NCBI GenBank assembly: GCA_002688175.1
Contig: NZCC01000053.1
Coordinates: forward strand, 1 to 64,000
DNA: 64,000 nucleotides
Direction: 5' to 3'
Source of the DNA: Chromatiales bacterium
GTDB taxonomy: Bacteria > Pseudomonadota > Gammaproteobacteria > Steroidobacterales > GCA-2729495
Shown: piece by piece, positions 1-64,000 of the stretch
How positions within the stretch are numbered: the stretch's first letter is position 1
Layout of the letters: the number at the start of each line of letters is the position of its first letter
The notes under the pieces: generated by a model
Databases searched by the model: none
What the model was told of the DNA's origin: nothing
What the model saw: only the letters and a program-made list of their open reading frames with translations
Program-made: the position numbers and the translations under genes

Positions 1-268
1 ATGTTATCGGCATTGAGTGGACCGGAGGCAGGGTTATAGCCTGCCTGGTTCCGTCGGCGGAAAGCGGAATTTATGCGCAACAGTATTTTCCTTAATGTAA
101 AGGCATGCATCCGGCGTGTGTCATCCAGTACAGACATAATTACTTGTTCCCGCGTGTGTGCCCCGCCAGATCGACTCTTATTGCATAAAATGTCGGGGTT
201 GGTTGTGTCGCAATATTCAGCAAATACCGATTTGCTTGTCTTGCTCAGGGAGTTGCTACATATTTCAC

Positions 269-358
269 TTTCTGAATAAAGGTATACCCGGTGAAAGCCG
301 GGGACACAAAGCCACCGGTCTACGGAACTCAGTTCTACGATAGCGGGGTTGCCAGAAA
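269..358 (+). promoter_or_regulatory. Cyclic-di-GMP-I (GEMM-I) riboswitch aptamer
   Basis: The hallmark GEMM-I segments occur in the right order. GGTATACC starts at 281, followed by a short stem closed by a GAAA tetraloop (P2), then GGGACACAAAGCC at about 300-313, then a second stem (P3), then TAGCGGGGTTGCC at 341-353. The ends pair as P1 (TTTCTG at 269-274 with CAGAAA at 353-358). These match the Vibrio cholerae Vc2 aptamer closely. By my hand alignment the base equivalent to Vc2 G20 is G, which favours c-di-GMP over cGAMP, but that single base needs a proper alignment. The aptamer overlaps the TTG at 349, so the coding start of the next gene must lie downstream. Two short hairpins between 359 and 432 (AAAAGG...CCTTTT and ACCG...CGGT) may form the expression platform. 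Confidence 0.85.
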
Positions 359-432
359 AAAAGGCCTGTCCTTTTATGTCCGTGCAACCGTCCCGGTCGG
401 TGACAACTCTATTAAGCACGGAGTCAGCAAAC

Positions 433-1782
433 ATGCCACGTAAGATCATCAGCAAGTCCAGAATGCGTACGCAGATTCAGGCTTCGGTCGTTTCGGTTTG
501 TCCGAAATCTATTGATGATGTCATCGCTATTTTGAAAGAGCCCCGGCACTATCCCGGACCGGTACGCGCAGTTGGTTCAAATAGTGGCAGCACGCGAAAT
601 GCGAGCACACATGGAACGTTGCTCGATATGACGGCAATGAAGAGCTTCAGTCGAATTTCTGCAGATACTGTCAGGGTTGGCGCCGGTATGCAGTTGCGTT
701 CGCTGGCCGATCGACTGGCCAGAGATGGGCTGGAACTTGTTGGTGGTTATGAATACCCGGAACGAACAGTGGGAGGGGTGATTAGCAGTGGATCACTTTC
801 AGCTGATATTCCGGGTGATGCGGGACATCTTGCTGCGTCGGTTATCCATTTAACGCTGGTGACGCCACGGGGCAGGGAGATTGAAGTTGGTAAAGACATG
901 CCTGAGTTGTTACGCGCAGTGCGGCAAGGTTATGGGCTCTTTGGTGTGGTTTGCACCGTAACGCTGAAAATCCGTCCGATACGTCCGTATGCCATTCGTA
1001 ATCGGGAATTTGCATTCAGTGAGTTGATGCGCTTCATCCCGGATATGTCCGAGGTAAGGGCCGGCGTCAAGATATTCCTGTTGCCGTTTCGCAACCGCGC
1101 TTTTGTCGAGTTGAGATTTGCCGGCAACGGCGATCAGCAAAGCAGCTTGCTGCCATGGAAGATCAGAGATTGGGCCTGTAATAAGGCAATTCCAGACTTT
1201 GTGCATTCGGTCGGCAGGATTGTGCCAATCAGCAAGCTCCGTGATCCGCTGATCGATGGCTTTAGTGCGGCAGCTCAGAGGCTCGTCAATAAGCGCTTGT
1301 CTGTCGTCGGCAGCAATGCAATGGAGCAAACCGGGCAATTCAGGAAATTACGTCAAGCGACGTCGGTCACTTACAGCAGTTGGCTGTTCCCCGCCGCCCG
1401 GTTTGCACAGGTGGTTTATGCCTATCGGGAATTTTGTTTGCGTCACTATAAGGTGACCGGGTTTCGCTGCGACCTGCCGGGTATAGTCTACCGAATTGGT
1501 CACGATCAAAGTGCGCTACTGTCGCCGAGCCATGATCAGGCTTTGTTTGCGCTCAATCTGCGTTCTACGAATATGGACGGCTGGGATAATTTTCTGCTCG
1601 ACTTTGCAGATCTTGCGGCCAGATTCGACGGTATCCCGTTATTCAATCAGACGCGTGGGATGTTGCCGCGTCATGCGCACGATGCTTATGGCCAGCGGCT
1701 GGTCAGGTTTCGCGAATTACGCCGCCAGCACGATGCCGAAAATCGTTGTCTGAACCAGTTTTTTGCCGAGTATATCGATTGA
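433..1782 (+). CDS. FAD-linked oxidase (VAO/PCMH family), c-di-GMP riboswitch controlled
   Basis: A 449-residue FAD/FMN-containing dehydrogenase of the aldonolactone-oxidase type (FAD_binding_4 fold). The N-terminal half holds the FAD-binding region (VRAVGSNSGSTRN; TVGGVISSGSLSADIPGD; GYGLFGVVCTVTLKIRP). The His that carries covalent FAD in many relatives (GxGHS) appears as Asn in GSNS, so flavin is probably non-covalent. I chose ATG 433 because GGAG lies 9 bases upstream and because the longer frame from TTG 349 begins inside the riboswitch. No signal peptide is visible. Substrate is unknown. The gene stands alone between the riboswitch and a convergent gene, so its expression is expected to follow cellular c-di-GMP. 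Confidence 0.85.
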   Translation: MPRKIISKSRMRTQIQASVVSVCPKSIDDVIAILKEPRHYPGPVRAVGSNSGSTRNASTHGTLLDMTAMKSFSRISADTVRVGAGMQLRSLADRLARDGLELVGGYEYPERTVGGVISSGSLSADIPGDAGHLAASVIHLTLVTPRGREIEVGKDMPELLRAVRQGYGLFGVVCTVTLKIRPIRPYAIRNREFAFSELMRFIPDMSEVRAGVKIFLLPFRNRAFVELRFAGNGDQQSSLLPWKIRDWACNKAIPDFVHSVGRIVPISKLRDPLIDGFSAAAQRLVNKRLSVVGSNAMEQTGQFRKLRQATSVTYSSWLFPAARFAQVVYAYREFCLRHYKVTGFRCDLPGIVYRIGHDQSALLSPSHDQALFALNLRSTNMDGWDNFLLDFADLAARFDGIPLFNQTRGMLPRHAHDAYGQRLVRFRELRRQHDAENRCLNQFFAEYID

Positions 1783-1789
1783 CGGCTAT

Positions 1790-2347
1790 TTACGGGGCAG
1801 CGTCTTCTTTTTGAGTTTTAATGTAATCTGAGAAATCATTCGGTACCTGTTCCTGCAGCATTTTACGCACCATCGTCAGGGGTGACATCGGTGCTTCCGT
1901 GTAAGCCATCAGCTTCCATTTACCATCCTTGCGGTGAAAGACAGCCATGACCCGGTCCCAGCTGGACAAAGCTTTTTGACGTTTGACCTTGATATCAAAA
2001 CGCAGTTTGTAGGTTGCAATAGCCAGGTCATCGGTGAGGTAATTTGCACGTACCTCTGAATACTCGTTACGAATTCCGTCCAGTACCGTAAAGCCCGGTT
2101 TTGGATTGAAATATGCCCTGATCCGCTGCCAGCCATGCATGGGTGGGTCGACTTCTTCTGCCATATAAATCGGGTGCTGATAGTCCTGATCCCACATGCC
2201 AAGCAAGGTGTCGTAATCCTGCCGGTTGTATGCTTCGGCGTAGACATCGAGGAAGGCCTGAATATCAGCCGACAGACTGTCGTCATTTTCCGCTGACGCT
2301 ATACCAGGGATGAGCAGGCTGAACAGAACTATTATCACCAGACGCAT
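1790..2347 (-). CDS. Secreted NTF2/SnoaL-like protein
   Basis: 185 residues with a Sec signal peptide (MRLVIIVLFSLLIPGIASA) followed by a single NTF2-like domain of the SnoaL/DUF4440 kind (FLDVYAEAYNRQDYDTLLGMW; RVMAVFHRKDGKWKLMAY). Such domains are often small-molecule binding pockets or ketosteroid-isomerase-like enzymes; no catalytic residue can be assigned here. It resembles the cytoplasmic protein at 55781-56290, sharing the tryptophan-rich GW segment, the VMAVF..K..GW/KW strand and an (A/G)PMSP tail motif. It converges on the FAD oxidase with 7 bases between stop codons. Function unknown. Confidence 0.8.
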   Translation of the reverse strand: MRLVIIVLFSLLIPGIASAENDDSLSADIQAFLDVYAEAYNRQDYDTLLGMWDQDYQHPIYMAEEVDPPMHGWQRIRAYFNPKPGFTVLDGIRNEYSEVRANYLTDDLAIATYKLRFDIKVKRQKALSSWDRVMAVFHRKDGKWKLMAYTEAPMSPLTMVRKMLQEQVPNDFSDYIKTQKEDAAP

Positions 2348-2535
2348 CTTGTGTGCTCCTTGAGTAAGCTATCGGATCGATAGCAAATATGAATAATAAC
2401 AGTCATATCCCGAGTTTATCCGGAATCCGCTGTACGGGGAGGTTGTCAGGGTAGATTGACGGTAAACAGCTCTATGCCTATCTTCGCAGTAGAATTCCTG
2501 GTCAGAAGGGCTATTGTCAATAGCGAATTGCAAAA

Positions 2536-3330
2536 ATGCAGCAACTTAAAATACTGGCCATTGTTGGTTCATACCGAAATGAAGAGAGCTACAGCTTCAA
2601 GACACTGAGGCTCATTGAGGAGTGCATGAATGCTTTGCAGCCAACGCAGTTTGAATATGTATTCCTGCAGCGGATTGGACTGCCATTCTGCGATGGCTGT
2701 TTGTCCTGTGTTCGAGACGGTGAGGAGTTCTGTCCGGAATTTTCAGTAATTGGCCCGCTGGTAAAAAAAATTGAAGAAGCGGACGGTATTGCATTGGCCG
2801 CGCCTGTGTATACATTTAATGTAACCGGGCTGATGAAAAACTTTTGTGAATATTTTATGTTCAAGCGCAATCGGCCAAGTTTTTTCGGCAAAAAAGCAAT
2901 TGTCGTCACGGCGGCTTCAGGCGGAGGTCACAAGGTGGTGCTGGATTTCCTGCAAAGTACTGCCGCTGCCTGGGGGTGCGATGTCGTTGGGCGACTGGGT
3001 ATATCGTCATCACAGATGCAGCGTGAGATATATAAGGAGAAAGTTGCTGTTGCGACTCAGGATATGGTAGAAAAGTTTTTAACGGGCATTGTCAAAGCAG
3101 ATCAGCAATCACCGGATTTCGCTACTCTGATCAATTTTCGCGCTATGCAGGTCATGACAAATGCTATACAAACAACCATAAATTATCGTTATTGGTCTGA
3201 GCGTGGCTGGTTAGAAGCGAATTACTATACCGATGTGCCAATGAATCCTGTCACCCGGTTGGCAGTGGGTTTTATTGCATGGCGGATTCGCAGAGCAAGA
3301 AAGAAAGGAAAAATCAGTCCCATACGGTAA
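2536..3330 (+). CDS. NADPH-dependent FMN reductase / iron-sulfur flavoprotein family
   Basis: 264 residues with a flavodoxin-like fold. The FMN phosphate loop is IVGSYRNEESYSFKT at the N terminus, followed by CDGCLSC, a cysteine pair at the place where iron-sulfur flavoproteins carry their cluster ligands, and APVYTFNVTGLMKNF, the second FMN contact. The basic C-terminal extension after about residue 190 is longer than in most family members. Probably an NAD(P)H-dependent flavin or quinone reductase; whether a cluster is bound is uncertain. It begins a plus-strand run that continues through 7911. Confidence 0.8.
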   Translation: MQQLKILAIVGSYRNEESYSFKTLRLIEECMNALQPTQFEYVFLQRIGLPFCDGCLSCVRDGEEFCPEFSVIGPLVKKIEEADGIALAAPVYTFNVTGLMKNFCEYFMFKRNRPSFFGKKAIVVTAASGGGHKVVLDFLQSTAAAWGCDVVGRLGISSSQMQREIYKEKVAVATQDMVEKFLTGIVKADQQSPDFATLINFRAMQVMTNAIQTTINYRYWSERGWLEANYYTDVPMNPVTRLAVGFIAWRIRRARKKGKISPIR

Positions 3331-3385
3331 AATCGCGAATCGTCAGGGGGGTAGCGCCTGACTTGCTTGGCAGGAGGGTTCAGGA

Positions 3386-5185
3386 ATGGCGAAATTTTCA
3401 ATAACCATCGGCATGGTTTCGATTGTATTGTTCATGCAGATGTTTGCTCAGGCTGCTTTCTCTGCCGGAGATCCGGTGCGTGGTAAGCAACTTGCGACAC
3501 AGTGTTTCGCCTGCCATGGTGTCGATGGCAATAGTCCTTCGCCGGTCAACCCGAAGATCGGTGGACAGCATGAGCAGTATCTATTACTTGCGCTGAAGGC
3601 TTACGTTGATGGTACACGGCCGAATTCTTTGATGAGTGGTGCGGTCCTTGACAAGAGCGAGCAGGAACTTGAGGACATGGCCGCTTATTTTGCGGCTCAG
3701 AAAGCAGTAACTGCGCCCGATCAGAAAGAAAGTGCGAAGAAATCCGAACCGCCAGGAGGGCCCGGCGGTCCCGGTATGGCGATGCGTTTCAATTATGGTG
3801 AACGCGATGCGGAATTTATCAGCATGCTGGCTCGAGTTCGTGACTATGAACAGCATCGACAGCTGGATTTAAGTGCTGACCTGTGCCGCGCACCTGAAGA
3901 TATGCCAGTAGACCGTGATCTTGATAACGACGGTCTGGCTGATCGATATGATGCAGCGCCGACCTCAGCCGGGGAATTCGTGGCTGATCGCAATCAGGAT
4001 GGTTATTACGAGATATGCAATATCCAGCAGTTGGCGGCGATCGCGACGCTGGGTACGGCAGATGGCGCCAGGACCACGCTGTCGTTTGAGGATCGGCGTA
4101 ACCGTTCTTACCAGCTCATGACCGACCTCGATGCGGCTGGTATCGAGTTTGAGCCAATTGGCAACTGCGGGCCAACCGGTAACTGTATGCGCACGATGGG
4201 GCAATTCGGTTATGCGGGGGTATTCGACGGACGCGGACATGTCATCCGTAACCTGTCGATAAGTGCGCCGGAACGCGGCGGCGTTGGTCTGTTTGGTGTG
4301 CTCGGTGCATCCGGTATCGTTATGCACCTGTCGCTGGAGAATGCTCGTGTAGCGGGTCGTGCAGGTGTTGGCGCAATCGTCGGGTCAAATTTCGGCACGT
4401 TGTATTTTTGCTCGGCTTCCGGTGAGACAAGTGGCATGATGGCGATCGGCGGCCTGGTCGGCGGCAGCGGCGGCCTCGTTTACAGGGGTTATTATTCCGG
4501 GCGTGTTAATGCCAGGCAGGCGGGTGGTGGCCTCGTCGGTGATATGACCGGTGCAGTGTTCAGCAGTGAAACCTCTATTGAAATCAGCGGGATACGCGGT
4601 ATCGGCGGGCTGGTCGGTTTGAACACTTTCGGCAGTGTGCTGGACAGCCATGCTGCTGGTACCGTCAAGGGCAGCAACGACATTGGCGGACTGGTTGGCG
4701 TCAATACCGATGCGAAAGTCAGGAATAGCTTCGCTGCCGTACGCGTCCTCGGTGACTCGACCAACATTGGTGGGTTGGTTGGTTTCAACTCGCAAAGCAT
4801 CGTGCGTAATGGCTATGCGACAGGAGATGTCAGCGGCGTTGATGCTGTGGGCGGCCTGGTCGGACGCAACAAGGGTATCGTGGCGAACGGTTATGCAACG
4901 GGCATGGTATCGGGGTCCGGGAAGGCTGGAGCAGTTGTGGGTGTTATTGTCGAAGGTGATGTTATTGGGACTTACGACCCTGAATCGTCGCAGCTCGTAA
5001 ATCTGACCGGGGAGTCAACCGGCTGGGCGCCCAATGAACTACCAGCCAGCAAACCTTTGCAGTATTTCTGTGACAGTAACGGCAATGGCTTTATTGACCC
5101 GGCAGAACGCGTGACGAAGAACTACATCTGGAGCTTTGGCGGCCCACAAGAACTGCCGCAGATTCAATGTTCAGACAGAGGGTAG
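3386..5185 (+). CDS. Cytochrome c domain fused to GLUG-repeat beta-helix
   Basis: 599 residues. A signal peptide (to about residue 27) precedes a class I cytochrome c domain of the c4/c553 type, with heme site CFACH at 40-44 and a likely Met axial ligand at 83 (SLMSG). A Gly/Pro linker follows (about 118-130), then an acidic Ca-binding-like segment (DRDLDNDGLADRYD), then from about residue 270 to 530 a series of roughly 25-30-residue repeats containing GGLVG, the GLUG motif of adhesin-like beta-helices. A second acidic motif (DSNGNGFIDPAE) is near the C terminus. The likely location is periplasmic or surface-exposed. Electron transfer joined to a repeat scaffold is unusual. Partner enzyme unknown. 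Confidence 0.85.
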   Translation: MAKFSITIGMVSIVLFMQMFAQAAFSAGDPVRGKQLATQCFACHGVDGNSPSPVNPKIGGQHEQYLLLALKAYVDGTRPNSLMSGAVLDKSEQELEDMAAYFAAQKAVTAPDQKESAKKSEPPGGPGGPGMAMRFNYGERDAEFISMLARVRDYEQHRQLDLSADLCRAPEDMPVDRDLDNDGLADRYDAAPTSAGEFVADRNQDGYYEICNIQQLAAIATLGTADGARTTLSFEDRRNRSYQLMTDLDAAGIEFEPIGNCGPTGNCMRTMGQFGYAGVFDGRGHVIRNLSISAPERGGVGLFGVLGASGIVMHLSLENARVAGRAGVGAIVGSNFGTLYFCSASGETSGMMAIGGLVGGSGGLVYRGYYSGRVNARQAGGGLVGDMTGAVFSSETSIEISGIRGIGGLVGLNTFGSVLDSHAAGTVKGSNDIGGLVGVNTDAKVRNSFAAVRVLGDSTNIGGLVGFNSQSIVRNGYATGDVSGVDAVGGLVGRNKGIVANGYATGMVSGSGKAGAVVGVIVEGDVIGTYDPESSQLVNLTGESTGWAPNELPASKPLQYFCDSNGNGFIDPAERVTKNYIWSFGGPQELPQIQCSDRG

Positions 5186-5248
5186 CGTCGCAATTTTCGG
5201 TAAATCAGATGTATGACAGACTTGAGCAAGGTAGATATGGGGGTACTC

Positions 5249-6298
5249 ATGAATGATTTGAGTTGGGGGCAACGAATTTTATCAACAGTGATGGTGATCT
5301 TTGTTGCAACAGTGTCGCTGCTGACGGTGACAACCGTGCAAGCCGGAGATGAGCGGGTTTCAACGGCTGGTGCATTTGCCGCCGGTGATATTTTTGTGGC
5401 AGCAACGGTCATGGATGTGCCTGATGATGATCATGCCGGCACCGGTCGCCTGTTACAGTTTGACGCTGATTTAAAATTCAAGGGCGTGTTATGGGTTGCG
5501 GAAACAACGCATAAAATTGGTGGCCTGACATTTGGCCCGGATGGAACGTTGTGGGGTTCTGCGCCAATTTCATGGCAGGTCATTGAGATTGATACAAATG
5601 CCAAGCAGAAACCGATCAGGTCTTTTGCGCAACGACCATTTAGCAGTGTTACGTTTGCTCCGGATGGCACTTTGTTGTTCGCTGAACATCTGATCGGTAG
5701 CAAGACCAGCATTTCCTTTAATACCACCCATTTCAATCTCCTGCCGGGCGATAAGGTGATCGGCCACGGCAATATTCTGCGCTTTAGTGCCGATGGTAAA
5801 TTTATCGAGGAGTATGAGACGGATACTCATGGCGGGGTGGTGGGCATCCACGGGGTTACCAGTACCGTGTTGACAGATGACGGCAAGCGCATGATTTATA
5901 TTTCCGAGACCGGTAATCGAGTCATGCAGTACGATCTCGAAAACAGGCAGCAACTGTCGGACCTGGCCGATTTCGGTAAGGTTGAGGATGCACCATCCAT
6001 GCTTCTGGTCATGGCGCAAATGCCCGGCGGTGACCTGGTCATTGGTACTGGTACCACCGTTGTGCTCCTGAATCAGTATTCAGGTGAGATTACCCGTGAA
6101 ATCAAGATGGATCGTATGGGCTGGGCAGCTGTCGCGCCCTCGATTGATCCGGGCTACCTGTTACTTGGTAATTTCTTTGACGGTGAATTCGTCAAACTGC
6201 GTGTGGAAGATGGTGTGATAGTTGCACGTAACACTATTGATGAAGAGCGTTCGTTGTCGGGTATAGCGCAATATCCCGGCTCGCTGGCCAGCCACTGA
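5249..6298 (+). CDS. Secreted SMP-30/NHL-like beta-propeller protein
   Basis: About 349 residues from ATG 5249; earlier in-frame ATGs at 5213 and 5237 are possible, but G-rich sequence lies just upstream of 5249. The N terminus is a signal peptide or anchor (residues about 9-33 hydrophobic, ending VQA). The rest has repeating blades with FGPDGTLW, FAPDGTLLFAE, LRFSADGKFIEEY and MIYISETGNRVMQYD, typical of SMP-30/gluconolactonase/NHL propellers. Periplasmic. Enzyme activity cannot be inferred because metal ligands are not clear to me. It follows the cytochrome c/GLUG gene at close spacing and is probably co-transcribed. Confidence 0.75.
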   Translation: MNDLSWGQRILSTVMVIFVATVSLLTVTTVQAGDERVSTAGAFAAGDIFVAATVMDVPDDDHAGTGRLLQFDADLKFKGVLWVAETTHKIGGLTFGPDGTLWGSAPISWQVIEIDTNAKQKPIRSFAQRPFSSVTFAPDGTLLFAEHLIGSKTSISFNTTHFNLLPGDKVIGHGNILRFSADGKFIEEYETDTHGGVVGIHGVTSTVLTDDGKRMIYISETGNRVMQYDLENRQQLSDLADFGKVEDAPSMLLVMAQMPGGDLVIGTGTTVVLLNQYSGEITREIKMDRMGWAAVAPSIDPGYLLLGNFFDGEFVKLRVEDGVIVARNTIDEERSLSGIAQYPGSLASH

Positions 6299-6312
6299 GT
6301 GAGTTATAGGGT

Positions 6313-7101
6313 ATGAAAATATTTCTGAGATTTATTGGCGCATTATTTCTGCTCCTGATACTGGTTATTGGTGGCGTTGCGTTGACCCTGGAGGCCAGTT
6401 TGCCGACCAACGCGATTGACCTGCGACCAATGTCAAAGACGCCGATAACAAGTGAAGCCACATCGATCCTGATATTTGGTGCGACACGTAATACCGGATT
6501 GATGGTTGCACGCTTGCTGGAGGCGCGCGGTGAAAATGTCACGGCATTTGTCAGGCCTGTATCGGATACCACGGAGCTTAAGAAAATCGGTGTGGAATTG
6601 GTTGTCGGCGATGCGATGGATATCGCGACGGTGCAAGCGGCGTTCGAAGGCCGTGATTACGAGGCTGTATTGACGACTATCGGTTGCCTGAGTTGTGTTC
6701 CACCGTCTGATTATCAGGCTAATGCAAATGTCATCAAGGCCGCGATGCAAGCCGGGGTCAGGCGCCTGGTGCTCGTTACCTCAATCGGCAGCGGAGATAG
6801 CCTGGCTGCGGTACCGGCCCTGTCGGCTCGCTTTCTGGCTAAAACGATACCGCTGAAAACACATGCGGAGGAGGATCTGCGTGCGAGCGGTCTCGAATAC
6901 ACGATTATTCGCCCTGGCGGTTTACGTTCGGGTCGACGCACTGGTCATGGCACACTCAGTGAAGACCGGGATGTATTTGGCTATATCTTTCGCGAAGATT
7001 TGGCAGAGTTAATCGTGTCAGTGTTTGATGATAGCGCTACGATCGGCAAGACACTGGCAGCCGTCGATGCCTACCGGCGGTTCCCCTGGGATAATGAATA
7101 G
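6313..7101 (+). CDS. Membrane-anchored NAD(P)-binding (NmrA/SDR-like) protein
   Basis: 262 residues. A single N-terminal hydrophobic helix (about 6-28) precedes an atypical SDR domain of the NAD(P)H-binding PF13460 kind: SILIFGATRNTGLMVARLL is the dinucleotide loop, then ADxMD-like VVGDAMD and LVLVTSIGSGD. No clear YxxxK catalytic pair. With only an N-terminal anchor the domain might face the periplasm, which would be odd for an NAD(P) protein, or remain cytoplasmic if the topology is inverted. It starts 15 bases after the propeller gene. Confidence 0.75.
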   Translation: MKIFLRFIGALFLLLILVIGGVALTLEASLPTNAIDLRPMSKTPITSEATSILIFGATRNTGLMVARLLEARGENVTAFVRPVSDTTELKKIGVELVVGDAMDIATVQAAFEGRDYEAVLTTIGCLSCVPPSDYQANANVIKAAMQAGVRRLVLVTSIGSGDSLAAVPALSARFLAKTIPLKTHAEEDLRASGLEYTIIRPGGLRSGRRTGHGTLSEDRDVFGYIFREDLAELIVSVFDDSATIGKTLAAVDAYRRFPWDNE

Positions 7102-7197
7102 ACAAACATAACCGGCCAGGCTTTCTTCTTTGCGGTCCGGTTACAGCTTCTCGTGACGGGATACTGTCGTGAAACTCTTTCCTGACTGGAGTATTTG

Positions 7198-7911
7198 ATG
7201 CTGTCGTTAGCCTACCTGGTAATTGCCGTTGTTGATCTGGCCCTGTTGGTCTGGGCCATCAGCTTGTGTCGCCGGTATCCTTGCCCTGGTCTTATTCTGG
7301 CTACCGTGCCACTGACGCTGATGTGGTTTGATAACCTGACAATTGGCCTCGGCAGTACCCTCGGTGAAGGCCCTGTATTGCTGGCAATGAATACCGTGCG
7401 GTTCATTGCTCACTATATAGGTTTGCCGATGACGTTTATCGCGATCGGTTCGATGGCGCGGCAAGCCGGATTTGGATGGGCAAAGCCGAAATGGGTGATG
7501 GCGGCTTTCTGCTTGCTGGCGACTTATTTCATTGCGCATGATCTGTGGCTGTTCTCGGCGACAACATTCTATCCGTCATGTTTTGCCGATACGTTGCGGT
7601 ACACAACACATATTGCGGACTATACGGCCTGCAGTCCCGACGCATCGATCGGGGCAGGAATAAAAATGTCCCCAATTCCGGCGATAACCCTGTCGAATTT
7701 CCTCATCGTATTTGGTATTTATTTGTGGGTAAAAATCGGCTGGAAATGGCTGGCGCTGGGGTCGATAGGTGCGCTGGGATTTTTTGCCGTACCGTATCCT
7801 TTGACCGGCGGGATCGTTGGTAATGCCGGTGAACCGATCATTAGCGGCGCAATCATAATGACAGCATCTTATATTTGCAGACGGTTCGGGATTGGCGAGA
7901 CATCAGGCTGA
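7198..7911 (+). CDS. Multi-pass membrane protein, unknown function
   Basis: About 237 residues from ATG 7198, which has GGAG six bases upstream; the preceding TTG codon is less likely. Six or more hydrophobic segments are visible (for example LAYLVIAVVDLALLVWAI, WVMAAFCLLATYFIAH and ITLSNFLIVFGIYLWV). There are no recognisable catalytic motifs. Last gene of the plus-strand run; the next gene is convergent. I do not recognise the family. Confidence 0.7.
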   Translation: MLSLAYLVIAVVDLALLVWAISLCRRYPCPGLILATVPLTLMWFDNLTIGLGSTLGEGPVLLAMNTVRFIAHYIGLPMTFIAIGSMARQAGFGWAKPKWVMAAFCLLATYFIAHDLWLFSATTFYPSCFADTLRYTTHIADYTACSPDASIGAGIKMSPIPAITLSNFLIVFGIYLWVKIGWKWLALGSIGALGFFAVPYPLTGGIVGNAGEPIISGAIIMTASYICRRFGIGETSG

Positions 7912-7934
7912 AAGGCCTGCTATGAATGGCTTGC

Positions 7935-9389
7935 TCAGCGAAGATAGGGTTCCCTGTAAAGGATTTTTATAAGTTGATGCTGTTTCAGTGTTGTGATGTC
8001 GGGCAGTCCGTTTACGGCAGTAGTCATTTCCGGTGAGAACAGGTTCCCGGTTCGCTCGGATAATTCCTGAATCGATTCCCCGGCATTTGCTGTAATGGTA
8101 CGGATATGATCATTGGCAATCGAAGCTTTCTCTTCGCTGGTCATGTTGCGCAGGCTTAAAACGGTATCCCGGAGTTGGTCACGAAATAAATCAGTGCCTG
8201 CTGCGATAAACCGGAATGTTGTGCCCCGGGTATTGACCCACATGTAGTAGATGCTGGCCGGTAGTTCACCCGATGTATCCTCAAGTTGAACGAGATAGGC
8301 TGGTCCGATATCCAGTTCCACGGAGTCTGTTGAAGTTGGTTCCAGACCTTCTTCGGAACTCAGTTCAGTAAGAAAGTCAGCAGCAACCTCTGCCACAGAG
8401 CCGGGTCTTTCTGCGCTGCCCAGAATGATCAGAGCCTGATTATTCGGTGCAAATGCGCCGACAAAAATTGGGGTATTAACTGCATTCCAGCCGGCTGGAA
8501 ATTGAATCGAGATATCCATGTCCGGTTGCATGAATTGCTGATCTTGCAAGATCCCCTGCATCGGGTTGTTGGCACCCCATGACAGTCCATTCAGTCGATC
8601 CAGCAAGTCCTGTTTGCTTTGCGCAAAGGGCTGTGCAGGCGTCCACAAAATATTTTCTGCCTCGCGTTCGATGTCGGTTATACGCTCCGGGGTGGTTGGA
8701 TGACTGGTGAAGAACGCAGACTCGTGTTGCTCATCAGGCAACAACCTGACGGTCCGTTCGAGGTTGTACAGCGCGGTCGCCAGAGCTATGGGGTTATAAC
8801 CTGCCCGGGCGGCCATTTGCATGCCGAGACGGTCGGCCTGATTCTCCTGATCGAGATCATAGGTGGCGGTGTGTGCTTTGCCTGCTTCACCAAGCTGAGC
8901 TTTTATGGTCTGGCTGATATCCGCAGCAACAACCTTATTAATTATCTGTCCGGGCAGTACCAGGACGCCGGGCTGGTTATCGCGTCGATCCTGTTGCATG
9001 TGATGACGTTGGGTAACATGGACGATCTGATGGGCAAGGATACCGGCCAGTTCGTCTTCGCTATTGATCAGTGCCAGCAGTCCACGCGATATGTAGATGT
9101 AACCATTCGCTGTTGAAAAAGCATTGGGCTCACCCTGGTCGATGATTCTGAAACGAAAGTAGTAGGGCGTCGTTGCGAGACCCGCAATAAGTCGTCGGCC
9201 AACTGCGTCGACATACGCTGTCAGGAATTCTGCCGGGTAAATGCCAACCTGTTCTTCGATTTGTTGCACAATCTCGTCACCGGCCGGTTGTTTCTCAGCG
9301 CTGGTCATCACGCCGTTACTGCCACATGCCGCCAGCAGCAGGGTCGCCGATATCATTTGGATCAGTCGTAATCTCTTTATATAGTTCAT
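7935..9389 (-). CDS. M48-family lipoprotein peptidase with substituted active site
   Basis: 484 residues from ATG 9389. Signal peptide ends in the lipobox LAAC (Cys22), so it is an outer- or inner-membrane lipoprotein. The M48 fold is clear (AFSTANGYIYISRGLLALINSEDELAGILAH), but the zinc motif HExxH reads HQIVH (120-124, CAG codon for residue 121), and the downstream third-ligand motif ExxAD reads with Gln184 in NQADRLG. Both Glu residues needed for catalysis and zinc binding in BepA/YcaL relatives are Gln. The C-terminal 200 residues form a second domain (QFPAGWNAV...; IKILYREPYLR) seen with this type of M48 protein. Probably inactive, perhaps a chaperone-like factor. The in-frame ATG at 9479 is too far upstream of the signal. 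Confidence 0.85.
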   Translation of the reverse strand: MNYIKRLRLIQMISATLLLAACGSNGVMTSAEKQPAGDEIVQQIEEQVGIYPAEFLTAYVDAVGRRLIAGLATTPYYFRFRIIDQGEPNAFSTANGYIYISRGLLALINSEDELAGILAHQIVHVTQRHHMQQDRRDNQPGVLVLPGQIINKVVAADISQTIKAQLGEAGKAHTATYDLDQENQADRLGMQMAARAGYNPIALATALYNLERTVRLLPDEQHESAFFTSHPTTPERITDIEREAENILWTPAQPFAQSKQDLLDRLNGLSWGANNPMQGILQDQQFMQPDMDISIQFPAGWNAVNTPIFVGAFAPNNQALIILGSAERPGSVAEVAADFLTELSSEEGLEPTSTDSVELDIGPAYLVQLEDTSGELPASIYYMWVNTRGTTFRFIAAGTDLFRDQLRDTVLSLRNMTSEEKASIANDHIRTITANAGESIQELSERTGNLFSPEMTTAVNGLPDITTLKQHQLIKILYREPYLR

Positions 9390-9632
9390 CAGGTTACTTG
9401 GCATGTGCAGATCCGGAGGGAGTGGCGATGATGTCATCTTGGCATGCAACCAGCAAACCCGGTGTGTATCTGCAGGCATTGGCCCCGGACGTTACTGGAT
9501 GTGGATAGTGACGGGACGTCCGTGTACCAGTAATATGGTGTTTGCGATCAGGAAGACGCGTATGAACCAGATAGATAACCGGCGCGGCAGATAAACGCGC
9601 TGCCAATCACGAGGGAGCCGGTCAGAAGAAAT

Positions 9633-10958
9633 ATGGAAAAGAGTGTCGCGATCAAGTCCCTGGGCCCGATTCAACTGGCTCCTGGCGTGCAGCCGGGTCA
9701 TGTATTGACGAAGTTAGTTGCTGCTTTCGTCGGCATCGCGATGCTGTCTGGTGTCAGCCTGCTCAATGCTTATTTGCTGACGGAACATCTGAATCTGCCG
9801 CGTGGTCAGCAGGGGGCGGTTACTGGTGACCTGTCATTCTGGACCGAAGTTGTCGCGCTTTGCCTGTTTTACCCGTTTGGCATGCTCGCTGACCGTATCG
9901 GGAGACGACCGGTCATTTCGTTCGGCCTGTTTATGATTGGTATCGGCTATGGCCTGATGCCGTTCGCGACGACTACGGGTGAGCTGCTTGGGGCGCGCAT
10001 GATCTATGCGGTCGGCATGGCGGCGACGGCCGGTATTCTCGCGACGTTGAGCAACGACTACCCACAGGAACAATCGCGTGGCAAATTGATTGCCCTGTCG
10101 AGCATGGCGAATATTCTCGGCGCCATGTTTATGGCCGGCGTGATCGGCCGTATCCCGTCCGTGTTAGCTGATCGAGGTTACGATGCGGTGGCGGGCGGCA
10201 AGGTCATGTTCCTGACGGCGGCGACGTTGTGCTTAGTAACCGTGATCGTAACCCGCTTTGGACTGAAGGCAGGCACACCGGTTGCGCGACATGAGCGTGC
10301 AGATATGCGTACGTTGATTACCAGCGGGTTGCGCAGCGCAAAGAATCCGCGCATTGCGCTGGCCTACGCCGGTGCCTTTGCAGCCCGCGGCGATCTTGTC
10401 ATCAAGGCTGCATTTCTCGCCTTATGGGCAATCCAGGATGGGGTGACACGGGACATGAATCCGGGGCAGGCGATGGCACGTTTCGGTATTATGATGATTA
10501 TCATGAATGCGGTCAGCTTTTTCTCGGCACCGATCTTCGGCTGGCTCATTGATCGTGTGAACCGGGTGACGGCTACCATCATTGCGCTCATATTTGCGTC
10601 AACGGGTTACCTTTCCATGAGTGTTATCACGTCTCCGCTGGATTTTGCGATGGTGCCTTTTTTCGTGGTGCTTGCGCTCGGTTCTAGCTTCATGATGAAG
10701 TCATCTCTGAGCCTTGTGGGCCAGGAAGCACCGATTCGTGAACGGGGTAGTGTGTTCGCGATGAATAGCATCTCTGGCGCAATCGGCATCCTGGTGTTTT
10801 TGGCTGTTGGCGGTCGCTTGTTCGATGCCTGGGCTCCGTGGGCGCCCTTCGTACTGGCTGGCGCCTACCAGGCCCTGTTGCTGGTTGTAGCCATTGCCAT
10901 CAGGTTGGTTGCACCGGGTCGTAATATTAATAATCAGTCAGACCCTGAGTTAGCTTGA
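9633..10958 (+). CDS. MFS transporter
   Basis: 441 residues with about 12 hydrophobic segments. The loop 2-3 signature of the major facilitator superfamily is GMLADRIGRRP, and a related motif recurs in the second half as GWLIDRVNRV. The C-terminal half closely resembles the incomplete transporter at 62388-63090, sharing KNPRIALAYA.AF..RGDLV. It lies 115 bases upstream of the molybdenum hydroxylase genes on the same strand and may import their substrate, though this is only inferred from position. Confidence 0.85.
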   Translation: MEKSVAIKSLGPIQLAPGVQPGHVLTKLVAAFVGIAMLSGVSLLNAYLLTEHLNLPRGQQGAVTGDLSFWTEVVALCLFYPFGMLADRIGRRPVISFGLFMIGIGYGLMPFATTTGELLGARMIYAVGMAATAGILATLSNDYPQEQSRGKLIALSSMANILGAMFMAGVIGRIPSVLADRGYDAVAGGKVMFLTAATLCLVTVIVTRFGLKAGTPVARHERADMRTLITSGLRSAKNPRIALAYAGAFAARGDLVIKAAFLALWAIQDGVTRDMNPGQAMARFGIMMIIMNAVSFFSAPIFGWLIDRVNRVTATIIALIFASTGYLSMSVITSPLDFAMVPFFVVLALGSSFMMKSSLSLVGQEAPIRERGSVFAMNSISGAIGILVFLAVGGRLFDAWAPWAPFVLAGAYQALLLVVAIAIRLVAPGRNINNQSDPELA

Positions 10959-11073
10959 CCCGACCCGTACCGGTTGATTCCTCACTGCGGATAGAGAGTA
11001 TCCGCAACTGGTGAAAGACGGTCAGACTGGCATACGATGCAGCCCGAATTGGTATTTTATAAAAGACAGATTC

Positions 11074-12057
11074 ATGCATTTACCCCGTTTTGAATATATA
11101 CGTGCGAAAAACCTGGCCGATGGGCTGGCCCTGTTGGCTGAGCACGGTGCAGATGCGAAGGTCATGTCCGGTGGGTCGGATTTATTGATCAACATGAAGT
11201 TCCGGCTCGATACGCCGAAGGTGCTGATCAGCCTGAATGGTGTTGAAGAGCTGCAAACCATCTCAGTACGGGCAGATGGCAGGCTGCAAATCGGTGCCGG
11301 TTGTCGGCTGACGGAGTTGGTTGCCAACCCGATCATCAGTGAAAGATTCCCGATTTTGCACGATGCGATGTTTTCAGTGGGCTCACGGCATATACGTAAC
11401 ATCGCCACACTGGGCGGAAACCTGTGCCTTGAAACACGTTGCTGGTACACGAATCAGTCAGAAAACTGGCGTATGACACGTGAAGGGTGTTTTAAGACTG
11501 ACCTGGAAGCATGTCATGTCATCAAAACAGCGAACCGTTGCCACGCAATCAATAGTTCCGATACGGCACCAGCGCTGATGGTGCTCGACGCTTCGGTTAT
11601 CGTTGCCCGTCACGATGGGCAACGTGAAGTTGCTCTCATCGATTTCTACCATGACGACGGAGTTGATCATACGGTCATCAAGCCGGATGAGCTGCTGACT
11701 GCTGTGCTGATTCCTGGCAGCAGTCGACGCACCATATTTGCCAAGCTGGCTCAGCGCGTTGGTCTGGATTTTGCGGTCGGTACATTCGCGGCATCGGTAA
11801 GTGGCAGCAACGATGCGCCAGACTCAGTTTGTCTGGTGTTGAATTCGGTCAGTGCAGCACCGAAGGTATTAGCAGAGTCCGAAAAAATATTAACCGAATC
11901 CGGGTTGTCGGATGAGGCTATCGAAGCTGCCGCAATTGCGGCCCGCAAGGCGCTCGGTGAGGTAACAAATCTGTTTACACCGTCCGGTTTCAAGCGCCGC
12001 CTCGTCAAGACACTGATTCGTGATGCGTTGCATGAACTGCGCGAGCAGGCCAGTTAA
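11074..12057 (+). CDS. FAD subunit of molybdenum hydroxylase, 4-hydroxybenzoyl-CoA reductase beta type
   Basis: 327 residues from ATG 11074. It is an FAD-binding subunit of the xanthine dehydrogenase family (KVMSGGSDLLINMKF; SRHIRNIATLGGNLC). It carries an insertion with Cys at 123, 139, 147 and 156. That spacing (15, 7 and 8 intervening residues) matches, as I recall it, the extra [4Fe-4S] ligands of Thauera aromatica HcrB (122, 138, 146, 155), a feature absent from ordinary xanthine or CO dehydrogenases. The following HAINSSDTAPALMVLDA also fits HcrB. The complex would therefore be able to run the unusual reductive dehydroxylation or a related aryl/acyl-CoA reaction; substrate is unproven. 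First gene of the three-subunit operon. Confidence 0.85.
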   Translation: MHLPRFEYIRAKNLADGLALLAEHGADAKVMSGGSDLLINMKFRLDTPKVLISLNGVEELQTISVRADGRLQIGAGCRLTELVANPIISERFPILHDAMFSVGSRHIRNIATLGGNLCLETRCWYTNQSENWRMTREGCFKTDLEACHVIKTANRCHAINSSDTAPALMVLDASVIVARHDGQREVALIDFYHDDGVDHTVIKPDELLTAVLIPGSSRRTIFAKLAQRVGLDFAVGTFAASVSGSNDAPDSVCLVLNSVSAAPKVLAESEKILTESGLSDEAIEAAAIAARKALGEVTNLFTPSGFKRRLVKTLIRDALHELREQAS

Positions 12058-12078
12058 GCCAAAAGGAACAGGCTAAAA

Positions 12079-12567
12079 ATGAGCAAACAAATAATTACGT
12101 TGACGGTCAATGGACACCCCCACGAGATTGCCATCGAAACACATCACACGTTACTTGATGTGTTGCGCAATGAATTGGGCATGACCGGCACCAAGCGAGG
12201 GTGTACAGCGGGCAGCTGTGGTGTCTGTACAGTGAATGGCGATGCTGGTGAGGCTATTTGTTCGTGCCTGTCGCTGGCGATCGAATGGGATGGCCGTTCG
12301 GTGACAACCATAGAAGGTGTTCAGGAGGGCAGTGAGCTACACCCGATACAGGCCGCATTCCTCGAATATGGTGCCGTTCAATGTGGATTTTGTACGCCGG
12401 GCCTGATCATGACGACCAAGTCATTACTTGATTTCAACACGAGCCCGAGTGAAGAAGAAATCAATGAGACGCTGGCCGGTGCGATCTGTCGCTGCACGGG
12501 ACATATCAAAGTCAAAAAAGCAGTACGCAAGGCGGCCGAAATGCTGCGCGAGCGTGAAGCCGGTTAA
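12079..12567 (+). CDS. [2Fe-2S] subunit of molybdenum hydroxylase
   Basis: 162 residues, the usual length for this subunit. The N-terminal plant-ferredoxin-type cluster ligands are GCTAGSCGVCTVNG plus a downstream Cys; the C-terminal helical domain binds the second cluster through CGFCTPG and CRCTGH. It passes electrons between the molybdopterin and FAD/[4Fe-4S] subunits. Preceded by AGGA 21 bases after the FAD-subunit gene and followed within 15 bases by the large subunit, so the three are translated together. Confidence 0.92.
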   Translation: MSKQIITLTVNGHPHEIAIETHHTLLDVLRNELGMTGTKRGCTAGSCGVCTVNGDAGEAICSCLSLAIEWDGRSVTTIEGVQEGSELHPIQAAFLEYGAVQCGFCTPGLIMTTKSLLDFNTSPSEEEINETLAGAICRCTGHIKVKKAVRKAAEMLREREAG

Positions 12568-12582
12568 GTGAGGCGATCTGAC

Positions 12583-14820
12583 ATGGCTACCAAAACAGAA
12601 GAACTCAGCGTCGTCGGTAAGAACTGGACGCGTCTTGACGGCGCTAACAAAGCCAGTGGTCGATCGATTTTTGCCGATGATGTGCGCTTACCGGGCATGT
12701 TATATGGCAAGGTTGTGCGCAGTCCGTATCCATATGCACGGATTGTCAGTATTGACGCAAGTGCAGCAGAAGCATTACCGGGCGTTAAAGCGGTGATCTT
12801 GCCGGAGGATGCCAAGGGTATCTGGATCGGTATCAATCAGCCGTTGCTGGCACAAGACAAGGCCACCTATGTTGGTCACGACATCGCAGCAGTGGCGGCA
12901 CTTGATGAAGAAACCGCAGCCAGAGCAGCCTCGCTGATCAAGATCGAATATGAAAAATTACCAGAGGTTACCAGCATCAAGCAGGCGCTCGCCGATGATA
13001 CGCCGCTTCTGCATGCCAAAGCCAAGGGCAATGTCGCCTGGGAACAGGAATTTTCGTGGGGCGATCCGGATGCATCATTTGCGGCCTGTGATCAAATCCG
13101 TGAGGAAGAGTTTGTCACCTATCCGTCGCATAATTGCTACGCCGAGTTTCATGTTGCGATTGCCGATTTCACGCAAGCCGGCAAACTGACGATGTGGACG
13201 CCCACTCAGTCTGCGTTGATGTTTCAGAAAGGCCTTGCGGCTGCGTTCAAGCTACCGGACAGCGATGTACGTATGTTAACGCTGAATACCGGCGGCGGGT
13301 TTTCAGGTCGGGTATCGCCGCGACCGCATCACTTCCTGGCTGCACTGCTGTCGCGAAAATCCGGTCGGCCGGTGCGAATCCGTGCCAGTGGCGATGAAGA
13401 ATTCATCATGTGCCGGGCCGGCGGAAAAGTGATTTATCGTCTTAAATCCGGGACGACGAAAGAGGGTCGTTTGAAGGTCATTGAAGCTGACCTGTTATTT
13501 GATACGGGTGCTTATATCGAGTCACAGATGATCGTAACGATCCTGACATCGAGCTATCTGAACGCATTGTACAAGATTGACTCCTCGCGCTACCGGGGTC
13601 GACTGATTCACACCAACCATCTGCCCTATTATTTCCATCACGGCGGCGGCATCGCACAATTCCAGTTTGCGCTGGGCCAGCATATTGATGGTCTCGCACG
13701 CGATATCGGTATGGATCCGGTTGAATTCAGCTTGTTGAATGCTGTTGAGAAGGATTACACGACGCTGCACGATTCATATTATGCGAGCTGTGGTCTTAAG
13801 GAATGTATCGAGAAGACGGCAGAGAAAGCGGGCTGGAAAGACAAATACGGAAAATTACCGAAGTATAAGGGTATTGGTCTTGGCATCGGTGCGATGGCGT
13901 CCGGTGCGAAGGGGGTCTTTAAACACGATACATCTGCTGCCTTCATCAAAATTACCGACGATGGTCTGGCTTCGTTGTCCATCGGTCTGCCGGACATGGG
14001 CCAGAGTTCGCATACTGCGATGGCGATAATTGCGGGAGAGGTGCTCGGTATTACACCTGATGATATACGGGTGGTGTCGGGTGACACGGATTCGGATCCG
14101 CTCGATGTGGGTGCGTTCACGCAACGAGGTACATTTAACACCGGGAATGCTGTCAAGAATGCGTGTCAGGATGCGCGTGACCAGCTGGCCAAAGTTGCGG
14201 CAGCGAAACTCGGTGTCGATGCCGAGCAACTGGTATTCCGCAATCACCAGATTTATCCGGACGGCGAACCTGACAAGGCAATTGAATTCAAGCAATTGGC
14301 CTTCGATACGCTGCACAGTCAGGAGGGCCGATTCGTCATGGGACGCGGGTTCTATAACTCGCCGCTTGAGAAGGGCACGATGGCCTATTCGTTCGGCGCA
14401 CAGATCGCCGAGGTCTCCGTTGATCCGGGTACGGGTGTGGTGACGGTTGAGAAAGTGACCGCAGCACATGATGTCGGACGAGCGCTTAACCCACGAATAG
14501 TTGAAGGACAGATAGATGGGCAGGTTTTCAGCGCCATGTCGCAGGTCCTGTACGAGGAATGTGTCATGGAAGACGGTCAGGTCATGAATCCATCGCGACT
14601 TGACTACAAGATGCCGCGGGCATTCGAGATGCCGGAGGTGGAACACATCATCGTCGAGACAATCGATCCGAACGGACCGTTCGGCGCTAAAGAAGTCGGT
14701 GAGGGTCCGATCGTCTGTACGATGCAGGCTATTGCAAATGCCGTGACCGATGCGATCGGTAAGCCAATCAAGGATATGCCGTTGACGCCATGGCGGGTAT
14801 TACGGCATATCAACGATTAG
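12583..14820 (+). CDS. Molybdopterin subunit of molybdenum hydroxylase (HcrA-like)
   Basis: 745 residues from ATG 12583 with GAGG nine bases upstream; GTG 12568 would add five residues. It has both xanthine-dehydrogenase-type domains: the a/b hammerhead (residues about 15-125) and the cofactor-binding domains. The catalytic Glu is in GPFGAKEVGEG near residue 710. The pterin-contact loop reads GGGFSGR rather than the common GGGFGGK/R. With the HcrB-like and HcrC-like neighbours this is probably the catalytic subunit of a 4-hydroxybenzoyl-CoA reductase-like enzyme. Gene order is B-C-A, whereas I recall C-A-B in Thauera. No cofactor-insertion (XdhC-like) gene is adjacent. Confidence 0.87.
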   Translation: MATKTEELSVVGKNWTRLDGANKASGRSIFADDVRLPGMLYGKVVRSPYPYARIVSIDASAAEALPGVKAVILPEDAKGIWIGINQPLLAQDKATYVGHDIAAVAALDEETAARAASLIKIEYEKLPEVTSIKQALADDTPLLHAKAKGNVAWEQEFSWGDPDASFAACDQIREEEFVTYPSHNCYAEFHVAIADFTQAGKLTMWTPTQSALMFQKGLAAAFKLPDSDVRMLTLNTGGGFSGRVSPRPHHFLAALLSRKSGRPVRIRASGDEEFIMCRAGGKVIYRLKSGTTKEGRLKVIEADLLFDTGAYIESQMIVTILTSSYLNALYKIDSSRYRGRLIHTNHLPYYFHHGGGIAQFQFALGQHIDGLARDIGMDPVEFSLLNAVEKDYTTLHDSYYASCGLKECIEKTAEKAGWKDKYGKLPKYKGIGLGIGAMASGAKGVFKHDTSAAFIKITDDGLASLSIGLPDMGQSSHTAMAIIAGEVLGITPDDIRVVSGDTDSDPLDVGAFTQRGTFNTGNAVKNACQDARDQLAKVAAAKLGVDAEQLVFRNHQIYPDGEPDKAIEFKQLAFDTLHSQEGRFVMGRGFYNSPLEKGTMAYSFGAQIAEVSVDPGTGVVTVEKVTAAHDVGRALNPRIVEGQIDGQVFSAMSQVLYEECVMEDGQVMNPSRLDYKMPRAFEMPEVEHIIVETIDPNGPFGAKEVGEGPIVCTMQAIANAVTDAIGKPIKDMPLTPWRVLRHIND

Positions 14821-14918
14821 CTTGTGCCGAATGCTGGCTATTACCGAGCCGGACCGCTACATTACGCGCTGGAAATCTTGCTCGGTTCGCTGTGAGCCGA
14901 TTTATCGAGGATAACAAC

Positions 14919-15530
14919 ATGAAATCAATTTCAGGCCTTTCTGCTGCCTGCTTTGTGGCAGTACTGTTGATCGCAGGCTGTGATCAGATACCCGGCGCAG
15001 GGCCAGGGTCCCTCATCGTAGATCTCACCGCCATTGCAAAGGCGACCGGTCAGGAGGAGTCGATGCAGGACCGGGCACAAACGGCTCGTGAAGATGTGAA
15101 TGCGCAACTTATTGAGTCGGCCAGGGAGCTCGAACAAAGGCTGGTGGACGAACGCACCAAGATTGGTGATAAGCCGACCCAGGAACAGGAAGTACAGCTT
15201 CAGCAATTAACGCAACAGGCACAACAGCAGTACGCTCAGCTTCAGTCCGATGCGCAGCAGAAAGTGCAGCAAGCTGAAATTAATCTTGTTTTGGATTATC
15301 GCGAGACCGTCAAACCGTTTGCCGAGAAAATTGCCCGATCAAGGGGCGCGAGTGTCGTATTACTGGCTGGTCAATCCGTTTTCTGGCTCGATCCTGCTGT
15401 TGATATCACCGGTGATGTGATCAGTGCATTGCGTGCAGAAGGTGTATTCGCCGGGTCTGATGCAGATCAGGTGCCTGCAACACCAGCAGCGACACCTATA
15501 GAGGCGCCTTCACCGGCTGCGGCAGAATAA
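14919..15530 (+). CDS. Skp/OmpH-like periplasmic lipoprotein
   Basis: 203 residues from ATG 14919 (GAGG upstream). A lipoprotein signal ends LLIAGC. The body resembles OmpH/Skp chaperones: a long, Gln-rich coiled-coil arm at about residues 60-130 (EQRLVDER; QQLTQQAQQQYAQLQSDAQQ) followed by the conserved small domain (VVLLAGQSVFWLDPAVDIT). The tail is Pro/Ala-rich. Skp binds unfolded outer-membrane proteins; a lipid anchor is unusual for it. It lies 98 bases after the molybdenum enzyme and may read through from that operon. Confidence 0.75.
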   Translation: MKSISGLSAACFVAVLLIAGCDQIPGAGPGSLIVDLTAIAKATGQEESMQDRAQTAREDVNAQLIESARELEQRLVDERTKIGDKPTQEQEVQLQQLTQQAQQQYAQLQSDAQQKVQQAEINLVLDYRETVKPFAEKIARSRGASVVLLAGQSVFWLDPAVDITGDVISALRAEGVFAGSDADQVPATPAATPIEAPSPAAAE

Positions 15531-15555
15531 CAAGGCGACCTGCACTGGTGCGGGT

Positions 15556-16737
15556 CTAGATCGACGCGTAAACATTTTCGGCGGCCTGGATTCCGGATGA
15601 TGCACCGATAGTTACGTCGGCTTCGTTGATGATTTGGCCCAATGCATTGAGGCACAGCAGAACGTTGTCCTGACGACAGCTGTAGCCCATTAACCCGATT
15701 CGCCAGACCTGGCCGGCCAGCGGGCCAAGACCGGCACCGATTTCCAGGTTATATTCATTGAGCAGTCGGGTGCGGACCGCAGCATCATCAAGGCCGGCCG
15801 GAATTCTTACGCTGTTAAGCTGTGGTAGCCGCCAATCCGGAGCGACGATAAAGGACATGCCGAGCGCTTCAAGGCCGGCGGTCAGCGCATGGTGATGACG
15901 GGCGTGGCGCTGCCATGCATTCTCGAGACCTTCTTCCTGCAGGATCAGTAATGCTTCATGCAGCGCATAGAGTGCGTTGACCGGTGCCGTGTGATGGTAG
16001 GTACGTTTTTCGCTGTCACCCCAGTAACCCATGACCAGATCAAGATCCAGAAACCAGCTTTGTGCTTTGTGATCCCGGCGGCTAATGTGTTCAGCGGCAC
16101 GGTTACTGAATGTCACCGGTGAGATACCGGGTATGCAGGAGAGGCATTTCTGGGTGCCGGAATACACGGCGTCGGCACCCCAGCCATCAACGTCGACTTC
16201 GATGCCGCCCAGCGAGGTAACGGTGTCGACAATCGACAGGCAATCATGACGGGTCGCCAGGGCGCATAGTGTCTGTGCATCAGACCGTGCCCCGGTCGAA
16301 GTTTCGGCATGCACGAAGGCGAGGGCGGTGGCTTCGGGGTGGGCATTCAGTGCATCTTCGACCTTGTGTGGGTCAACCGGTTGTCCCCATTCATCCTCGA
16401 TGAGAATAGCCTGCGCCCCACAGCGTTCAACGTTCTCACGCATCCGGCCGCCGAATACACCATTCTGCGTAACGATAACCGTGTCACCCGGATCGATGAG
16501 ATTAATGAAACAGGTCTCCATGCCGGCAGATCCGGGCGCCGAAACCGGTAGCGTCAGTGCATTTCTGGTTTGAAATGCGAACTGCAGCAAACCTTTCAGC
16601 TCATCCATCATGGCGATGAAATCCGGATCCAGGTGCCCAATTGTTGGCCGGGCCAGCGCCGTGAGTACTCGTTCTGGTACGTCCGACGGGCCGGGGCCCA
16701 TCAGCGTACGCTGTGGAGGCAGGAACGATTGGGGCAA
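15556..16737 (-). CDS. Class V aminotransferase, serine/alanine-glyoxylate type
   Basis: 393 residues, normal for the family. Recognisable motifs are [12 protein letters not shown] at the N terminus, HAETSTGA, the cofactor Asp in [11 protein letters not shown], and the PLP-binding Lys in SGTQKCLSC. Closest in pattern to alanine-glyoxylate or serine-glyoxylate/serine-pyruvate transaminases, which make glycine or hydroxypyruvate in the cytoplasm. It converges on the Skp-like gene and is separated from the next gene by a divergent intergenic region. Confidence 0.88.
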
Positions 16738-16968
16738 GGTCTGGCTCTCCTGTTTTGGTCGGTTGGCGGCTGTTAGCGCAGGCGACCAGCCAAGTTTGGC
16801 ATATTAGCGTGTACAGCGATCGGATTGTCCGAGCCGCAATAGCCAGAATGTCGATAAAATTTGCGCAAGGCCGATCTGCGGACGGCTGGCAAATATCAAT
16901 CCGGGTGCGTGGGTGTCCTGATACGATCTGAACCCCGGATCATGACAAGAATTCAAGGTTTTAGAGCA

Positions 16969-17793
16969 ATGAGCAAGCAAAGTGATGTAAAGACAATTCA
17001 CGAATTTCTGGCCGACAATCCAAATATTGATGTCTCCAAGCAATGGGAGCGCTGTTGGGGTATTCACGGCAAGATCGCCGATCGGATTATCAAGTATTTC
17101 GATGCCGAACTGCACCCGATTTCTGAAGGTGCTGATTACTACACCTCGCCGGATGGACAGATGGAAGGAGCTTTCTTTGGCTACACCGGAAACGATATGG
17201 ACTGGTTTGTTCGTTCGTGGATTGGTAATCGTCAGGCCAGCATCATCGATATGAATATCAACGTGACGCTTGGTCAGCAGACGCAGGTGCCGAACTTGAT
17301 GATTATTTTCGGAACGGTACCCAACCTGTTGTTTTATGCGGATTACGTGCCGCGAGTAGACATCAAGGTTAGCGAGGACTACGTCAACAAATATTACGAG
17401 GGCGACGTCAACAAGGATTATCTTGAGTTCCGTGCCAATTCAGATTTTATCTGGTCCGCAAGCCATGGACCGGTGATTCGTGGCATGCAGTCACCGATTT
17501 GCTCGAGCTATATCACTGAGCTCACTGATGAGCATATTGATCAATGTGAGGCTTACCTCGGAAGATTTGTGGATCGCTGGTTCCGCTGGCTCGATGAGGC
17601 AGAGAAACTACCCAATGAACAGCGCGACGCTCAGCAGCAGTATGATTTTACCTATCGTGAATATACCAACCGTTCGGATCCGATGAATGTCCTGGTCGAT
17701 CGTGTATTCGGTTCTGAGCAGGCTAAATTCATGCTCGACCGGCGTGGTGGAATCGTGCAGATGGAAGCTGATCGTGGCAAGTGGTTGAAATAG
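16969..17793 (+). CDS. Red chlorophyll catabolite reductase-like protein
   Basis: 274 residues from ATG 16969 (AAGG ten bases upstream; ATG 16942 is also possible). The middle of the protein follows the pattern of plant RCC reductase: a (D/W)F..SWI segment, then a strand with (I/L)NI, PNL/F, LLFYADYVPR, DIKVSEDYVNKYYEG, and later SP preceding the final helices. RCC reductases belong to the ferredoxin-dependent bilin reductase fold and reduce a linear tetrapyrrole. Neighbours give no tetrapyrrole context. I judge the fold likely and the substrate unknown. Confidence 0.6.
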   Translation: MSKQSDVKTIHEFLADNPNIDVSKQWERCWGIHGKIADRIIKYFDAELHPISEGADYYTSPDGQMEGAFFGYTGNDMDWFVRSWIGNRQASIIDMNINVTLGQQTQVPNLMIIFGTVPNLLFYADYVPRVDIKVSEDYVNKYYEGDVNKDYLEFRANSDFIWSASHGPVIRGMQSPICSSYITELTDEHIDQCEAYLGRFVDRWFRWLDEAEKLPNEQRDAQQQYDFTYREYTNRSDPMNVLVDRVFGSEQAKFMLDRRGGIVQMEADRGKWLK

Positions 17794-17860
17794 ATAAAAT
17801 ATATCAATAGCGATGCCATTGGTCAGGGCATAGATTGAATCGGTTGGTGGGCCTCATGTG

Positions 17861-19393
17861 ATGGATTCTCAACCGGCGAACCGGAATCTTATGGACTGGT
17901 TGCAGCAGGCCATGACGTTGCATCAGCAGGGTCGTCTCGATCGGGCTGATGAACTATATGCGCAGGTACTCGATACGGAGCAGGACAATCGTCAGGCCTT
18001 ACGATTGCGGGGGATTTTGGCGCGGCAGCGGGTCGACTTCGATCTATCGATTCAGTTGTTGCAGAGACTTGGACAGTTAGCGCCGCAAAACCCGGTGTCC
18101 GCCAACGAGCTGGCCTTAACTTACCTGGCAACCGGTGAACTTTATGCAGCTGAACTGGCCCTGCGTGAAGTGATTCAGGCAGGTCATGCATCCTGCCAGG
18201 CGCTGGCAAACCTTGGCGCGATCCTGCAGCGTCGCGGTCATCTCGACGAGGCTGCGACACAATATGCAGCCTGTCTTGAGTTCGATCCTGATGACCTGGA
18301 GGTGCGTTGTAATTATGCCAATGCATTGATGGAAGCTGGGCACGGTGACCAGGCTTTAAGCGAAATTGATGCGGCATTGCTAAGGACCCCCGGTCATCCG
18401 CTCATACTCGCAAATAAGGGTGCCGTGTTATGCGGTCTCGATGAATTTGCCGCCGCAATCGAAGTGCTGGAAGCGTCCATTGATGTCGCTCCCTTTGACG
18501 ATATGGCGTTGATCAATCTCGCCTATGCACGTCGTCGCTGCGGTGATGCTGCCGGTGCGGCTGATGCCCTGCAGGTGGCCGTGCGGGTTAACCCGGCCAA
18601 TGCCCGGGCCGTTGCGGATCTTGCCAACACAGAGATGCAGCTCGGTTACTCTGCTAGTGCATTACAGCGCTGCACCGATTTCCTGGCTAAATATCCGGGC
18701 GAACGGCTGGTCCTGACCGCGTATATTTATGCATTGGCTGATACCGGGCAGTGCGACAAGTCTGCTGCAATTCAGGGGCTTGAGGAACTTGTGACCATCT
18801 TTGATGGCGCGCCTCCGGATGGGTATGCCGATATCGAAAGCTTTAATCGCTGCCTCGCGGACTATGTCGTAGCGCACCCGTCACTAATCACCAACCCGGC
18901 GCGCAAATCGACTACCGGCGGTATGCAAACGGGTGAACTGAATCCGGCGGAAGATCGCATCATCGAAGCATTTGCCGAGTTGATCAATGCAGCCGTCCAT
19001 GACGCCGTAGAGAGCTGGCGGCGCCAGGGATTTAATGATCACCCGGTGATGGCTTATGCAGCGGATCACTGGACACTGCGTATCTGGGGAACCATGCTTG
19101 GTTCGGGCGGCCATCAATCACCCCATACGCATCCTCTCGGTTGGCTCAGCGGTGTCTACTATGTGCAATTGCCGGATGACATGCAGGTCGATGAACCGCG
19201 GGCAGGTGCGTTAGAGTTCGGCAGGCCAGCGGCGCAATTTTATTTTTCTGCCGACCCAAAGTTGCGCTGTATCGTACCTGCCGAGGGCAGGCTGGTTTTA
19301 TTTCCGTCGTACTGTTATCACCGGACGTTGGATTTTGTCGCTGAAGGCAAGCGCATCAGCATTGCATTCGACGTTGTACCGTTATCGCGCTAG
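17861..19393 (+). CDS. TPR protein with C-terminal 2OG-Fe(II) oxygenase domain
   Basis: 510 residues from ATG 17861. About residues 10-310 are TPR-like helical repeats (ANLGAILQRRGHLDEAATQYAACLE is split over one repeat). The C-terminal part is a double-stranded beta-helix of the 2OG-FeII_Oxy_5 type: SPHTHPLGWLSGVYYV supplies the first His, ALEFGRP follows, and LVLFPSYCYHRTLDF supplies the distal His. Such fusions probably hydroxylate a protein or small molecule presented by the TPR part. The stop codon overlaps that of the convergent TPR lipoprotein by four bases. Confidence 0.82.
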   Translation: MDSQPANRNLMDWLQQAMTLHQQGRLDRADELYAQVLDTEQDNRQALRLRGILARQRVDFDLSIQLLQRLGQLAPQNPVSANELALTYLATGELYAAELALREVIQAGHASCQALANLGAILQRRGHLDEAATQYAACLEFDPDDLEVRCNYANALMEAGHGDQALSEIDAALLRTPGHPLILANKGAVLCGLDEFAAAIEVLEASIDVAPFDDMALINLAYARRRCGDAAGAADALQVAVRVNPANARAVADLANTEMQLGYSASALQRCTDFLAKYPGERLVLTAYIYALADTGQCDKSAAIQGLEELVTIFDGAPPDGYADIESFNRCLADYVVAHPSLITNPARKSTTGGMQTGELNPAEDRIIEAFAELINAAVHDAVESWRRQGFNDHPVMAYAADHWTLRIWGTMLGSGGHQSPHTHPLGWLSGVYYVQLPDDMQVDEPRAGALEFGRPAAQFYFSADPKLRCIVPAEGRLVLFPSYCYHRTLDFVAEGKRISIAFDVVPLSR

Positions 19394-21798
19394 AGCTGCT
19401 TGAGAACCGCGCGGGCTTCTTCGATGCCGGGAAAGTCATTTTCTGCAAGGCTCAATGCTTGTTCGAGTGCACTACGTCCTTCTTCCGGTCTGTTTGCTTT
19501 CAGCAGGGCCATGCCAAGATGGTAATGGAGCAGACCAACTTTATCGTTTCCGGCGACTGCTTTCTCAAGAATGCGGGTTGCGTTGATGTAATCACCATTC
19601 CGATAGTAGGCCCAGCCGAGTGTATCGAGTAACGCGGCCTGGTCGCTGATCTCAAATTGCTTGGCAAGATCAAGCGCACGTGCATGATCTGCTGGATCTG
19701 AACGGTAGTCGAGCAACAGCGCAGCCAGGTTATTGGCCGCCAGAACATCATTCCTGTCTTTTACAAGAAGGTTTTCGTAGATTTTGATCGCATCTTCAAA
19801 TTGGTTATTACGTTCGTATTCACCCGCCAGCAGCATATTGCTTATTACATCCTGAGGATTTGCATTAACGCCGCGCTTATAAATATCAAGGCGCCGTGCC
19901 GGGTCATTCGGGTAGAGGGTAGCAAGTGCTGCGTAGGCCCTCGTCGCTTTGGGCTGTAATGAGATAGTTTCTTCAAACAGTTCTGCGGCGGACTCGATTT
20001 TTCCTTGTTGGGCATACACTGCAGCCAGCAATATGCGCGGCGGGAGTTGTGTTGGGTATTGATCAAGGTGAGCAAGCAGGAACGTGACGGCTTTTTCAGG
20101 TTGTCCTTCGCTGGTAAGAATGGCAATCAGTCCCTGCAGCGGTTCAGGCGCTTCAGGATTCTTTTCCAGTGCAGCCCGGTAAGCAGCGACGGCCTGTTGA
20201 CTGGATTGCTTGGCCTGTAGTACCCGGCCAAGTTGAAATTCAGCCAGGCCAGTATCATCACCGAGATCCAGCATGGTCCTCGCCTCGGTTTCAGCGGCTT
20301 CCACATCACCCTGGAGCAATAAAGCCTGAATCAGGCTGGAGGCAGCCCGGCGATCCTCGGGAGTGGTTGCCAGCTGTTCGCGCAACACTTCTTCTGCCTT
20401 CGGGACGTCGCCGCTCTGGGCCAGCAGCTCAGCAAGTTCTGCAGAGGCAACCGGATGCTCCGGGTTAAGTTCGATCAGGCGGCGATAGGCATCCTGAGCC
20501 AGTTCAAGGCTGTTTCCGGCACTATGCGAACGTGCGAGCAGGAGCAGGGCGCGTTCGGAATCAGGTAGTGTGCGCAGGATCGTGCGCAGATCAGTGATGG
20601 TATCATCAAATCTTTTCTCCGTATAAGAGAATGCCGCGCGAACCATCAAAGCGTCTGAATTGTCCTGCTCATCGTTCAGAATGGCAGCGATGACCGCTTT
20701 GGCTTCGTCCGGATCGTTCTGCTGGATTCTGATGATGGCAATCCGATTGCGGGCGGCGAGACCGACGGTTGATTTTGGTTCGGTGGTTCCGATCTGCTCG
20801 TAAGTCGCCAGTGCCTCGTCCTGTTTTTCCAGGGATTCATATAGCTGGCCAAGAGCCAGGTGAAGTTCCAGCGTTTCCGGGAGGTCGGCAACAAAACCTT
20901 TTAGTTCACTTTCAGCTGCTTCCGGACCATGCTGGGCGCCCATGAAACGAACAAATGCGAGGCGGCGTTGTACATCTTGCGAATCCTGATCGATATAGCT
21001 GCGATAAATAACCTCGGCTTCATCCAGGCGTTTTTGCGAGACATACAATTGGGCAAGCGCCAGTGGGAAGCTTTCATCGTCCGGATAGTCGGCGGCCAGT
21101 GTTTTGAGGTCTGTCTCTATCGCATCGTGGCGTTCAGCTGAAACCAGTATCAGGACACGGAACTGACGGAGTTTCTTGACATCGTCCGGGTTGGCCGTAT
21201 TGATGCCGCTCTGGATGAGTTGCAGGGCCGCATCGGTTTCGCCATTTGCGATAATCAGCCCGGCCTTGAATGTGAGCGCATCGATTAACGTCGGGTCATT
21301 GGTAAGCGCGGCGTCAACTTCTTTCATCGCCGTTTCGATATCTTCATTCAGGTAGTGAATGCGTGATTGCAGCAACATGGCCTCGGCATTATCAGGGGCC
21401 AATTTGATTGCTGCTTCGGCCTGTTCGGTCGCCAGTTCGGTGGCCTTGGCCAGAATGTAGTAGTTGCCAAGCTTGAGCCGTGATTTGAGGTGATTCGGGT
21501 CCGCATCAACGGCGACCTGGAGGTGACCTATTGACTTGCGGAAGTTCTGTTCTGTCTCTTCGATCTGAGCGAGCAGGTATCGAACATCGGCGTTGCGGGG
21601 CTCGATTTGAGCCGCATTCTGGGCCTCGATCCGGGCCGTGACATAGTCCTCTTGCGCGAACAGCGCTTCGGCTTTCTCGAGATAGTTGGCCGAGCGTTCT
21701 TCAGGTGACCCACACGCTGTAAGAAGTGTGCAAACCAGAAGCGGTAAAAGGGAGGAAAATCGGCTACCCACAAGGCTGTCTCCTGAAATTCTGATCAT
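19390..21798 (-). CDS. TPR-repeat lipoprotein, PrsT-like
   Basis: 802 residues with a lipoprotein signal (LLPLLVCTLLTACGS) and then TPR repeats over almost the entire length (for example YLEKAEALFAQEDYVTARIE; LDTLGWAYYRNGDYINATRIL). Size and layout match the PrsT-type TPR lipoproteins encoded with PEP-CTERM/exopolysaccharide systems in proteobacteria. No exosortase or polysaccharide genes are present in the window, so that link is only by resemblance. Probably a periplasmic protein-protein scaffold. Confidence 0.8.
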   Translation of the reverse strand: MIRISGDSLVGSRFSSLLPLLVCTLLTACGSPEERSANYLEKAEALFAQEDYVTARIEAQNAAQIEPRNADVRYLLAQIEETEQNFRKSIGHLQVAVDADPNHLKSRLKLGNYYILAKATELATEQAEAAIKLAPDNAEAMLLQSRIHYLNEDIETAMKEVDAALTNDPTLIDALTFKAGLIIANGETDAALQLIQSGINTANPDDVKKLRQFRVLILVSAERHDAIETDLKTLAADYPDDESFPLALAQLYVSQKRLDEAEVIYRSYIDQDSQDVQRRLAFVRFMGAQHGPEAAESELKGFVADLPETLELHLALGQLYESLEKQDEALATYEQIGTTEPKSTVGLAARNRIAIIRIQQNDPDEAKAVIAAILNDEQDNSDALMVRAAFSYTEKRFDDTITDLRTILRTLPDSERALLLLARSHSAGNSLELAQDAYRRLIELNPEHPVASAELAELLAQSGDVPKAEEVLREQLATTPEDRRAASSLIQALLLQGDVEAAETEARTMLDLGDDTGLAEFQLGRVLQAKQSSQQAVAAYRAALEKNPEAPEPLQGLIAILTSEGQPEKAVTFLLAHLDQYPTQLPPRILLAAVYAQQGKIESAAELFEETISLQPKATRAYAALATLYPNDPARRLDIYKRGVNANPQDVISNMLLAGEYERNNQFEDAIKIYENLLVKDRNDVLAANNLAALLLDYRSDPADHARALDLAKQFEISDQAALLDTLGWAYYRNGDYINATRILEKAVAGNDKVGLLHYHLGMALLKANRPEEGRSALEQALSLAENDFPGIEEARAVLKQL

Positions 21799-21831
21799 TA
21801 TATCGGATGGTTGGTAGTTATGTGGCAGGCC

Positions 21832-22854
21832 TTATTTTAGTTTGGGGACCACTTGCTCACCGATGATCTTCAGTGCTTCCATTGGGTCTTCGTGGAGTCG
21901 CAGTGCAATTTCTGTCAACCCCTCCTGCTGGAATAATTTAAAGCGCTCGATTTCACGGTCCAGATCGTCGAGTCCACCGGTCGATGTCATGCCGTGCATC
22001 AGGCGATCATTAATATCATCTGAAACACCCGCAACTATACCGGTTCGGTCGAAATAAGCTGTGACGTAGGCAGCAAAATGATCCTGCACGAACTGTGCCT
22101 CTTCTTCAGTCAGCCAGTTGGTTAACAGCTCCGGATCAAGTTTTCGTCCACGCCAGGCCAGTTCACGGCGTGATTCACGGTAGGCTTCGTCCCGGTCTGC
22201 CTTGATATGCCAGGCCCAGAATGTGTTGGCGCGGAAATTGTCCGGAGGCGTGTCTCTGCGGCTCAGGCCGATGTTTACGTTTTCCATTGCCGGTTGCATG
22301 ATTTCCGGGGGCGTACAGCCGACAAATACGCCGTCAGCGATGCGCCCGCCCATGCGCATCATCATGAATCGATAGGCCGTCATATAGATCTTTGGTGGCG
22401 GGGCCTTTAGCCAGTCATAGGCACAGGGCAGGTTGACATTAAAAATTTCACCGTCATAGCCGTCCTTGAGGTTGCCATGAGCTGCAGCGAGGACAATTTC
22501 AAGCGCCTCACGAATAGCCAGAACGATCTTCTTTGGCCTTTTCAGATCCATTGCATCAAGGTTGCCTTCACCGGCGCCGATTGCGACCTGTGCCCGTCCA
22601 TTGCACATTTCGTTCAATGAGAATAAGCCGTTGGCGATCTTGAGTGGATGCATCTCGAATGGACTCACGGCAAGTGGACCCATCAGCAACTTGCTGGTGG
22701 ATTGCGCCAGTGGTACGAGGCTGATAAATGGATCCCAGTGGGCAAAATAGTTTGAGGTCCACAGGGCTCTGATGCCATAGCGTTCTGCGGCCTGGCCCAG
22801 TTCAGTAATTTGTTGCGGGGTCAGGTCGGGTTCCAGGATGATGTCGATGTCCAC
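21832..22854 (-). CDS. Luciferase-like (LLM) flavin-dependent oxidoreductase
   Basis: 340 residues forming a TIM-barrel luciferase-like monooxygenase (MDIDIILEPDLTPQQITELGQ; LLMGPLAVSPFEMHPL; NGRAQVAIGAGEGNL). It uses reduced FMN or F420. It is clearly paralogous to the enzyme at 29149-30243, which has a 24-residue longer body, through the shared GPLAVSP.EMHPLKI segment. Stands alone, reading away from the TPR lipoprotein on the same strand by 33 bases. Substrate unknown. Confidence 0.83.
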   Translation of the reverse strand: MDIDIILEPDLTPQQITELGQAAERYGIRALWTSNYFAHWDPFISLVPLAQSTSKLLMGPLAVSPFEMHPLKIANGLFSLNEMCNGRAQVAIGAGEGNLDAMDLKRPKKIVLAIREALEIVLAAAHGNLKDGYDGEIFNVNLPCAYDWLKAPPPKIYMTAYRFMMMRMGGRIADGVFVGCTPPEIMQPAMENVNIGLSRRDTPPDNFRANTFWAWHIKADRDEAYRESRRELAWRGRKLDPELLTNWLTEEEAQFVQDHFAAYVTAYFDRTGIVAGVSDDINDRLMHGMTSTGGLDDLDREIERFKLFQQEGLTEIALRLHEDPMEALKIIGEQVVPKLK

Positions 22855-23017
22855 AGATTAGTGCCTCGTCTGGGCTCCAGCTGAATCAGGAGCCTGATTA
22901 ATGTCAGCGGGCAAAGATAGCCTGTTCGTAGATTGAATACCAGACACCTCGATACCGGGAATTCTTGTCCTGCAACGGTTATTCACTTATATGTAGACCA
23001 TTGCATGGAGTGATCAA

Positions 23018-23671
23018 ATGGAACGATTGTTACGTTTACCGTGCGGTGGTTGGATTTTTTCGGCATTGGCGCTGTCTGGTGTCGCTATCTTCGCCTTTGC
23101 TATCGGTGTATTGATGCTGCCGCATAGCGCTGCACTCGGTGAGCGCATGGGCGAGATGACCTGTTTGCAGCTGGCGTTCACGGCAGAACGAGCGAGTGAG
23201 ATTGTTCTGTCATTTGGACCCGAAGCAAGAGCCGCGATTGCGGCACTGCTCGTGCCGGGGGATGTCACATTTGCATGGAGTTACGGATTCTTGCTTGCAG
23301 GTCTCATCGGTTTGTTAACGCGTCGACTTGACGGTGCATGGTTTCGTGCTGGTGCAATTGCTATCTGGTTTCCGTTAGCGGCTTCTGTCCTCGATTGTGT
23401 GGAGGATGTTTTTTTACTCAGTATCGTTACCCGTCTGAACGATTCTCCAGACATTGTGCTGTCACCGATTCTGCCGGCACTGGCAAGTACTGCGGCAAGT
23501 ATGAAATATCTGGCCTTGTGTATTCTGACACCCATATTTTCAGTTGCCGGGATGGCGCAGGCATTTCGAACTGATCGCAGTATCGGTGCACTCGTGTTAT
23601 ATGCATTCCTGCTGTTAACTGTCGTCAACATGATTATGCGGCCGGCACAGCATTTGCCGGCCTGTTTCTGA
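23018..23671 (+). CDS. Membrane protein, unknown function
   Basis: 217 residues with about five hydrophobic segments (residues 12-34, 82-102, 112-130, 145-185 and 195-210). Start supported by GGAG seven bases upstream of ATG. There are no recognised motifs. The last codons lie in a strong hairpin (23640-23662) that may serve as terminator. Convergent with the rhomboid gene, 10 bases apart. Confidence 0.7.
   Translation: MERLLRLPCGGWIFSALALSGVAIFAFAIGVLMLPHSAALGERMGEMTCLQLAFTAERASEIVLSFGPEARAAIAALLVPGDVTFAWSYGFLLAGLIGLLTRRLDGAWFRAGAIAIWFPLAASVLDCVEDVFLLSIVTRLNDSPDIVLSPILPALASTAASMKYLALCILTPIFSVAGMAQAFRTDRSIGALVLYAFLLLTVVNMIMRPAQHLPACF
23640..23662 (+). terminator. Hairpin at 3' end of membrane-protein gene
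   Basis: GGCCGGCA at 23640-23647 pairs perfectly with TGCCGGCC at 23655-23662 around a seven-base loop and is followed by TGTTTCTG. It overlaps the final codons of the gene and lies at a convergent junction. The T-run is short, so termination is plausible rather than certain. Confidence 0.4.
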
Positions 23672-23681
23672 GTTGATCGGG

Positions 23682-24458
23682 CTATTTAATGCGCCGCCAG
23701 CTTTGAGTCGGTGACCGCTGTGGATTCCAGCCGTGATAAGGATGACGTGCAACGAGTTTTGGATCTTTAAAAAATATGACCAGTACGGCACCTGCAACGA
23801 AGCCGCCAATATGGGCCCAGAATGCAGTACCGCCACCGTGTGCGCCGATTGAGCCGACACCGCCAACAAGTTGCAGCAGGAACCAGTAGCCGATCATGAA
23901 CATTGCCGGCATCGCAAAAGTTGTGACGAAAAAACCGAGAAATACAAACATATGCACATGAACGCGAGGGTAGAGCAATACATATGCGCCCATAACGCCG
24001 CCGATCGCGCCTGATGCGCCGACCATCGGTACCGCCGACTCGGTATTTGACATGATCTGGAATACAGCAGCCACGACTCCACATAACAGGTAGAAAACAA
24101 TAAAACGACCATGTCCCATCGAATCCTCGACATTATTACCGAAGATCCACATGAACCACATATTGCCGAGCAGGTGCAGCCAGCCACCATGCATGAACAT
24201 GGATGTCAGGATCGTATGCCAGCTGCTGTCCTCCGTGATATTGCACCACAGATTTGGGCTGATCTGGAAGCTGGTGCCGGCTGGTACGGTATTCAGCAGA
24301 TCACCGGGTATCAGTCCAAGCGTGCACACGGACATGGCGAGTTTCGGTTCGCCGCCCAGGCCCTGCAGTAAAGCCCAGGCCAGGAGATTAAGTCCGATGA
24401 TTGCGTAGGTTACGTACGGTGTCAGAAAATGAGGATTGTCATCGCGGATTGGAAACAT
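23682..24458 (-). CDS. Rhomboid-family intramembrane serine protease
   Basis: 258 residues from ATG 24458 (MFPIRDDNP, the usual N terminus of this bacterial subfamily; ATG 24509 is too early). Six or seven transmembrane helices. The catalytic dyad is present: Ser in VGASGAIGGVMG and His in AHIGGFVAG. The HGGWLHLLGNMWFMWIFG segment of the L1/TM2 region is also conserved. It contains an extra loop between TM1 and TM2. It cleaves membrane-protein substrates in the inner membrane; its target is unknown. Confidence 0.9.
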   Translation of the reverse strand: MFPIRDDNPHFLTPYVTYAIIGLNLLAWALLQGLGGEPKLAMSVCTLGLIPGDLLNTVPAGTSFQISPNLWCNITEDSSWHTILTSMFMHGGWLHLLGNMWFMWIFGNNVEDSMGHGRFIVFYLLCGVVAAVFQIMSNTESAVPMVGASGAIGGVMGAYVLLYPRVHVHMFVFLGFFVTTFAMPAMFMIGYWFLLQLVGGVGSIGAHGGGTAFWAHIGGFVAGAVLVIFFKDPKLVARHPYHGWNPQRSPTQSWRRIK

Positions 24459-24532
24459 TTTTAACTCGTAAGTATGGTGTTTAAATTGTTGATAGTGTCC
24501 GGATAGCATGGACTACGACAGAAGGGGGATCA

Positions 24533-26416
24533 ATGAAGGCGCTCGTAAAAAAATTCCTTGACCGTGAGTTGTCCCGCCGGGAATTTACTCTTGGTATAGC
24601 AGCGCTGGGTTTCAGCAGTTCGGCGGCTGAATCGGTTGTGGTGGCCATTGCGCCCCCCGGCGGTGAACTAAGCAGAAGTGGCGCATCGTTTTCCGGTACT
24701 GGTGGCGAAGCATTAGCTGAGACCTTGCTGGCTGCCGGTGGCGAATATGTGTTTGACACAAATTCAACCGGTCAGACCTCGTTTTATGATGCTCTGATGA
24801 GCCGCCCGCAGCTTAAAATGATCGTCGTGCTTCAGGAGGGGCAGGCTGTTAGCATGGCGCACGGATACGAACTGGCAAGCGGTAAACCCGGGTTTTTGAT
24901 GCTGCCGAGTATCGGCATGCCGAATTCTATGAGCAATCTGTATAACGCGTGGAAAGACCGGTCCGCGCTGGTGGTGATTTCAGATGGTTCGGATACGGCT
25001 CTGGCTGGTCGTGACGGATTTCAGCAGGCAGATGGTTGGCTTGCGATGACAGCGCCGTTTACAAAGTGGCAATGGGCTGTCGACCATCCCGAGCGTATTC
25101 CGGAAATGGTTCGGCGCGGTATCAAGCTGGCTTCAACACCAGCGGGTGGTCCGGTTTATGTTCGTCTGCCAAAAAATATTATTGGTTCGGCTGATGTAGA
25201 AGCAACAATTTACCCGCAGAATGCATTTACCGTTGATGTGCAGATGGAGCCGAAGCCGGAGCTCATAGAACGAACAGCGCAATACCTGATCGCCGCTAAA
25301 CATCCGATGCTCAACGTCGGAGCGGAGGTTACGAGAGCCGGTGCCGTAGAGGCTGTCGTTGAGCTGGCCGAGTTGTTGTCAATACCCGTCACACAGGGTT
25401 ATAGCGTGTACGGCGATTTTCCGTATCGGCATCCCCTGTTTTCCGGATTTTATTCGATGGGTTATCCGCGCGGGTTACTGAAAACGGATGTTTTTCTGAA
25501 TCTGGGCAGTCCCATGCCGGATCCGGCAATTGTTACGGCGGCGGTGCCGGAAGCGGCAACAATAATCAATGCCCGGGTTGAATACGACAGGATTGCCAAT
25601 GTTACTCCTGTAGATATTGCGATCGCAGCGGGTATTGCTGAGACAGCAAATGCATTGGTTGATGCAGTGCGTAGTATGACAACTAAATCCCGACGGAAGA
25701 AGCTAAGTGCCGAGAGACTCATGGCAGCGGAGAAGGGGGCTGCAGCAGCCGCTGAACGACGCCGCAGACGTGCTGCTCGGGGATGGGATGCAGCGCCAAT
25801 GTATGCCGAGCGGTTATGCTATGAGCTTGACAGGTGGCTCGAGCCTGATGCGGCAGTGGTGGTTGAAACCGGTGACCGTAGCCCGCAAAACTGGATTGAT
25901 TTTGGTCCCGGGAGCAGGACATTGATTGGTCCGACGACAGGTTTCGCGCTGGGCTGGGGCGTCGGTGCTGCGCTTGGCGCCAAGATTGCGCTACCGGAAA
26001 CAGAAGTTGTGGCGCTCGTTGGTGATGGTGCGTTGTTGTTCGGGCAACTCGAGAGTTTGTGGACCGCTTCACGCTACGATATTCCGGTTGTTGTCATCGT
26101 CTTTAATAATCACAGTTATGATTCTGAGCGTGGGCGTATTCACTTTGGGTCGCGGGTCGCTCGGGGGGATAAAAATGCCTGGAAAGATATGTCATGTTAT
26201 CTGGGTAATCCGGATGTTAATTTCGTATCGATTGCACAAGGATTTGATATCGATGGTGCCGTTGTGTCTCGACCTGAAGAGTTTCAGTCGGCTCTTGCAC
26301 GAGCGCGAGCTGTTAATCGTGAAGGCAGGCCATTCGTTATCGATGCTTCAATCGCACGCAGAGGGCCAGGTGCTGATTCAATCTGGCACCCGGAGATTTC
26401 AATTGCAAGAACCTGA
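24533..26416 (+). CDS. Tat-exported thiamine diphosphate-dependent enzyme
   Basis: 627 residues. The N terminus has a twin-arginine motif (LSRREFTLG) followed by a hydrophobic stretch, an export signal. The remainder is a complete three-domain ThDP enzyme of the acetolactate synthase/benzoylformate decarboxylase family: the activating Glu lies in VVLQEGQAVSMAHGYELA, and the ThDP-Mg motif GDG...NN is VGDGALLFGQ...VFNNHSYD. A short basic insert (RRRRRAARG) precedes the last domain. A periplasmic ThDP enzyme is unusual. It could be a decarboxylase or carboligase. It ends 46 bases before the SDR gene on the same strand. Confidence 0.82.
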   Translation: MKALVKKFLDRELSRREFTLGIAALGFSSSAAESVVVAIAPPGGELSRSGASFSGTGGEALAETLLAAGGEYVFDTNSTGQTSFYDALMSRPQLKMIVVLQEGQAVSMAHGYELASGKPGFLMLPSIGMPNSMSNLYNAWKDRSALVVISDGSDTALAGRDGFQQADGWLAMTAPFTKWQWAVDHPERIPEMVRRGIKLASTPAGGPVYVRLPKNIIGSADVEATIYPQNAFTVDVQMEPKPELIERTAQYLIAAKHPMLNVGAEVTRAGAVEAVVELAELLSIPVTQGYSVYGDFPYRHPLFSGFYSMGYPRGLLKTDVFLNLGSPMPDPAIVTAAVPEAATIINARVEYDRIANVTPVDIAIAAGIAETANALVDAVRSMTTKSRRKKLSAERLMAAEKGAAAAAERRRRRAARGWDAAPMYAERLCYELDRWLEPDAAVVVETGDRSPQNWIDFGPGSRTLIGPTTGFALGWGVGAALGAKIALPETEVVALVGDGALLFGQLESLWTASRYDIPVVVIVFNNHSYDSERGRIHFGSRVARGDKNAWKDMSCYLGNPDVNFVSIAQGFDIDGAVVSRPEEFQSALARARAVNREGRPFVIDASIARRGPGADSIWHPEISIART

Positions 26417-26462
26417 TGCAGGTTGCTTTCTTGTTATCGATACCGTCAACAGGAGTTACTAG

Positions 26463-27161
26463 ATGCCGACTGTATTGATTACCGGCGCAAATCGTGGGCT
26501 CGGGCTGGAATTTACCCGTCAATACCTTGATTGTGACTGGCAGGTCATTGCCTGTACGCGAAAACCGAATGCTGATGAATTGCTGGTGTTGCCAACTGCG
26601 CGACTGCGTATCTGTGAATTGGATGTTACTAACCATGCGATCGTTGATCAACTGGCCGGCGAATTACAGGATATGCCGATTGATGTACTGATTAATAATG
26701 CGGGTACGAGCGGGCCAAAAGGTGCTCCGGAATGTATGGCTTATTCTGGATTCAATAATATGGACTTCGAGATCTGGCGACAGATCCTTGAAATTAATTT
26801 GCTTGGTACATTCAAAGTCGCAACTGCGTTTCGCAGCAACCTGGTAAAAAGTGAGCGCGGTATTCTCGTTAACATGTCAAGTGACCTGGGATCTGTGGCG
26901 CAAAATTCGCTGGGCAACCTGTACTCCTACCGAACAAGTAAGGCAGGCCTTAATATGATGACGATGGGCTTCAGTAAAGACTGGCCTGATATTGTCAGCG
27001 TTGCGATGGCTCCGGGTTGGTGTCGGACGGAGCTCGGTGGGGAGGGTGCCGAGATTGCACCAGAAGACAGTGTTTGTGAGCAGATTAGAACCATAGGCCG
27101 ACTGACAGCTGAATATTCAGGGTGCTTTATCGATCATTATGGCGAACCGGTCCCGTGGTAG
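26463..27161 (+). CDS. SDR-family oxidoreductase, C-factor-like
   Basis: 232 residues. The dinucleotide loop is TGANRGLGLEF, the structural motif NNAGTSGP, and the active-site pair YRTSK. The family pattern is that of C-factor/CsgA-like SDRs. It lacks an export signal and so is cytoplasmic, unlike its relative at 38429-39226, with which it shares TGANRG(L/I)GLEF.RQY and YSYR.SKA.LNM. Likely co-transcribed with the ThDP enzyme. Confidence 0.85.
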   Translation: MPTVLITGANRGLGLEFTRQYLDCDWQVIACTRKPNADELLVLPTARLRICELDVTNHAIVDQLAGELQDMPIDVLINNAGTSGPKGAPECMAYSGFNNMDFEIWRQILEINLLGTFKVATAFRSNLVKSERGILVNMSSDLGSVAQNSLGNLYSYRTSKAGLNMMTMGFSKDWPDIVSVAMAPGWCRTELGGEGAEIAPEDSVCEQIRTIGRLTAEYSGCFIDHYGEPVPW

Positions 27162-27318
27162 TCGTGACGCCTGGCGATTCGGGTTATGGCAATCCGGGTG
27201 AAGTGTCTTATCAGACATTGTTTCGTTCTTGCAGGTCTGTGCTGATCATGTATTTGTCAGGCATCACTTTTGCGTATATTGAGAGGTGATGAAGGGAATC
27301 AGGTCAAAAAGTCGTTGA

Positions 27319-27657
27319 TTACAACCTGGTTTTAAGTACCGAGCCCCCGACCAGGTGGCGCAGACGCCACTTGCTGAGGCCGATGAAGGAATTATTCAGG
27401 GCAGGTATAAATTTTCTCGGTAGCTGGGATTTGCGACTACTCAGAGTCAAAATGTTATCGAAGCGTAAGTCGGCATAAGAGGACAGCAGTATGATGAGGA
27501 AAGCATGGAGTGTGCCTAGCAATACAGCATCAGCATATCCATCAATCTGGAATAATAAGTAAATAAACACAATCTGTGCCGCTATCAGTGCAACAGTGAC
27601 GCCCAGGGTTACACGTCTGTCACTGCAAGGTGGGGCGAACTCTCTGATTCTCATCAC
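27319..27657 (-). CDS. Small membrane protein, unknown
   Basis: 112 residues with two predicted transmembrane helices (VTLGVTVALIAAQIVFIYLLF; AVLLGTLHAFLIILLSS) and a basic C-terminal tail. I do not recognise the family, and no clear ribosome-binding site was seen. The hydrophobic pattern supports a real gene, but moderate doubt remains. Confidence 0.5.
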   Translation of the reverse strand: MMRIREFAPPCSDRRVTLGVTVALIAAQIVFIYLLFQIDGYADAVLLGTLHAFLIILLSSYADLRFDNILTLSSRKSQLPRKFIPALNNSFIGLSKWRLRHLVGGSVLKTRL

Positions 27658-27979
27658 TTTCCTCCACTAAGACCGCATCGGCTCCTGACCATGCTTACCG
27701 ATATTCCGTCAGAAAATTCTTGTTTTATGTGAAGGCCGTCTCGATTTGACATATTGACATGCTGATCCAGGTGTTTTCTTGACCCTAATCACAATACATT
27801 TAGAGTGGACAATGGGTTTATAGTCGGCGATTTGCCTGTTCGGGCAAAAGTTTTTTATACAAAGCGGAAGTGCTGTGGATCGTGGTTATCCACGTCAGAA
27901 AGTTGCCTGATGCATTTTTCGATATAGAGTGACTTAATTGTTCCGTGCTAGCCTCATTGATTTATAACCGCCAGCCGGT
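27658..27979. other. Intergenic stretch with hairpins
   Basis: No gene is evident. Two hairpins can be seen: TTTGCC/GGCAAA at 27831-27848 followed by AGTTTTTTAT (plus-strand terminator-like), and GTGGAT/ATCCAC at 27875-27893. The latter may end the minus-strand DUF1838 gene. No plus-strand gene precedes the first hairpin. A TTGACC box at 27779-27784 with TAGAGT 16 bases downstream could drive only a very short RNA. Confidence 0.35.
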
Positions 27980-28972
27980 CTATTCGACCGGCATTGGTTT
28001 TTGTTCCCGTGCGTAGTTTTCCAGTGACGACAGGCTCGGTCCATAGTCCTCAGTTGGTGCTTCAAGATATTTTGGATCAATGGCCTCGGCGGCAGCGACC
28101 AGGTCCTTAGGTAGTACATCAAGGCTTTTCACGCCACCCATGTAGCATTGGTAAACAATATGCCCAGGTGTCTGGCCCATCAGCATCCACGGCAGCCATG
28201 GTGTAATTCGTGACCAGGTTCCGCGATACGGGCAGCTGGTCAGATCCGGATTCTGCAGGTCATCAAGATCTATGTTGTATAAAAAGAACTCGCTGACACG
28301 ATTCATTTTGCCTGATGATTCACGAGGCCACGTGGCCGGGTCGAGCGCATTAGGATAGTACAGGTGAATGTGCGTATCGAGACGTACATTATTGTCGTAG
28401 ATTGCTGGTTCCCAGGGCAGTTTGAAGGGGATCTTAGGGAATTTGCCCTTGTTCAATCCGCCGTAATTCGGTGGTGCAGGAAAAAAAGGCGTAATGTCGA
28501 AATTAAACGGGTCATTGGCGATCGGCACAACCTTGACCGTTTCCTTGGTAAGCGGGTTTTTCCATGTATCCATGATTTTGCCTGCTCGGCCGAAACGTTG
28601 TTCGCGATAGAAACCTACTTCGCGCAATACCTTGCGGTAACCGGGTCCATCTTCTTTCGGTAACAGTCGCGTGCATGAGAAACCTTCCATCATGAACAGG
28701 TCAACAATCTTCTTGCCTGGCATAACAGCTGACACCATGCCCTTGTACCAGCCGTACTTGGTTTTCGAGCTATCGAGATCACCTTGTAGCCGTGCAAAGG
28801 CGGTCATATTGGCCTCGGGTTGTGACAGGTCCAGGTAAGGGCCTTGCAGGGATTTCCCGGTATTGCCGGCGCTGCTGTTGGCCGATGCCGATGATGTGGC
28901 ACCGAACGCGACAGCTGAGGCCAGTCCGATGCCGGCATTGTTCAGGAAATGACGTCGGGAGATTTCAGTCAT
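27980..28972 (-). CDS. DUF1838-family protein with Tat signal
   Basis: 330 residues from ATG 28972, which opens directly with a twin-arginine signal (MTEISRRHFLNNAG) ending near ASA. The body fits the uncharacterised DUF1838 family, seen in proteobacteria near aromatic or lactone catabolism genes. It is rich in Trp, Tyr and Pro (LPWEPAIYDNNVRLDTHIHLYYPN; TPWLPWMLMGQTPG). Periplasmic. No catalytic site is known to me. It is divergent from the LLM gene at 29149. Confidence 0.8.
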   Translation of the reverse strand: MTEISRRHFLNNAGIGLASAVAFGATSSASANSSAGNTGKSLQGPYLDLSQPEANMTAFARLQGDLDSSKTKYGWYKGMVSAVMPGKKIVDLFMMEGFSCTRLLPKEDGPGYRKVLREVGFYREQRFGRAGKIMDTWKNPLTKETVKVVPIANDPFNFDITPFFPAPPNYGGLNKGKFPKIPFKLPWEPAIYDNNVRLDTHIHLYYPNALDPATWPRESSGKMNRVSEFFLYNIDLDDLQNPDLTSCPYRGTWSRITPWLPWMLMGQTPGHIVYQCYMGGVKSLDVLPKDLVAAAEAIDPKYLEAPTEDYGPSLSSLENYAREQKPMPVE

Positions 28973-29148
28973 GTATAAGCCCTTGATCTTGTCAGATGGT
29001 TTATGATGAAGGCGCAAGCTAGCAAAACGGCATGGCAGGCGCAACGCGCTTGTCTTATGCAACTACTCAGCGGGTACGGTGGCGACAATCAGGCATATTA
29101 TTGCCGAAGATCGCGAACGGGTCAGATCACTAGGGTAAAATATTATCA

Positions 29149-30243
29149 ATGGACATTGACATTATTATTGCTGAGGACGTAAATCCTGCGCAGCTGGCAG
29201 AATTGGCCGTCGAGGCCGAGAAATTGGGTATCAGGGCAATCTGGTCGTCCAACTATCATCAGAATTGGGATGCATTTCTGACTTTGGCGCCCGCAGCGCT
29301 GGCAACCTCGAAGATCTTGCTCGGTCCGTTAGCAGTGAGTCCATGGGAAATGCACCCGCTTAAGATCACCAATTCATTGTTAACCCTGAATGAAATGGCG
29401 AACGGTCGTGCCATGGTTGCGATCAGTGGTGGCGGTGGCGTATTAGGAGCCTGCGGCTGGAAGATCGGCAAGAACACCGGGAGCACCGAGAGCTGGCCAT
29501 TCAAGGATGAGCTGTCCGGGGCAAGGTATCCGGAGCGTCGGGTTCGAGGTGTGCAGGAATCGATCGAACTTATTGATCAGGCTCGTACCGGTAAACTTGT
29601 GTATTCGTTCGACGGTGAGATCTTCCAGGTCACACGACCCTTCCAGATGGACTACGCTAAATCAGATGGTCCGCTCATTTACGGCTGCTGCAGCGGTCCG
29701 ATGATGGTTCGCATGGGCGCGCGGGTGGCCGACGGTATCCAGGTCAGTGACTTTATACCGGAGATGATGCCTGGGGCCATGAAGAATGTACGCGCGGGGC
29801 TCGCAAAGCGCGAGCAGCCGGTTGATGATTTTCGTATTGGTAATTTCTGGGCCTGGCATATTAAGAAAGACAAAGATGTATCGATGTACGAGGCACGTCG
29901 TGAGCTGATCTGGCGTGGTGGAATAGTTGCAAAGATCCCGCATGATATTGCGCCACACGTTAATGGTGATGAAGAAGTACAGCTTGTCATCGATAACTGG
30001 GATAACTTCTTTAAGGCGTTCTGGACGCGCAGCGGAAAGATTGACGGTGTGTCAGAGACTATTGTCAATAACCTGATTGCCGGTATGTCATCTGCTGGCG
30101 ATGAGAATGATATCGACCGCGAGCTGGAGCGTTTCAAGGCCTTCGCCAGTAGCGGTCTGACAGAATTGTCTCTGCGTCTGTTTGATGACCCGATGGATAG
30201 TTTACAAATGCTCGGCAAGCATGTGCTACCGGCTTTACGTTAA
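29149..30243 (+). CDS. Luciferase-like (LLM) flavin-dependent oxidoreductase, second copy
   Basis: 364 residues, TIM-barrel LLM enzyme. Shared with the copy at 21832-22854 are the opening MDIDII, GPLAVSP.EMHPLKI, NGRA.VAI and a C terminus with L(R)LFDDP/LHEDPM.(S/A)L. It is longer by an insert around residues 100-125 (GGVLGACGWKIGKN). It may use F420 or FMN. A single transcription unit divergent from DUF1838. Confidence 0.85.
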   Translation: MDIDIIIAEDVNPAQLAELAVEAEKLGIRAIWSSNYHQNWDAFLTLAPAALATSKILLGPLAVSPWEMHPLKITNSLLTLNEMANGRAMVAISGGGGVLGACGWKIGKNTGSTESWPFKDELSGARYPERRVRGVQESIELIDQARTGKLVYSFDGEIFQVTRPFQMDYAKSDGPLIYGCCSGPMMVRMGARVADGIQVSDFIPEMMPGAMKNVRAGLAKREQPVDDFRIGNFWAWHIKKDKDVSMYEARRELIWRGGIVAKIPHDIAPHVNGDEEVQLVIDNWDNFFKAFWTRSGKIDGVSETIVNNLIAGMSSAGDENDIDRELERFKAFASSGLTELSLRLFDDPMDSLQMLGKHVLPALR

Positions 30244-30253
30244 AGTGTATTAG

Positions 30254-30538
30254 CTAGCGTTTTTGCTGCTTGCGTGATGGTGTCAGGTGTACACGACCAC
30301 GTTTGCCAACTCGGCGTTCATTTAATTCGATAACGATATCTTTGATAGCCCTCGTGACGGTTCTTTGTGAACCCTGTCGGTATCCGGTAATCGTGTTTTG
30401 ACCCTGAATGATGGTGTAGCGAAACCAGCCCGTGCCTGCGCCACCGTCCGGCGCCTTGGCCTTTTCAATGTTTTCGAGCTCATACTGTTCGGTCAAAGCC
30501 GTTTCGGCTGGTGTGCTTATTGCTGGCATGTTATTCAT
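30254..30538 (-). CDS. Conserved-looking small basic protein
   Basis: 94 residues, hydrophilic, with an acidic start and a strongly basic C terminus (RRVGKRGRVHLTPSRKQQKR). The segment WFRYTIIQGQNTITGYRQG looks like two beta strands. I do not know the family. It is convergent with the LLM gene, 10 bases away. It might bind nucleic acid, judging only by charge. Confidence 0.55.
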   Translation of the reverse strand: MNNMPAISTPAETALTEQYELENIEKAKAPDGGAGTGWFRYTIIQGQNTITGYRQGSQRTVTRAIKDIVIELNERRVGKRGRVHLTPSRKQQKR

Positions 30539-30952
30539 AGTCCCGATGGAATTTTATTCCGTGATAATCCGTCGAAGTGGATCGTATTCTGGCTGCGTAC
30601 GTTATCGGTCCGCGCAGTTTCGATTCCACAGTTTTGTGTTTTCATACAGCCTGGTTCATCAACTATGTTGGTTGTTGTGCTTGATCGTTCGCCGGTTACT
30701 TGGTTCCAATTAGTAGAACCTGACAATGTCGAGCAGGGTTTATTGTTATGTGCGGTGCCGGTGAAATTGCCTTGTTGGCACCTAAGTCGAAAAACCGGTC
30801 TCCCAGTATACCGTTATCAGCGGGATTCGGCAATAGATGCTGTAATACAGCATACCGTCTTCGTGTGTTGCGGTTGGCGTTTCAGGCTATTCGGATGGTG
30901 ATAATCAACCCTCTGAGTATCTTCCAGTCACAATCCGCCGCTGAGCTCCGGG
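30539..30952. other. Intergenic stretch with one perfect palindrome
   Basis: No convincing coding sequence in six frames. A perfect 17-base palindrome (ATGCTGTA-A-TACAGCAT) lies at 30837-30853. It is operator-like, but its distance from any start codon makes the role unclear. The part nearest 30539 should hold the promoter of the small basic protein. Confidence 0.4.
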
Positions 30953-31453
30953 CTACTCTTTTGCCTCAAGCGCTGATTCTGATGCCGGCTCCACCCATTT
31001 TGTTTCTTTATGAACGAGATTATAGTGACAGCGAATACAGGTCTTTTCCGTTTTCTGGTGACGCTTAATCTTGTTGAACCATTCGCTTTCGGGCTTAAGG
31101 CAGACCTTACATTTAGCGCTTTCCTCTGCAAGCATCTGCTCTCGTACAGAATTTGCCAGCTCAGGGCGCAAGTCCTCCCATTCGGGGACATCGCGCAGGC
31201 TGTTAGAGATGGCATGAAATGGGCTTTCGCCAATCGTGCCTTTATTAATATAAAAGAATTTCCAGATAAAAAACTGCTTGACGCTATGTGGATTGTGGCA
31301 GCCTACGGGGTACAGGCCAATAAAATGATCAGAATTCAGCAGGGATGTATACAGCGCAGCAAGAAAGTTTCTCTTTAAGGGGGAGCGCAATATTCGTGTA
31401 GTCATAGTCGTCATGGTCAGGTCTTCTAACTGTGGATGGCACTCAAAATCCAT
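30953..31453 (-). pseudogene. Degraded NapC/NirT-type multiheme cytochrome c
   Basis: The C-terminal part still reads like NapC/NirT: a GTI.ESP segment, LRPELANSVREQM, and a last heme site CIRCHYNLVHK. The preceding heme site is broken (CKVCL in place of CxxCH), and the one before that survives only as VGCHNPH without its first Cys. The N-terminal anchor and first heme are not recognisable. NapC/NirT proteins carry electrons from quinol to periplasmic reductases. I interpret this as a decaying remnant; a shortened, altered functional protein cannot be excluded. Confidence 0.5.
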
Positions 31454-31705
31454 GCCGTCCCACTTGAGAGACTTGGTATACAGTACTTTTTAGCCGTTTC
31501 AGGTATTCGTATCTATACGGATTTTTCACGCCGCAGTAAGGGGTTTTACGGGGTGCTATTCCCATTCGGATGCGGGGGTGGCAAATGGAATGCCGGGGCT
31601 ACGTTTATTGATTGATGGTTTGTCGCCTGATCGTGGCAGACACCTGGGTCTGGGTAGTCAGCTAGATAAATACAGCCACAAAAAATGGTCTCATCTGCCC
31701 GGGTT

Positions 31706-33607
31706 CTAGCGTCGAAATTGCGCCTGTTGTTCCTCCAGTTCGCCCCAGCGCTCGATGACGGCATCGAGCTCCTGCTGAATCAATTGCAGCTGATCGAGGA
31801 CTGCCTTGGTCGTGTCATGAGGTTGGCTGTAGAAATCCGGTGCCGCTATCTGTTCCTGCAGTGTCTGGCATTGCTGCTCCAGTGCTTCTATGCGTGTCGG
31901 AAGACCGTCAAGTTCACGCTGTTCTTTGTAGCTGAGTTTTGTCCGGGTTTTTGCCGCATCCGCTGCTGTACTCCCATCGGTTCCGGTAGTTGCCCGGTTC
32001 GGGTTGTCCGTCTCTTCGAGTTCACGTCCGCGTCGTTCCCAGTCGCTGTAGCCACCTACGTACTGAAGGATCGAGCTGTTGGTCTCAAATACCAGGATGC
32101 TGGTTACTACGTTGTCAAGAAATTCCCGATCATGGGTAACGACAATCAACGTGCCCTGATATTCGATAAGTTTTTGTTCAAGAACTTCGAGTGTTTCGAT
32201 ATCGAGGTCATTGGTTGGTTCGTCGAGAATCAACAGATTAGTCGGGCGCGCGAACAGCCGGGCCAGGATGACGCGGTTACGTTCGCCGCCCGATAATGCA
32301 CGCACTGGCGTCATCGCTCGTTTAGCGCTGAACAGGAATCCGGTCAGATAGCCGATAACGTGACGATCCTTGCCGTTGATGCGAATATAATCCTTGCCGC
32401 CGCCGATGTTCTCAGCAATGGTTTTGTCGAGTTCAAGATCGCGGCGGGTCTGATCGAAGTATCCGATCTCAAGATTTGTGCCGTGCTTGATGGTGCCCTG
32501 CTGCGGCTTGATTTTGCCGAGGATAATGTTCAGCAAGGTACTCTTACCAACACCGTTGTTGCCGATCAGCCCAATCCGGTCGCCGCGCATAATTGTCAGG
32601 GACAGGCTGTCGATCAGAGTTTCGTCGGTATAACTGTGGGTTACGTTACGCAGGCGGATGACCTTGCGCCCGGAGCGATCACCTTCTTCGATACTGATTC
32701 GCGCACTCCTCGGTCGGGCAATACGGGCCGCAACCTTGTCACGCATAGTCACCAGTGTGCGTACACGACCCTCGTTACGCGTTCGCCGGGCCTTGATGCC
32801 CTGTCTTACCCACACTTCTTCTGCAGCGAGTTTCTTGTCAAACAGCTGGTTCTCACGATCTTCATCCTGCAGCGATTTTTCCTTGCGACGCAGAAAATTT
32901 GTATAGTTGCCCGGCCAGCTGACCAGTGTGCCACGATCGATTTCGATGATGCGGGTTGCGAGGCGTTGCAGGAACGCGCGGTCATGGGTGACGAACATAA
33001 CGCTGCCGGGGTAGGCGAAGATAGCGTTTTCAAGCCACCTGATCGTCATGAGGTCAAGATGGTTGGTTGGTTCGTCGAGTAACAGTAGTTCCGGTTTACT
33101 GACCAGGGCCTTGCCAAGGGCGACGCGTCGTCGCCAGCCGCCGGACAGTTCCGACAGGCGTTTGCCGGCCGGCAGCTTGAGTTCCGATATGATGGTGTCA
33201 ATCCGTTGCTCAGTATTCCAGCCGTCGGCACCCTCTATTTTGTGTTGCAGCTTTTCAATTGCTCGCAACTGATGTTTGTCGGGATGTCCATCAGACAGGC
33301 GTTCATATTCGTCCAGCCAGCCCTGTACGGTTGCGAGTCCCTCGGCGACAAATTCGCGTGCCGTCAGGTTGAGACTATCGGGCAGATTCTGATCCAGCTG
33401 GCTGATGCACAGATCGCTCTTGTACTGGATTTCGCCATGGTCAGGTTGAATCTCATCCGTGATCAGTCGCAGCAGGGAGGTTTTTCCCGAGCCGTTACGC
33501 CCAATCAGGCAGACACGTTCACCGGGTTCGATAGTCAGGCTGGCATCGACGAGTAGGGGTTGATCGCCGAATTCGAGGGAGATTGCGTCAAAACGTACGA
33601 GAGTCAT
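31706..33607 (-). CDS. uup: ABC-F ATPase Uup
   Basis: 633 residues, soluble, with two ABC domains. Walker A motifs are GRNGSGKTSLL and GNNGVGKSTLL; signatures LSGGWRRRVALGKAL and LSGGERNRVILARL; Walker B LLLLDEPTNHLD and LLILDEPTNDLD. A C-terminal coiled coil (LPTRIEALEQQCQTLQEQI) is diagnostic of Uup within ABC-F. Uup acts at ribosomes and branched DNA in the cytoplasm. Full length and apparently intact. Confidence 0.93.
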   Translation of the reverse strand: MTLVRFDAISLEFGDQPLLVDASLTIEPGERVCLIGRNGSGKTSLLRLITDEIQPDHGEIQYKSDLCISQLDQNLPDSLNLTAREFVAEGLATVQGWLDEYERLSDGHPDKHQLRAIEKLQHKIEGADGWNTEQRIDTIISELKLPAGKRLSELSGGWRRRVALGKALVSKPELLLLDEPTNHLDLMTIRWLENAIFAYPGSVMFVTHDRAFLQRLATRIIEIDRGTLVSWPGNYTNFLRRKEKSLQDEDRENQLFDKKLAAEEVWVRQGIKARRTRNEGRVRTLVTMRDKVAARIARPRSARISIEEGDRSGRKVIRLRNVTHSYTDETLIDSLSLTIMRGDRIGLIGNNGVGKSTLLNIILGKIKPQQGTIKHGTNLEIGYFDQTRRDLELDKTIAENIGGGKDYIRINGKDRHVIGYLTGFLFSAKRAMTPVRALSGGERNRVILARLFARPTNLLILDEPTNDLDIETLEVLEQKLIEYQGTLIVVTHDREFLDNVVTSILVFETNSSILQYVGGYSDWERRGRELEETDNPNRATTGTDGSTAADAAKTRTKLSYKEQRELDGLPTRIEALEQQCQTLQEQIAAPDFYSQPHDTTKAVLDQLQLIQQELDAVIERWGELEEQQAQFRR

Positions 33608-33645
33608 GGGGCGGTATGCTACTGTGTTATGTGGGGGGTAGTCAC

Positions 33646-34665
33646 ATGACAGGAAGAATTAGCCGGCGGAACCTGATCAAGGGAGCGGCAACAATTGCGG
33701 CAGCTTCGACCGTTCCGGCGTGTGGTGGTCGTGAGGAACCGGTGCAGAGGCCGCCAGGCGTCCCGGTCGGTTTGTTTGGTGCTGAGTCGATAGCCGAGGA
33801 AGTGACAGCGGGTCTCGATCTGACCGGTAAGACGGCGGTTGTCACTGGCGCAAATTCAGGTCTCGGCTATGAAACAATGCGGGTGTTGGCGATGCGTGGC
33901 GCGCACGTCATCGGTACCGGACGCACGGTCGAAAAAGCTGCGGCAGCTTGTGACAGTATCGAGGGTGCTACGACCCCTGTGGTCCTCGAGTTATCAGACC
34001 TGGCATCCGTTGCGGCCTGTGTTGATCAGGTTCGTCGTATCGATGCACCGATTGATATGCTTATTTGTAATGCCGGCATCATGGCTTTACCGGAGTTGCA
34101 GCAGGTCAACGGTATTGAACGTCAATTCTTCGTCAATCATCTCGGGCACTTTGCGTTCGCGATTGGTCTGATCGGACAGGTCCGGGCAGCCCCGCAGGGA
34201 CGTATTGTTATGCTCAGTAGTTCCGGTCATCAGTGGGCGCCCGAGACGGGCATTGAGTTCGACAACTTATCGGGTGAACGTGGTTATGAGCCCAATCGCA
34301 TGTATGGGCAGTCCAAGCTTGCCAATGGGTTATTTGCCTTTGAACTGGCGCGGCGGTTGGTTGATACCAATATTACGGTCAATGCGGTACACCCTGGCGT
34401 AATCATGACCAACCTCGGCCGACACTTCGCTCAGTGGAAACAGGTTGCGGCGCGCCTGATCGGCTGGACATTCATGAAATCCATAGAGGCCGGGTCTGCA
34501 ACACAGTGCTATGTAGCGACAAACCCGGCATTGGATGATGTCAGCGGGTATTACTTTGCCGATTGCAATCCGTTGCAACCATCTGCGCAGATGCGGGATG
34601 CGGCGTTGGCCGAGAAACTCTGGGATGTTTCCCTTGAGTTGACCGGTGTGTCTTTATCAGTCTGA
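33646..34665 (+). CDS. SDR-family oxidoreductase with Tat (possibly lipoprotein) signal
   Basis: 339 residues from ATG 33646 (G-rich SD upstream). The leader ISRRNLIKGAATIAAASTVPACGG is split here as a twin-arginine motif, a hydrophobic region and a near-lipobox VPAC. The rest is a classical SDR of the retinol dehydrogenase/WWOX type: VVTGANSGLGYET, CNAGIMALP, VMLSSSGHQ and YGQSKLAN. It appears catalytically complete. How NAD(P) would be supplied outside the cytoplasm is unclear. It is followed after 14 bases by the MBL-fold pair. Confidence 0.83.
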   Translation: MTGRISRRNLIKGAATIAAASTVPACGGREEPVQRPPGVPVGLFGAESIAEEVTAGLDLTGKTAVVTGANSGLGYETMRVLAMRGAHVIGTGRTVEKAAAACDSIEGATTPVVLELSDLASVAACVDQVRRIDAPIDMLICNAGIMALPELQQVNGIERQFFVNHLGHFAFAIGLIGQVRAAPQGRIVMLSSSGHQWAPETGIEFDNLSGERGYEPNRMYGQSKLANGLFAFELARRLVDTNITVNAVHPGVIMTNLGRHFAQWKQVAARLIGWTFMKSIEAGSATQCYVATNPALDDVSGYYFADCNPLQPSAQMRDAALAEKLWDVSLELTGVSLSV

Positions 34666-34679
34666 TGTAACCGGTGGTA

Positions 34680-35612
34680 ATGCGCATTATTTTTAATTAC
34701 CTGCGACGATTTGTACTGACTTTGTTCGGTGTTGCGGGGCTGGTGTTTGTTGTTATTCAGGACTCGGCAGCAGATGCAATTGAAGAACTCGGTAACGGCG
34801 CGTACCTGTATCTTAATGGTCAGCATCGTAGCCTGTTCATCGTGTCCGATGCGGGCGTCATTGTTACCGACCCGATCAATGAAAAGGTAGCCGTTGCGTA
34901 TCGTGCCGCGATTGCAAGCATCACCGACCAGCCGGTGCGCTTCGTCGTTTATTCTCATTATCATTGGGATCGCGTGTCGGGAGCCGCGGTATTCAAGCAA
35001 GAAAGTGCGCAAATCGTCGCGCAGAAACGATGTGCAGAGCGGTTCAGGGAGAATCCAAATCCCGCTGTCATTGCGCCCGATCTGACATTCACGGACAGCT
35101 ACACGGTGACACTCGGTAACCGGGCCCTTGAACTTTACTATTTCGGGCCGAGCCACGGGGACTGTCTGACAGTTTTTGTCGCGCAACCGTCCAATATCAT
35201 GCAGATTACCGATGTCATAAATCCCCCCGGCGCTGCATTTCCGCCTGACCCATTGGTGCCGTATATTCGGCCGCATAATATTCAGCAGTTTTTTGCCGCC
35301 ACCGCCGGGTTGATTGACCGGCTTGGCATAGACGAGGTTGCTGCCAGTGCTGTTTTCCCGGCGGGTGATGATGCGACCCCGATATCGCCGCCGTTGGCGC
35401 CCGCATCCATCGTGCGTGAACAGGCAAAATTCTGGAGACTTATTGATGCGACTGTCAAACGGGCAGCTGCCGAGCGGCGGGTAGGTATTGATGGTTTTGT
35501 CAGGCTGCGCGATGATGAGTTTGCAGCATTCGAATCCTATCCTGGCTACCGCAAAGAAGATCTGCCGTTGATTTTGCGTCGCTTCATCGGTTTTCATGAC
35601 ATGGGGCGCTGA
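34680..35612 (+). CDS. Metallo-beta-lactamase-fold protein, zinc ligands altered
   Basis: 310 residues with a signal anchor, then an MBL fold. The HxHxDH motif reads HYHWDR (last His replaced by Arg), FGPSHGDC retains the second-site His, and the region equivalent to IGAHM in its tandem copy is SAVFPAG, so that His is also missing. Otherwise it matches the next gene throughout (NEKVAVAYRAAI; AERFRENPNP; LELYYFGPSH). Periplasmic. Probably a diverged, zinc-poor duplicate. Confidence 0.8.
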   Translation: MRIIFNYLRRFVLTLFGVAGLVFVVIQDSAADAIEELGNGAYLYLNGQHRSLFIVSDAGVIVTDPINEKVAVAYRAAIASITDQPVRFVVYSHYHWDRVSGAAVFKQESAQIVAQKRCAERFRENPNPAVIAPDLTFTDSYTVTLGNRALELYYFGPSHGDCLTVFVAQPSNIMQITDVINPPGAAFPPDPLVPYIRPHNIQQFFAATAGLIDRLGIDEVAASAVFPAGDDATPISPPLAPASIVREQAKFWRLIDATVKRAAAERRVGIDGFVRLRDDEFAAFESYPGYRKEDLPLILRRFIGFHDMGR

Positions 35613-35616
35613 CATC

Positions 35617-36594
35617 ATGCATTGTGTCGCCACATTGTTTTTATCCTGTTTTATGTTGATGTCCGGCGTTGCGCTGGGTCAGGCGAATTCTGTGCAGGAT
35701 GTACCGCTACTGTTTCCCGGCAGTAATAACCCGATGAAAAAGTGGCAAACTGAACGTATTGCCGAAGGTGTGTATGGGTTTCGTTATACATTCTATCGAA
35801 ACATTTTTATTGTGACCGATGAAGGGGTCATTGCCACTGACCCCATGAATGCCGAGGCGGCTGCGGTCATGCGCCGGGAAATTCGACAGATCACCCCGCA
35901 ACCGGTTCGATTTGTGTCTTATAGCCACTCGCATTGGGATCATGTGTCCGGTGGCAAGTTGTTCAAGGAAGAGGGGGCAAGCTTCGTTGCACAGGAGGGC
36001 TGTGCCGAGCATTTTGCCGAAAATCCCCAGCCTGATGTTGTTGCTCCGGATATAACTTATGGCGATCGTTTCGAAATTGAACTTGGCGGTAAGTCACTAG
36101 AAATGCTGTATTTCGGACCGTCACACGACAGTTGTCTCGTCGTGATGGTGATTAAACCGGCCAATCTTCTGTTCATGGTTGATACGGCAAATCCACCCGA
36201 TGGGTGGGCGATGTTTTATAACCCGGCCGTATCGGAGGATCGCGTGTGGCATATGGTGCCTTTCTTTGCCCGGGTCCAGGCCCTGGTCGAGGCGCGTGGT
36301 ATCGAAACGGTTATCGGTGCACACATGACGATGGGCATGGATCCGTTGACCGGGCGACCCGGCATCATTCCCGGTACGCGGGGTCCGGCGACCGTTATTG
36401 CCGAGCGTCTGGCGTTCTGGTCAGCACTCATTGACGTTGTGCGGGCGGAGCTGGCGCAAGGTATACCGCCTGGCGATGTGCCGGACAGACTGGTTGAGCG
36501 ACGGGTGCTGGCCGAGCGGATATCCGGCTATGATCCGGAAAAGATGCACATTTTGTTGCGGCGAATTACCAGTTACGCGATTACCGGTGAATAG
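35617..36594 (+). CDS. Metallo-beta-lactamase-fold hydrolase
   Basis: 325 residues from ATG 35617 with a Sec signal (MLMSGVALGQA). Zinc motif intact: HSHWDH, then FGPSHDSC, a metal-bridging Asp in FMVDTANP, and IGAHM. Probably a periplasmic hydrolase of the subclass B-like/quinoprotein relay type; substrate unknown. It begins four bases after its tandem homologue. The downstream hairpin at 36624-36644 probably ends the transcript. Confidence 0.85.
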   Translation: MHCVATLFLSCFMLMSGVALGQANSVQDVPLLFPGSNNPMKKWQTERIAEGVYGFRYTFYRNIFIVTDEGVIATDPMNAEAAAVMRREIRQITPQPVRFVSYSHSHWDHVSGGKLFKEEGASFVAQEGCAEHFAENPQPDVVAPDITYGDRFEIELGGKSLEMLYFGPSHDSCLVVMVIKPANLLFMVDTANPPDGWAMFYNPAVSEDRVWHMVPFFARVQALVEARGIETVIGAHMTMGMDPLTGRPGIIPGTRGPATVIAERLAFWSALIDVVRAELAQGIPPGDVPDRLVERRVLAERISGYDPEKMHILLRRITSYAITGE

Positions 36595-36623
36595 TCGGGA
36601 AATCTATTTCATTTGATTTAAGG

Positions 36624-36644
36624 CTGGCTCACGTTGTGAGCCAG
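36624..36644 (+). terminator. Hairpin between convergent genes
   Basis: CTGGCTCAC at 36624-36632 pairs with GTGAGCCAG at 36636-36644 around GTT, giving nine perfect base pairs. It lies 30 bases after the MBL gene and 57 bases before the end of the convergent gene. There is no strong T-run on either strand, so it may be an end-of-message structure rather than a classical terminator. Confidence 0.45.
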
Positions 36645-36700
36645 TGATGGGTGTAATTTGTCTTTCGTAGTCTACCCCCACAGCCTGCAAGTAAGAATAA

Positions 36701-37546
36701 TCACTTTTTTAAAGCCACTTTCCCGTCTGCTCTAACCGGTTCGACGGGTTCTTTTTTTAGTGTCTCGATCCAGCGTATTTCAAGTGCCGTCTGCTTGCCG
36801 ACAAGCGCCTGTCGCAGGCTGTCAGGCATAACTGCCTCAGTGTCTGATAGTGGGATTCTCCCGCCCATGATTTCAGCAAATTGCTGCGGGTGTCGTGGCG
36901 CATTTTCGGGTTCCGCATAACCAACGGGAAACAGTGGCAGGTTGTTATCGAGGGCGTACTTGTCTGTTGCTCCAAGTGTATGCAGCATTTCATGTGCGAT
37001 AACAAAATTATTCTTTTTCTGCATTTTGCGATCGGCGAATACGTGTACGACTCCCAGCATACCTTTTTGCATGCCGAGTGAATGTGGCACCCTGGGGCGT
37101 ATTTTCGGGTCATGACAGACAATGAACAGACGAATGTCCGGTGTGGCACCCGGTTGATTTTTTGTTGCCTGGTGTGCCCACCAGCGTAATTGAATGCTCC
37201 ACAGTGCGACAGATATCGGGTTACGGCTTTCAGGTGGTGCCGGTGGCTGTTCGGCAATCGGCAAGCCGATATCAATACGTATTGGTCGGTCGATTGCGAC
37301 GCCGTAGCGGTGGGTTTCCTGCTCCATGAATTGTTCAATGGCGATGAAATGTTTCGTTGTGAGTTTATCAATATAGTTTTTCGTCGCGGATTGTTCATCC
37401 GCAGAAATAGGGTAGAGCGTGACCCATAGAGGTTCTTCCCAGCTTGTTGAGCGGGCACGACTCAGGTAACTGCCGCCGGCGATGATCAGCAGTAGCGTCA
37501 ACAGAATCAGTTGGCGCAGTGAACGGATATAATTTCCTTTGGCCAT
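36701..37546 (-). CDS. Membrane-anchored metzincin-like metalloprotease
   Basis: 281 residues from ATG 37546. One N-terminal transmembrane anchor (LRQLILLTLLLIIAGGSYL) leads to an extracytoplasmic domain. The zinc-binding consensus HExxHxxGxxD is present as HEMLHTLGATD. About 40 residues on, AEIMGG could form the Met-turn. The protein is otherwise unlike well-known families. It probably acts as a periplasmic peptidase; substrate unknown. It stands alone. Confidence 0.72.
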   Translation of the reverse strand: MAKGNYIRSLRQLILLTLLLIIAGGSYLSRARSTSWEEPLWVTLYPISADEQSATKNYIDKLTTKHFIAIEQFMEQETHRYGVAIDRPIRIDIGLPIAEQPPAPPESRNPISVALWSIQLRWWAHQATKNQPGATPDIRLFIVCHDPKIRPRVPHSLGMQKGMLGVVHVFADRKMQKKNNFVIAHEMLHTLGATDKYALDNNLPLFPVGYAEPENAPRHPQQFAEIMGGRIPLSDTEAVMPDSLRQALVGKQTALEIRWIETLKKEPVEPVRADGKVALKK

Positions 37547-37900
37547 AACAATTGTCCGGCGTATCGTGATCTGAATCCCCGATATTGAACGGGCTCTGCC
37601 GGTTGGCTGCAATTACAGGTAGCCTAGGCTATTTGAGAATTGTTTTCCGTGAACTGTGTTACTCCGGATGCCTGCAAATTTATGCTCAGTCGAGCTGCCA
37701 TGTTAGCGGGATGCGGCTTTCATTAAATGGCATAGTTACCGGAAAGGCCTGCAAAACAGGCGAACACATAAGCAGCCGCTATCTGTAGCGGTTCTGGTCA
37801 GGGCGATACACTGTTGCAGGTGTGCTGTTAGTGCTTTGCCCGGGTAGTCAATACCGGTTTCGAAGCGCTCCGGCTTCGGGATGCAGGAGCTTGAGGTTCA
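37547..37900. other. Intergenic stretch, no gene seen
   Basis: I see no convincing coding sequence. Three short hairpins occur: GCCTG/CAGGC at 37747-37761, CCGCTA/TAGCGG at 37776-37791, and CGAAGC/GCTTCG near 37862-37879. The last lies just past the cold-shock gene and may be its transcript end. Confidence 0.4.
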
Positions 37901-38107
37901 CTAACTGTCAACGCTGACTTTTGAGGCTTGCTGTCCTTTCGGACCTGTCTCAACTTCGTAGCTGACGGTCTGTCCTTCGAGCAATTTGTTGTCGGCTCCA
38001 CCTTCAATCGCTGAGCAGTGGACGAAAATATCATCGCCCCCCTCAGCCGGCACGATAAAGCCGTAACCCTTGGACTCGTTAAACCATTTGACGGTACCAG
38101 TCGCCAT
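37901..38107 (-). CDS. CspA-family cold-shock protein
   Basis: 68 residues from ATG 38107 (ATG 38113 adds two). The RNA-binding motifs are intact: RNP1 KGYGFI and RNP2 DIFVHC, and the opening is [14 protein letters not shown] single OB-fold that melts RNA secondary structure, acting in the cytoplasm. The gene has a candidate promoter nearly 200 bases upstream, giving the long leader typical of cold-inducible csp genes. Confidence 0.93.
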
Positions 38108-38302
38108 GATCATGTTTCCTCTTTACTTACCGTGGTTCGCCCACATGATCAGTTGCAGTTGCAGGTATCGGCAGCGTTCTGCTGGCGTACATATCTTCAT
38201 GTAGTACGAACGACATCGGGCCATTTGTGCTCTGGCAAGTTACGAGATAAAGGCAAAGTCTCATCCTGTAGAGCCGAACACAAATGCCTTTAGACCCTGA
38301 CT

Positions 38303-38330
38303 AAGATACGGTCCCGGGAGAAATATGCAA
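38303..38330 (-). promoter_or_regulatory. Candidate promoter of cold-shock gene
   Basis: On the minus strand TTGCAT (38330-38325) is followed after 16 bases by TATCTT (38308-38303). This would give a 5' leader of about 185-190 bases before the cold-shock ORF, similar to cspA-type leaders that act as RNA thermometers. It is a prediction from hexamers only. Confidence 0.35.
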
Positions 38331-38428
38331 GCGTTCACAGAGTGGCTTGAGTCGGCCCCGCGGCGGTTACAGGGGCAGTCATCAAAATGCATGTAACCTG
38401 TTGTAATATAAATATAATATAAGAATTA

Positions 38429-39226
38429 TTACCAGCCGATATCTGAACCGTCTGCAAAGCTCAGGAATCGTCCGTTGTCTTCAGCCGTCAGTCTGTCGAT
38501 GAGCGCGATCATTTTTGCAACACTTTCGGGAGGTTCAATTGCATTGGGGATTTTTATTCCGCCGGGTTTCATCGTGTTGACCGTGCCGGGTGATATCAGG
38601 GTGAGTGTGATGCCCTGTTTTGGTGCCTCGAAAGAAAGCGTATACATGAACATATTCAAGGCGGCTTTACTTGCGCGATAGCTATACATCATCGGCATTT
38701 TTGGGCCCAGTTCAAATGAAGCTGCCTTACTTGAAATAATAATAATTTTCTTTTGTTGCGATGCTGCGACATGTTTCATGAAAGCCTGGCTAAGTTTCAG
38801 TGGTCCAGATGCATTGACCTCGAAACTTTTTGTCGCCATGTTAAAATCGATACCCTTAACTCGCTTAAAGGCCGAGACATATTTTGGTGTCAGGCCGGCA
38901 TTGCTGAGTAAAACGTCGATCGCTTGATCGGCATAAATGTCTGCCAGCCAATCGATCCTCGTGTGGTCCGTAACATCGAGTTGCTCGATAATGATATTTG
39001 AATCTTCGCTGGCCAGGGCTTTAAGCGCCTTGGCTTTCTTCGGATTGCGCGCTGTAGCAATGATGTTCCAGTCTAAAATGGAATATTGCCGTACAAACTC
39101 GAGGCCAATACCACGATTTGCCCCAGTAATCAGCACGGTGGGTTTGTCGGCTTCGAGGCCTGCATTTACGGTTCCGGACAGGGCGGAGAGGAACAGTAGC
39201 AGCAGACCGTTAATTAAATTGCGCAT
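38429..39226 (-). CDS. SDR-family oxidoreductase with Sec signal peptide
   Basis: 265 residues. A clear signal peptide (INGLLLLFLSALSGTVNA) precedes an SDR domain with TGANRGIGLEF, SNAGLTP and YRASKAALNMF. Same subfamily as 26463-27161. The exported location of a dinucleotide enzyme is unusual. Stands alone between the cold-shock gene and pdxH on the same strand. Confidence 0.82.
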   Translation of the reverse strand: MRNLINGLLLLFLSALSGTVNAGLEADKPTVLITGANRGIGLEFVRQYSILDWNIIATARNPKKAKALKALASEDSNIIIEQLDVTDHTRIDWLADIYADQAIDVLLSNAGLTPKYVSAFKRVKGIDFNMATKSFEVNASGPLKLSQAFMKHVAASQQKKIIIISSKAASFELGPKMPMMYSYRASKAALNMFMYTLSFEAPKQGITLTLISPGTVNTMKPGGIKIPNAIEPPESVAKMIALIDRLTAEDNGRFLSFADGSDIGW

Positions 39227-39287
39227 GTCAGTTTCCTGTTAATAGTATTGTGCCTGGTTAGTATTTATTGCCACAACCTGTGAGTGG

Positions 39288-39935
39288 TCAGGGCGCGAGG
39301 CGGGCCAGATCCCAACCGGATTTTCCGGCCGTGAACATAAATCGGTCATGCAGGCGGTTTTCTCGGCCTTGCCAGAACTCGATGCTGTCGGGAATGACGC
39401 GATAGCCGCCCCAGAAAGAGGGTAATGGGATTTCGCCTTTGGCGAACTTCAGTTTCACCTCGGTAAACTTGTTTTCCAATACTGAACGTGAAGAAATGAT
39501 GCTGCTTTGTCGTGACACCCAGGCGCCGATCTGGCTGTCGCGCGGGCGGCGCATGAAATATCGTATGTTGTCAGCTGTACTGATACGTTCGGCTTTACCC
39601 TGGATCTTGATCTGGCGATGTAGTTCATGCCAGTAGAACAGCAGTGCGACGTTTTCGTTCCGGCTGATTTCATTCGCTTTCCGGCTATCGAGATTCGTGT
39701 AGAACACAAAGCCCTCTTCATCGTAATACTTTAGAAGTACCGTGCGGATGGATGGCTGGCCGCCCGGTGCAACCGTCGCGATGCTCATCGCATTTGCATC
39801 CATGGCCTCGGCCAGCAAAGCTTCGTTGAACCAGGTGTCAAACTGTACAAACGGATTTGGATTGAGATCTGTTCTATGTAGCGGCTTAATGCTGTATTCG
39901 CGTCGCAGATCTGCAATATCCCTGTTTATTTTCAC
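39288..39935 (-). CDS. pdxH: Pyridoxamine 5'-phosphate oxidase
   Basis: 215 residues, the usual length. It oxidises pyridoxamine or pyridoxine phosphate to PLP using FMN, in the cytoplasm. Family motifs are LRREYSIKPL at the start, RTVLLK, FYTNLDSRKA, FYWHELHRQI, ESWV-like GAWVSRQSS, WGGYRVIP and the C-terminal WDLARLAP. Apparently complete and functional. Confidence 0.95.
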   Translation of the reverse strand: MKINRDIADLRREYSIKPLHRTDLNPNPFVQFDTWFNEALLAEAMDANAMSIATVAPGGQPSIRTVLLKYYDEEGFVFYTNLDSRKANEISRNENVALLFYWHELHRQIKIQGKAERISTADNIRYFMRRPRDSQIGAWVSRQSSIISSRSVLENKFTEVKLKFAKGEIPLPSFWGGYRVIPDSIEFWQGRENRLHDRFMFTAGKSGWDLARLAP

Positions 39936-40057
39936 GTCAGGTATCCATAAAGATCAATTGCAGCATAGCCTAATCAGTTCAGCCGCACTTGCAAGGGTTG
40001 GGGCGCTGACCGGATCCATAACACCAGAGCGGACACAAGAATCTATTGGGCGGTTGG

Positions 40058-40762
40058 TCAGCGGTTGACGATAAGGCAATTCTGTCGGAGCTTCTTCAGT
40101 GCTGCGCATGCATCACGGGCTTCCATGCCGGTCATCGGCACGCTCTTGAGTCGAAACATGCTGCGCTCACTATCCGGACTCGGAGCCTCGATTAGCACGG
40201 GACCGAGCAGGGCTTCGGGCGCCATCGCTACGAGTCGCCGTAATTCCTGTTCTGCAGCAGCAACTGTCCGGAAAGCCGCAAGTTGTAGTCGGAAATTGCC
40301 AGGTCGTTCTTTTGGTTTGGCCGCTTCTTCAGCCTCGATGGTTGCCGTCAGTATCAACTGGGCTTCAGGTGTTTGCGGTGCGTCAGGGTATGTTTTAACG
40401 AATACCTCGACCGCTGCCTTGTTGCTGTCTTTGAGGATTTCTTCCCAGTGGTCGTCACGCTGAATTACATATACCCGTTCCCGAGCGGTGGCGACATATT
40501 CACTGTCGGCATACTTGTCAATGAATACCTGGTAGGCTGTGAGTGATTTCTTGAACTCGGCTCGCTCCCATGCGCGAATAACTTTTAGTTCATCGATTCG
40601 AATGCGTGCTTGCGCAACAAATTCACTATTTGGATGCTTGGCCAGGAATTCAAGATAGGCATTCTGGCTGTCATCACGAGTAGCAAGGTTCCAGTCCTTT
40701 TCAGGGCTTGCGCACGCTGCCAGTACCAGGGAGACAGAAAAAATAATAGAGCGGAATTTCAT
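40058..40762 (-). CDS. SPOR-domain lipoprotein
   Basis: 234 residues. A lipoprotein signal (SLVLAACAS) leads to helical repeats resembling a tetratricopeptide or Sel1-like arrangement (AYLEFLAKHPNSEFVAQARIRI; AYQVFIDKYADSEYVATA). A C-terminal SPOR-like domain follows (FRLQLAAFRTVAAAEQELRRL) ending at LIVNR. SPOR domains bind denuded peptidoglycan at division sites. Probably an outer-membrane lipoprotein in the periplasm. Confidence 0.8.
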   Translation of the reverse strand: MKFRSIIFSVSLVLAACASPEKDWNLATRDDSQNAYLEFLAKHPNSEFVAQARIRIDELKVIRAWERAEFKKSLTAYQVFIDKYADSEYVATARERVYVIQRDDHWEEILKDSNKAAVEVFVKTYPDAPQTPEAQLILTATIEAEEAAKPKERPGNFRLQLAAFRTVAAAEQELRRLVAMAPEALLGPVLIEAPSPDSERSMFRLKSVPMTGMEARDACAALKKLRQNCLIVNR

Positions 40763-40960
40763 TCGAGCAGTTAAATTTCACCGATGTTGCTGACAGGCCG
40801 GACGACTCCGCCATTTGTTCTTATCGTAACCGCAATTGAGGTCGTATGCATCGTCGAAGTTCGGACCAGTCAGGCAATCGCCAGCCGGCATATATGACTG
40901 TCGGGATTTTTCTTGACTGAATGGCTATTTTGATCGTCATGTGAGCCGGCTGTTGCTTGA

Positions 40961-42367
40961 TCAGGGTAAGGCCGACGCACTCGGGTCTTCGCTCAGCGGA
41001 AAGATCAGTTTGACAAGTAATCCGGGTTCGTTGTCCTCAAGCTCAAGACGTGCGCCGTGTCGTTGTATGATGGCCTGTACGAGGCTGAGCCCGAGACCGG
41101 CACCCGGTTTTGAGCGACTTTCATCCAGTCGAAAAAAGCGTTGCAATACCTGTTCGTATTTGTTTTCAGGGATGCCTGACCCTGAATCCATTACCGATAG
41201 TATTGTGTGGTTTGGGTTGCACCGCAGACTGATAGATACTTTACCGCCGGTCGGGGTGTATTTGATCGCATTGTCGAGCAGATTGGTAATGGCCTGGAAC
41301 AGAAGATTCCGGTCACCGCGCACTTCGATCATACCGGGTGCATCGCAACTCAGACTGATGGATTTCTCATCTGCTAGTGCTTTGTACAACTCATAGCCAT
41401 CGCGAACACATTGACTCAGATTAATCGGATTCAATGCCGTTTCATAAGTTCCGGATTCGATACGTGCAATGCTAAGTAACGAGGCGAATGTTGCCAGCAG
41501 GCCATCTGCATCTTCAATACAGTTGTCGATTTCCTCAATTTCGCCGGAGTCCGCAATCTGACGAAGATCCTCAAGTCGGTTTCGCAGGCGCGTGAGTGGC
41601 GTACGCAGGTCATGGGCAATGTTGTCAGAAATATGCTGAATGTTGCTCATCAGCGATTCGATCTGATCCATCATCGCATTCAGGTTATTCGCCAGTTCAT
41701 CAAACTCATCGCCACTGCCGGTTGTGATGATCCGTTGCGTGAGGTCACCATCCGTGATGCGTTTGCCGGTTGAGTTGAATTGTCCGACGCGGCGCAATAC
41801 GTTGTTGCTCATCATGAGACCACCGGTCAGCGCCAGGGCCAGTGTGATGGCCAGCCCCCAGAATAAGGTTCTATCGAACAGCCGTGTCAGTTGTGTCAGC
41901 ACTCGTACTTTCCGGCCGACGAGCAGGCGCAGATCTGGTTCCGGCGCCAAGACCCTCGCTCGAACCATAATGCTTTCACCGGTCGTTTCAGAGTACTCGA
42001 ACGTAACCCAGCCATCGACATCTGCGATTAGTGTGGGCCACTTGCTGGCACTTCCTACCATTGAGGTGAGATTGGCATCAGCCAGCAAATAAATCGCATC
42101 ACCGTCAGGATTGGCGCTGATGCGCATGGCGATGATGCGAGCCAATCCCTGTGGGCCGCGTTGTCTATATTGTTCGTTGAGTCCGGCAATATCCGTCTGG
42201 ATCGCGGCCTTGGTTTCCTGTTCAACGTAGTCTGTCGTGGACCAGCTTATGAAAATAAACAGGACTGTTACGGATAAGAAAAACAATACCATGTACCTGA
42301 GTGTCAACAGGAACGTGGTTGTGCGTAGCTGATCAGCCAGTCGTATCAATTTTATATCCTGCGCCAC
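40961..42367 (-). CDS. Sensor histidine kinase
   Basis: 468 residues. An N-terminal helix (MVLFFLSVTVLFIFISW), a periplasmic sensor domain (about 45-165) and a second helix (LFWGLAITLALALTGGLMM), followed by HAMP. The phospho-acceptor His is in AHDLRTPLTRLRNRL, the N box is NLLDNAIKYTPTGG, and the G boxes are DSGSGIP and GAGLGLSLVQ. The start overlaps the response regulator by 35 bases, so the pair is translationally coupled. Signal unknown. Confidence 0.9.
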   Translation of the reverse strand: MAQDIKLIRLADQLRTTTFLLTLRYMVLFFLSVTVLFIFISWSTTDYVEQETKAAIQTDIAGLNEQYRQRGPQGLARIIAMRISANPDGDAIYLLADANLTSMVGSASKWPTLIADVDGWVTFEYSETTGESIMVRARVLAPEPDLRLLVGRKVRVLTQLTRLFDRTLFWGLAITLALALTGGLMMSNNVLRRVGQFNSTGKRITDGDLTQRIITTGSGDEFDELANNLNAMMDQIESLMSNIQHISDNIAHDLRTPLTRLRNRLEDLRQIADSGEIEEIDNCIEDADGLLATFASLLSIARIESGTYETALNPINLSQCVRDGYELYKALADEKSISLSCDAPGMIEVRGDRNLLFQAITNLLDNAIKYTPTGGKVSISLRCNPNHTILSVMDSGSGIPENKYEQVLQRFFRLDESRSKPGAGLGLSLVQAIIQRHGARLELEDNEPGLLVKLIFPLSEDPSASALP

Positions 42368-43013
42368 GTACCGTGTGGATTAACGGCATTGCAAAATCTT
42401 TATCAATTTTTGCCCGCAGGCGGCTGATATGTACATCGATGACATTGGTTTGCGGATCGAAATGATAGTCCCAGACATTTTCCAACAACATCGTTCGCGT
42501 GACGACCTGCCCCTTATGCCTTAGAAGATACTCGAGCAATTGAAAGTCACGTGGCTGCAACGTGATTACCTGATCATCACGGCGGACTTCTCTGGAAAGC
42601 AGGTCCATGTGCAGGTCTGCGATGCTCAGCTCTGTTTCGGTTGTTGTTTGTCCCATCGATCGGCGGGATAGAGCTGTGATACGAGCTTCCAGTTCGCTGA
42701 ATGCAAACGGTTTGACTAGATAATCGTCGGCGCCTGCTTGCAGTCCCTTGACCCGGTCATCAACCTGGCCAAGGGCGCTGAGAATCAGGACCGGTGTATT
42801 GTCGTCGGAGGCGCGTAGCGTGCGCGTGATCGACAGGCCGTCAACGCCTGGCAGCATTCGATCGACGATCAACACATCGTAGGATTCGGTTGTGGCCATG
42901 AACAGTCCATCTTTACCGTTATCCGCGTGGTCGATAGTATGCCCGGCCTCCTTGAAGCCTCGGACGATGAAGTCGGCGACACTGCGGTCATCTTCAATTA
43001 ATAGGATTCGCAT
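42333..43013 (-). CDS. OmpR-family response regulator
   Basis: 226 residues from ATG 43013; the ATG at 43058 would add 15 residues without support. The receiver has the acidic pair EDD, phospho-Asp in LIVDRMLPGVDG, and the conserved Lys in DDYLVKPF. The C-terminal winged-helix domain is typical (LQPRDFQLLEYLLRHKG; VDVHISRLRAKID). It controls transcription with the kinase that follows. Inverted repeats upstream (43151-43184) could be its own sites. Confidence 0.92.
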   Translation of the reverse strand: MRILLIEDDRSVADFIVRGFKEAGHTIDHADNGKDGLFMATTESYDVLIVDRMLPGVDGLSITRTLRASDDNTPVLILSALGQVDDRVKGLQAGADDYLVKPFAFSELEARITALSRRSMGQTTTETELSIADLHMDLLSREVRRDDQVITLQPRDFQLLEYLLRHKGQVVTRTMLLENVWDYHFDPQTNVIDVHISRLRAKIDKDFAMPLIHTVRGAGYKIDTTG

Positions 43014-43364
43014 GGGGTAATCTGCTAGTCGATCCGGCTGGTAGCCTAGCAGACGCAAGACCGATATGAATGATTATGTTAAATATCGGCAGCTGAGCTG
43101 CATGGCCTGGTTAATGTTTCAATCTAAGTTTATGTATTAGAAGGTATTAATGCCAATCTGGCAACATTACAAAGAATTAATGTTACGGAAATCGGTTGGT
43201 TATGTGTGTCTCGCTATACTTCTTACATCGATTGAAATACGACTTATCAGCTGAACCGGCAAGACTTGCGTCATCACCCCTAAGTATGTGTTGCCTGTTT
43301 CTGAATACTAACAAGATTGCGTCGCGGTTTTAAAAGATTTGCTAACCTCCAAGCAATAATAATG
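43014..43364. other. Intergenic region upstream of response regulator; candidate small RNA
   Basis: No convincing protein is encoded. It has two inverted repeats, TGCCA/TGGCA (43151-43163) and AACATTA/TAATGTT (43163-43184), near the response-regulator promoter side. A plus-strand -10 box TATACT lies at 43215-43220, although the -35 is weak. The strong plus-strand terminator at 43365-43396 has no gene before it, so an RNA of roughly 170 bases starting near 43227 is likely. Confidence 0.4.
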
Positions 43365-43396
43365 AAAGCCCGGTTTCCCCCACCGGGCTTTTTTTT
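43365..43396 (+). terminator. Strong orphan rho-independent terminator
   Basis: AAAGCCCGGT at 43365-43374 pairs with ACCGGGCTTT at 43382-43391 around TTCCCCC, followed directly by an eight-base T-run. It is oriented for plus-strand transcripts, yet the nearest upstream gene is on the minus strand. It therefore probably ends a non-coding RNA. Confidence 0.85.
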
Positions 43397-43636
43397 GTCC
43401 TGTGTTTGCCCATTAGTGATTTTTTGAGATGACTTCAATGCCTGTGCAAGGTCGGCAGCAATAAATCGTGGATGTGCTAAGACTATTGTTGTCTAAGTGC
43501 TGAAAATCGTAACTCGGTGGTAAAGACTACGCCAGTGCGGTGGGGCGTCGGTTATATTGCAGGAACGAATCCAGAGCGTGTTGATGCTGAGTAGTTTTTG
43601 AGTGTGTGTTCAGGTGCCCTGTACCAGGATGACCCG

Positions 43637-43667
43637 CATAAAAGAAGGCCCGCTTGCGCGGGCCTTC
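43637..43667 (-). terminator. Rho-independent terminator of 34-codon gene
   Basis: On the minus strand, GAAGGCCCGC and GCGGGCCTTC form a ten-base-pair stem with loop GCAA (43667-43644), followed by TTTTATG. It lies about 30 bases after the stop codon of the small ORF. Confidence 0.8.
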
Positions 43668-43695
43668 GTGAGATCGGGTAAGCCCAACTTCAGGA

Positions 43696-43800
43696 TCAGT
43701 CTCTCGATCCGATCGTCCAGGCAGGCAAAAAAGGATATGGATCTATTGCCGAGCCAGGTTGCGAGGATTGTTGGGATACCTTTAGACTCTCACTAGACAT
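43696..43800 (-). CDS. 34-residue protein with a 12-base Shine-Dalgarno match
   Basis: The ORF starts at ATG 43800 and ends at TGA 43698-43696. The N-terminal half is Ser/Gln-rich (MSSESLKVSQQSSQPG), and the C-terminal half is Pro/aromatic (DPYPFLPAWTIGSRD). Directly upstream, AGGAGGTGATCC is complementary to the complete 16S rRNA tail over 12 bases at ideal spacing (seven bases from AGGAGG to ATG). It has its own promoter (43837-43866) and terminator (43637-43667), so it is a self-contained expression unit. No modification or export gene adjoins it, so calling it a RiPP precursor or toxin would be a guess. Function unknown. Confidence 0.68.
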   Translation of the reverse strand: MSSESLKVSQQSSQPGSAIDPYPFLPAWTIGSRD

Positions 43801-43836
43801 GGGATCACCTCCTAGATGTTGTTGGGCCAGTCCGGG

Positions 43837-43866
43837 AGTATGTCTTGTCCGACATGGGCTTAGCAA
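43837..43866 (-). promoter_or_regulatory. Promoter of 34-codon gene
   Basis: On the minus strand TTGCTA (43866-43861) and CATACT (43842-43837) are separated by 18 bases, with transcription expected near 43830, leaving a leader of about 30 bases that carries the long Shine-Dalgarno. Prediction from hexamers only. Confidence 0.5.
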
Positions 43867-43925
43867 CCGTATTTATCGATTTATGGGTACCAGTGGTCAG
43901 CTGAGTGCGTAAAACAGGATCTGGA

Positions 43926-44828
43926 TCACAATCCGTCAAGGTATTGTTCCTGACGTCTGCGCTCGGCTGCATCCGGTAGCCGGCCCAGTGCCGCGCCAAG
44001 ATTATCGACTACGTGCCGGCTTTGGGTCATGCCCGGGATTGCACAGTTAACGGCGGGGTGGGAAATCACGTATTTCAGGAAAAACTGTGCCCAGCTGGTG
44101 CAGTCAAATTCAATAGCCCAATCGGGCAGAGGCCGATCACCGACCTTCTTGAACAGTGCGCCACGGCCCAGTGGCAGGTTTGCCAGTACCGCGATGCCCT
44201 TATCAACTGCCAATGGCAGGATGCGCTCGGCGGCTTCGCGGTCAACCAGACTGTAGTTCACCTGGATGAAATCCAGCGGGTATTTATTCATCACATCAAG
44301 AAATTCAGTGAATTGATTGCCGCGTGAGGTGGTAATGCCGACATAACGAATGCGTCCGGCGATCTGCTGTTCGCGTAGTACCGGTAACATGGTGTCTACG
44401 CCGCGCAGATTGTGTGACTGCACCAGGTCAAGCTGTTCGGTTTGCAGTTGTGTGAATGAGTTTGCCAGTCGCTCCGGCCCGCTATCGTCAGCTGCGCGGT
44501 CGGACTTGGTCGCGACGAAAAGTTGATCGCGAATGCCGAGAGTTTTGATCAGCTGACCAAGGATAGTTTCAGAACTGCGGTATATTGGTGCGGTATCGAT
44601 CAATGTACCGCCGTGTTCATGGAAAGTTCTGAGTGCTTGTTTCAGGCATGCCTGATGCTCGGCATCACCAATTGAATAACGGTTGGTACCAAGGCCGATC
44701 ACCGGGAGAGTTTCGCTGGTGCCAGGAATGGTTTTGCTAATAACTTTCACGGCCCTTGCCTTTAGCGGGTTCCAGTTAAGGCTGAGGGCGACACCAGTGG
44801 CTTGTTTGATGAGTTGGCGGCGGTTCAT
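43926..44828 (-). CDS. Aldo/keto reductase with Tat-like signal
   Basis: 300 residues. The N terminus MNRRQLIKQATGVAL has a twin-arginine motif with a short hydrophobic part. The TIM-barrel catalytic tetrad is intact: Asp and Tyr in DTAPIYRSSE, Lys in VATKSD and His in VQSHN. Others of this exported AKR group are known in proteobacteria; substrate unknown. Reads toward the 34-codon gene, which starts 125 bases after its stop. Confidence 0.85.
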   Translation of the reverse strand: MNRRQLIKQATGVALSLNWNPLKARAVKVISKTIPGTSETLPVIGLGTNRYSIGDAEHQACLKQALRTFHEHGGTLIDTAPIYRSSETILGQLIKTLGIRDQLFVATKSDRAADDSGPERLANSFTQLQTEQLDLVQSHNLRGVDTMLPVLREQQIAGRIRYVGITTSRGNQFTEFLDVMNKYPLDFIQVNYSLVDREAAERILPLAVDKGIAVLANLPLGRGALFKKVGDRPLPDWAIEFDCTSWAQFFLKYVISHPAVNCAIPGMTQSRHVVDNLGAALGRLPDAAERRRQEQYLDGL

Positions 44829-44894
44829 GTCAAATCCTCATATTGAAATGAATCGGAGCTCAGCATCAGGGGCCGGGCTGATCTATTTTCATGA

Positions 44895-46130
44895 TTATAT
44901 CTTCTTGCGCTTGTCTCGTTGCTGGGGTGGCGGAATCGTAAAAGCATATATGCTGATAATCGCCATCAGAACGCCACCGAGCAGCATAGGTGCATTTGGC
45001 TGTAACTTGTAAAGGCTTGTGCCGACAATCGGACCCAGGATTGCTCCTGCCGTGTTGGCCGCTGCCAGGTAACCAGCCGCCGTGCCCTGTTCGTGTGGTT
45101 CGACAGTCAGGCTCGCACTGCCATTGATGCCCGGCGTCGCACAGGCGAAAGAGATACCCAGAATTGCGAAGCCGGCGGCCAGGAACGGCATAGATGGTGC
45201 TAAGGCCATCGTGAACAGGCCTACAGAAAAAGTTGGCCCGCACAGACGCAGCAGAATTTGTGGAGAGATTCGGATGATCTGAAACAAAACGCCCTGTACA
45301 AGGGTGATCACTACTGCCATGCAGGCTAACATCATGCCGGCAAAGCGCATGACTTCTGCCATATCCGTGATGCCGAAGCGGTCTTGTATATAGAAAGAGG
45401 TCACAAAATTCAGTGAGATAAAAATAACGAAAAAGGACGCCCAAATGATCATGTATGGGCGTAACAGTGGGTCAGTAAATTTCAGTGTCGACTTCGGCCG
45501 GTCTTTTTGTAGTTTACGTTCACGGTGTTGTTCGGGTTCGACTAGCCAGATAATCGCGGCCAGTCCACCCGCAAACGAGACGGCTGCTGCCGCATACATC
45601 GGGAACAGTGCGCCCATAAATGCGAGGCCGCCGCCGATCGCCGGACCCAGGATCGAACCTATGCTGTTCGCGCTTCCGATCAGCGCCATACCCTTGGCCC
45701 GATTCTGCCAGTCCGTGACGTCAGCGATATAAGCTGCAGCCGATGGGTAAATTGATGATGCCGTCAGGCCGTAGATCATCCGCGATATGAAGATCATCAC
45801 GATCAGGCCTGATGTTGTGACTGCACCCTGCAGGCCCAACTTAAGTGAATAGGCCATCATTAACGTGCCGATACCGCTGCCAAACAGGCCAGTGATGAAA
45901 ACTGGTTTACGACCAATTGAATCACTTTTCCGGCCCCAAAACGGTGCCGCGAAGATCAGCGAAATATTTGCCAGCGAAAATGTGATCCCAAACTGCCACT
46001 CTGTCAGTCCGACAGACCGGGCCATCGGGGCAACAATAATGAACAATAGCGACTGGCCGATCGCAAAAATAACGACACCGCCGGCCAGCATAAATTTGCC
46101 GTAGTTATACGCTTTGTTTGTCTCGGTCAT
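44895..46130 (-). CDS. MFS transporter, drug-efflux type
   Basis: 411 residues with about 12 transmembrane segments. MFS signature GRKSDSIGRKP follows TM2, and the SIGSILGPAIGGGLA motif in TM5 is the antiporter motif C typical of drug/proton efflux proteins. A basic C terminus (QQRDKRKKI) ends the protein. Probably exports a small hydrophobic compound. It lies between the PQQ dehydrogenase and AKR genes on the same strand. A perfect palindrome (46159-46170) lies just upstream of its start. Confidence 0.85.
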   Translation of the reverse strand: MTETNKAYNYGKFMLAGGVVIFAIGQSLLFIIVAPMARSVGLTEWQFGITFSLANISLIFAAPFWGRKSDSIGRKPVFITGLFGSGIGTLMMAYSLKLGLQGAVTTSGLIVMIFISRMIYGLTASSIYPSAAAYIADVTDWQNRAKGMALIGSANSIGSILGPAIGGGLAFMGALFPMYAAAAVSFAGGLAAIIWLVEPEQHRERKLQKDRPKSTLKFTDPLLRPYMIIWASFFVIFISLNFVTSFYIQDRFGITDMAEVMRFAGMMLACMAVVITLVQGVLFQIIRISPQILLRLCGPTFSVGLFTMALAPSMPFLAAGFAILGISFACATPGINGSASLTVEPHEQGTAAGYLAAANTAGAILGPIVGTSLYKLQPNAPMLLGGVLMAIISIYAFTIPPPQQRDKRKKI

Positions 46131-46158
46131 AGATATCTCAGTGAATCGCGGGGGATGC

Positions 46159-46170
46159 TCTCACGTGAGA
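46159..46170. promoter_or_regulatory. Palindromic operator-like site
   Basis: TCTCACGTGAGA is a perfect 12-base palindrome located 29 bases upstream of the MFS start codon on the minus strand. It overlaps an adjacent inverted repeat (GACCGT/ACGGTC, 46169-46187). The position suits a repressor of the transporter, but no regulator gene adjoins it. Confidence 0.35.
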
Positions 46171-46248
46171 CCGTCAACCGCACGGTCACCGGCGGGGTGT
46201 GACCATTTTTTTTGCCAGCCCCGGGTATGGGGTATTGTCACAGGGCAG

Positions 46249-48255
46249 TTAGTTGTTTGTGGGTAGCGCGAAGGCAGTTACATAGTCACCGGGGAACGGG
46301 TAAATGAACGGGTGTCCGCCGGAAGCAATGACGATAAATTGCCGGCCATCGATGGCGTAGGTCATCGGCATCGCAAATGCGCCGGTGGGTAGCTCAAATG
46401 CCCAAAGTTCCTCGCCGCTGACGATATCGAAGGCACGAATCCGTTCGTCCTGTGTTGCGCCGATGAAGACCAGTCCGCCTGCAGTAATGATCGGGCCGCC
46501 TAAGGAGGCGGTGCCCCACTTCAGTGGGAGTGGTACCGGCACCAGTTTATCGAGTGTTCCCAAGGTGCTTCGCCACAGGATCTCGCCGGCGGTGAGGTCG
46601 ACCGCGACGAGAGCGGACCACGGTGGGGTGATGCATGGTGTGAACATGGGTGAGACGAATGGTCCCTGTTTCAGGGCATAGGGCGTACCGATTAATGCCG
46701 CCGGTGCGCCCATCATATTTTCGGCACTCGATGCGCTGACTTCATTGAGTTTGTCGAGTGGAATCAACTGCGCGAAATGAGCCATGCGCATCGTCTTGGC
46801 AATCAGGATTTTGCCTTTCGGTTCTACGGCAACACCGCCCCAGTTTATGCCGCCGGCCGTGGCCGGGACGATGATGGTACCTTCGATAGATGGTGGGGTG
46901 AAAATCGGACCGAATCGGGCGCCGGCATATTTCTTCTTGCATTGTGCCTTGTCAAAAAAAGTGATGCCCCAGAAATCATCGGGACCAAAGTCATGAGGTA
47001 CCAGTGGCGGCGGTCGGACCGGAAACGGTTGAGTCGGTGACAGGTGTTCACCGGGGACGCCATCCTGCGGCACCGGGCGCTCTTCAATGGGGAAAAATGG
47101 CTCACCTGTTTCGCGATGGAATATATACAACATGCCTGTTTTCGTCGCCTGGATAACAGCCGGAAAGGGTTCGCCCTCTTTTTCTAAATCAATAAACGTG
47201 GGCTGGGCCGCGTTGTCATAGTCCCAGACATCGTGATGAATGGTCTGAAAATGCCAGACGACCTTCCCGGTTGAGCCACGTAAGGCAACGATTGAATCGG
47301 CATAGCGGTTGTCGCCAGGCCGGGTGCCGCCATAGAAATCGGGAGACGGGCCTGACGTTGGCAGAAATACCAGGTCGCGTTGTTCGTCAACGCTAATCGG
47401 CCCCCAGGCGTTGGCACCGCCGGTATGGCCTGCAGAATTATCAAGCCATTCGTCATGCATGGGGTCAGCAAGGTCTCGTGGCACCGGGTCGAAGCTCCAG
47501 CGAGGGGCGCCTGTGCGGAGGTCAAACGCACGAATGACACCGCTCGGTGCGTTATAACGGTGATTGTCACGCACGCTTGAACCAATGATGGCAATGTCAT
47601 TGATAATAGAAGGGGGGTTGGCGAACCGGACCTCGCCGATAGCGGCAGGCGGAGTTGCGTTCAATACGTCCGGTTCGATGTTGACGCTACCGTCACGGCC
47701 GAAGTCCTTGCACGGTTTACCGGAGCGAGCATCGATCGCAATCAGGCGCAGGTCATTCGTTGCCGTCAGGATTCGGTGACGACATGCGGCTGATTCGTCT
47801 AGTGATTCATCTTTCCAGTAGGCTACGCCACGGCAATTTACAAATGGCGGGCTTTCTAAGCCTTCCGGGTCGGCTTCTGACCCATAACCTCCAATGCGAA
47901 TGGCCGGGTCATAGACCCAGCGTTCTGTTCCATTCATCGGGTCGAGAGCGATGATGCGATTGAAGGGCGTGCAGGTCATCAGGTGTCCGCCGGCAGCCTC
48001 CGGTAGCAGAATGGGATTGACTTGGGTTCTGGCGGTAGCATTCTGAAAATCTGAACGTCGCACCAATTCACCGGTCCGGTATTGCCAGGCAATCTCGAGT
48101 TGCCCGACGTTATCAGCGTTGATCTGATCGAGATCCGAGTATTGCTGTCCCCCGCTATTGCCCGAGTACGTGGGCCATTGGCTATCGGCAGCGAAAGCCG
48201 TGCTGCTCAGTAACATTAATAGTGTGATAGCTGGCAGATGCCTGAATTTGTTCAT
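46249..48255 (-). CDS. PQQ-dependent dehydrogenase, periplasmic
   Basis: 668 residues with a Sec signal (LLMLLSSTAFA). Eight-bladed quinoprotein propeller similar to membrane glucose/quinate dehydrogenases but without their N-terminal membrane domain: W..Y.GN..GQQYSDLDQIN at the start, HHDVWDYDNAAQP, TKTGMLYIFHRETGEP, and the final GGHPFIYPFPGDYVTAFALP. It oxidises an alcohol or sugar in the periplasm with electrons going to the respiratory chain. PQQ synthesis genes are not in the window. Confidence 0.9.
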   Translation of the reverse strand: MNKFRHLPAITLLMLLSSTAFAADSQWPTYSGNSGGQQYSDLDQINADNVGQLEIAWQYRTGELVRRSDFQNATARTQVNPILLPEAAGGHLMTCTPFNRIIALDPMNGTERWVYDPAIRIGGYGSEADPEGLESPPFVNCRGVAYWKDESLDESAACRHRILTATNDLRLIAIDARSGKPCKDFGRDGSVNIEPDVLNATPPAAIGEVRFANPPSIINDIAIIGSSVRDNHRYNAPSGVIRAFDLRTGAPRWSFDPVPRDLADPMHDEWLDNSAGHTGGANAWGPISVDEQRDLVFLPTSGPSPDFYGGTRPGDNRYADSIVALRGSTGKVVWHFQTIHHDVWDYDNAAQPTFIDLEKEGEPFPAVIQATKTGMLYIFHRETGEPFFPIEERPVPQDGVPGEHLSPTQPFPVRPPPLVPHDFGPDDFWGITFFDKAQCKKKYAGARFGPIFTPPSIEGTIIVPATAGGINWGGVAVEPKGKILIAKTMRMAHFAQLIPLDKLNEVSASSAENMMGAPAALIGTPYALKQGPFVSPMFTPCITPPWSALVAVDLTAGEILWRSTLGTLDKLVPVPLPLKWGTASLGGPIITAGGLVFIGATQDERIRAFDIVSGEELWAFELPTGAFAMPMTYAIDGRQFIVIASGGHPFIYPFPGDYVTAFALPTNN

Positions 48256-48353
48256 AAGCTGGTTTCAGGATGGATAGGATTCGTCTTTCTGGTTGCGCCG
48301 TGCGCAACCTGGTCATTTAATACGGTTATTGTATAAGAACCGGATGCGGATTT

Positions 48354-49151
48354 ATGAATATTGTCATTACGGGAAGTACCAAGGGTATTGGCTACGGGAT
48401 GGCGCGAGAATTCCTCAAGCGCGGTCACAACATCATGATCTCGAGTCGCCGAACTGAAGCCGTGGCACTTGCTGTCACCGATCTGGGTAATGAATTTCCG
48501 GACTGTACCGTACTTGGCCAGCCGTGTGACGTAGCTGAATTTGACCAGGTAGAGGCACTGTGGGATGCGGCAGAAAGCGGCTTCAGCCAGGTTGATATCT
48601 GGATCAACAATGCAGGACGTGATGGCATGAAAGTACCTTTTTTCGCCCTGCCGAAAGACGACTATATGCAGACGGTAAAAACTAACATTGTGGGATTACT
48701 GCACTGTAATCGGGTTGTCATTCCGAAACTGTACCAGCAGGGTGGCGGCATGATCTGGAATATGGAGGGCTTTGGCAGTAATGGGATGACTCGCCGGGGT
48801 GTGAGTGTCTATGGGGCCACAAAATGTGCGCTACGCTATTTCACCAAGTCGGTTGCAGAAGAACTAGCAGGTACGCCAGTCAAGATGTGCTACCTGAGTC
48901 CGGGTATCGTTGTGACTGACATGCTCGTGCCACCTCCTGATCAGCGCGGTGAAGGCTGGGAGCAAGTTAAAAAAATTATGAATACCCTGGCCGATACGGT
49001 CGAGACGGTTACGCCGTTTCTTGTTGAGGGTATTCTGGCTGCGGACAGGAATGGCGCTGCCGTACGTTGGCTGACCAGGCCGAAGATAGCGTGGCGATTT
49101 ATCTCCAGCCGTTTTTTAAAACGTGACATATTTACACCGCTTGGTTTGTGA
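48354..49151 (+). CDS. SDR-family oxidoreductase
   Basis: 265 residues, classical cytoplasmic SDR: TGSTKGIGYGMA, NNAGRDG, and YGATK active-site pair. The C-terminal extension (WRFISSRFLKRDIF) is basic. No export signal. It diverges from the PQQ dehydrogenase and converges with the methyltransferase. Substrate unknown. Confidence 0.87.
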   Translation: MNIVITGSTKGIGYGMAREFLKRGHNIMISSRRTEAVALAVTDLGNEFPDCTVLGQPCDVAEFDQVEALWDAAESGFSQVDIWINNAGRDGMKVPFFALPKDDYMQTVKTNIVGLLHCNRVVIPKLYQQGGGMIWNMEGFGSNGMTRRGVSVYGATKCALRYFTKSVAEELAGTPVKMCYLSPGIVVTDMLVPPPDQRGEGWEQVKKIMNTLADTVETVTPFLVEGILAADRNGAAVRWLTRPKIAWRFISSRFLKRDIFTPLGL

Positions 49152-49189
49152 CGGTACCTGTAGTCGCTCCACAGTGCCGTCGCTGACGG

Positions 49190-49939
49190 CTAACTTGCCC
49201 TGATGGCTCTGAGCCCGGCATTCTCGCGTCCGTCCATGCGACCAAGGCCACTGAAATCACTGCGATCGATAAAACCTGCATGTTCCACTTCGAGCCCGGC
49301 ATCGGTGCAGATGCGTGCAAGCAGTTCGGGATCGAGCAGGTTCATGAAGGGTGGTGCGTCTATGGCACGATCCTTTGGCGCAAACGGCAGGTAATTTTCC
49401 AGTCCAATCATCAATCCCGGCCACCGATCAGACCGGGCTCGCCGGGCTTCAAAAATTGGAATCAGTTTGCGCCAAATGCCATAGGGGGTATCGGCGACTA
49501 GATATAAACGCCCACCGGGCTTGAGCCACCTGAACATGTTGCGAACGGAGGCATCAATCGCAGATCCATCGAGAAAATGCAGTACGCGTGAACACAAGAT
49601 GGCATCGTAGGATTTTTCGGGCAGATCAATGTCAGGCAACCGGCCGGTAATACAAGTCAGGTGTGAGCGTAAAGCTTGAGGGGTATTTTCAGTCAGTATC
49701 TGCAGGTGTCGAGGGTCGAGATCGCAGGCAGTCACATGTCCACCGGCTTCCAGAGCGGCAATCGTTGTGATGCCGAAAGCACAGCCTATCTCAAGTACTT
49801 CACCATCAGTCTGGCCGGCAAATTGAATAAAGTCTTCAGCATACTCATCCAGTACTTTAAACATGAATCCGGTTCCATTAAGGGTCGGTTCCATGTTCCG
49901 GCGACTCCATGCGGGTCTCGTTTCCTTGGGCTTGGTCAT
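49190..49939 (-). CDS. Class I SAM-dependent methyltransferase
   Basis: 249 residues. SAM-binding motif I is VLEIGCAFGITT, followed by the acidic residue in TACDLDPRHL and the post-motifs YDAILCSRVLHFL and LKPGGRLYLVADT. Small-molecule methyltransferase fold of the UbiE/Methyltransf_11 kind; acceptor unknown. A single gene convergent with the SDR. Confidence 0.87.
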   Translation of the reverse strand: MTKPKETRPAWSRRNMEPTLNGTGFMFKVLDEYAEDFIQFAGQTDGEVLEIGCAFGITTIAALEAGGHVTACDLDPRHLQILTENTPQALRSHLTCITGRLPDIDLPEKSYDAILCSRVLHFLDGSAIDASVRNMFRWLKPGGRLYLVADTPYGIWRKLIPIFEARRARSDRWPGLMIGLENYLPFAPKDRAIDAPPFMNLLDPELLARICTDAGLEVEHAGFIDRSDFSGLGRMDGRENAGLRAIRAS

Positions 49940-50186
49940 CTTTATTATTTATTGCTCCGGTTTTGCAGTGTTTGTCTTTGTTCGTAGAAAGGCAGTGCTC
50001 TAAGGTATTTTACAGTCTATCCGGCGGGCGCGTCTCGTCGGTACTGGCTGACACGTGGACGACCTGACTGGTTGCGTGATGCTAAATCGAGTCAGGCTTC
50101 ATAATACTTGCAGTGATGATGTTGAGTTGTCAATTAAAGCCCAGCAATCTGGTATGGCAGTAAAAAGGATACAGGGGTAAGTAGTA

Positions 50187-51260
50187 ATGTCGGATCAAAA
50201 AGAGGCGGTGCCCGAGTACATCGCCTGTGCGTTGCAGTTGGCCTGCAATGGAGTCAACCTGATTTCAGATATCGGTGAGGCGCGCGAGCGTATCGCCGGT
50301 ACCATTGAGAAAATTGGCGGTTATACGAACACCGTCGTCAATTTTATGCATTTCTTCTATGGGGTGCCGTGCCGTCTGGTGACGTTGCCTGAGTATGCTG
50401 TGACGGGGTTTCCCATGAAGGAATCACCGGCTGAGTGGCGCGAAAAGGCCTGTTTTGCTTATGACGGCCCTGAATACGAGGCACTGGGCAAGATCGCACA
50501 GGATAACAATGTATTCCTGGCGGGCAATGTCTACGAGGTCGACCCGAATTTTCCGCAACTGTATTTTCAGGTCAGTTTCATTATCGGACCCTCTGGGGAT
50601 GTGATCCTGCGCTACAGGCGGCTGACGTCGACTTTTGAATCGACACCGCATGATGTCTGGGACAAGTATCTGGATCTCTACGGCCTTGATGGCGTGTTTC
50701 CGGTCGCGAGGACCGAGATCGGTAATCTGGCGACTATTGCATCTGAAGAAATTCTGTACCCGGAGTACTCTCGCATGCACGTCATGCGTGGGGCCGAGGT
50801 CATTATTCACCCAACCAGCGAGCCCGGTAGCCCGCAGCCGACGGTCAAGGAAATCGCCCGTCGCGCGCGGGCGGTTGAGAACATGGCGTATGTCGTTTCG
50901 GCAAACTCGGCCAGCATCGACAATATTCCGATCCCGGCCTACACCTGCAGCGCAATGTCAAAAATTGTCGATATGCACGGCAAGATCCTGGCTGAGGCCG
51001 GGCAGGGTGGCGAGAGCATGTCAGCCAACGCCGTGCTGGATATCGAGGGTCTGCGGCGGACCCGGCGGCGGCTTGGGATGGCGAATATCCTGTCCCGTCA
51101 GGCCTATGGATTGTTTGCTGAAAGCTATGCCCAGGCAGATTTTCACCGTGCCAACTTCCTGCTCGAGGAGGGTGAGGTCGTTGAGCCGCCTGATCGGGAT
51201 ATTTTCCGGCGCCGTCAGGAAGAGAACATCGAGAGACTGATCAAAGCCGGGCTGCTGTGA
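50187..51260 (+). CDS. Nitrilase-fold protein lacking catalytic Cys and Lys
   Basis: 357 residues of the carbon-nitrogen hydrolase superfamily. The catalytic Glu is retained (LPEY, Glu69), but the Lys of YRK is Arg (Arg145 in RYRRL), and the nucleophile Cys that precedes the FPE motif is Ser (Ser186 in SEEILYPE, codon TCT). The rest, including EVIIHPTSEPGSP and ENMAYVVSANSA, is well conserved. A Ser could still act weakly; a binding or structural role is more likely. It precedes the molybdenum enzyme by 98 bases on the same strand and may belong to its operon. Confidence 0.82.
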   Translation: MSDQKEAVPEYIACALQLACNGVNLISDIGEARERIAGTIEKIGGYTNTVVNFMHFFYGVPCRLVTLPEYAVTGFPMKESPAEWREKACFAYDGPEYEALGKIAQDNNVFLAGNVYEVDPNFPQLYFQVSFIIGPSGDVILRYRRLTSTFESTPHDVWDKYLDLYGLDGVFPVARTEIGNLATIASEEILYPEYSRMHVMRGAEVIIHPTSEPGSPQPTVKEIARRARAVENMAYVVSANSASIDNIPIPAYTCSAMSKIVDMHGKILAEAGQGGESMSANAVLDIEGLRRTRRRLGMANILSRQAYGLFAESYAQADFHRANFLLEEGEVVEPPDRDIFRRRQEENIERLIKAGLL

Positions 51261-51358
51261 TGGGTCAGCAATAGGGCGGCCTTTTTTGCTAGGCTTACTG
51301 ACTTGAGGCGTATGTTGATCCGGCGATGGCCGGCTTTCACGACAGACGGAGACATTTG

Positions 51359-54151
51359 ATGGGCCAGATGATTGCTGACAGGCGTCAATTTCTTTCGGGC
51401 AGCGGGGCGCTCGCGGCAACGTTGTCGCTGAAGTTTGGTATCCAGACAGCATCGGCACAGGATGACCCCGGGCAGGCTTACGGCGCATGGGAAGACCTGA
51501 TGCGCGAGAAGTGGACCTGGGACAAGGTGGTACATGGTAGCCGCGGCATCAACTGCACCGGCCATTGTGCTTTTAATATTTACGTCAAGGACAGCATTGT
51601 CTGGCGTGAAGAACAGCAGGGTGAATACGGTCGTTCCGGTGAGGGCACTCCGGATTACGGGCCGCGCGGCTGTCAGAAAGGTAATCGTGCGGCGAAGTAT
51701 ATGTATGGCAAGCAGCGTGTGCTGTATCCGATGAAGCGGGTTGGGGAGCGCGGTGCGGGTCAATGGGAACGTATTTCCTGGGGTCGGGCCGCGAACGAGA
51801 TTGCCGACAAATTTATTGATAATGCCGTCGAACATGGCCCGGATTCTATTACGCTGGCGATGGGTACCGCGCTGATCCTGAAGCGTGCTTCGTTCGGGTC
51901 ACTGTTTCGCTTCGCAAACCAGACCGGTATCGTCGTACCGGAAACCTTTGCTGGTGTCGGTGATCTTCCGGTCGGGGCTTACCAGACGACCGGTTATGCA
52001 TTACCTGGCGACAATATGGCTGCCGTGTTCAAGTCCAAGGTCTGCCTGGTCTGGGTTTGCAATCCGGCTGCAACCCGTATTCCGGACGCACATTTTTTCT
52101 GGGAAGCTCGCTATAACGGCACCGAGGTCGTTACGATCACGCCGGACTTCAATGCATCGGCCATGCATTCGTCGAAGTGGCTGAATCCGAAGCCGGGCAG
52201 TGATGCGGCGCTGGCTTTGGCCATGGTGCAGGTCATCATGAACGATGGCGCGATTGAGTGGGATTATGTTCGTGAGCAGACGGACCTGCCTTTTCTTGTG
52301 CGCACCGACAATCATCGCTTCCTGCGCAAGGCCGATATCGACGGACAGCCGGGTGGTGACACATCGTTTTACTACTGGGATGAGAATAAAGACACGCTAA
52401 CACCGGTACCGGCGACCGGCCGCGGCGCTCCTGCGTGGATGGGTCCACCGCCGGACAACGGCAATTCACTGGAACTCGGTGCGCTCAAGCCTGCCTTGCA
52501 GGGTAACTGGACGGTCGATACGGTGAACGGCCCGGTCGAAGTCACCACGGTGTACGAACTGACCAGGCAGCACGTCGAGGGTTATACACCGGAACGAGTG
52601 CAGCAAATAACCGGCATACACCCGGATGTTATCAGGGAAGTTGCCCGGACCTTTGCGACCGCTAAACCCGGAATGATTTTTGCGGGTTATCGTGCCAACA
52701 AGTGGGTGCACGGCGACCAGTTGGTCCGGGCCTGGTTGTTGATGTGTGCCCTGACCGGCAACACCGGTCGTGCCGGCGGCGGCATTCAGACGACGCAGTT
52801 GGCGAACGGCGATGGCCTGATGAAATTTGCTTTCAACGGACTTGGGCCGCGGTTGAATGTGGCGGCAATTTCGTTGTGGGATTACGTATACAACGATGGC
52901 GAGAAGATGAACCGTGAGGTCTACGGTGATCAGGTCGCTGACCACATTGCGAAGTATCACACGGAGGCCCTGGATAAACGCTGGATACCGGATTTTTCCA
53001 AGACCCCCTGGAAGATGGCCATCATGGCGGGCCACAATCCGGGTAACTGGCGCGCTACCGGCAAGAATGGCTGGCGTAAAGAGGTTTTTGAGAAACTCGA
53101 TTCTATCGTTAGCATGACACCGCACATGAGTGCCACGGCCATGTATGCCGATTATGTATTGCCGGTTGCCGATCATTACGAGCGTGAAGATTTCACGATG
53201 GAAGGCCGCACGCCCTATGTGCAGGTTATTAGTGAGGCCGTTAAACCGCTCGGTGAATCGATGGATGACCTGTCGATATTTATTCGCCTGTCCAGGGCTA
53301 TCAGCGAACGTGCCAAGGCACGGGGCATTGCACCCGTCAAGGGCGTTGCATTCGGGCAGCCGGTTGAGTGGGACTACACAAAGTTCCACGAGATGTACAC
53401 GACACTCGTTCAGGATGACGGCACCACAAAGACGATCGAACGAACTCGCGATGCGGTCGATTATATTGTTGCCAACTCCTTCGGTATCTCGCAGGTCAAA
53501 AACTATGAGAATCTGCAGAGCAAGGGAATGATTCGTTCGGATGATTCAGATGATGTGCAGTTCGGAAAAAATTCTAACTACAACTATTACATCCTTGAGA
53601 AGGTCAGGGAGAAGAAGCCGTACGATACGATGACGGGTCGACAGCAGTTTTATATTGATCACGAGTGGTTCCTGCAGGAAGGTGAGGCCTTGCCGACTTA
53701 TAAAGCGCCGGTCAGCATCAAGGGTTACGAACTGCGCATGGTCATGGGTCATGCACGGCACGGTATCCACAGTATGTTTCGTGAAGATCCGCTGTTGCTG
53801 TCTTTGCAGCGCGGTCAACCGGATGTTTACGTTAATCCGGATGATGCCGCCTCACGTGGCGTTGAGGATGGTGACATGATCCGTGTATTTAATTCATTTG
53901 GTTCTTTCATCGTGCAGGCACATGTCAGTTCGGCGTTGCAACCAAAAACATTATTTATGTATCACGGCTGGGATCCAATGTTGTTTGAGGGTCGGGAGAA
54001 TTTCAGCTCTGTCATTCCGACAGCAGGCCTGATCAAGCCAACAAGTATTGCCGGTGGCTATGGACAGATTCATCATGCGGTACCTGATAAGGTGCCGAAT
54101 CAAACCTATCATGATTTTACGGTTGAATTTGAAAAAGTAATTGCCGCTTAA
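51359..54151 (+). CDS. Type II DMSO-reductase-family molybdenum enzyme, catalytic subunit
   Basis: 930 residues from ATG 51359 (GGAG upstream), with a twin-arginine signal (ADRRQFLSG). The pattern is that of NarG, ethylbenzene dehydrogenase (EbdA), dimethylsulfide dehydrogenase and selenate/chlorate reductases: AWEDLMREKWTWDKV, REEQ, RGCQKG, and an Asp molybdenum ligand in GVGDLP (Asp202, NarG Asp222). The FS0 cluster ligands Cys66, Cys70 and Cys105 have NarG spacing, but the first ligand (NarG His50, EbdA His) is Arg62. Substrate cannot be read from sequence; periplasmic location is predicted. The FeS subunit follows directly. Confidence 0.87.
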   Translation: MGQMIADRRQFLSGSGALAATLSLKFGIQTASAQDDPGQAYGAWEDLMREKWTWDKVVHGSRGINCTGHCAFNIYVKDSIVWREEQQGEYGRSGEGTPDYGPRGCQKGNRAAKYMYGKQRVLYPMKRVGERGAGQWERISWGRAANEIADKFIDNAVEHGPDSITLAMGTALILKRASFGSLFRFANQTGIVVPETFAGVGDLPVGAYQTTGYALPGDNMAAVFKSKVCLVWVCNPAATRIPDAHFFWEARYNGTEVVTITPDFNASAMHSSKWLNPKPGSDAALALAMVQVIMNDGAIEWDYVREQTDLPFLVRTDNHRFLRKADIDGQPGGDTSFYYWDENKDTLTPVPATGRGAPAWMGPPPDNGNSLELGALKPALQGNWTVDTVNGPVEVTTVYELTRQHVEGYTPERVQQITGIHPDVIREVARTFATAKPGMIFAGYRANKWVHGDQLVRAWLLMCALTGNTGRAGGGIQTTQLANGDGLMKFAFNGLGPRLNVAAISLWDYVYNDGEKMNREVYGDQVADHIAKYHTEALDKRWIPDFSKTPWKMAIMAGHNPGNWRATGKNGWRKEVFEKLDSIVSMTPHMSATAMYADYVLPVADHYEREDFTMEGRTPYVQVISEAVKPLGESMDDLSIFIRLSRAISERAKARGIAPVKGVAFGQPVEWDYTKFHEMYTTLVQDDGTTKTIERTRDAVDYIVANSFGISQVKNYENLQSKGMIRSDDSDDVQFGKNSNYNYYILEKVREKKPYDTMTGRQQFYIDHEWFLQEGEALPTYKAPVSIKGYELRMVMGHARHGIHSMFREDPLLLSLQRGQPDVYVNPDDAASRGVEDGDMIRVFNSFGSFIVQAHVSSALQPKTLFMYHGWDPMLFEGRENFSSVIPTAGLIKPTSIAGGYGQIHHAVPDKVPNQTYHDFTVEFEKVIAA

Positions 54152-54195
54152 TAATATTACGCGACAACTTATTAGAAGTTGCAGGAGTAGGAAAT

Positions 54196-55221
54196 ATGGG
54201 TATGCAGGTCTCTATGGTTATCGATCTGAATAAGTGTATCGGTTGCCAGACGTGCACGGCGGCATGTAAATCGCTCTGGACCGATGAGAAAGGTCAGGAG
54301 CAAATGCTGTGGAATAATGTCGAAACAAAACCGGGTCGGGGTTATCCAAAGGAATGGGAAGAAAAGGGCAAGAAATCCGGCTGGAAGGATGACAAATTGT
54401 TGTTTGGCGGCCTGCATCCGGACGAGGATTTCGGTGGCGAGCAACCGTTGAACCACGATGAAGTCTATTTCCAGGGCACTGAAGACAGATTGGTGCAGAA
54501 AGAGCCGATGACATACGGTGCGAACTGGGATGAAGATACGAGTTCGGGCGACTATCCGAATAACTATCATTTCTATCTGCCGCGATTGTGTAATCACTGT
54601 ACCAAGCCGGCCTGTCTTGAAGCCTGCCCGGTCCGCGCGATCTATAAACGTGAGGAAGACGGTATTGTGCTTGTCGACCAGGACAAATGTCAGGGTACAC
54701 GTCTCTGCAATCAGGCCTGTCCTTATGACAAGGTCTACTTCAATCACATCATAAATAAATCACAGAAATGCATTTTCTGTTTTCCGCGTGTCGAGCAGGG
54801 CGTGGCACCGGCCTGTGCGCGCCAGTGTCCGGGTCGGTTGCGTTTTGTCGGCTATCTGGAAGATCAGGACGGGCCAATACATAAGCTCGTCAACGAGTGG
54901 AAGGTCGCTTTACCTTTACACCCTGAATTTGGCACCGAGCCGAATGTGTTCTATGTGCCGCCGGTGCTGCCACCTGCCTTCGACGCGGCAGGCCGGTTCT
55001 CCGATGAACCCCGGGTTCCGACTGAGTATCTGCGTTACCTGTTCGGTTCCGAGGTTGATCAGGCGCTTGTCACAATTATGCAAGAGATGGAGCGTAAGAA
55101 GGAAGGCAAGGCTTCGGAACTCATGGATCTGTTGATTGCGCGTGACTGGAAGTCATTGTTCAATATCAAGGATGTCAAGGTTGCAGGCGAGGGGGTCGAT
55201 CATCGTCCCTTACTTGGCTGA
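54196..55221 (+). CDS. Iron-sulfur subunit of the type II molybdenum enzyme
   Basis: 341 residues, the NarH/EbdB family. Cluster motifs are CIGCQTCTAACK, CNHCTKPACLEACP, CQGTRLCNQACP and CIFCFPR...CARQCPG. The position that is Trp in NarH is Thr here (CQGTRLC), so a [3Fe-4S] cluster is expected in that place. No signal peptide; it should be co-exported with the catalytic subunit. No membrane gamma subunit or chaperone (NarJ/EbdD-like) gene follows, so electron acceptor and maturation partners must lie elsewhere. Confidence 0.9.
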   Translation: MGMQVSMVIDLNKCIGCQTCTAACKSLWTDEKGQEQMLWNNVETKPGRGYPKEWEEKGKKSGWKDDKLLFGGLHPDEDFGGEQPLNHDEVYFQGTEDRLVQKEPMTYGANWDEDTSSGDYPNNYHFYLPRLCNHCTKPACLEACPVRAIYKREEDGIVLVDQDKCQGTRLCNQACPYDKVYFNHIINKSQKCIFCFPRVEQGVAPACARQCPGRLRFVGYLEDQDGPIHKLVNEWKVALPLHPEFGTEPNVFYVPPVLPPAFDAAGRFSDEPRVPTEYLRYLFGSEVDQALVTIMQEMERKKEGKASELMDLLIARDWKSLFNIKDVKVAGEGVDHRPLLG

Positions 55222-55267
55222 TTGTTTTGTTAATGGTGTTTGCAGTTCAGTAAAATTTTTATTTTAT

Positions 55268-55705
55268 TCAAATATCAGTAAATTCAATCAGTTCAATGAT
55301 ATTTCCATCCGGGTCCCGCCCATAGACAACATAGCCCGTGTCCTGTGTCAGCGGCGGACTCTGGAACAGCATTCCGGCAGATTTCATTCGCTCGTATTCG
55401 CTATGCAGGTTCTCAACGAGCAGGCAGATATGTGTGATGCCATGATCACAGACGGGCCTTGTCGATATACGTTGCTTCGGTGCAGGTGAGCTGAAGGCGA
55501 AAACCTCAAGGTATGTTTCGCCAAGTTTCAACATGACGGCACGGGCGGCAGAATTTTTCAGGCCGGTCATCTCATCGGCTTCCGGTGTGCCGGTTGGCCA
55601 TTCGAATGACCAGGCCTCCTCACAGCCCACAATATCTTTATAGAAGTTGATGCAGCGGTCGAGATTCGGTGTCGAGATTGCCGCGTGATGGAAGCCTAGA
55701 ATCAT
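55268..55705 (-). CDS. VOC-family (glyoxalase/dioxygenase fold) protein
   Basis: 145 residues from ATG 55705; the longer ORF start at 55795 lies inside the divergent promoter region. Two betaalphabetabetabeta modules with the likely metal ligands His in GFHHAAI, His in THICLLVENL and Glu in NIIELIEF. Methylmalonyl-CoA epimerase and glyoxalase-like proteins share this layout. Substrate unknown. Confidence 0.83.
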   Translation of the reverse strand: MILGFHHAAISTPNLDRCINFYKDIVGCEEAWSFEWPTGTPEADEMTGLKNSAARAVMLKLGETYLEVFAFSSPAPKQRISTRPVCDHGITHICLLVENLHSEYERMKSAGMLFQSPPLTQDTGYVVYGRDPDGNIIELIEFTDI

Positions 55706-55780
55706 ATCTGCATACTCGTATTGTGATTCTGGACTATATTCTAGTTCAGATAGTTGAGCCACCGCCCGAGGAACCTTGAT

Positions 55781-56290
55781 ATGTCGAACCTGCAACAGGA
55801 AATTGAACAGTTATTTCATGATTATGAGGCCATCTGGAATTCCCAGGAGCTGGTACGGCTCAAGGAGTTGTGGGATGAGGATGATCCCGACCCGTTCTAT
55901 CTTGCTGAAGAACAGGATGACTGGAAATTTGGTTGGGATGCGGTTGAACGTTACTGGGTTCCGAATCCGGGCAAGAGTGCCCTTGAATCAATCATGATGA
56001 GCTACCGCGACATCCATGTAAAACAGCTCTCGCCCGATATGGCGATCTGTGCCTGCTGGGTACGTCATGATATGAAGATACGTGGGCCGATGAAAGCAAC
56101 CGGGGGCGATGCCAGGGTTATGGCGGTGTTCAGGAAAAAACCCGATGGCTGGAGATTTTGTGCCTATGCTGAGGGTCCGATGTCCCCTGTTTTGTATATG
56201 CACAAGCTGTATGAGATGAATGTTTTACCGGAATTTGAGTCTTTTAATCGTGCGGCTGTGGCGCGCAAGGAAGCAGCAAATAATGTTTGA
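55781..56290 (+). CDS. NTF2/SnoaL-like protein, second copy
   Basis: 169 residues from ATG 55781, without a signal peptide, a cytoplasmic homologue of the protein at 1790-2347. Shared features include L..LW(D).D.(D/Q)(H)P.Y.AEE, GW..(V/I)R.Y, RVMAVF.K..G and an EGPMSP/EAPMSP tail. Function unknown. It is divergent from the VOC gene, so the two may share regulation. Confidence 0.82.
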   Translation: MSNLQQEIEQLFHDYEAIWNSQELVRLKELWDEDDPDPFYLAEEQDDWKFGWDAVERYWVPNPGKSALESIMMSYRDIHVKQLSPDMAICACWVRHDMKIRGPMKATGGDARVMAVFRKKPDGWRFCAYAEGPMSPVLYMHKLYEMNVLPEFESFNRAAVARKEAANNV

Positions 56291-56298
56291 CTCCGATC

Positions 56299-56313
56299 GC
56301 GGCAGGATGCCGC
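56299..56313. terminator. Short hairpin between convergent genes
   Basis: GCGGCA at 56299-56304 pairs with TGCCGC at 56308-56313 around GGA. It lies between the NTF2-like and DUF1015 genes. No T-run; weak evidence. Confidence 0.3.
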
Positions 56314-56350
56314 GCCCGCGTCCTGAGAGTGGGCTTCTGCTGTTGCCTGA

Positions 56351-57607
56351 TTAATCAATCAGGTGTGAAACGAGTCCGTCCGCCAGTTTTGGTTCGAACC
56401 ATGTCGACTTCGGTGGCATGACCTCGTTGGCATCGGCGACGGCCATCAGTGCTTCCATACGCGTTGGGTACAGTGCGAACGCAATTTGCATTTCACCGTT
56501 ATCGACACGGCGTTCCAGTTCGGCCAGTCCACGGATGCCGCCGACAAAATCAATACGGTTATCGGTACGTGGGTCATCGATGCCGAGTAACGGCGCCAGC
56601 AGGTTGTCCTGTAATAAAGAAATATCCAGACTTGCAACGGGGTCATCGGCGGGAATCAGGGTCGGGTGAATATCGAGTTGGTACCAGCGTCCGGCAGCAT
56701 ACATGCCGAACTGGGTCGGGCGTTCCGGTTTTGCAGTTGAATCACTCGGTGTCACGGTGAATGATTCTCCAATTTGTGTAAGCAGTTCGTCGATACTTAA
56801 CCCGTTCAGATCCTTGATCACCCGGTTGTAATCGAGGATCTGTGTTTCATCATGCGGAAATGCAACACAAAGGAAATAGTTATGCTCGGCTTCCTGGTCA
56901 GGTGCCAAAGCAGTCTTGTCTTGTTCCGCATTGCGCGCAGTTGCAACACGCTCTGCCGAAGCAGATCGGTGATGCCCATCGGCAATGTACAGCGCATCCA
57001 TTGCATCAAATAATGCAGTTAATTGTGTGATTTGCTCAGGATTATCGATCAGCCAGATTGTGTGGGCGATGCTGTCGTCAGCTACGAAGTCATATAGCGG
57101 ATCACTGCTGGTAACAGTGTCCAGGATTGTTTTGACGGCATCCGATGCGCGGTAAGTCAGCAGCACCGGGCCGGTTTGTGCATTCAGTGCCGTGATTTGA
57201 CGAACACGATCATCTTCTTTCTGCGGGCGGGTGAACTCATGTTTGCGGATTCGGTTAGTGGCATAGTCAACGACACTGCCGGCGCATACAAGACCGGTTT
57301 GCACGTGGTTACCCATACGCAACCGATATGCGTAGTAACACGGTTCGGTATCGCGGATCAGCACGCCGTCGGCGATGAGTTTGGCCAGATTCTCGGCACC
57401 TTTCGCATATACCTCAGGCGCATATGGGTCGGTTGTATCCGGCAGATCGATTTCCGGCTTTGAGATATGCAGGAAACTAAGTGGCCGGCCCTTGGCACGT
57501 TCCCGGGCCTCAGCGGTGTTCAATACATCGTACGGGGGCGCGGCGACATCAGTGGCCCGTTCAGGAGTCGGCCGCAGGCCACGGAAAGGTTTGATCAGGG
57601 TGCTCAT
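56351..57607 (-). CDS. DUF1015-family protein
   Basis: 418 residues, normal for DUF1015. The opening IKPFRGLRPTPERATDVAAPPYDVLN and the conserved YIADGHHRSASAERVA are hallmarks. The family is related to archaeal ADP-dependent serine kinase and is otherwise uncharacterised in proteobacteria. Cytoplasmic. Downstream of the amine oxidase on the same strand, 147 bases away. Confidence 0.88.
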   Translation of the reverse strand: MSTLIKPFRGLRPTPERATDVAAPPYDVLNTAEARERAKGRPLSFLHISKPEIDLPDTTDPYAPEVYAKGAENLAKLIADGVLIRDTEPCYYAYRLRMGNHVQTGLVCAGSVVDYATNRIRKHEFTRPQKEDDRVRQITALNAQTGPVLLTYRASDAVKTILDTVTSSDPLYDFVADDSIAHTIWLIDNPEQITQLTALFDAMDALYIADGHHRSASAERVATARNAEQDKTALAPDQEAEHNYFLCVAFPHDETQILDYNRVIKDLNGLSIDELLTQIGESFTVTPSDSTAKPERPTQFGMYAAGRWYQLDIHPTLIPADDPVASLDISLLQDNLLAPLLGIDDPRTDNRIDFVGGIRGLAELERRVDNGEMQIAFALYPTRMEALMAVADANEVMPPKSTWFEPKLADGLVSHLID

Positions 57608-57754
57608 AGCGGTGCTGGTTCCGGGTAGTATCTGTTTGTGGGTGGGCAGGCCAGGTTTGCGGGCGCAAGCTTGCCGATTTATGCGTGCCGAGTCCAGCCT
57701 GGAACCGGGTTGTTGCCCTGATGTTGCTATGCAGGAGTGCCTGAAGCCGCCGAA

Positions 57755-59227
57755 TCAGGTCGTATTGAGTACTTCAAGTGCAACCCGTTCACCTGATTCC
57801 AGTGCGCCTTCCATGCCACGGTTTGACACGGCTGTGTGTTCACCACAGAAATGAATGCGCTCATGGGGTATTGCTACTTGATCGGCAAATTTTGTGATCT
57901 GCCCCGGTTGCCATACGGCCCAGTCACCGGATGCAAAGGGATCCCGGTACCATGACTTGTAAGCGGCTACTTCAAGTTGGCCCTTGGCAGCCGGTCGCAG
58001 TCTTTCGATATCGGCGACGACGGCAGCGATCGCATCCTGTTCATCGACCTGGTCCATCCACGCAGCATTGTGGCCACGAACCCAGGCCGTCAGGCTGGTA
58101 ATATCAGCAGGACTGTTGCCCTTGTGCTCGGCCACAACCATGCCGCACAGACTGTTAGTGAACATGTTCGGGGTCAGGCCATCAGCTTCCCAGAATGGTT
58201 TTTTAGCAATCATATGCACCTGGTTAATCAGCTGCGATTCGAGCGTTTCGACCGCCAGTGCCTGTGCGCCCCTGAGCATTGGATCGATACGGATACGCTT
58301 GAGTACGGAACACGGTACCGAGCAAATGACACGGTCCGCCCGGTAGACAGTACCATTTGCACAGTGCACCTCGGTGCCATCGGAATTTGACCGGATGCCA
58401 ATGACCTGCTGGTTTAGTCTGACCTCATTTTTCAAGGCTCCGGCCATGGCTTCTGGAATGGCCTGGTTGCCGCCCCGGGCCGTGTAACCCATGATCTTGC
58501 CCCCGGCAGCCAGCTGGCGTTGCATGCCGGAGAAGAAATGGGCCGACAATGCCATCAGTGCCGACACGTCATGCGCCGAGTTACCCCATGCCGGGCTTGT
58601 GTTGTATGCGACCTCAATGGTTTCATCGGTTTGACCCATGTTTCGCAGGTACTCGTGCAGCGATACGTCCAGGTCGGCATGCCTGGGAGTCAGCCATGCA
58701 TCAGATGTCTTGAGCGGATTGTTACTTCCGAGCAAGAGAGGCAGATACATCCAGGGCATGGAATTTTTGGCGGACTCAGGAAATGGATTGCGTGAATGGG
58801 TCGGCCAGTCTTGTTTGGAAATGAATTCGTTGTCGAGGACAAGTTGCCGGTCAAAGAAGAATGGTGTGATCGGTGTGATGTCGATCAGTTCTGTGCCATG
58901 TGTGTTGGCAGCATCAACGAGCCGTGCATAACCGGGGCCGAATGCTGTACCGCCAGCCTCAGGGTTGCCTGGAATATTCCGCAATGATTCAACACGGCCG
59001 CCGATGCGATTGCGGCCTTCGATAACCTGCACATTGATGCCGGCCTCCTGCAGTAACAGGGCTGCGCCAAGTCCGGACAGACCAGCGCCAATAATAAGCA
59101 CATCTGACTTGTTCTGTGCACGTAATAAACGTGGTGTGGCAGCTGCGAGTGATGCGGCGCCAAGGCCACGGATGACCGTTCGGCGAGTCAGGGCCGAGTG
59201 CCGCAAAGGGTTTCCTGGATTACTCAT
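57755..59227 (-). CDS. FAD-dependent amine oxidase with Tat signal
   Basis: 490 residues from ATG 59227, which has AGGAG at ideal spacing; ATG 59368 is upstream noise. The signal LTRRTVIRGLGAASLAAATPR is a twin-arginine type. The FAD-binding Rossmann motif is IIGAGLSGLGAALLL with the acid in VIEGRNRIGGRVES, and the C-terminal FAD contact is FCGEHTA..GMEGALESGERVA. Flavin monoamine oxidase family, periplasmic. Part of a minus-strand run with 59286-59945 and 60006-60542. Confidence 0.9.
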   Translation of the reverse strand: MSNPGNPLRHSALTRRTVIRGLGAASLAAATPRLLRAQNKSDVLIIGAGLSGLGAALLLQEAGINVQVIEGRNRIGGRVESLRNIPGNPEAGGTAFGPGYARLVDAANTHGTELIDITPITPFFFDRQLVLDNEFISKQDWPTHSRNPFPESAKNSMPWMYLPLLLGSNNPLKTSDAWLTPRHADLDVSLHEYLRNMGQTDETIEVAYNTSPAWGNSAHDVSALMALSAHFFSGMQRQLAAGGKIMGYTARGGNQAIPEAMAGALKNEVRLNQQVIGIRSNSDGTEVHCANGTVYRADRVICSVPCSVLKRIRIDPMLRGAQALAVETLESQLINQVHMIAKKPFWEADGLTPNMFTNSLCGMVVAEHKGNSPADITSLTAWVRGHNAAWMDQVDEQDAIAAVVADIERLRPAAKGQLEVAAYKSWYRDPFASGDWAVWQPGQITKFADQVAIPHERIHFCGEHTAVSNRGMEGALESGERVALEVLNTT

Positions 59228-59285
59228 GTTGTCTCCTGACAGATAATAGTGGTCGCCGATACAGTTATTTTGTGTCTGTATTGAT

Positions 59286-59945
59286 TCAACCGGGGATATC
59301 CAGTTTTCGGATCTGCAGACCCAGCCACAGCATCCACAGGGGCAGTAACTGGATATAGGCAAAACCAAAAACCGGCATGATCAGAGTCACGATACCCGGC
59401 AGGACATTTATCCAGCCGAAGATCCGCAGGCCCTTGGGAAATGTATTGGTCTGTCCGCCGCTCCAGGCAATCATGCCTGCAAACCAGCCGAGTCCGGCAA
59501 TGGCAAGGATGTTGACCATGCCTCTGAACATTGTGGTCATCAACAGGATCTCGGTATTCTGATCCGGGTTCAGTTCGCGCAGGATACCGCCATATGCAGT
59601 GCCAGGTATGTCCGAGATACCGGTCAGCAGGAAGCCGAGTCCCGACAGTAAGGCCGACAAAAATATGAGCTTTGCTGCTATGGGCAGTTCCCGTTTGAAG
59701 AACTCACTCAAGAACAGACCGAGGACCATCAGAGAGACACCGACGACGATATGTGTGATGCCGCTCGAGGTAAATGAGAAAGACCAGATCGCATTTTCGA
59801 TCTTTGCCATGTTGGCATAATCTTTTGCCGGATTTTCGAAGCCAAGCGTATAGGGTTCAAGATAAAGGGCATTCAGATTATGAATGAGCATGCCGGCGAC
59901 GATCAGGAATGCTGCGATAGATGCTGCTTTTTGCAGTTGGCGCAT
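59286..59945 (-). CDS. Membrane protein, unknown function
   Basis: 219 residues with about six transmembrane segments (AASIAAFLIVAGMLIHNL; IVVGVSLMVLGLFLSEFF; FGWINVLPGIVTLIMPVFGFAYI). No catalytic motif seen. It sits between the MepK-like and amine oxidase genes with about 60-base gaps, so it may be co-expressed. I do not recognise the family. Confidence 0.75.
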   Translation of the reverse strand: MRQLQKAASIAAFLIVAGMLIHNLNALYLEPYTLGFENPAKDYANMAKIENAIWSFSFTSSGITHIVVGVSLMVLGLFLSEFFKRELPIAAKLIFLSALLSGLGFLLTGISDIPGTAYGGILRELNPDQNTEILLMTTMFRGMVNILAIAGLGWFAGMIAWSGGQTNTFPKGLRIFGWINVLPGIVTLIMPVFGFAYIQLLPLWMLWLGLQIRKLDIPG

Positions 59946-60005
59946 GTTTAGTTCCCCAAACAGTTGTGTTGATCAGTCCCGATTTCTTCATTCGGGTCAG
60001 TGAAT

Positions 60006-60542
60006 CTACCAGGAGCGCACATCACCCGTGTCGAGATGGATAAAATCTGACTGCGGATAGTAACCGACGCCGCCTTGACCCAGGTCAAGCGCAGCCCGGT
60101 GCAGGTTTCTGGTTCGCACGCCGGTTGGCCGAATGTCGATGGCCCGACCTTGCATATGCAAGCTATCCTTGGCGACACCCTTGGTCTGATTGCGCAGGGT
60201 TTCATTGGTGGCTGGTGAGCGGTAGCCGGAGATTACCTCAAAGCGCTGTTCTGAACCGATTAATGTTCGTGTAGCGATCAGAATGTCAAGCAAGCCGGGA
60301 TCAATAGGGTGACTATCCCGCGTACGAAAATCACGTAGAAACAAGTTGATCCGGTTGAGGGCTTCCGGCACGTATTGATAACCATCATGATAGATAAGTT
60401 CAAGATCGGCCCGGGTATGTGTGTGGTAGAAACTTAGCCGACGAGGTTCGCGGACTGAACTGATAGCCGGTAAAGGTAAGGCGCAAACAACGGCGGCACT
60501 GCTGATATTGGCGAGTAAGGCGCGGCGGGTCTTATTGGTCAT
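60006..60542 (-). CDS. MepK/YcbK-like M15 murein endopeptidase (DUF882)
   Basis: 178 residues with a twin-arginine-like leader (KTRRALLANISS...ISS). The DUF882/M15 metal ligands are present: SLHMQGRAIDI supplies His and Asp, and FIHLDTG supplies the last His. YcbK/MepK cleaves peptidoglycan cross-links in the periplasm of Escherichia coli. Intact. Confidence 0.88.
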   Translation of the reverse strand: MTNKTRRALLANISSAAVVCALPLPAISSVREPRRLSFYHTHTRADLELIYHDGYQYVPEALNRINLFLRDFRTRDSHPIDPGLLDILIATRTLIGSEQRFEVISGYRSPATNETLRNQTKGVAKDSLHMQGRAIDIRPTGVRTRNLHRAALDLGQGGVGYYPQSDFIHLDTGDVRSW

Positions 60543-60711
60543 TATTTAGTAAGACGGACTTGCTGTGTATTAGTGATGTGATTCTGGCAGAAGTCGACAT
60601 ATTCGACAATGGTTGAATGATGCAGAGAAGATTAATTTGTCGGAATCAGCCGGCTCCGGCGGATTGTCTGTCGGATGCGTGAGTGAGGCCGGTACCGTTT
60701 ACAATGGTCGT

Positions 60712-61782
60712 ATGGATCCAATTACTCAGGCCGCCCTGGGCGCTGCCGTCGGGCACGCGGCATTTCATCGTCAGCTGGGCACCAAGGCGATGGCCATTGG
60801 CGCACTGGCCGGTATGTTTCCCGATATTGACTCGTTTTATGGGGCGCTCGAGGGACCCTTCGCGCGTCTCGTCTCGCATCGCGGGATAACGCATTCGGTC
60901 TTTTTCGGCCCGGTTGTCGGCACTGTGGCCGGTTGGGCCTGGTGGCGTTACCTGCGCTGGCGAGCCGGCCCGGACCAGCCGATAGTAGGCAGCCTGCCGG
61001 CCTGGATCGGATTATTTATCGCGGCACTCTTGTCTCATCCACTGCTTGACTGGTTTACGACCTTCGGTACCCAATTGCTGGCCCCTGTTGCACGTACACG
61101 GTTCGCTCTGGATGGAGTAGCCGTCGTGGATCCCGCCTACACCGCGATACTCGGGCTTGGCTTGCTGGGTAGCCGGCTCCTTAAAGGCCACGCACGTGCA
61201 GGCTGGCCGACGCTGATGGCAGTTATATTGTCGACTGCGTACCTGCTGCTCGGCCTGCGTATCAATGATCTGGCTGAGCAGGAAGCGCAGCGGCAATTGA
61301 CGGCTGCCGGTTTGCACGGATACGAGGTGCGCGCTTATCCAACGATGTTGCAATTACCGCATCGGCGCCTGGTGGCGAGCTCGGCAGATGAGGTGCGAAT
61401 CGGTTACCTCTCGATGTGGCGGCCCTGTGAGATTGAGTGGGGTAGTGCGGCCACCTATACCAGCTCTAATGTAGAGGCTTTGCTGGCGACCCGGGAAGGC
61501 GCTATCTATGAGTGGTTTGCGGGTGGCCGCCTGATCAGCCGGGAGTTTGCCGACGGTGTTGATCTGATTGTTAAGATAGTGGACCTGCGTTATGGCTATA
61601 CGCTTGAGCCGATGGACGGGATGTGGGGTATCCAGGCGCGCTTTGATCGTAATGGCAAGCTGATTGGGCGGCCGGAACGCTTCAGAAACCGGCCAGAAGT
61701 CAATGGTGAGACCGTTGGCAAGCTGTTCGCGGATGCCTTCCCGAAAACATGCGCCCATACAGAGCTCTTTGCAGGGTCTTAA
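60712..61782 (+). CDS. YdjM-like membrane-bound metal-dependent hydrolase family
   Basis: 356 residues from ATG 60712. The N-terminal part matches the YdjM/PF04307 family: MDPITQAALGAAVGHAAF, FPDIDSF and SHRGITHSV, with His/Asp residues conserved, and several membrane helices follow to about residue 190. A hydrophilic C-terminal domain (from about 200) is added. The family is membrane-bound; no activity is established. The start codon is close to a TACAAT box, so a leaderless message is possible. Confidence 0.8.
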   Translation: MDPITQAALGAAVGHAAFHRQLGTKAMAIGALAGMFPDIDSFYGALEGPFARLVSHRGITHSVFFGPVVGTVAGWAWWRYLRWRAGPDQPIVGSLPAWIGLFIAALLSHPLLDWFTTFGTQLLAPVARTRFALDGVAVVDPAYTAILGLGLLGSRLLKGHARAGWPTLMAVILSTAYLLLGLRINDLAEQEAQRQLTAAGLHGYEVRAYPTMLQLPHRRLVASSADEVRIGYLSMWRPCEIEWGSAATYTSSNVEALLATREGAIYEWFAGGRLISREFADGVDLIVKIVDLRYGYTLEPMDGMWGIQARFDRNGKLIGRPERFRNRPEVNGETVGKLFADAFPKTCAHTELFAGS

Positions 61783-61809
61783 TCGTTCGTAACTCCGGGA
61801 GAATGCAGG

Positions 61810-62373
61810 TTGAATAAAGCACAGCAGAAATTCGGCGCCCCTTCTGCGGCGATTGAGGAGAAGATCAAAATATTTATGGACCCGGTTGTGCAGGAGTTTG
61901 TACAGAGTACTTCGTTTGTAGTTCTGGCGACCAGCAATGCAGATGGGGATTGCGATGCTTCACCGAAAGGAGGGAAGCCCGGGTTTGTCAGGATTCTCGA
62001 CGAACGCACATTATTGTTGCCTGACTTGTCGGGGAACAACCTCTTTCAGTCCTACGAGAATATTGAGACGAACCCAAAAGTTGGCCTGATTCTCATGATC
62101 CCGGGTTGTGGACTTACGGTTCGCGTTAACGGTCGAGCCGTGGTTCTGGATGGTGATCAGCTGGAACGTGATGGGATCAAAGCGGAGGTTGTTGCGGTAG
62201 ATGAGAAAACCAGGCTTGTGCAGGCCTTAAGGATTCACATCGACCAGGTATATCCGCATTGTCCACGGGCTTTTCGTTTTTCCGGGTTATGGGATGTTGA
62301 AACCATCAACACCAACCGGGAAACAAAAGGGGACAAATACTGGTATCAGCAGTGGGTGAAATCAGCGCAGTGA
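61810..62373 (+). CDS. PPOX-type FMN flavoprotein
   Basis: 187 residues beginning at TTG 61810, supported by GGGAG eight bases upstream; no ATG occurs before residue 23. A pyridoxamine-phosphate-oxidase-like split barrel of the MSMEG_1061/DR2398 kind (FVVLATSNADGDCDASPKGG; RTLLLPDLSGNNLFQSYENI; CPRAFRFSGLWD). It probably binds FMN; substrate unknown. Distinct from pdxH. Confidence 0.8.
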   Translation: MNKAQQKFGAPSAAIEEKIKIFMDPVVQEFVQSTSFVVLATSNADGDCDASPKGGKPGFVRILDERTLLLPDLSGNNLFQSYENIETNPKVGLILMIPGCGLTVRVNGRAVVLDGDQLERDGIKAEVVAVDEKTRLVQALRIHIDQVYPHCPRAFRFSGLWDVETINTNRETKGDKYWYQQWVKSAQ

Positions 62374-62387
62374 AGGCCGGCTATTCT

Positions 62388-63090
62388 TTATTCAATTAAT
62401 GCCCGCTGCGTACCAGGTGACAGGATTCGCACGGCGATCGCCGCCAGTAATACGATTCCATTGAATACTCCGACCAGTATGAATGGTGCTGACGGACCAA
62501 CGGAATCGAACAGGCGCCCGCCGATACTGGATGCAATCAGAATTCCGATTGCGCCACAGCTGTTGAATACACCAACGACGGACCCGCGCTTTGCCTTTGG
62601 AGCCTCCTGGCCGATTAAGGTGGCCGAGCCGAGAAAAGCACTGATCTGCCCGATGCCCAGCAAGATGAATATCGGGATGGCACTGGCTGCGGTTGGATCG
62701 TCGATGAACATCGTGCCAAGATAACCGGCAGTCGCCAGAGCCATGCAGATAACCAGTCCGGTAACCCGGTTGGTACGATCGAGAAAAAACCCCAGAAACG
62801 GAATCCAGACTAAAGCCGATGCCTGTGCCATGACGAACACGAGCGTACCTTTTGCAAGGGCCTCGGCCGGTTCCAGGCCCTGGCTGATGGCGAAAGTTTT
62901 GCCCCACAGGATTGCGAAAGTGCCAAGAATCACCAGGTCACCCCGCGATACGAATGCAGATGCATACGCAAGTGCGATGCGCGGGTTTTTACCTTCCTGC
63001 AGGCCGCTGCGAAACAGCTCCATGGTTCCGAGTCGCTCTTCGTGATGAACCGGGGTTCCTTGTGGTTTTAAATGGACGACCAGATTCCTG
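62388..63090 (-). pseudogene. 5'-truncated MFS transporter
   Basis: Only the C-terminal half of an MFS transporter (about 234 residues, six helices) is present. It aligns with residues about 205-435 of the transporter at 9633-10958, sharing KNPRIALAYA.AF..RGDLV and ending with helix 12. Homology stops near LVVHLKPQGTP at about 63060-63090. Upstream codons of the open frame (to 63176) are merely the antisense of the neighbouring gene. The N-terminal six helices are missing. Confidence 0.72.
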
Positions 63091-63885
63091 ATGGATCGCT
63101 GGCTCAGCGGCGAGGGCATACTCGCGCAACTGGACAGTGCCGGCGGTGTGTTTGCATTGTACAGTCCGCACACCACCGGTAATGCCTCTAATGAGTCGGT
63201 GGCTGAACTGGTGGCAACTGCCCCAGCTCGCCTGTTTGGCTTTGCAAGTATTCGTGTAGATCAGTGGAATGTGGACAGTCGTGAGCAATTGGAGGCATTC
63301 GAAGATGCGCTGGTTAATCTTGATAACATGATTGGTATCAAGCTTGCGCATGCGCACCAGCAGTTCCGGTTTGATGATCCGCGTTACTATGAGATTTATG
63401 ATATTGCCGGCCGGCACGGCAAGCCGATATACCTGCATACGGCAACGAGCCCCAATCCGGGTACTCGCACCGAGCCGCCCTATACCAGCCCTGCTTATCT
63501 CGAGCAGGCCATTCGCTTATACCCGGATACTATATTTATTCTTGGTCACGCCGGTTGGGACAGCTATCGTCGCAAACTGACTTATGTCGATGTATGTATT
63601 GACCTCGCGCAACGCTATCCGAATGTCTACATGGAACCGGGTGCCCTCGGCGCGAAGCGAGCCGCAGAGGTGTTGCCTGATTTTATTGGCCGCATCAAGA
63701 AGGCAGGTGTTGCACATAAACTTATTTATGGTTCGGATGGTCCGCAGTTTCCGGGTTACGTCGGCAGCCATCTGGAAGCCTTTGTTGCCGCGATGCAAGC
63801 CGCAGGTTATACCGTTGACGAGATGCGTATGATTCTGGCTGATAACTTCAGCCGGGTGTTTAACATGCCTGAATTTGAGCTGTGA
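63091..63885 (+). pseudogene. 5'-truncated amidohydrolase
   Basis: 264 residues of an amidohydrolase-2 TIM barrel. Present are GFASIRVD, GIKLAHAHQQFRFDDP, the metal His of YLHTATS, ILGHAGW, and a catalytic Asp in YGSDGPQFPG. The N-terminal strand with the HxH metal pair is absent: the protein begins inside the DEAGVD-like segment (LAQLDSAGGVFALYSP). The frame is open back to about 63049 but encodes nothing family-like. No ribosome-binding site was seen. It abuts the truncated transporter head to head. Confidence 0.65.
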
Positions 63886-63893
63886 ACCAGATC

Positions 63894-64000
63894 ATGAGTA
63901 ATAGAGAAATGAATCGAAGATTGTGCGCCTTGTTATCCGTTACGACATGCGCTGTACCTGGCCTGTTTAAGGTTGTGGTCGTCGTGGGCTTTTTTGCAAT
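63894..64000 (+). CDS. Start of a gene cut by the window edge
   Basis: ATG 63894 opens a frame that stays open to the window end. It encodes a basic start (MSNREMNRRL) followed by a long hydrophobic stretch (VVVVVGFFA), a possible signal peptide or anchor. Too little is present to name it. Confidence 0.4.
   Translation, partial: MSNREMNRRLCALLSVTTCAVPGLFKVVVVVGFFA

Follow-up and report, generated by a model that had tools for sequence, protein, structure and literature searches.

Riboswitches for c-di-GMP are mostly found before motility, pilus and surface genes. The GEMM-Ib (c-AMP-GMP) riboswitches of Geobacter have their scaffold in common with the aptamer described here and carry an A at the position of G20, where ours carries a G. 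In the c-di-GMP-I (GEMM-I) class G20 is a selectivity position (PMC9262584), and Vc2 is a translational OFF switch that works through helix P1 (PMC9262584; PMC7371385). In the 64-kb stretch of DNA analysed here (the window), a flavoenzyme gene that is transcribed on its own carries an aptamer of this class in its 5' leader, and we consider it likely that this aptamer is a translational OFF switch. Riboswitches of this class have been described before; what is new is the unusual and conserved flavoenzyme target, and possibly also the compact versions, found in some orthologues, whose aptamer would itself mask the start site. In the open literature we found no paper linking c-di-GMP riboswitches to such an oxidase.

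The aptamer and its contact residues

The Rfam c-di-GMP-I model (RF01051) matches positions 271-356 of the forward strand with 78.2 bits (E 1.1e-13; gathering score 35 bits), over its full length (model positions 1-87 of 87, not truncated), and this is the only Rfam match in the window. An initial annotation, made from the sequence alone, had called the whole interval 269-432 a riboswitch and had proposed a search with this model. The score lies far over the threshold and the reading stands for the aptamer (271-356, with P1 extendable to 269-358), while the rest of the interval, as far as the start codon, is expression platform. P1 is formed by 269-274 and 353-358; the P2 hairpin (287-302; 287-292 with 297-302) is capped by an intact GAAA tetraloop at 293-296; and the P3 arm spans 310-350 in the Rfam structure line (310-320 with 339-350, and 325-328 with 332-335 at its tip). 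The landmarks, the P1 and P2 pairings and the tetraloop that had been noted there are thus recovered by the model, and P3 pairs as well.

In an alignment of leaders from 26 orthologues, 93.4% of cells are paired (97.7% in P3). Two-sided changes occur in 13 of 25 pairs (4 of 6 in P2), a count not reached in any of 500 shuffles. Changes on both sides affect 61 cells, where shuffles give 24.6 and slid controls no more than 13; kinship among the sequences inflates such counts, and the slid controls preserve that kinship. P1 reads UCUG/CAGA, GCUG/CAGC, ACUG/CAGU or AUUG/CAAU depending on lineage, and in the Rfam alignment the window aptamer has a compensatory U-A in place of C-G. Covariation supports P1, P2 with its GAAA loop and P3, and the window RNA is a plain member of its class.

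The residues G281, A308 and C352, which we take to be equivalent to Vc2 G20, A47 and C92, are those of the c-di-GMP rather than the cGAMP type. The A found in cGAMP-type GEMM-I aptamers is absent from the position equivalent to G20, so that the check for a cGAMP variant, also proposed in the initial annotation, finds no such change in the window aptamer, and membership of the c-AMP-GMP (GEMM-Ib) group, which requires that A, was rejected. The 26-leader alignment shows no variation at the pair of G's that follows the A-rich run, at the leading A of CAAA or at the terminal CC. When 102 aptamers were checked by pattern, 101 had G at the discriminating position, the one remaining sequence not matching the pattern, and every one had A at the position of A47. 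Judged from sequence, the window aptamer therefore carries the contact residues of c-di-GMP binders. The genome encodes 14 GGDEF domains.

Six GEMM-I aptamers are present in the window's genome. One (G000:C43, L008:4102-4226, forward strand) precedes pilMNO (pilMNOP) and a secretin gene, a classic type of target that would provide a positive control within the same genome. Another, of 76.5 bits (G000:C23, L007:6202-6284, reverse strand), lies before an orphan ORF of 626 amino acids with no Pfam match; and one whose best match is RF03167 (G000:C71, L009:6624-6707, reverse strand) lies before an M23 peptidase gene followed by secA. A weak match of 38.6 bits (G000:C59, L011:3854-3970, forward strand) precedes genes for a 229-amino acid protein that may end in a PEP-CTERM-like tail and for a PrsT-like TPR protein, and this is probably a PEP-CTERM/TPR locus. 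Relatives also contain tandem GEMM-I pairs with starts approximately 200-265 nt apart (G035:C28:111525-111851; G023:C122:3454-3791; G039:C49:55803-56093; G001:C23:2056-2401).

The oxidase and its pairing with the aptamer

The gene that follows (433-1782, forward strand) encodes an FAD-linked oxidoreductase of 449 amino acids with a VAO/GALDH-like fold. Its start is ATG433, preceded at a distance of 9 nt by the Shine-Dalgarno (SD) sequence GGAG (420-423), which has a similar register in the sister-species locus L043. The longest open reading frame would begin at TTG349, inside the aptamer, and this start was rejected in favour of ATG433. The downstream neighbour (1790-2347) is on the opposite strand, which leaves the oxidase as the sole gene of its transcription unit; together with the different targets that can be read for the genome's other aptamers, this fits the earlier suggestion of a single oxidase placed on the switch.

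The product contains a single domain, FAD_binding_4 (PF01565; 62.7 bits with a cut-off of 26.4, E 3.8e-17), in agreement with the flavin oxidase that the initial annotation had named. Using NCBIfam, the protein falls far under every curated cut-off, the nearest models being those for FAD-linked oxidoreductases and sugar-1,4-lactone oxidases, and 24 aligned orthologues give the same families, again far below the curated cut-offs. Assignment as a sugar-1,4-lactone oxidase (TIGR01678, 61.1 bits against 396.8) or as DprE1 (NF053785, 34.4 bits against 500) was rejected. In an AlphaFold model (mean pLDDT 80) the nearest folds are L-galactono-1,4-lactone dehydrogenase (GALDH), alditol oxidase and DprE1, and the domain score and these fold matches together place the oxidase among VAO-type FAD_binding_4 flavoproteins. 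It has the domain and overall fold in common with all three, however, identity is only about 16-20% and the curated cut-offs are missed widely. The curated family models indicate no substrate, and conserved neighbours that might hint at one are not found beyond close relatives. Most likely the enzyme is a VAO-family oxidoreductase with a substrate resembling a sugar, a lactone or a polyol, a guess made at the level of the predicted fold. In two orthologues (L056 in G011 and L184 in G185) the segment aligned to approximately residues 256-295, which the model places in a helical hairpin, is absent, yet the aptamer is retained.

The window's genome is fragmentary (2.6 Mb, 84 contigs, 81% complete), and its named relatives are uncultured Gammaproteobacteria including Woeseiaceae. 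Among the first 40 relatives and the genome itself, the aptamer lies just upstream of the oxidase, on the same strand, in 14 of 16 loci. An order-wide scan found an oxidase orthologue in 104 of 296 genomes, with the aptamer upstream in 75 of the 82 loci whose upstream region is intact. Taken together (16 plus 82 loci), the aptamer is just upstream and on the same strand in 89 of 98 orthologue loci of the order with an intact upstream region. A further 13 loci, on other named contigs whose genomes may in part be those of the order-wide scan, all have it except for the distant homologue L095. Since carrier genomes hold about 2 to 21 GEMM-I aptamers each, chance cannot account for this pairing. 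Distant FAD_binding_4 paralogues have the aptamer in none of 11 loci. Moreover, the oxidase is nearly confined to the order: among 369 genomes sampled from across the class there were four matches, three of them inside the order, and the single locus outside it (L186) has no Rfam match. Other neighbouring genes are common only to close relatives, which leaves the aptamer as the one widely conserved partner of the oxidase. The comparative sequence evidence thus strongly supports control of the oxidase by the aptamer, as had been claimed from the window by itself, and because the aptamer is kept before one enzyme in most carrier relatives, c-di-GMP regulation is probably central to the role of that enzyme.

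The nine loci without an aptamer are L133, L166, L167, five of family f10 and one in G027. All five f10 loci (L176, L177, L179, L183 and L055) lack it, although G033, an f10 genome, contains 15 GEMM-I matches at other sites; these loci may possibly represent a natural escape from control.

Leader structure and the sign of the switch

A candidate sigma-70-like promoter, TTGTCT-N17-CATATT (236-264, forward strand), ends 5-7 nt before P1. The arrangement TTGnnn-N17/18-[CG]ATA[GT]T recurs, in similar form, at an equal distance from the aptamer in the majority of loci from the window's family and near families, and its hexamers score no better than shuffles. A scan of the leader with strict consensus sequences found neither promoter nor terminator and did not pick up this candidate.

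Between aptamer and start codon, UCCGUGC (379-385) can pair directly with GCACGGA (416-422) to form a candidate SD-masking stem, which appears in both free and aptamer-constrained folds and is identical in the sister species L072 and L043; it shows no covariation and by itself is not better than shuffles. A candidate alternative pairing, GGUUGC/GCAACC (347-352 with 384-389), seen in sequence, would rule out both the masking stem and the pairing of the aptamer 3' strand. It is preserved in L072 (GCAGCC) and is not significant when compared with shuffles. Minimum free energy folding of the whole leader gives a z-score of 0.07. Thermodynamic folds mask the SD with the 379-385/416-422 stem whether or not the aptamer is constrained, so switching is not visible in silico for the window leader. 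Complementarity of the SD or the aptamer 3' strand to the platform exceeds that of shuffles significantly mainly in one Woeseiaceae clade, and is weak overall (p 0.015 over non-independent sequences).

The orthologues are more informative about sign: 16 of 75 leaders have the SD inside the aptamer itself, in P3 or in the 3' strand of P1. In eight of them (gcGGAGuuaccaauAUG) GGAG is in the P3 3' strand, with three of its four bases paired and the A opposite a C; in seven (accGGAGacgagaAUG) GGAG lies at the P1 3' strand, with partial overlap; and in L184, which belongs to the window's own family, CAGGAG pairs with the P1 strand CUUCUG. The aptamers with an embedded SD are independently confirmed by Rfam. 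A ligand-stabilised aptamer should compete with the ribosome in these 16 orthologues, which would make the switch OFF.

The OFF sign for the window's own leader is taken over from these orthologous sequences, and for that leader we infer ligand binding, repression and a detailed rearrangement as follows. At high c-di-GMP, the sessile state, the ligand would close P1 and lock the aptamer; the locked aptamer would leave 379-385 free to pair with 416-422, which would hide the SD GGAG so that no oxidase is made. At low c-di-GMP, the aptamer 3' strand would pair with 384-389 (347-352/384-389) and the start site would open. The oxidase would thus probably be made only at low c-di-GMP. We also put forward, at even odds, that a metabolic flavoenzyme of a new substrate class belongs to the c-di-GMP regulon throughout the order and is made at low c-di-GMP only, and that some lineages control it by a minimal c-di-GMP-I riboswitch whose aptamer is its own platform, the SD lying in P3 and the start codon where P1 ends.

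The same riboswitch and target could instead form an ON switch, in which binding of c-di-GMP exposes the start site, so that sessile cells make the oxidase. Highly similar GEMM-I aptamers do act as ON switches (PMC9262584), and the folds of the window leader do not discriminate between the two signs; the embedded SD of the 16 orthologues, one of them from the window's family, nevertheless fits repression by ligand, and no terminator was found after the aptamer in the strict scan, so that we regard the opposite sign as unlikely. The identity of the ligand is a separate question from the sign, and here a response to another cyclic dinucleotide, such as 3',3'-cGAMP, appears very improbable. It would draw on a scaffold that such variants have in common and on the sister family RF03167 (c-di-GMP-I-GGC), which scores best in some orthologous leaders, but the window and the orthologues read have G, not A, at the discriminating position, and the window itself scores with RF01051. 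A shift of ligand in the GGC variant was rejected because the contact residues of the RF03167 best matches are unaltered.

It might also be argued that the aptamer is a relic and that control of the oxidase has been lost in the window's genome, given its loss from three close orthologues (L133, L166 and L167) and its absence from the f10 loci. A full-length, high-scoring match with a compensatory U-A for C-G is hardly what a relic would leave, and retention in 89 of 98 loci, in many genera and beside unrelated neighbours, makes this reading the most doubtful of all. We therefore retain the c-di-GMP-dependent translational OFF switch as our working model.

Comparison with described riboswitches

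Control of the oxidase in this way would connect an uncharacterised oxidation with the switch between motile and sessile life in uncultured Gammaproteobacteria, and the conserved link to the aptamer offers a handle for finding the substrate. The compact orthologues, with the SD in the aptamer, make the polarity directly testable; as read from sequence, they vary the expression platform structurally, in that masking of the start site would fall to the aptamer.

The Cd1 riboswitch of C. difficile, which controls flagellar genes, is of the c-di-GMP-I class and has the OFF polarity proposed here; however, Cd1 is transcriptional, whereas the strict scan found no terminator in the oxidase leader. 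Vc2, from tfoY of Vibrio cholerae, is alike in aptamer class and contact residues, and its P1 stability leads to translational repression by masking of the ribosome-binding site (PMC9262584; PMC7371385), as in the proposed oxidase switch. The two differ in that the target of Vc2 is a regulator and the target here is a flavoenzyme, and in that Vc2 uses a distant platform, whereas in 16 oxidase orthologues the SD is inside the aptamer.
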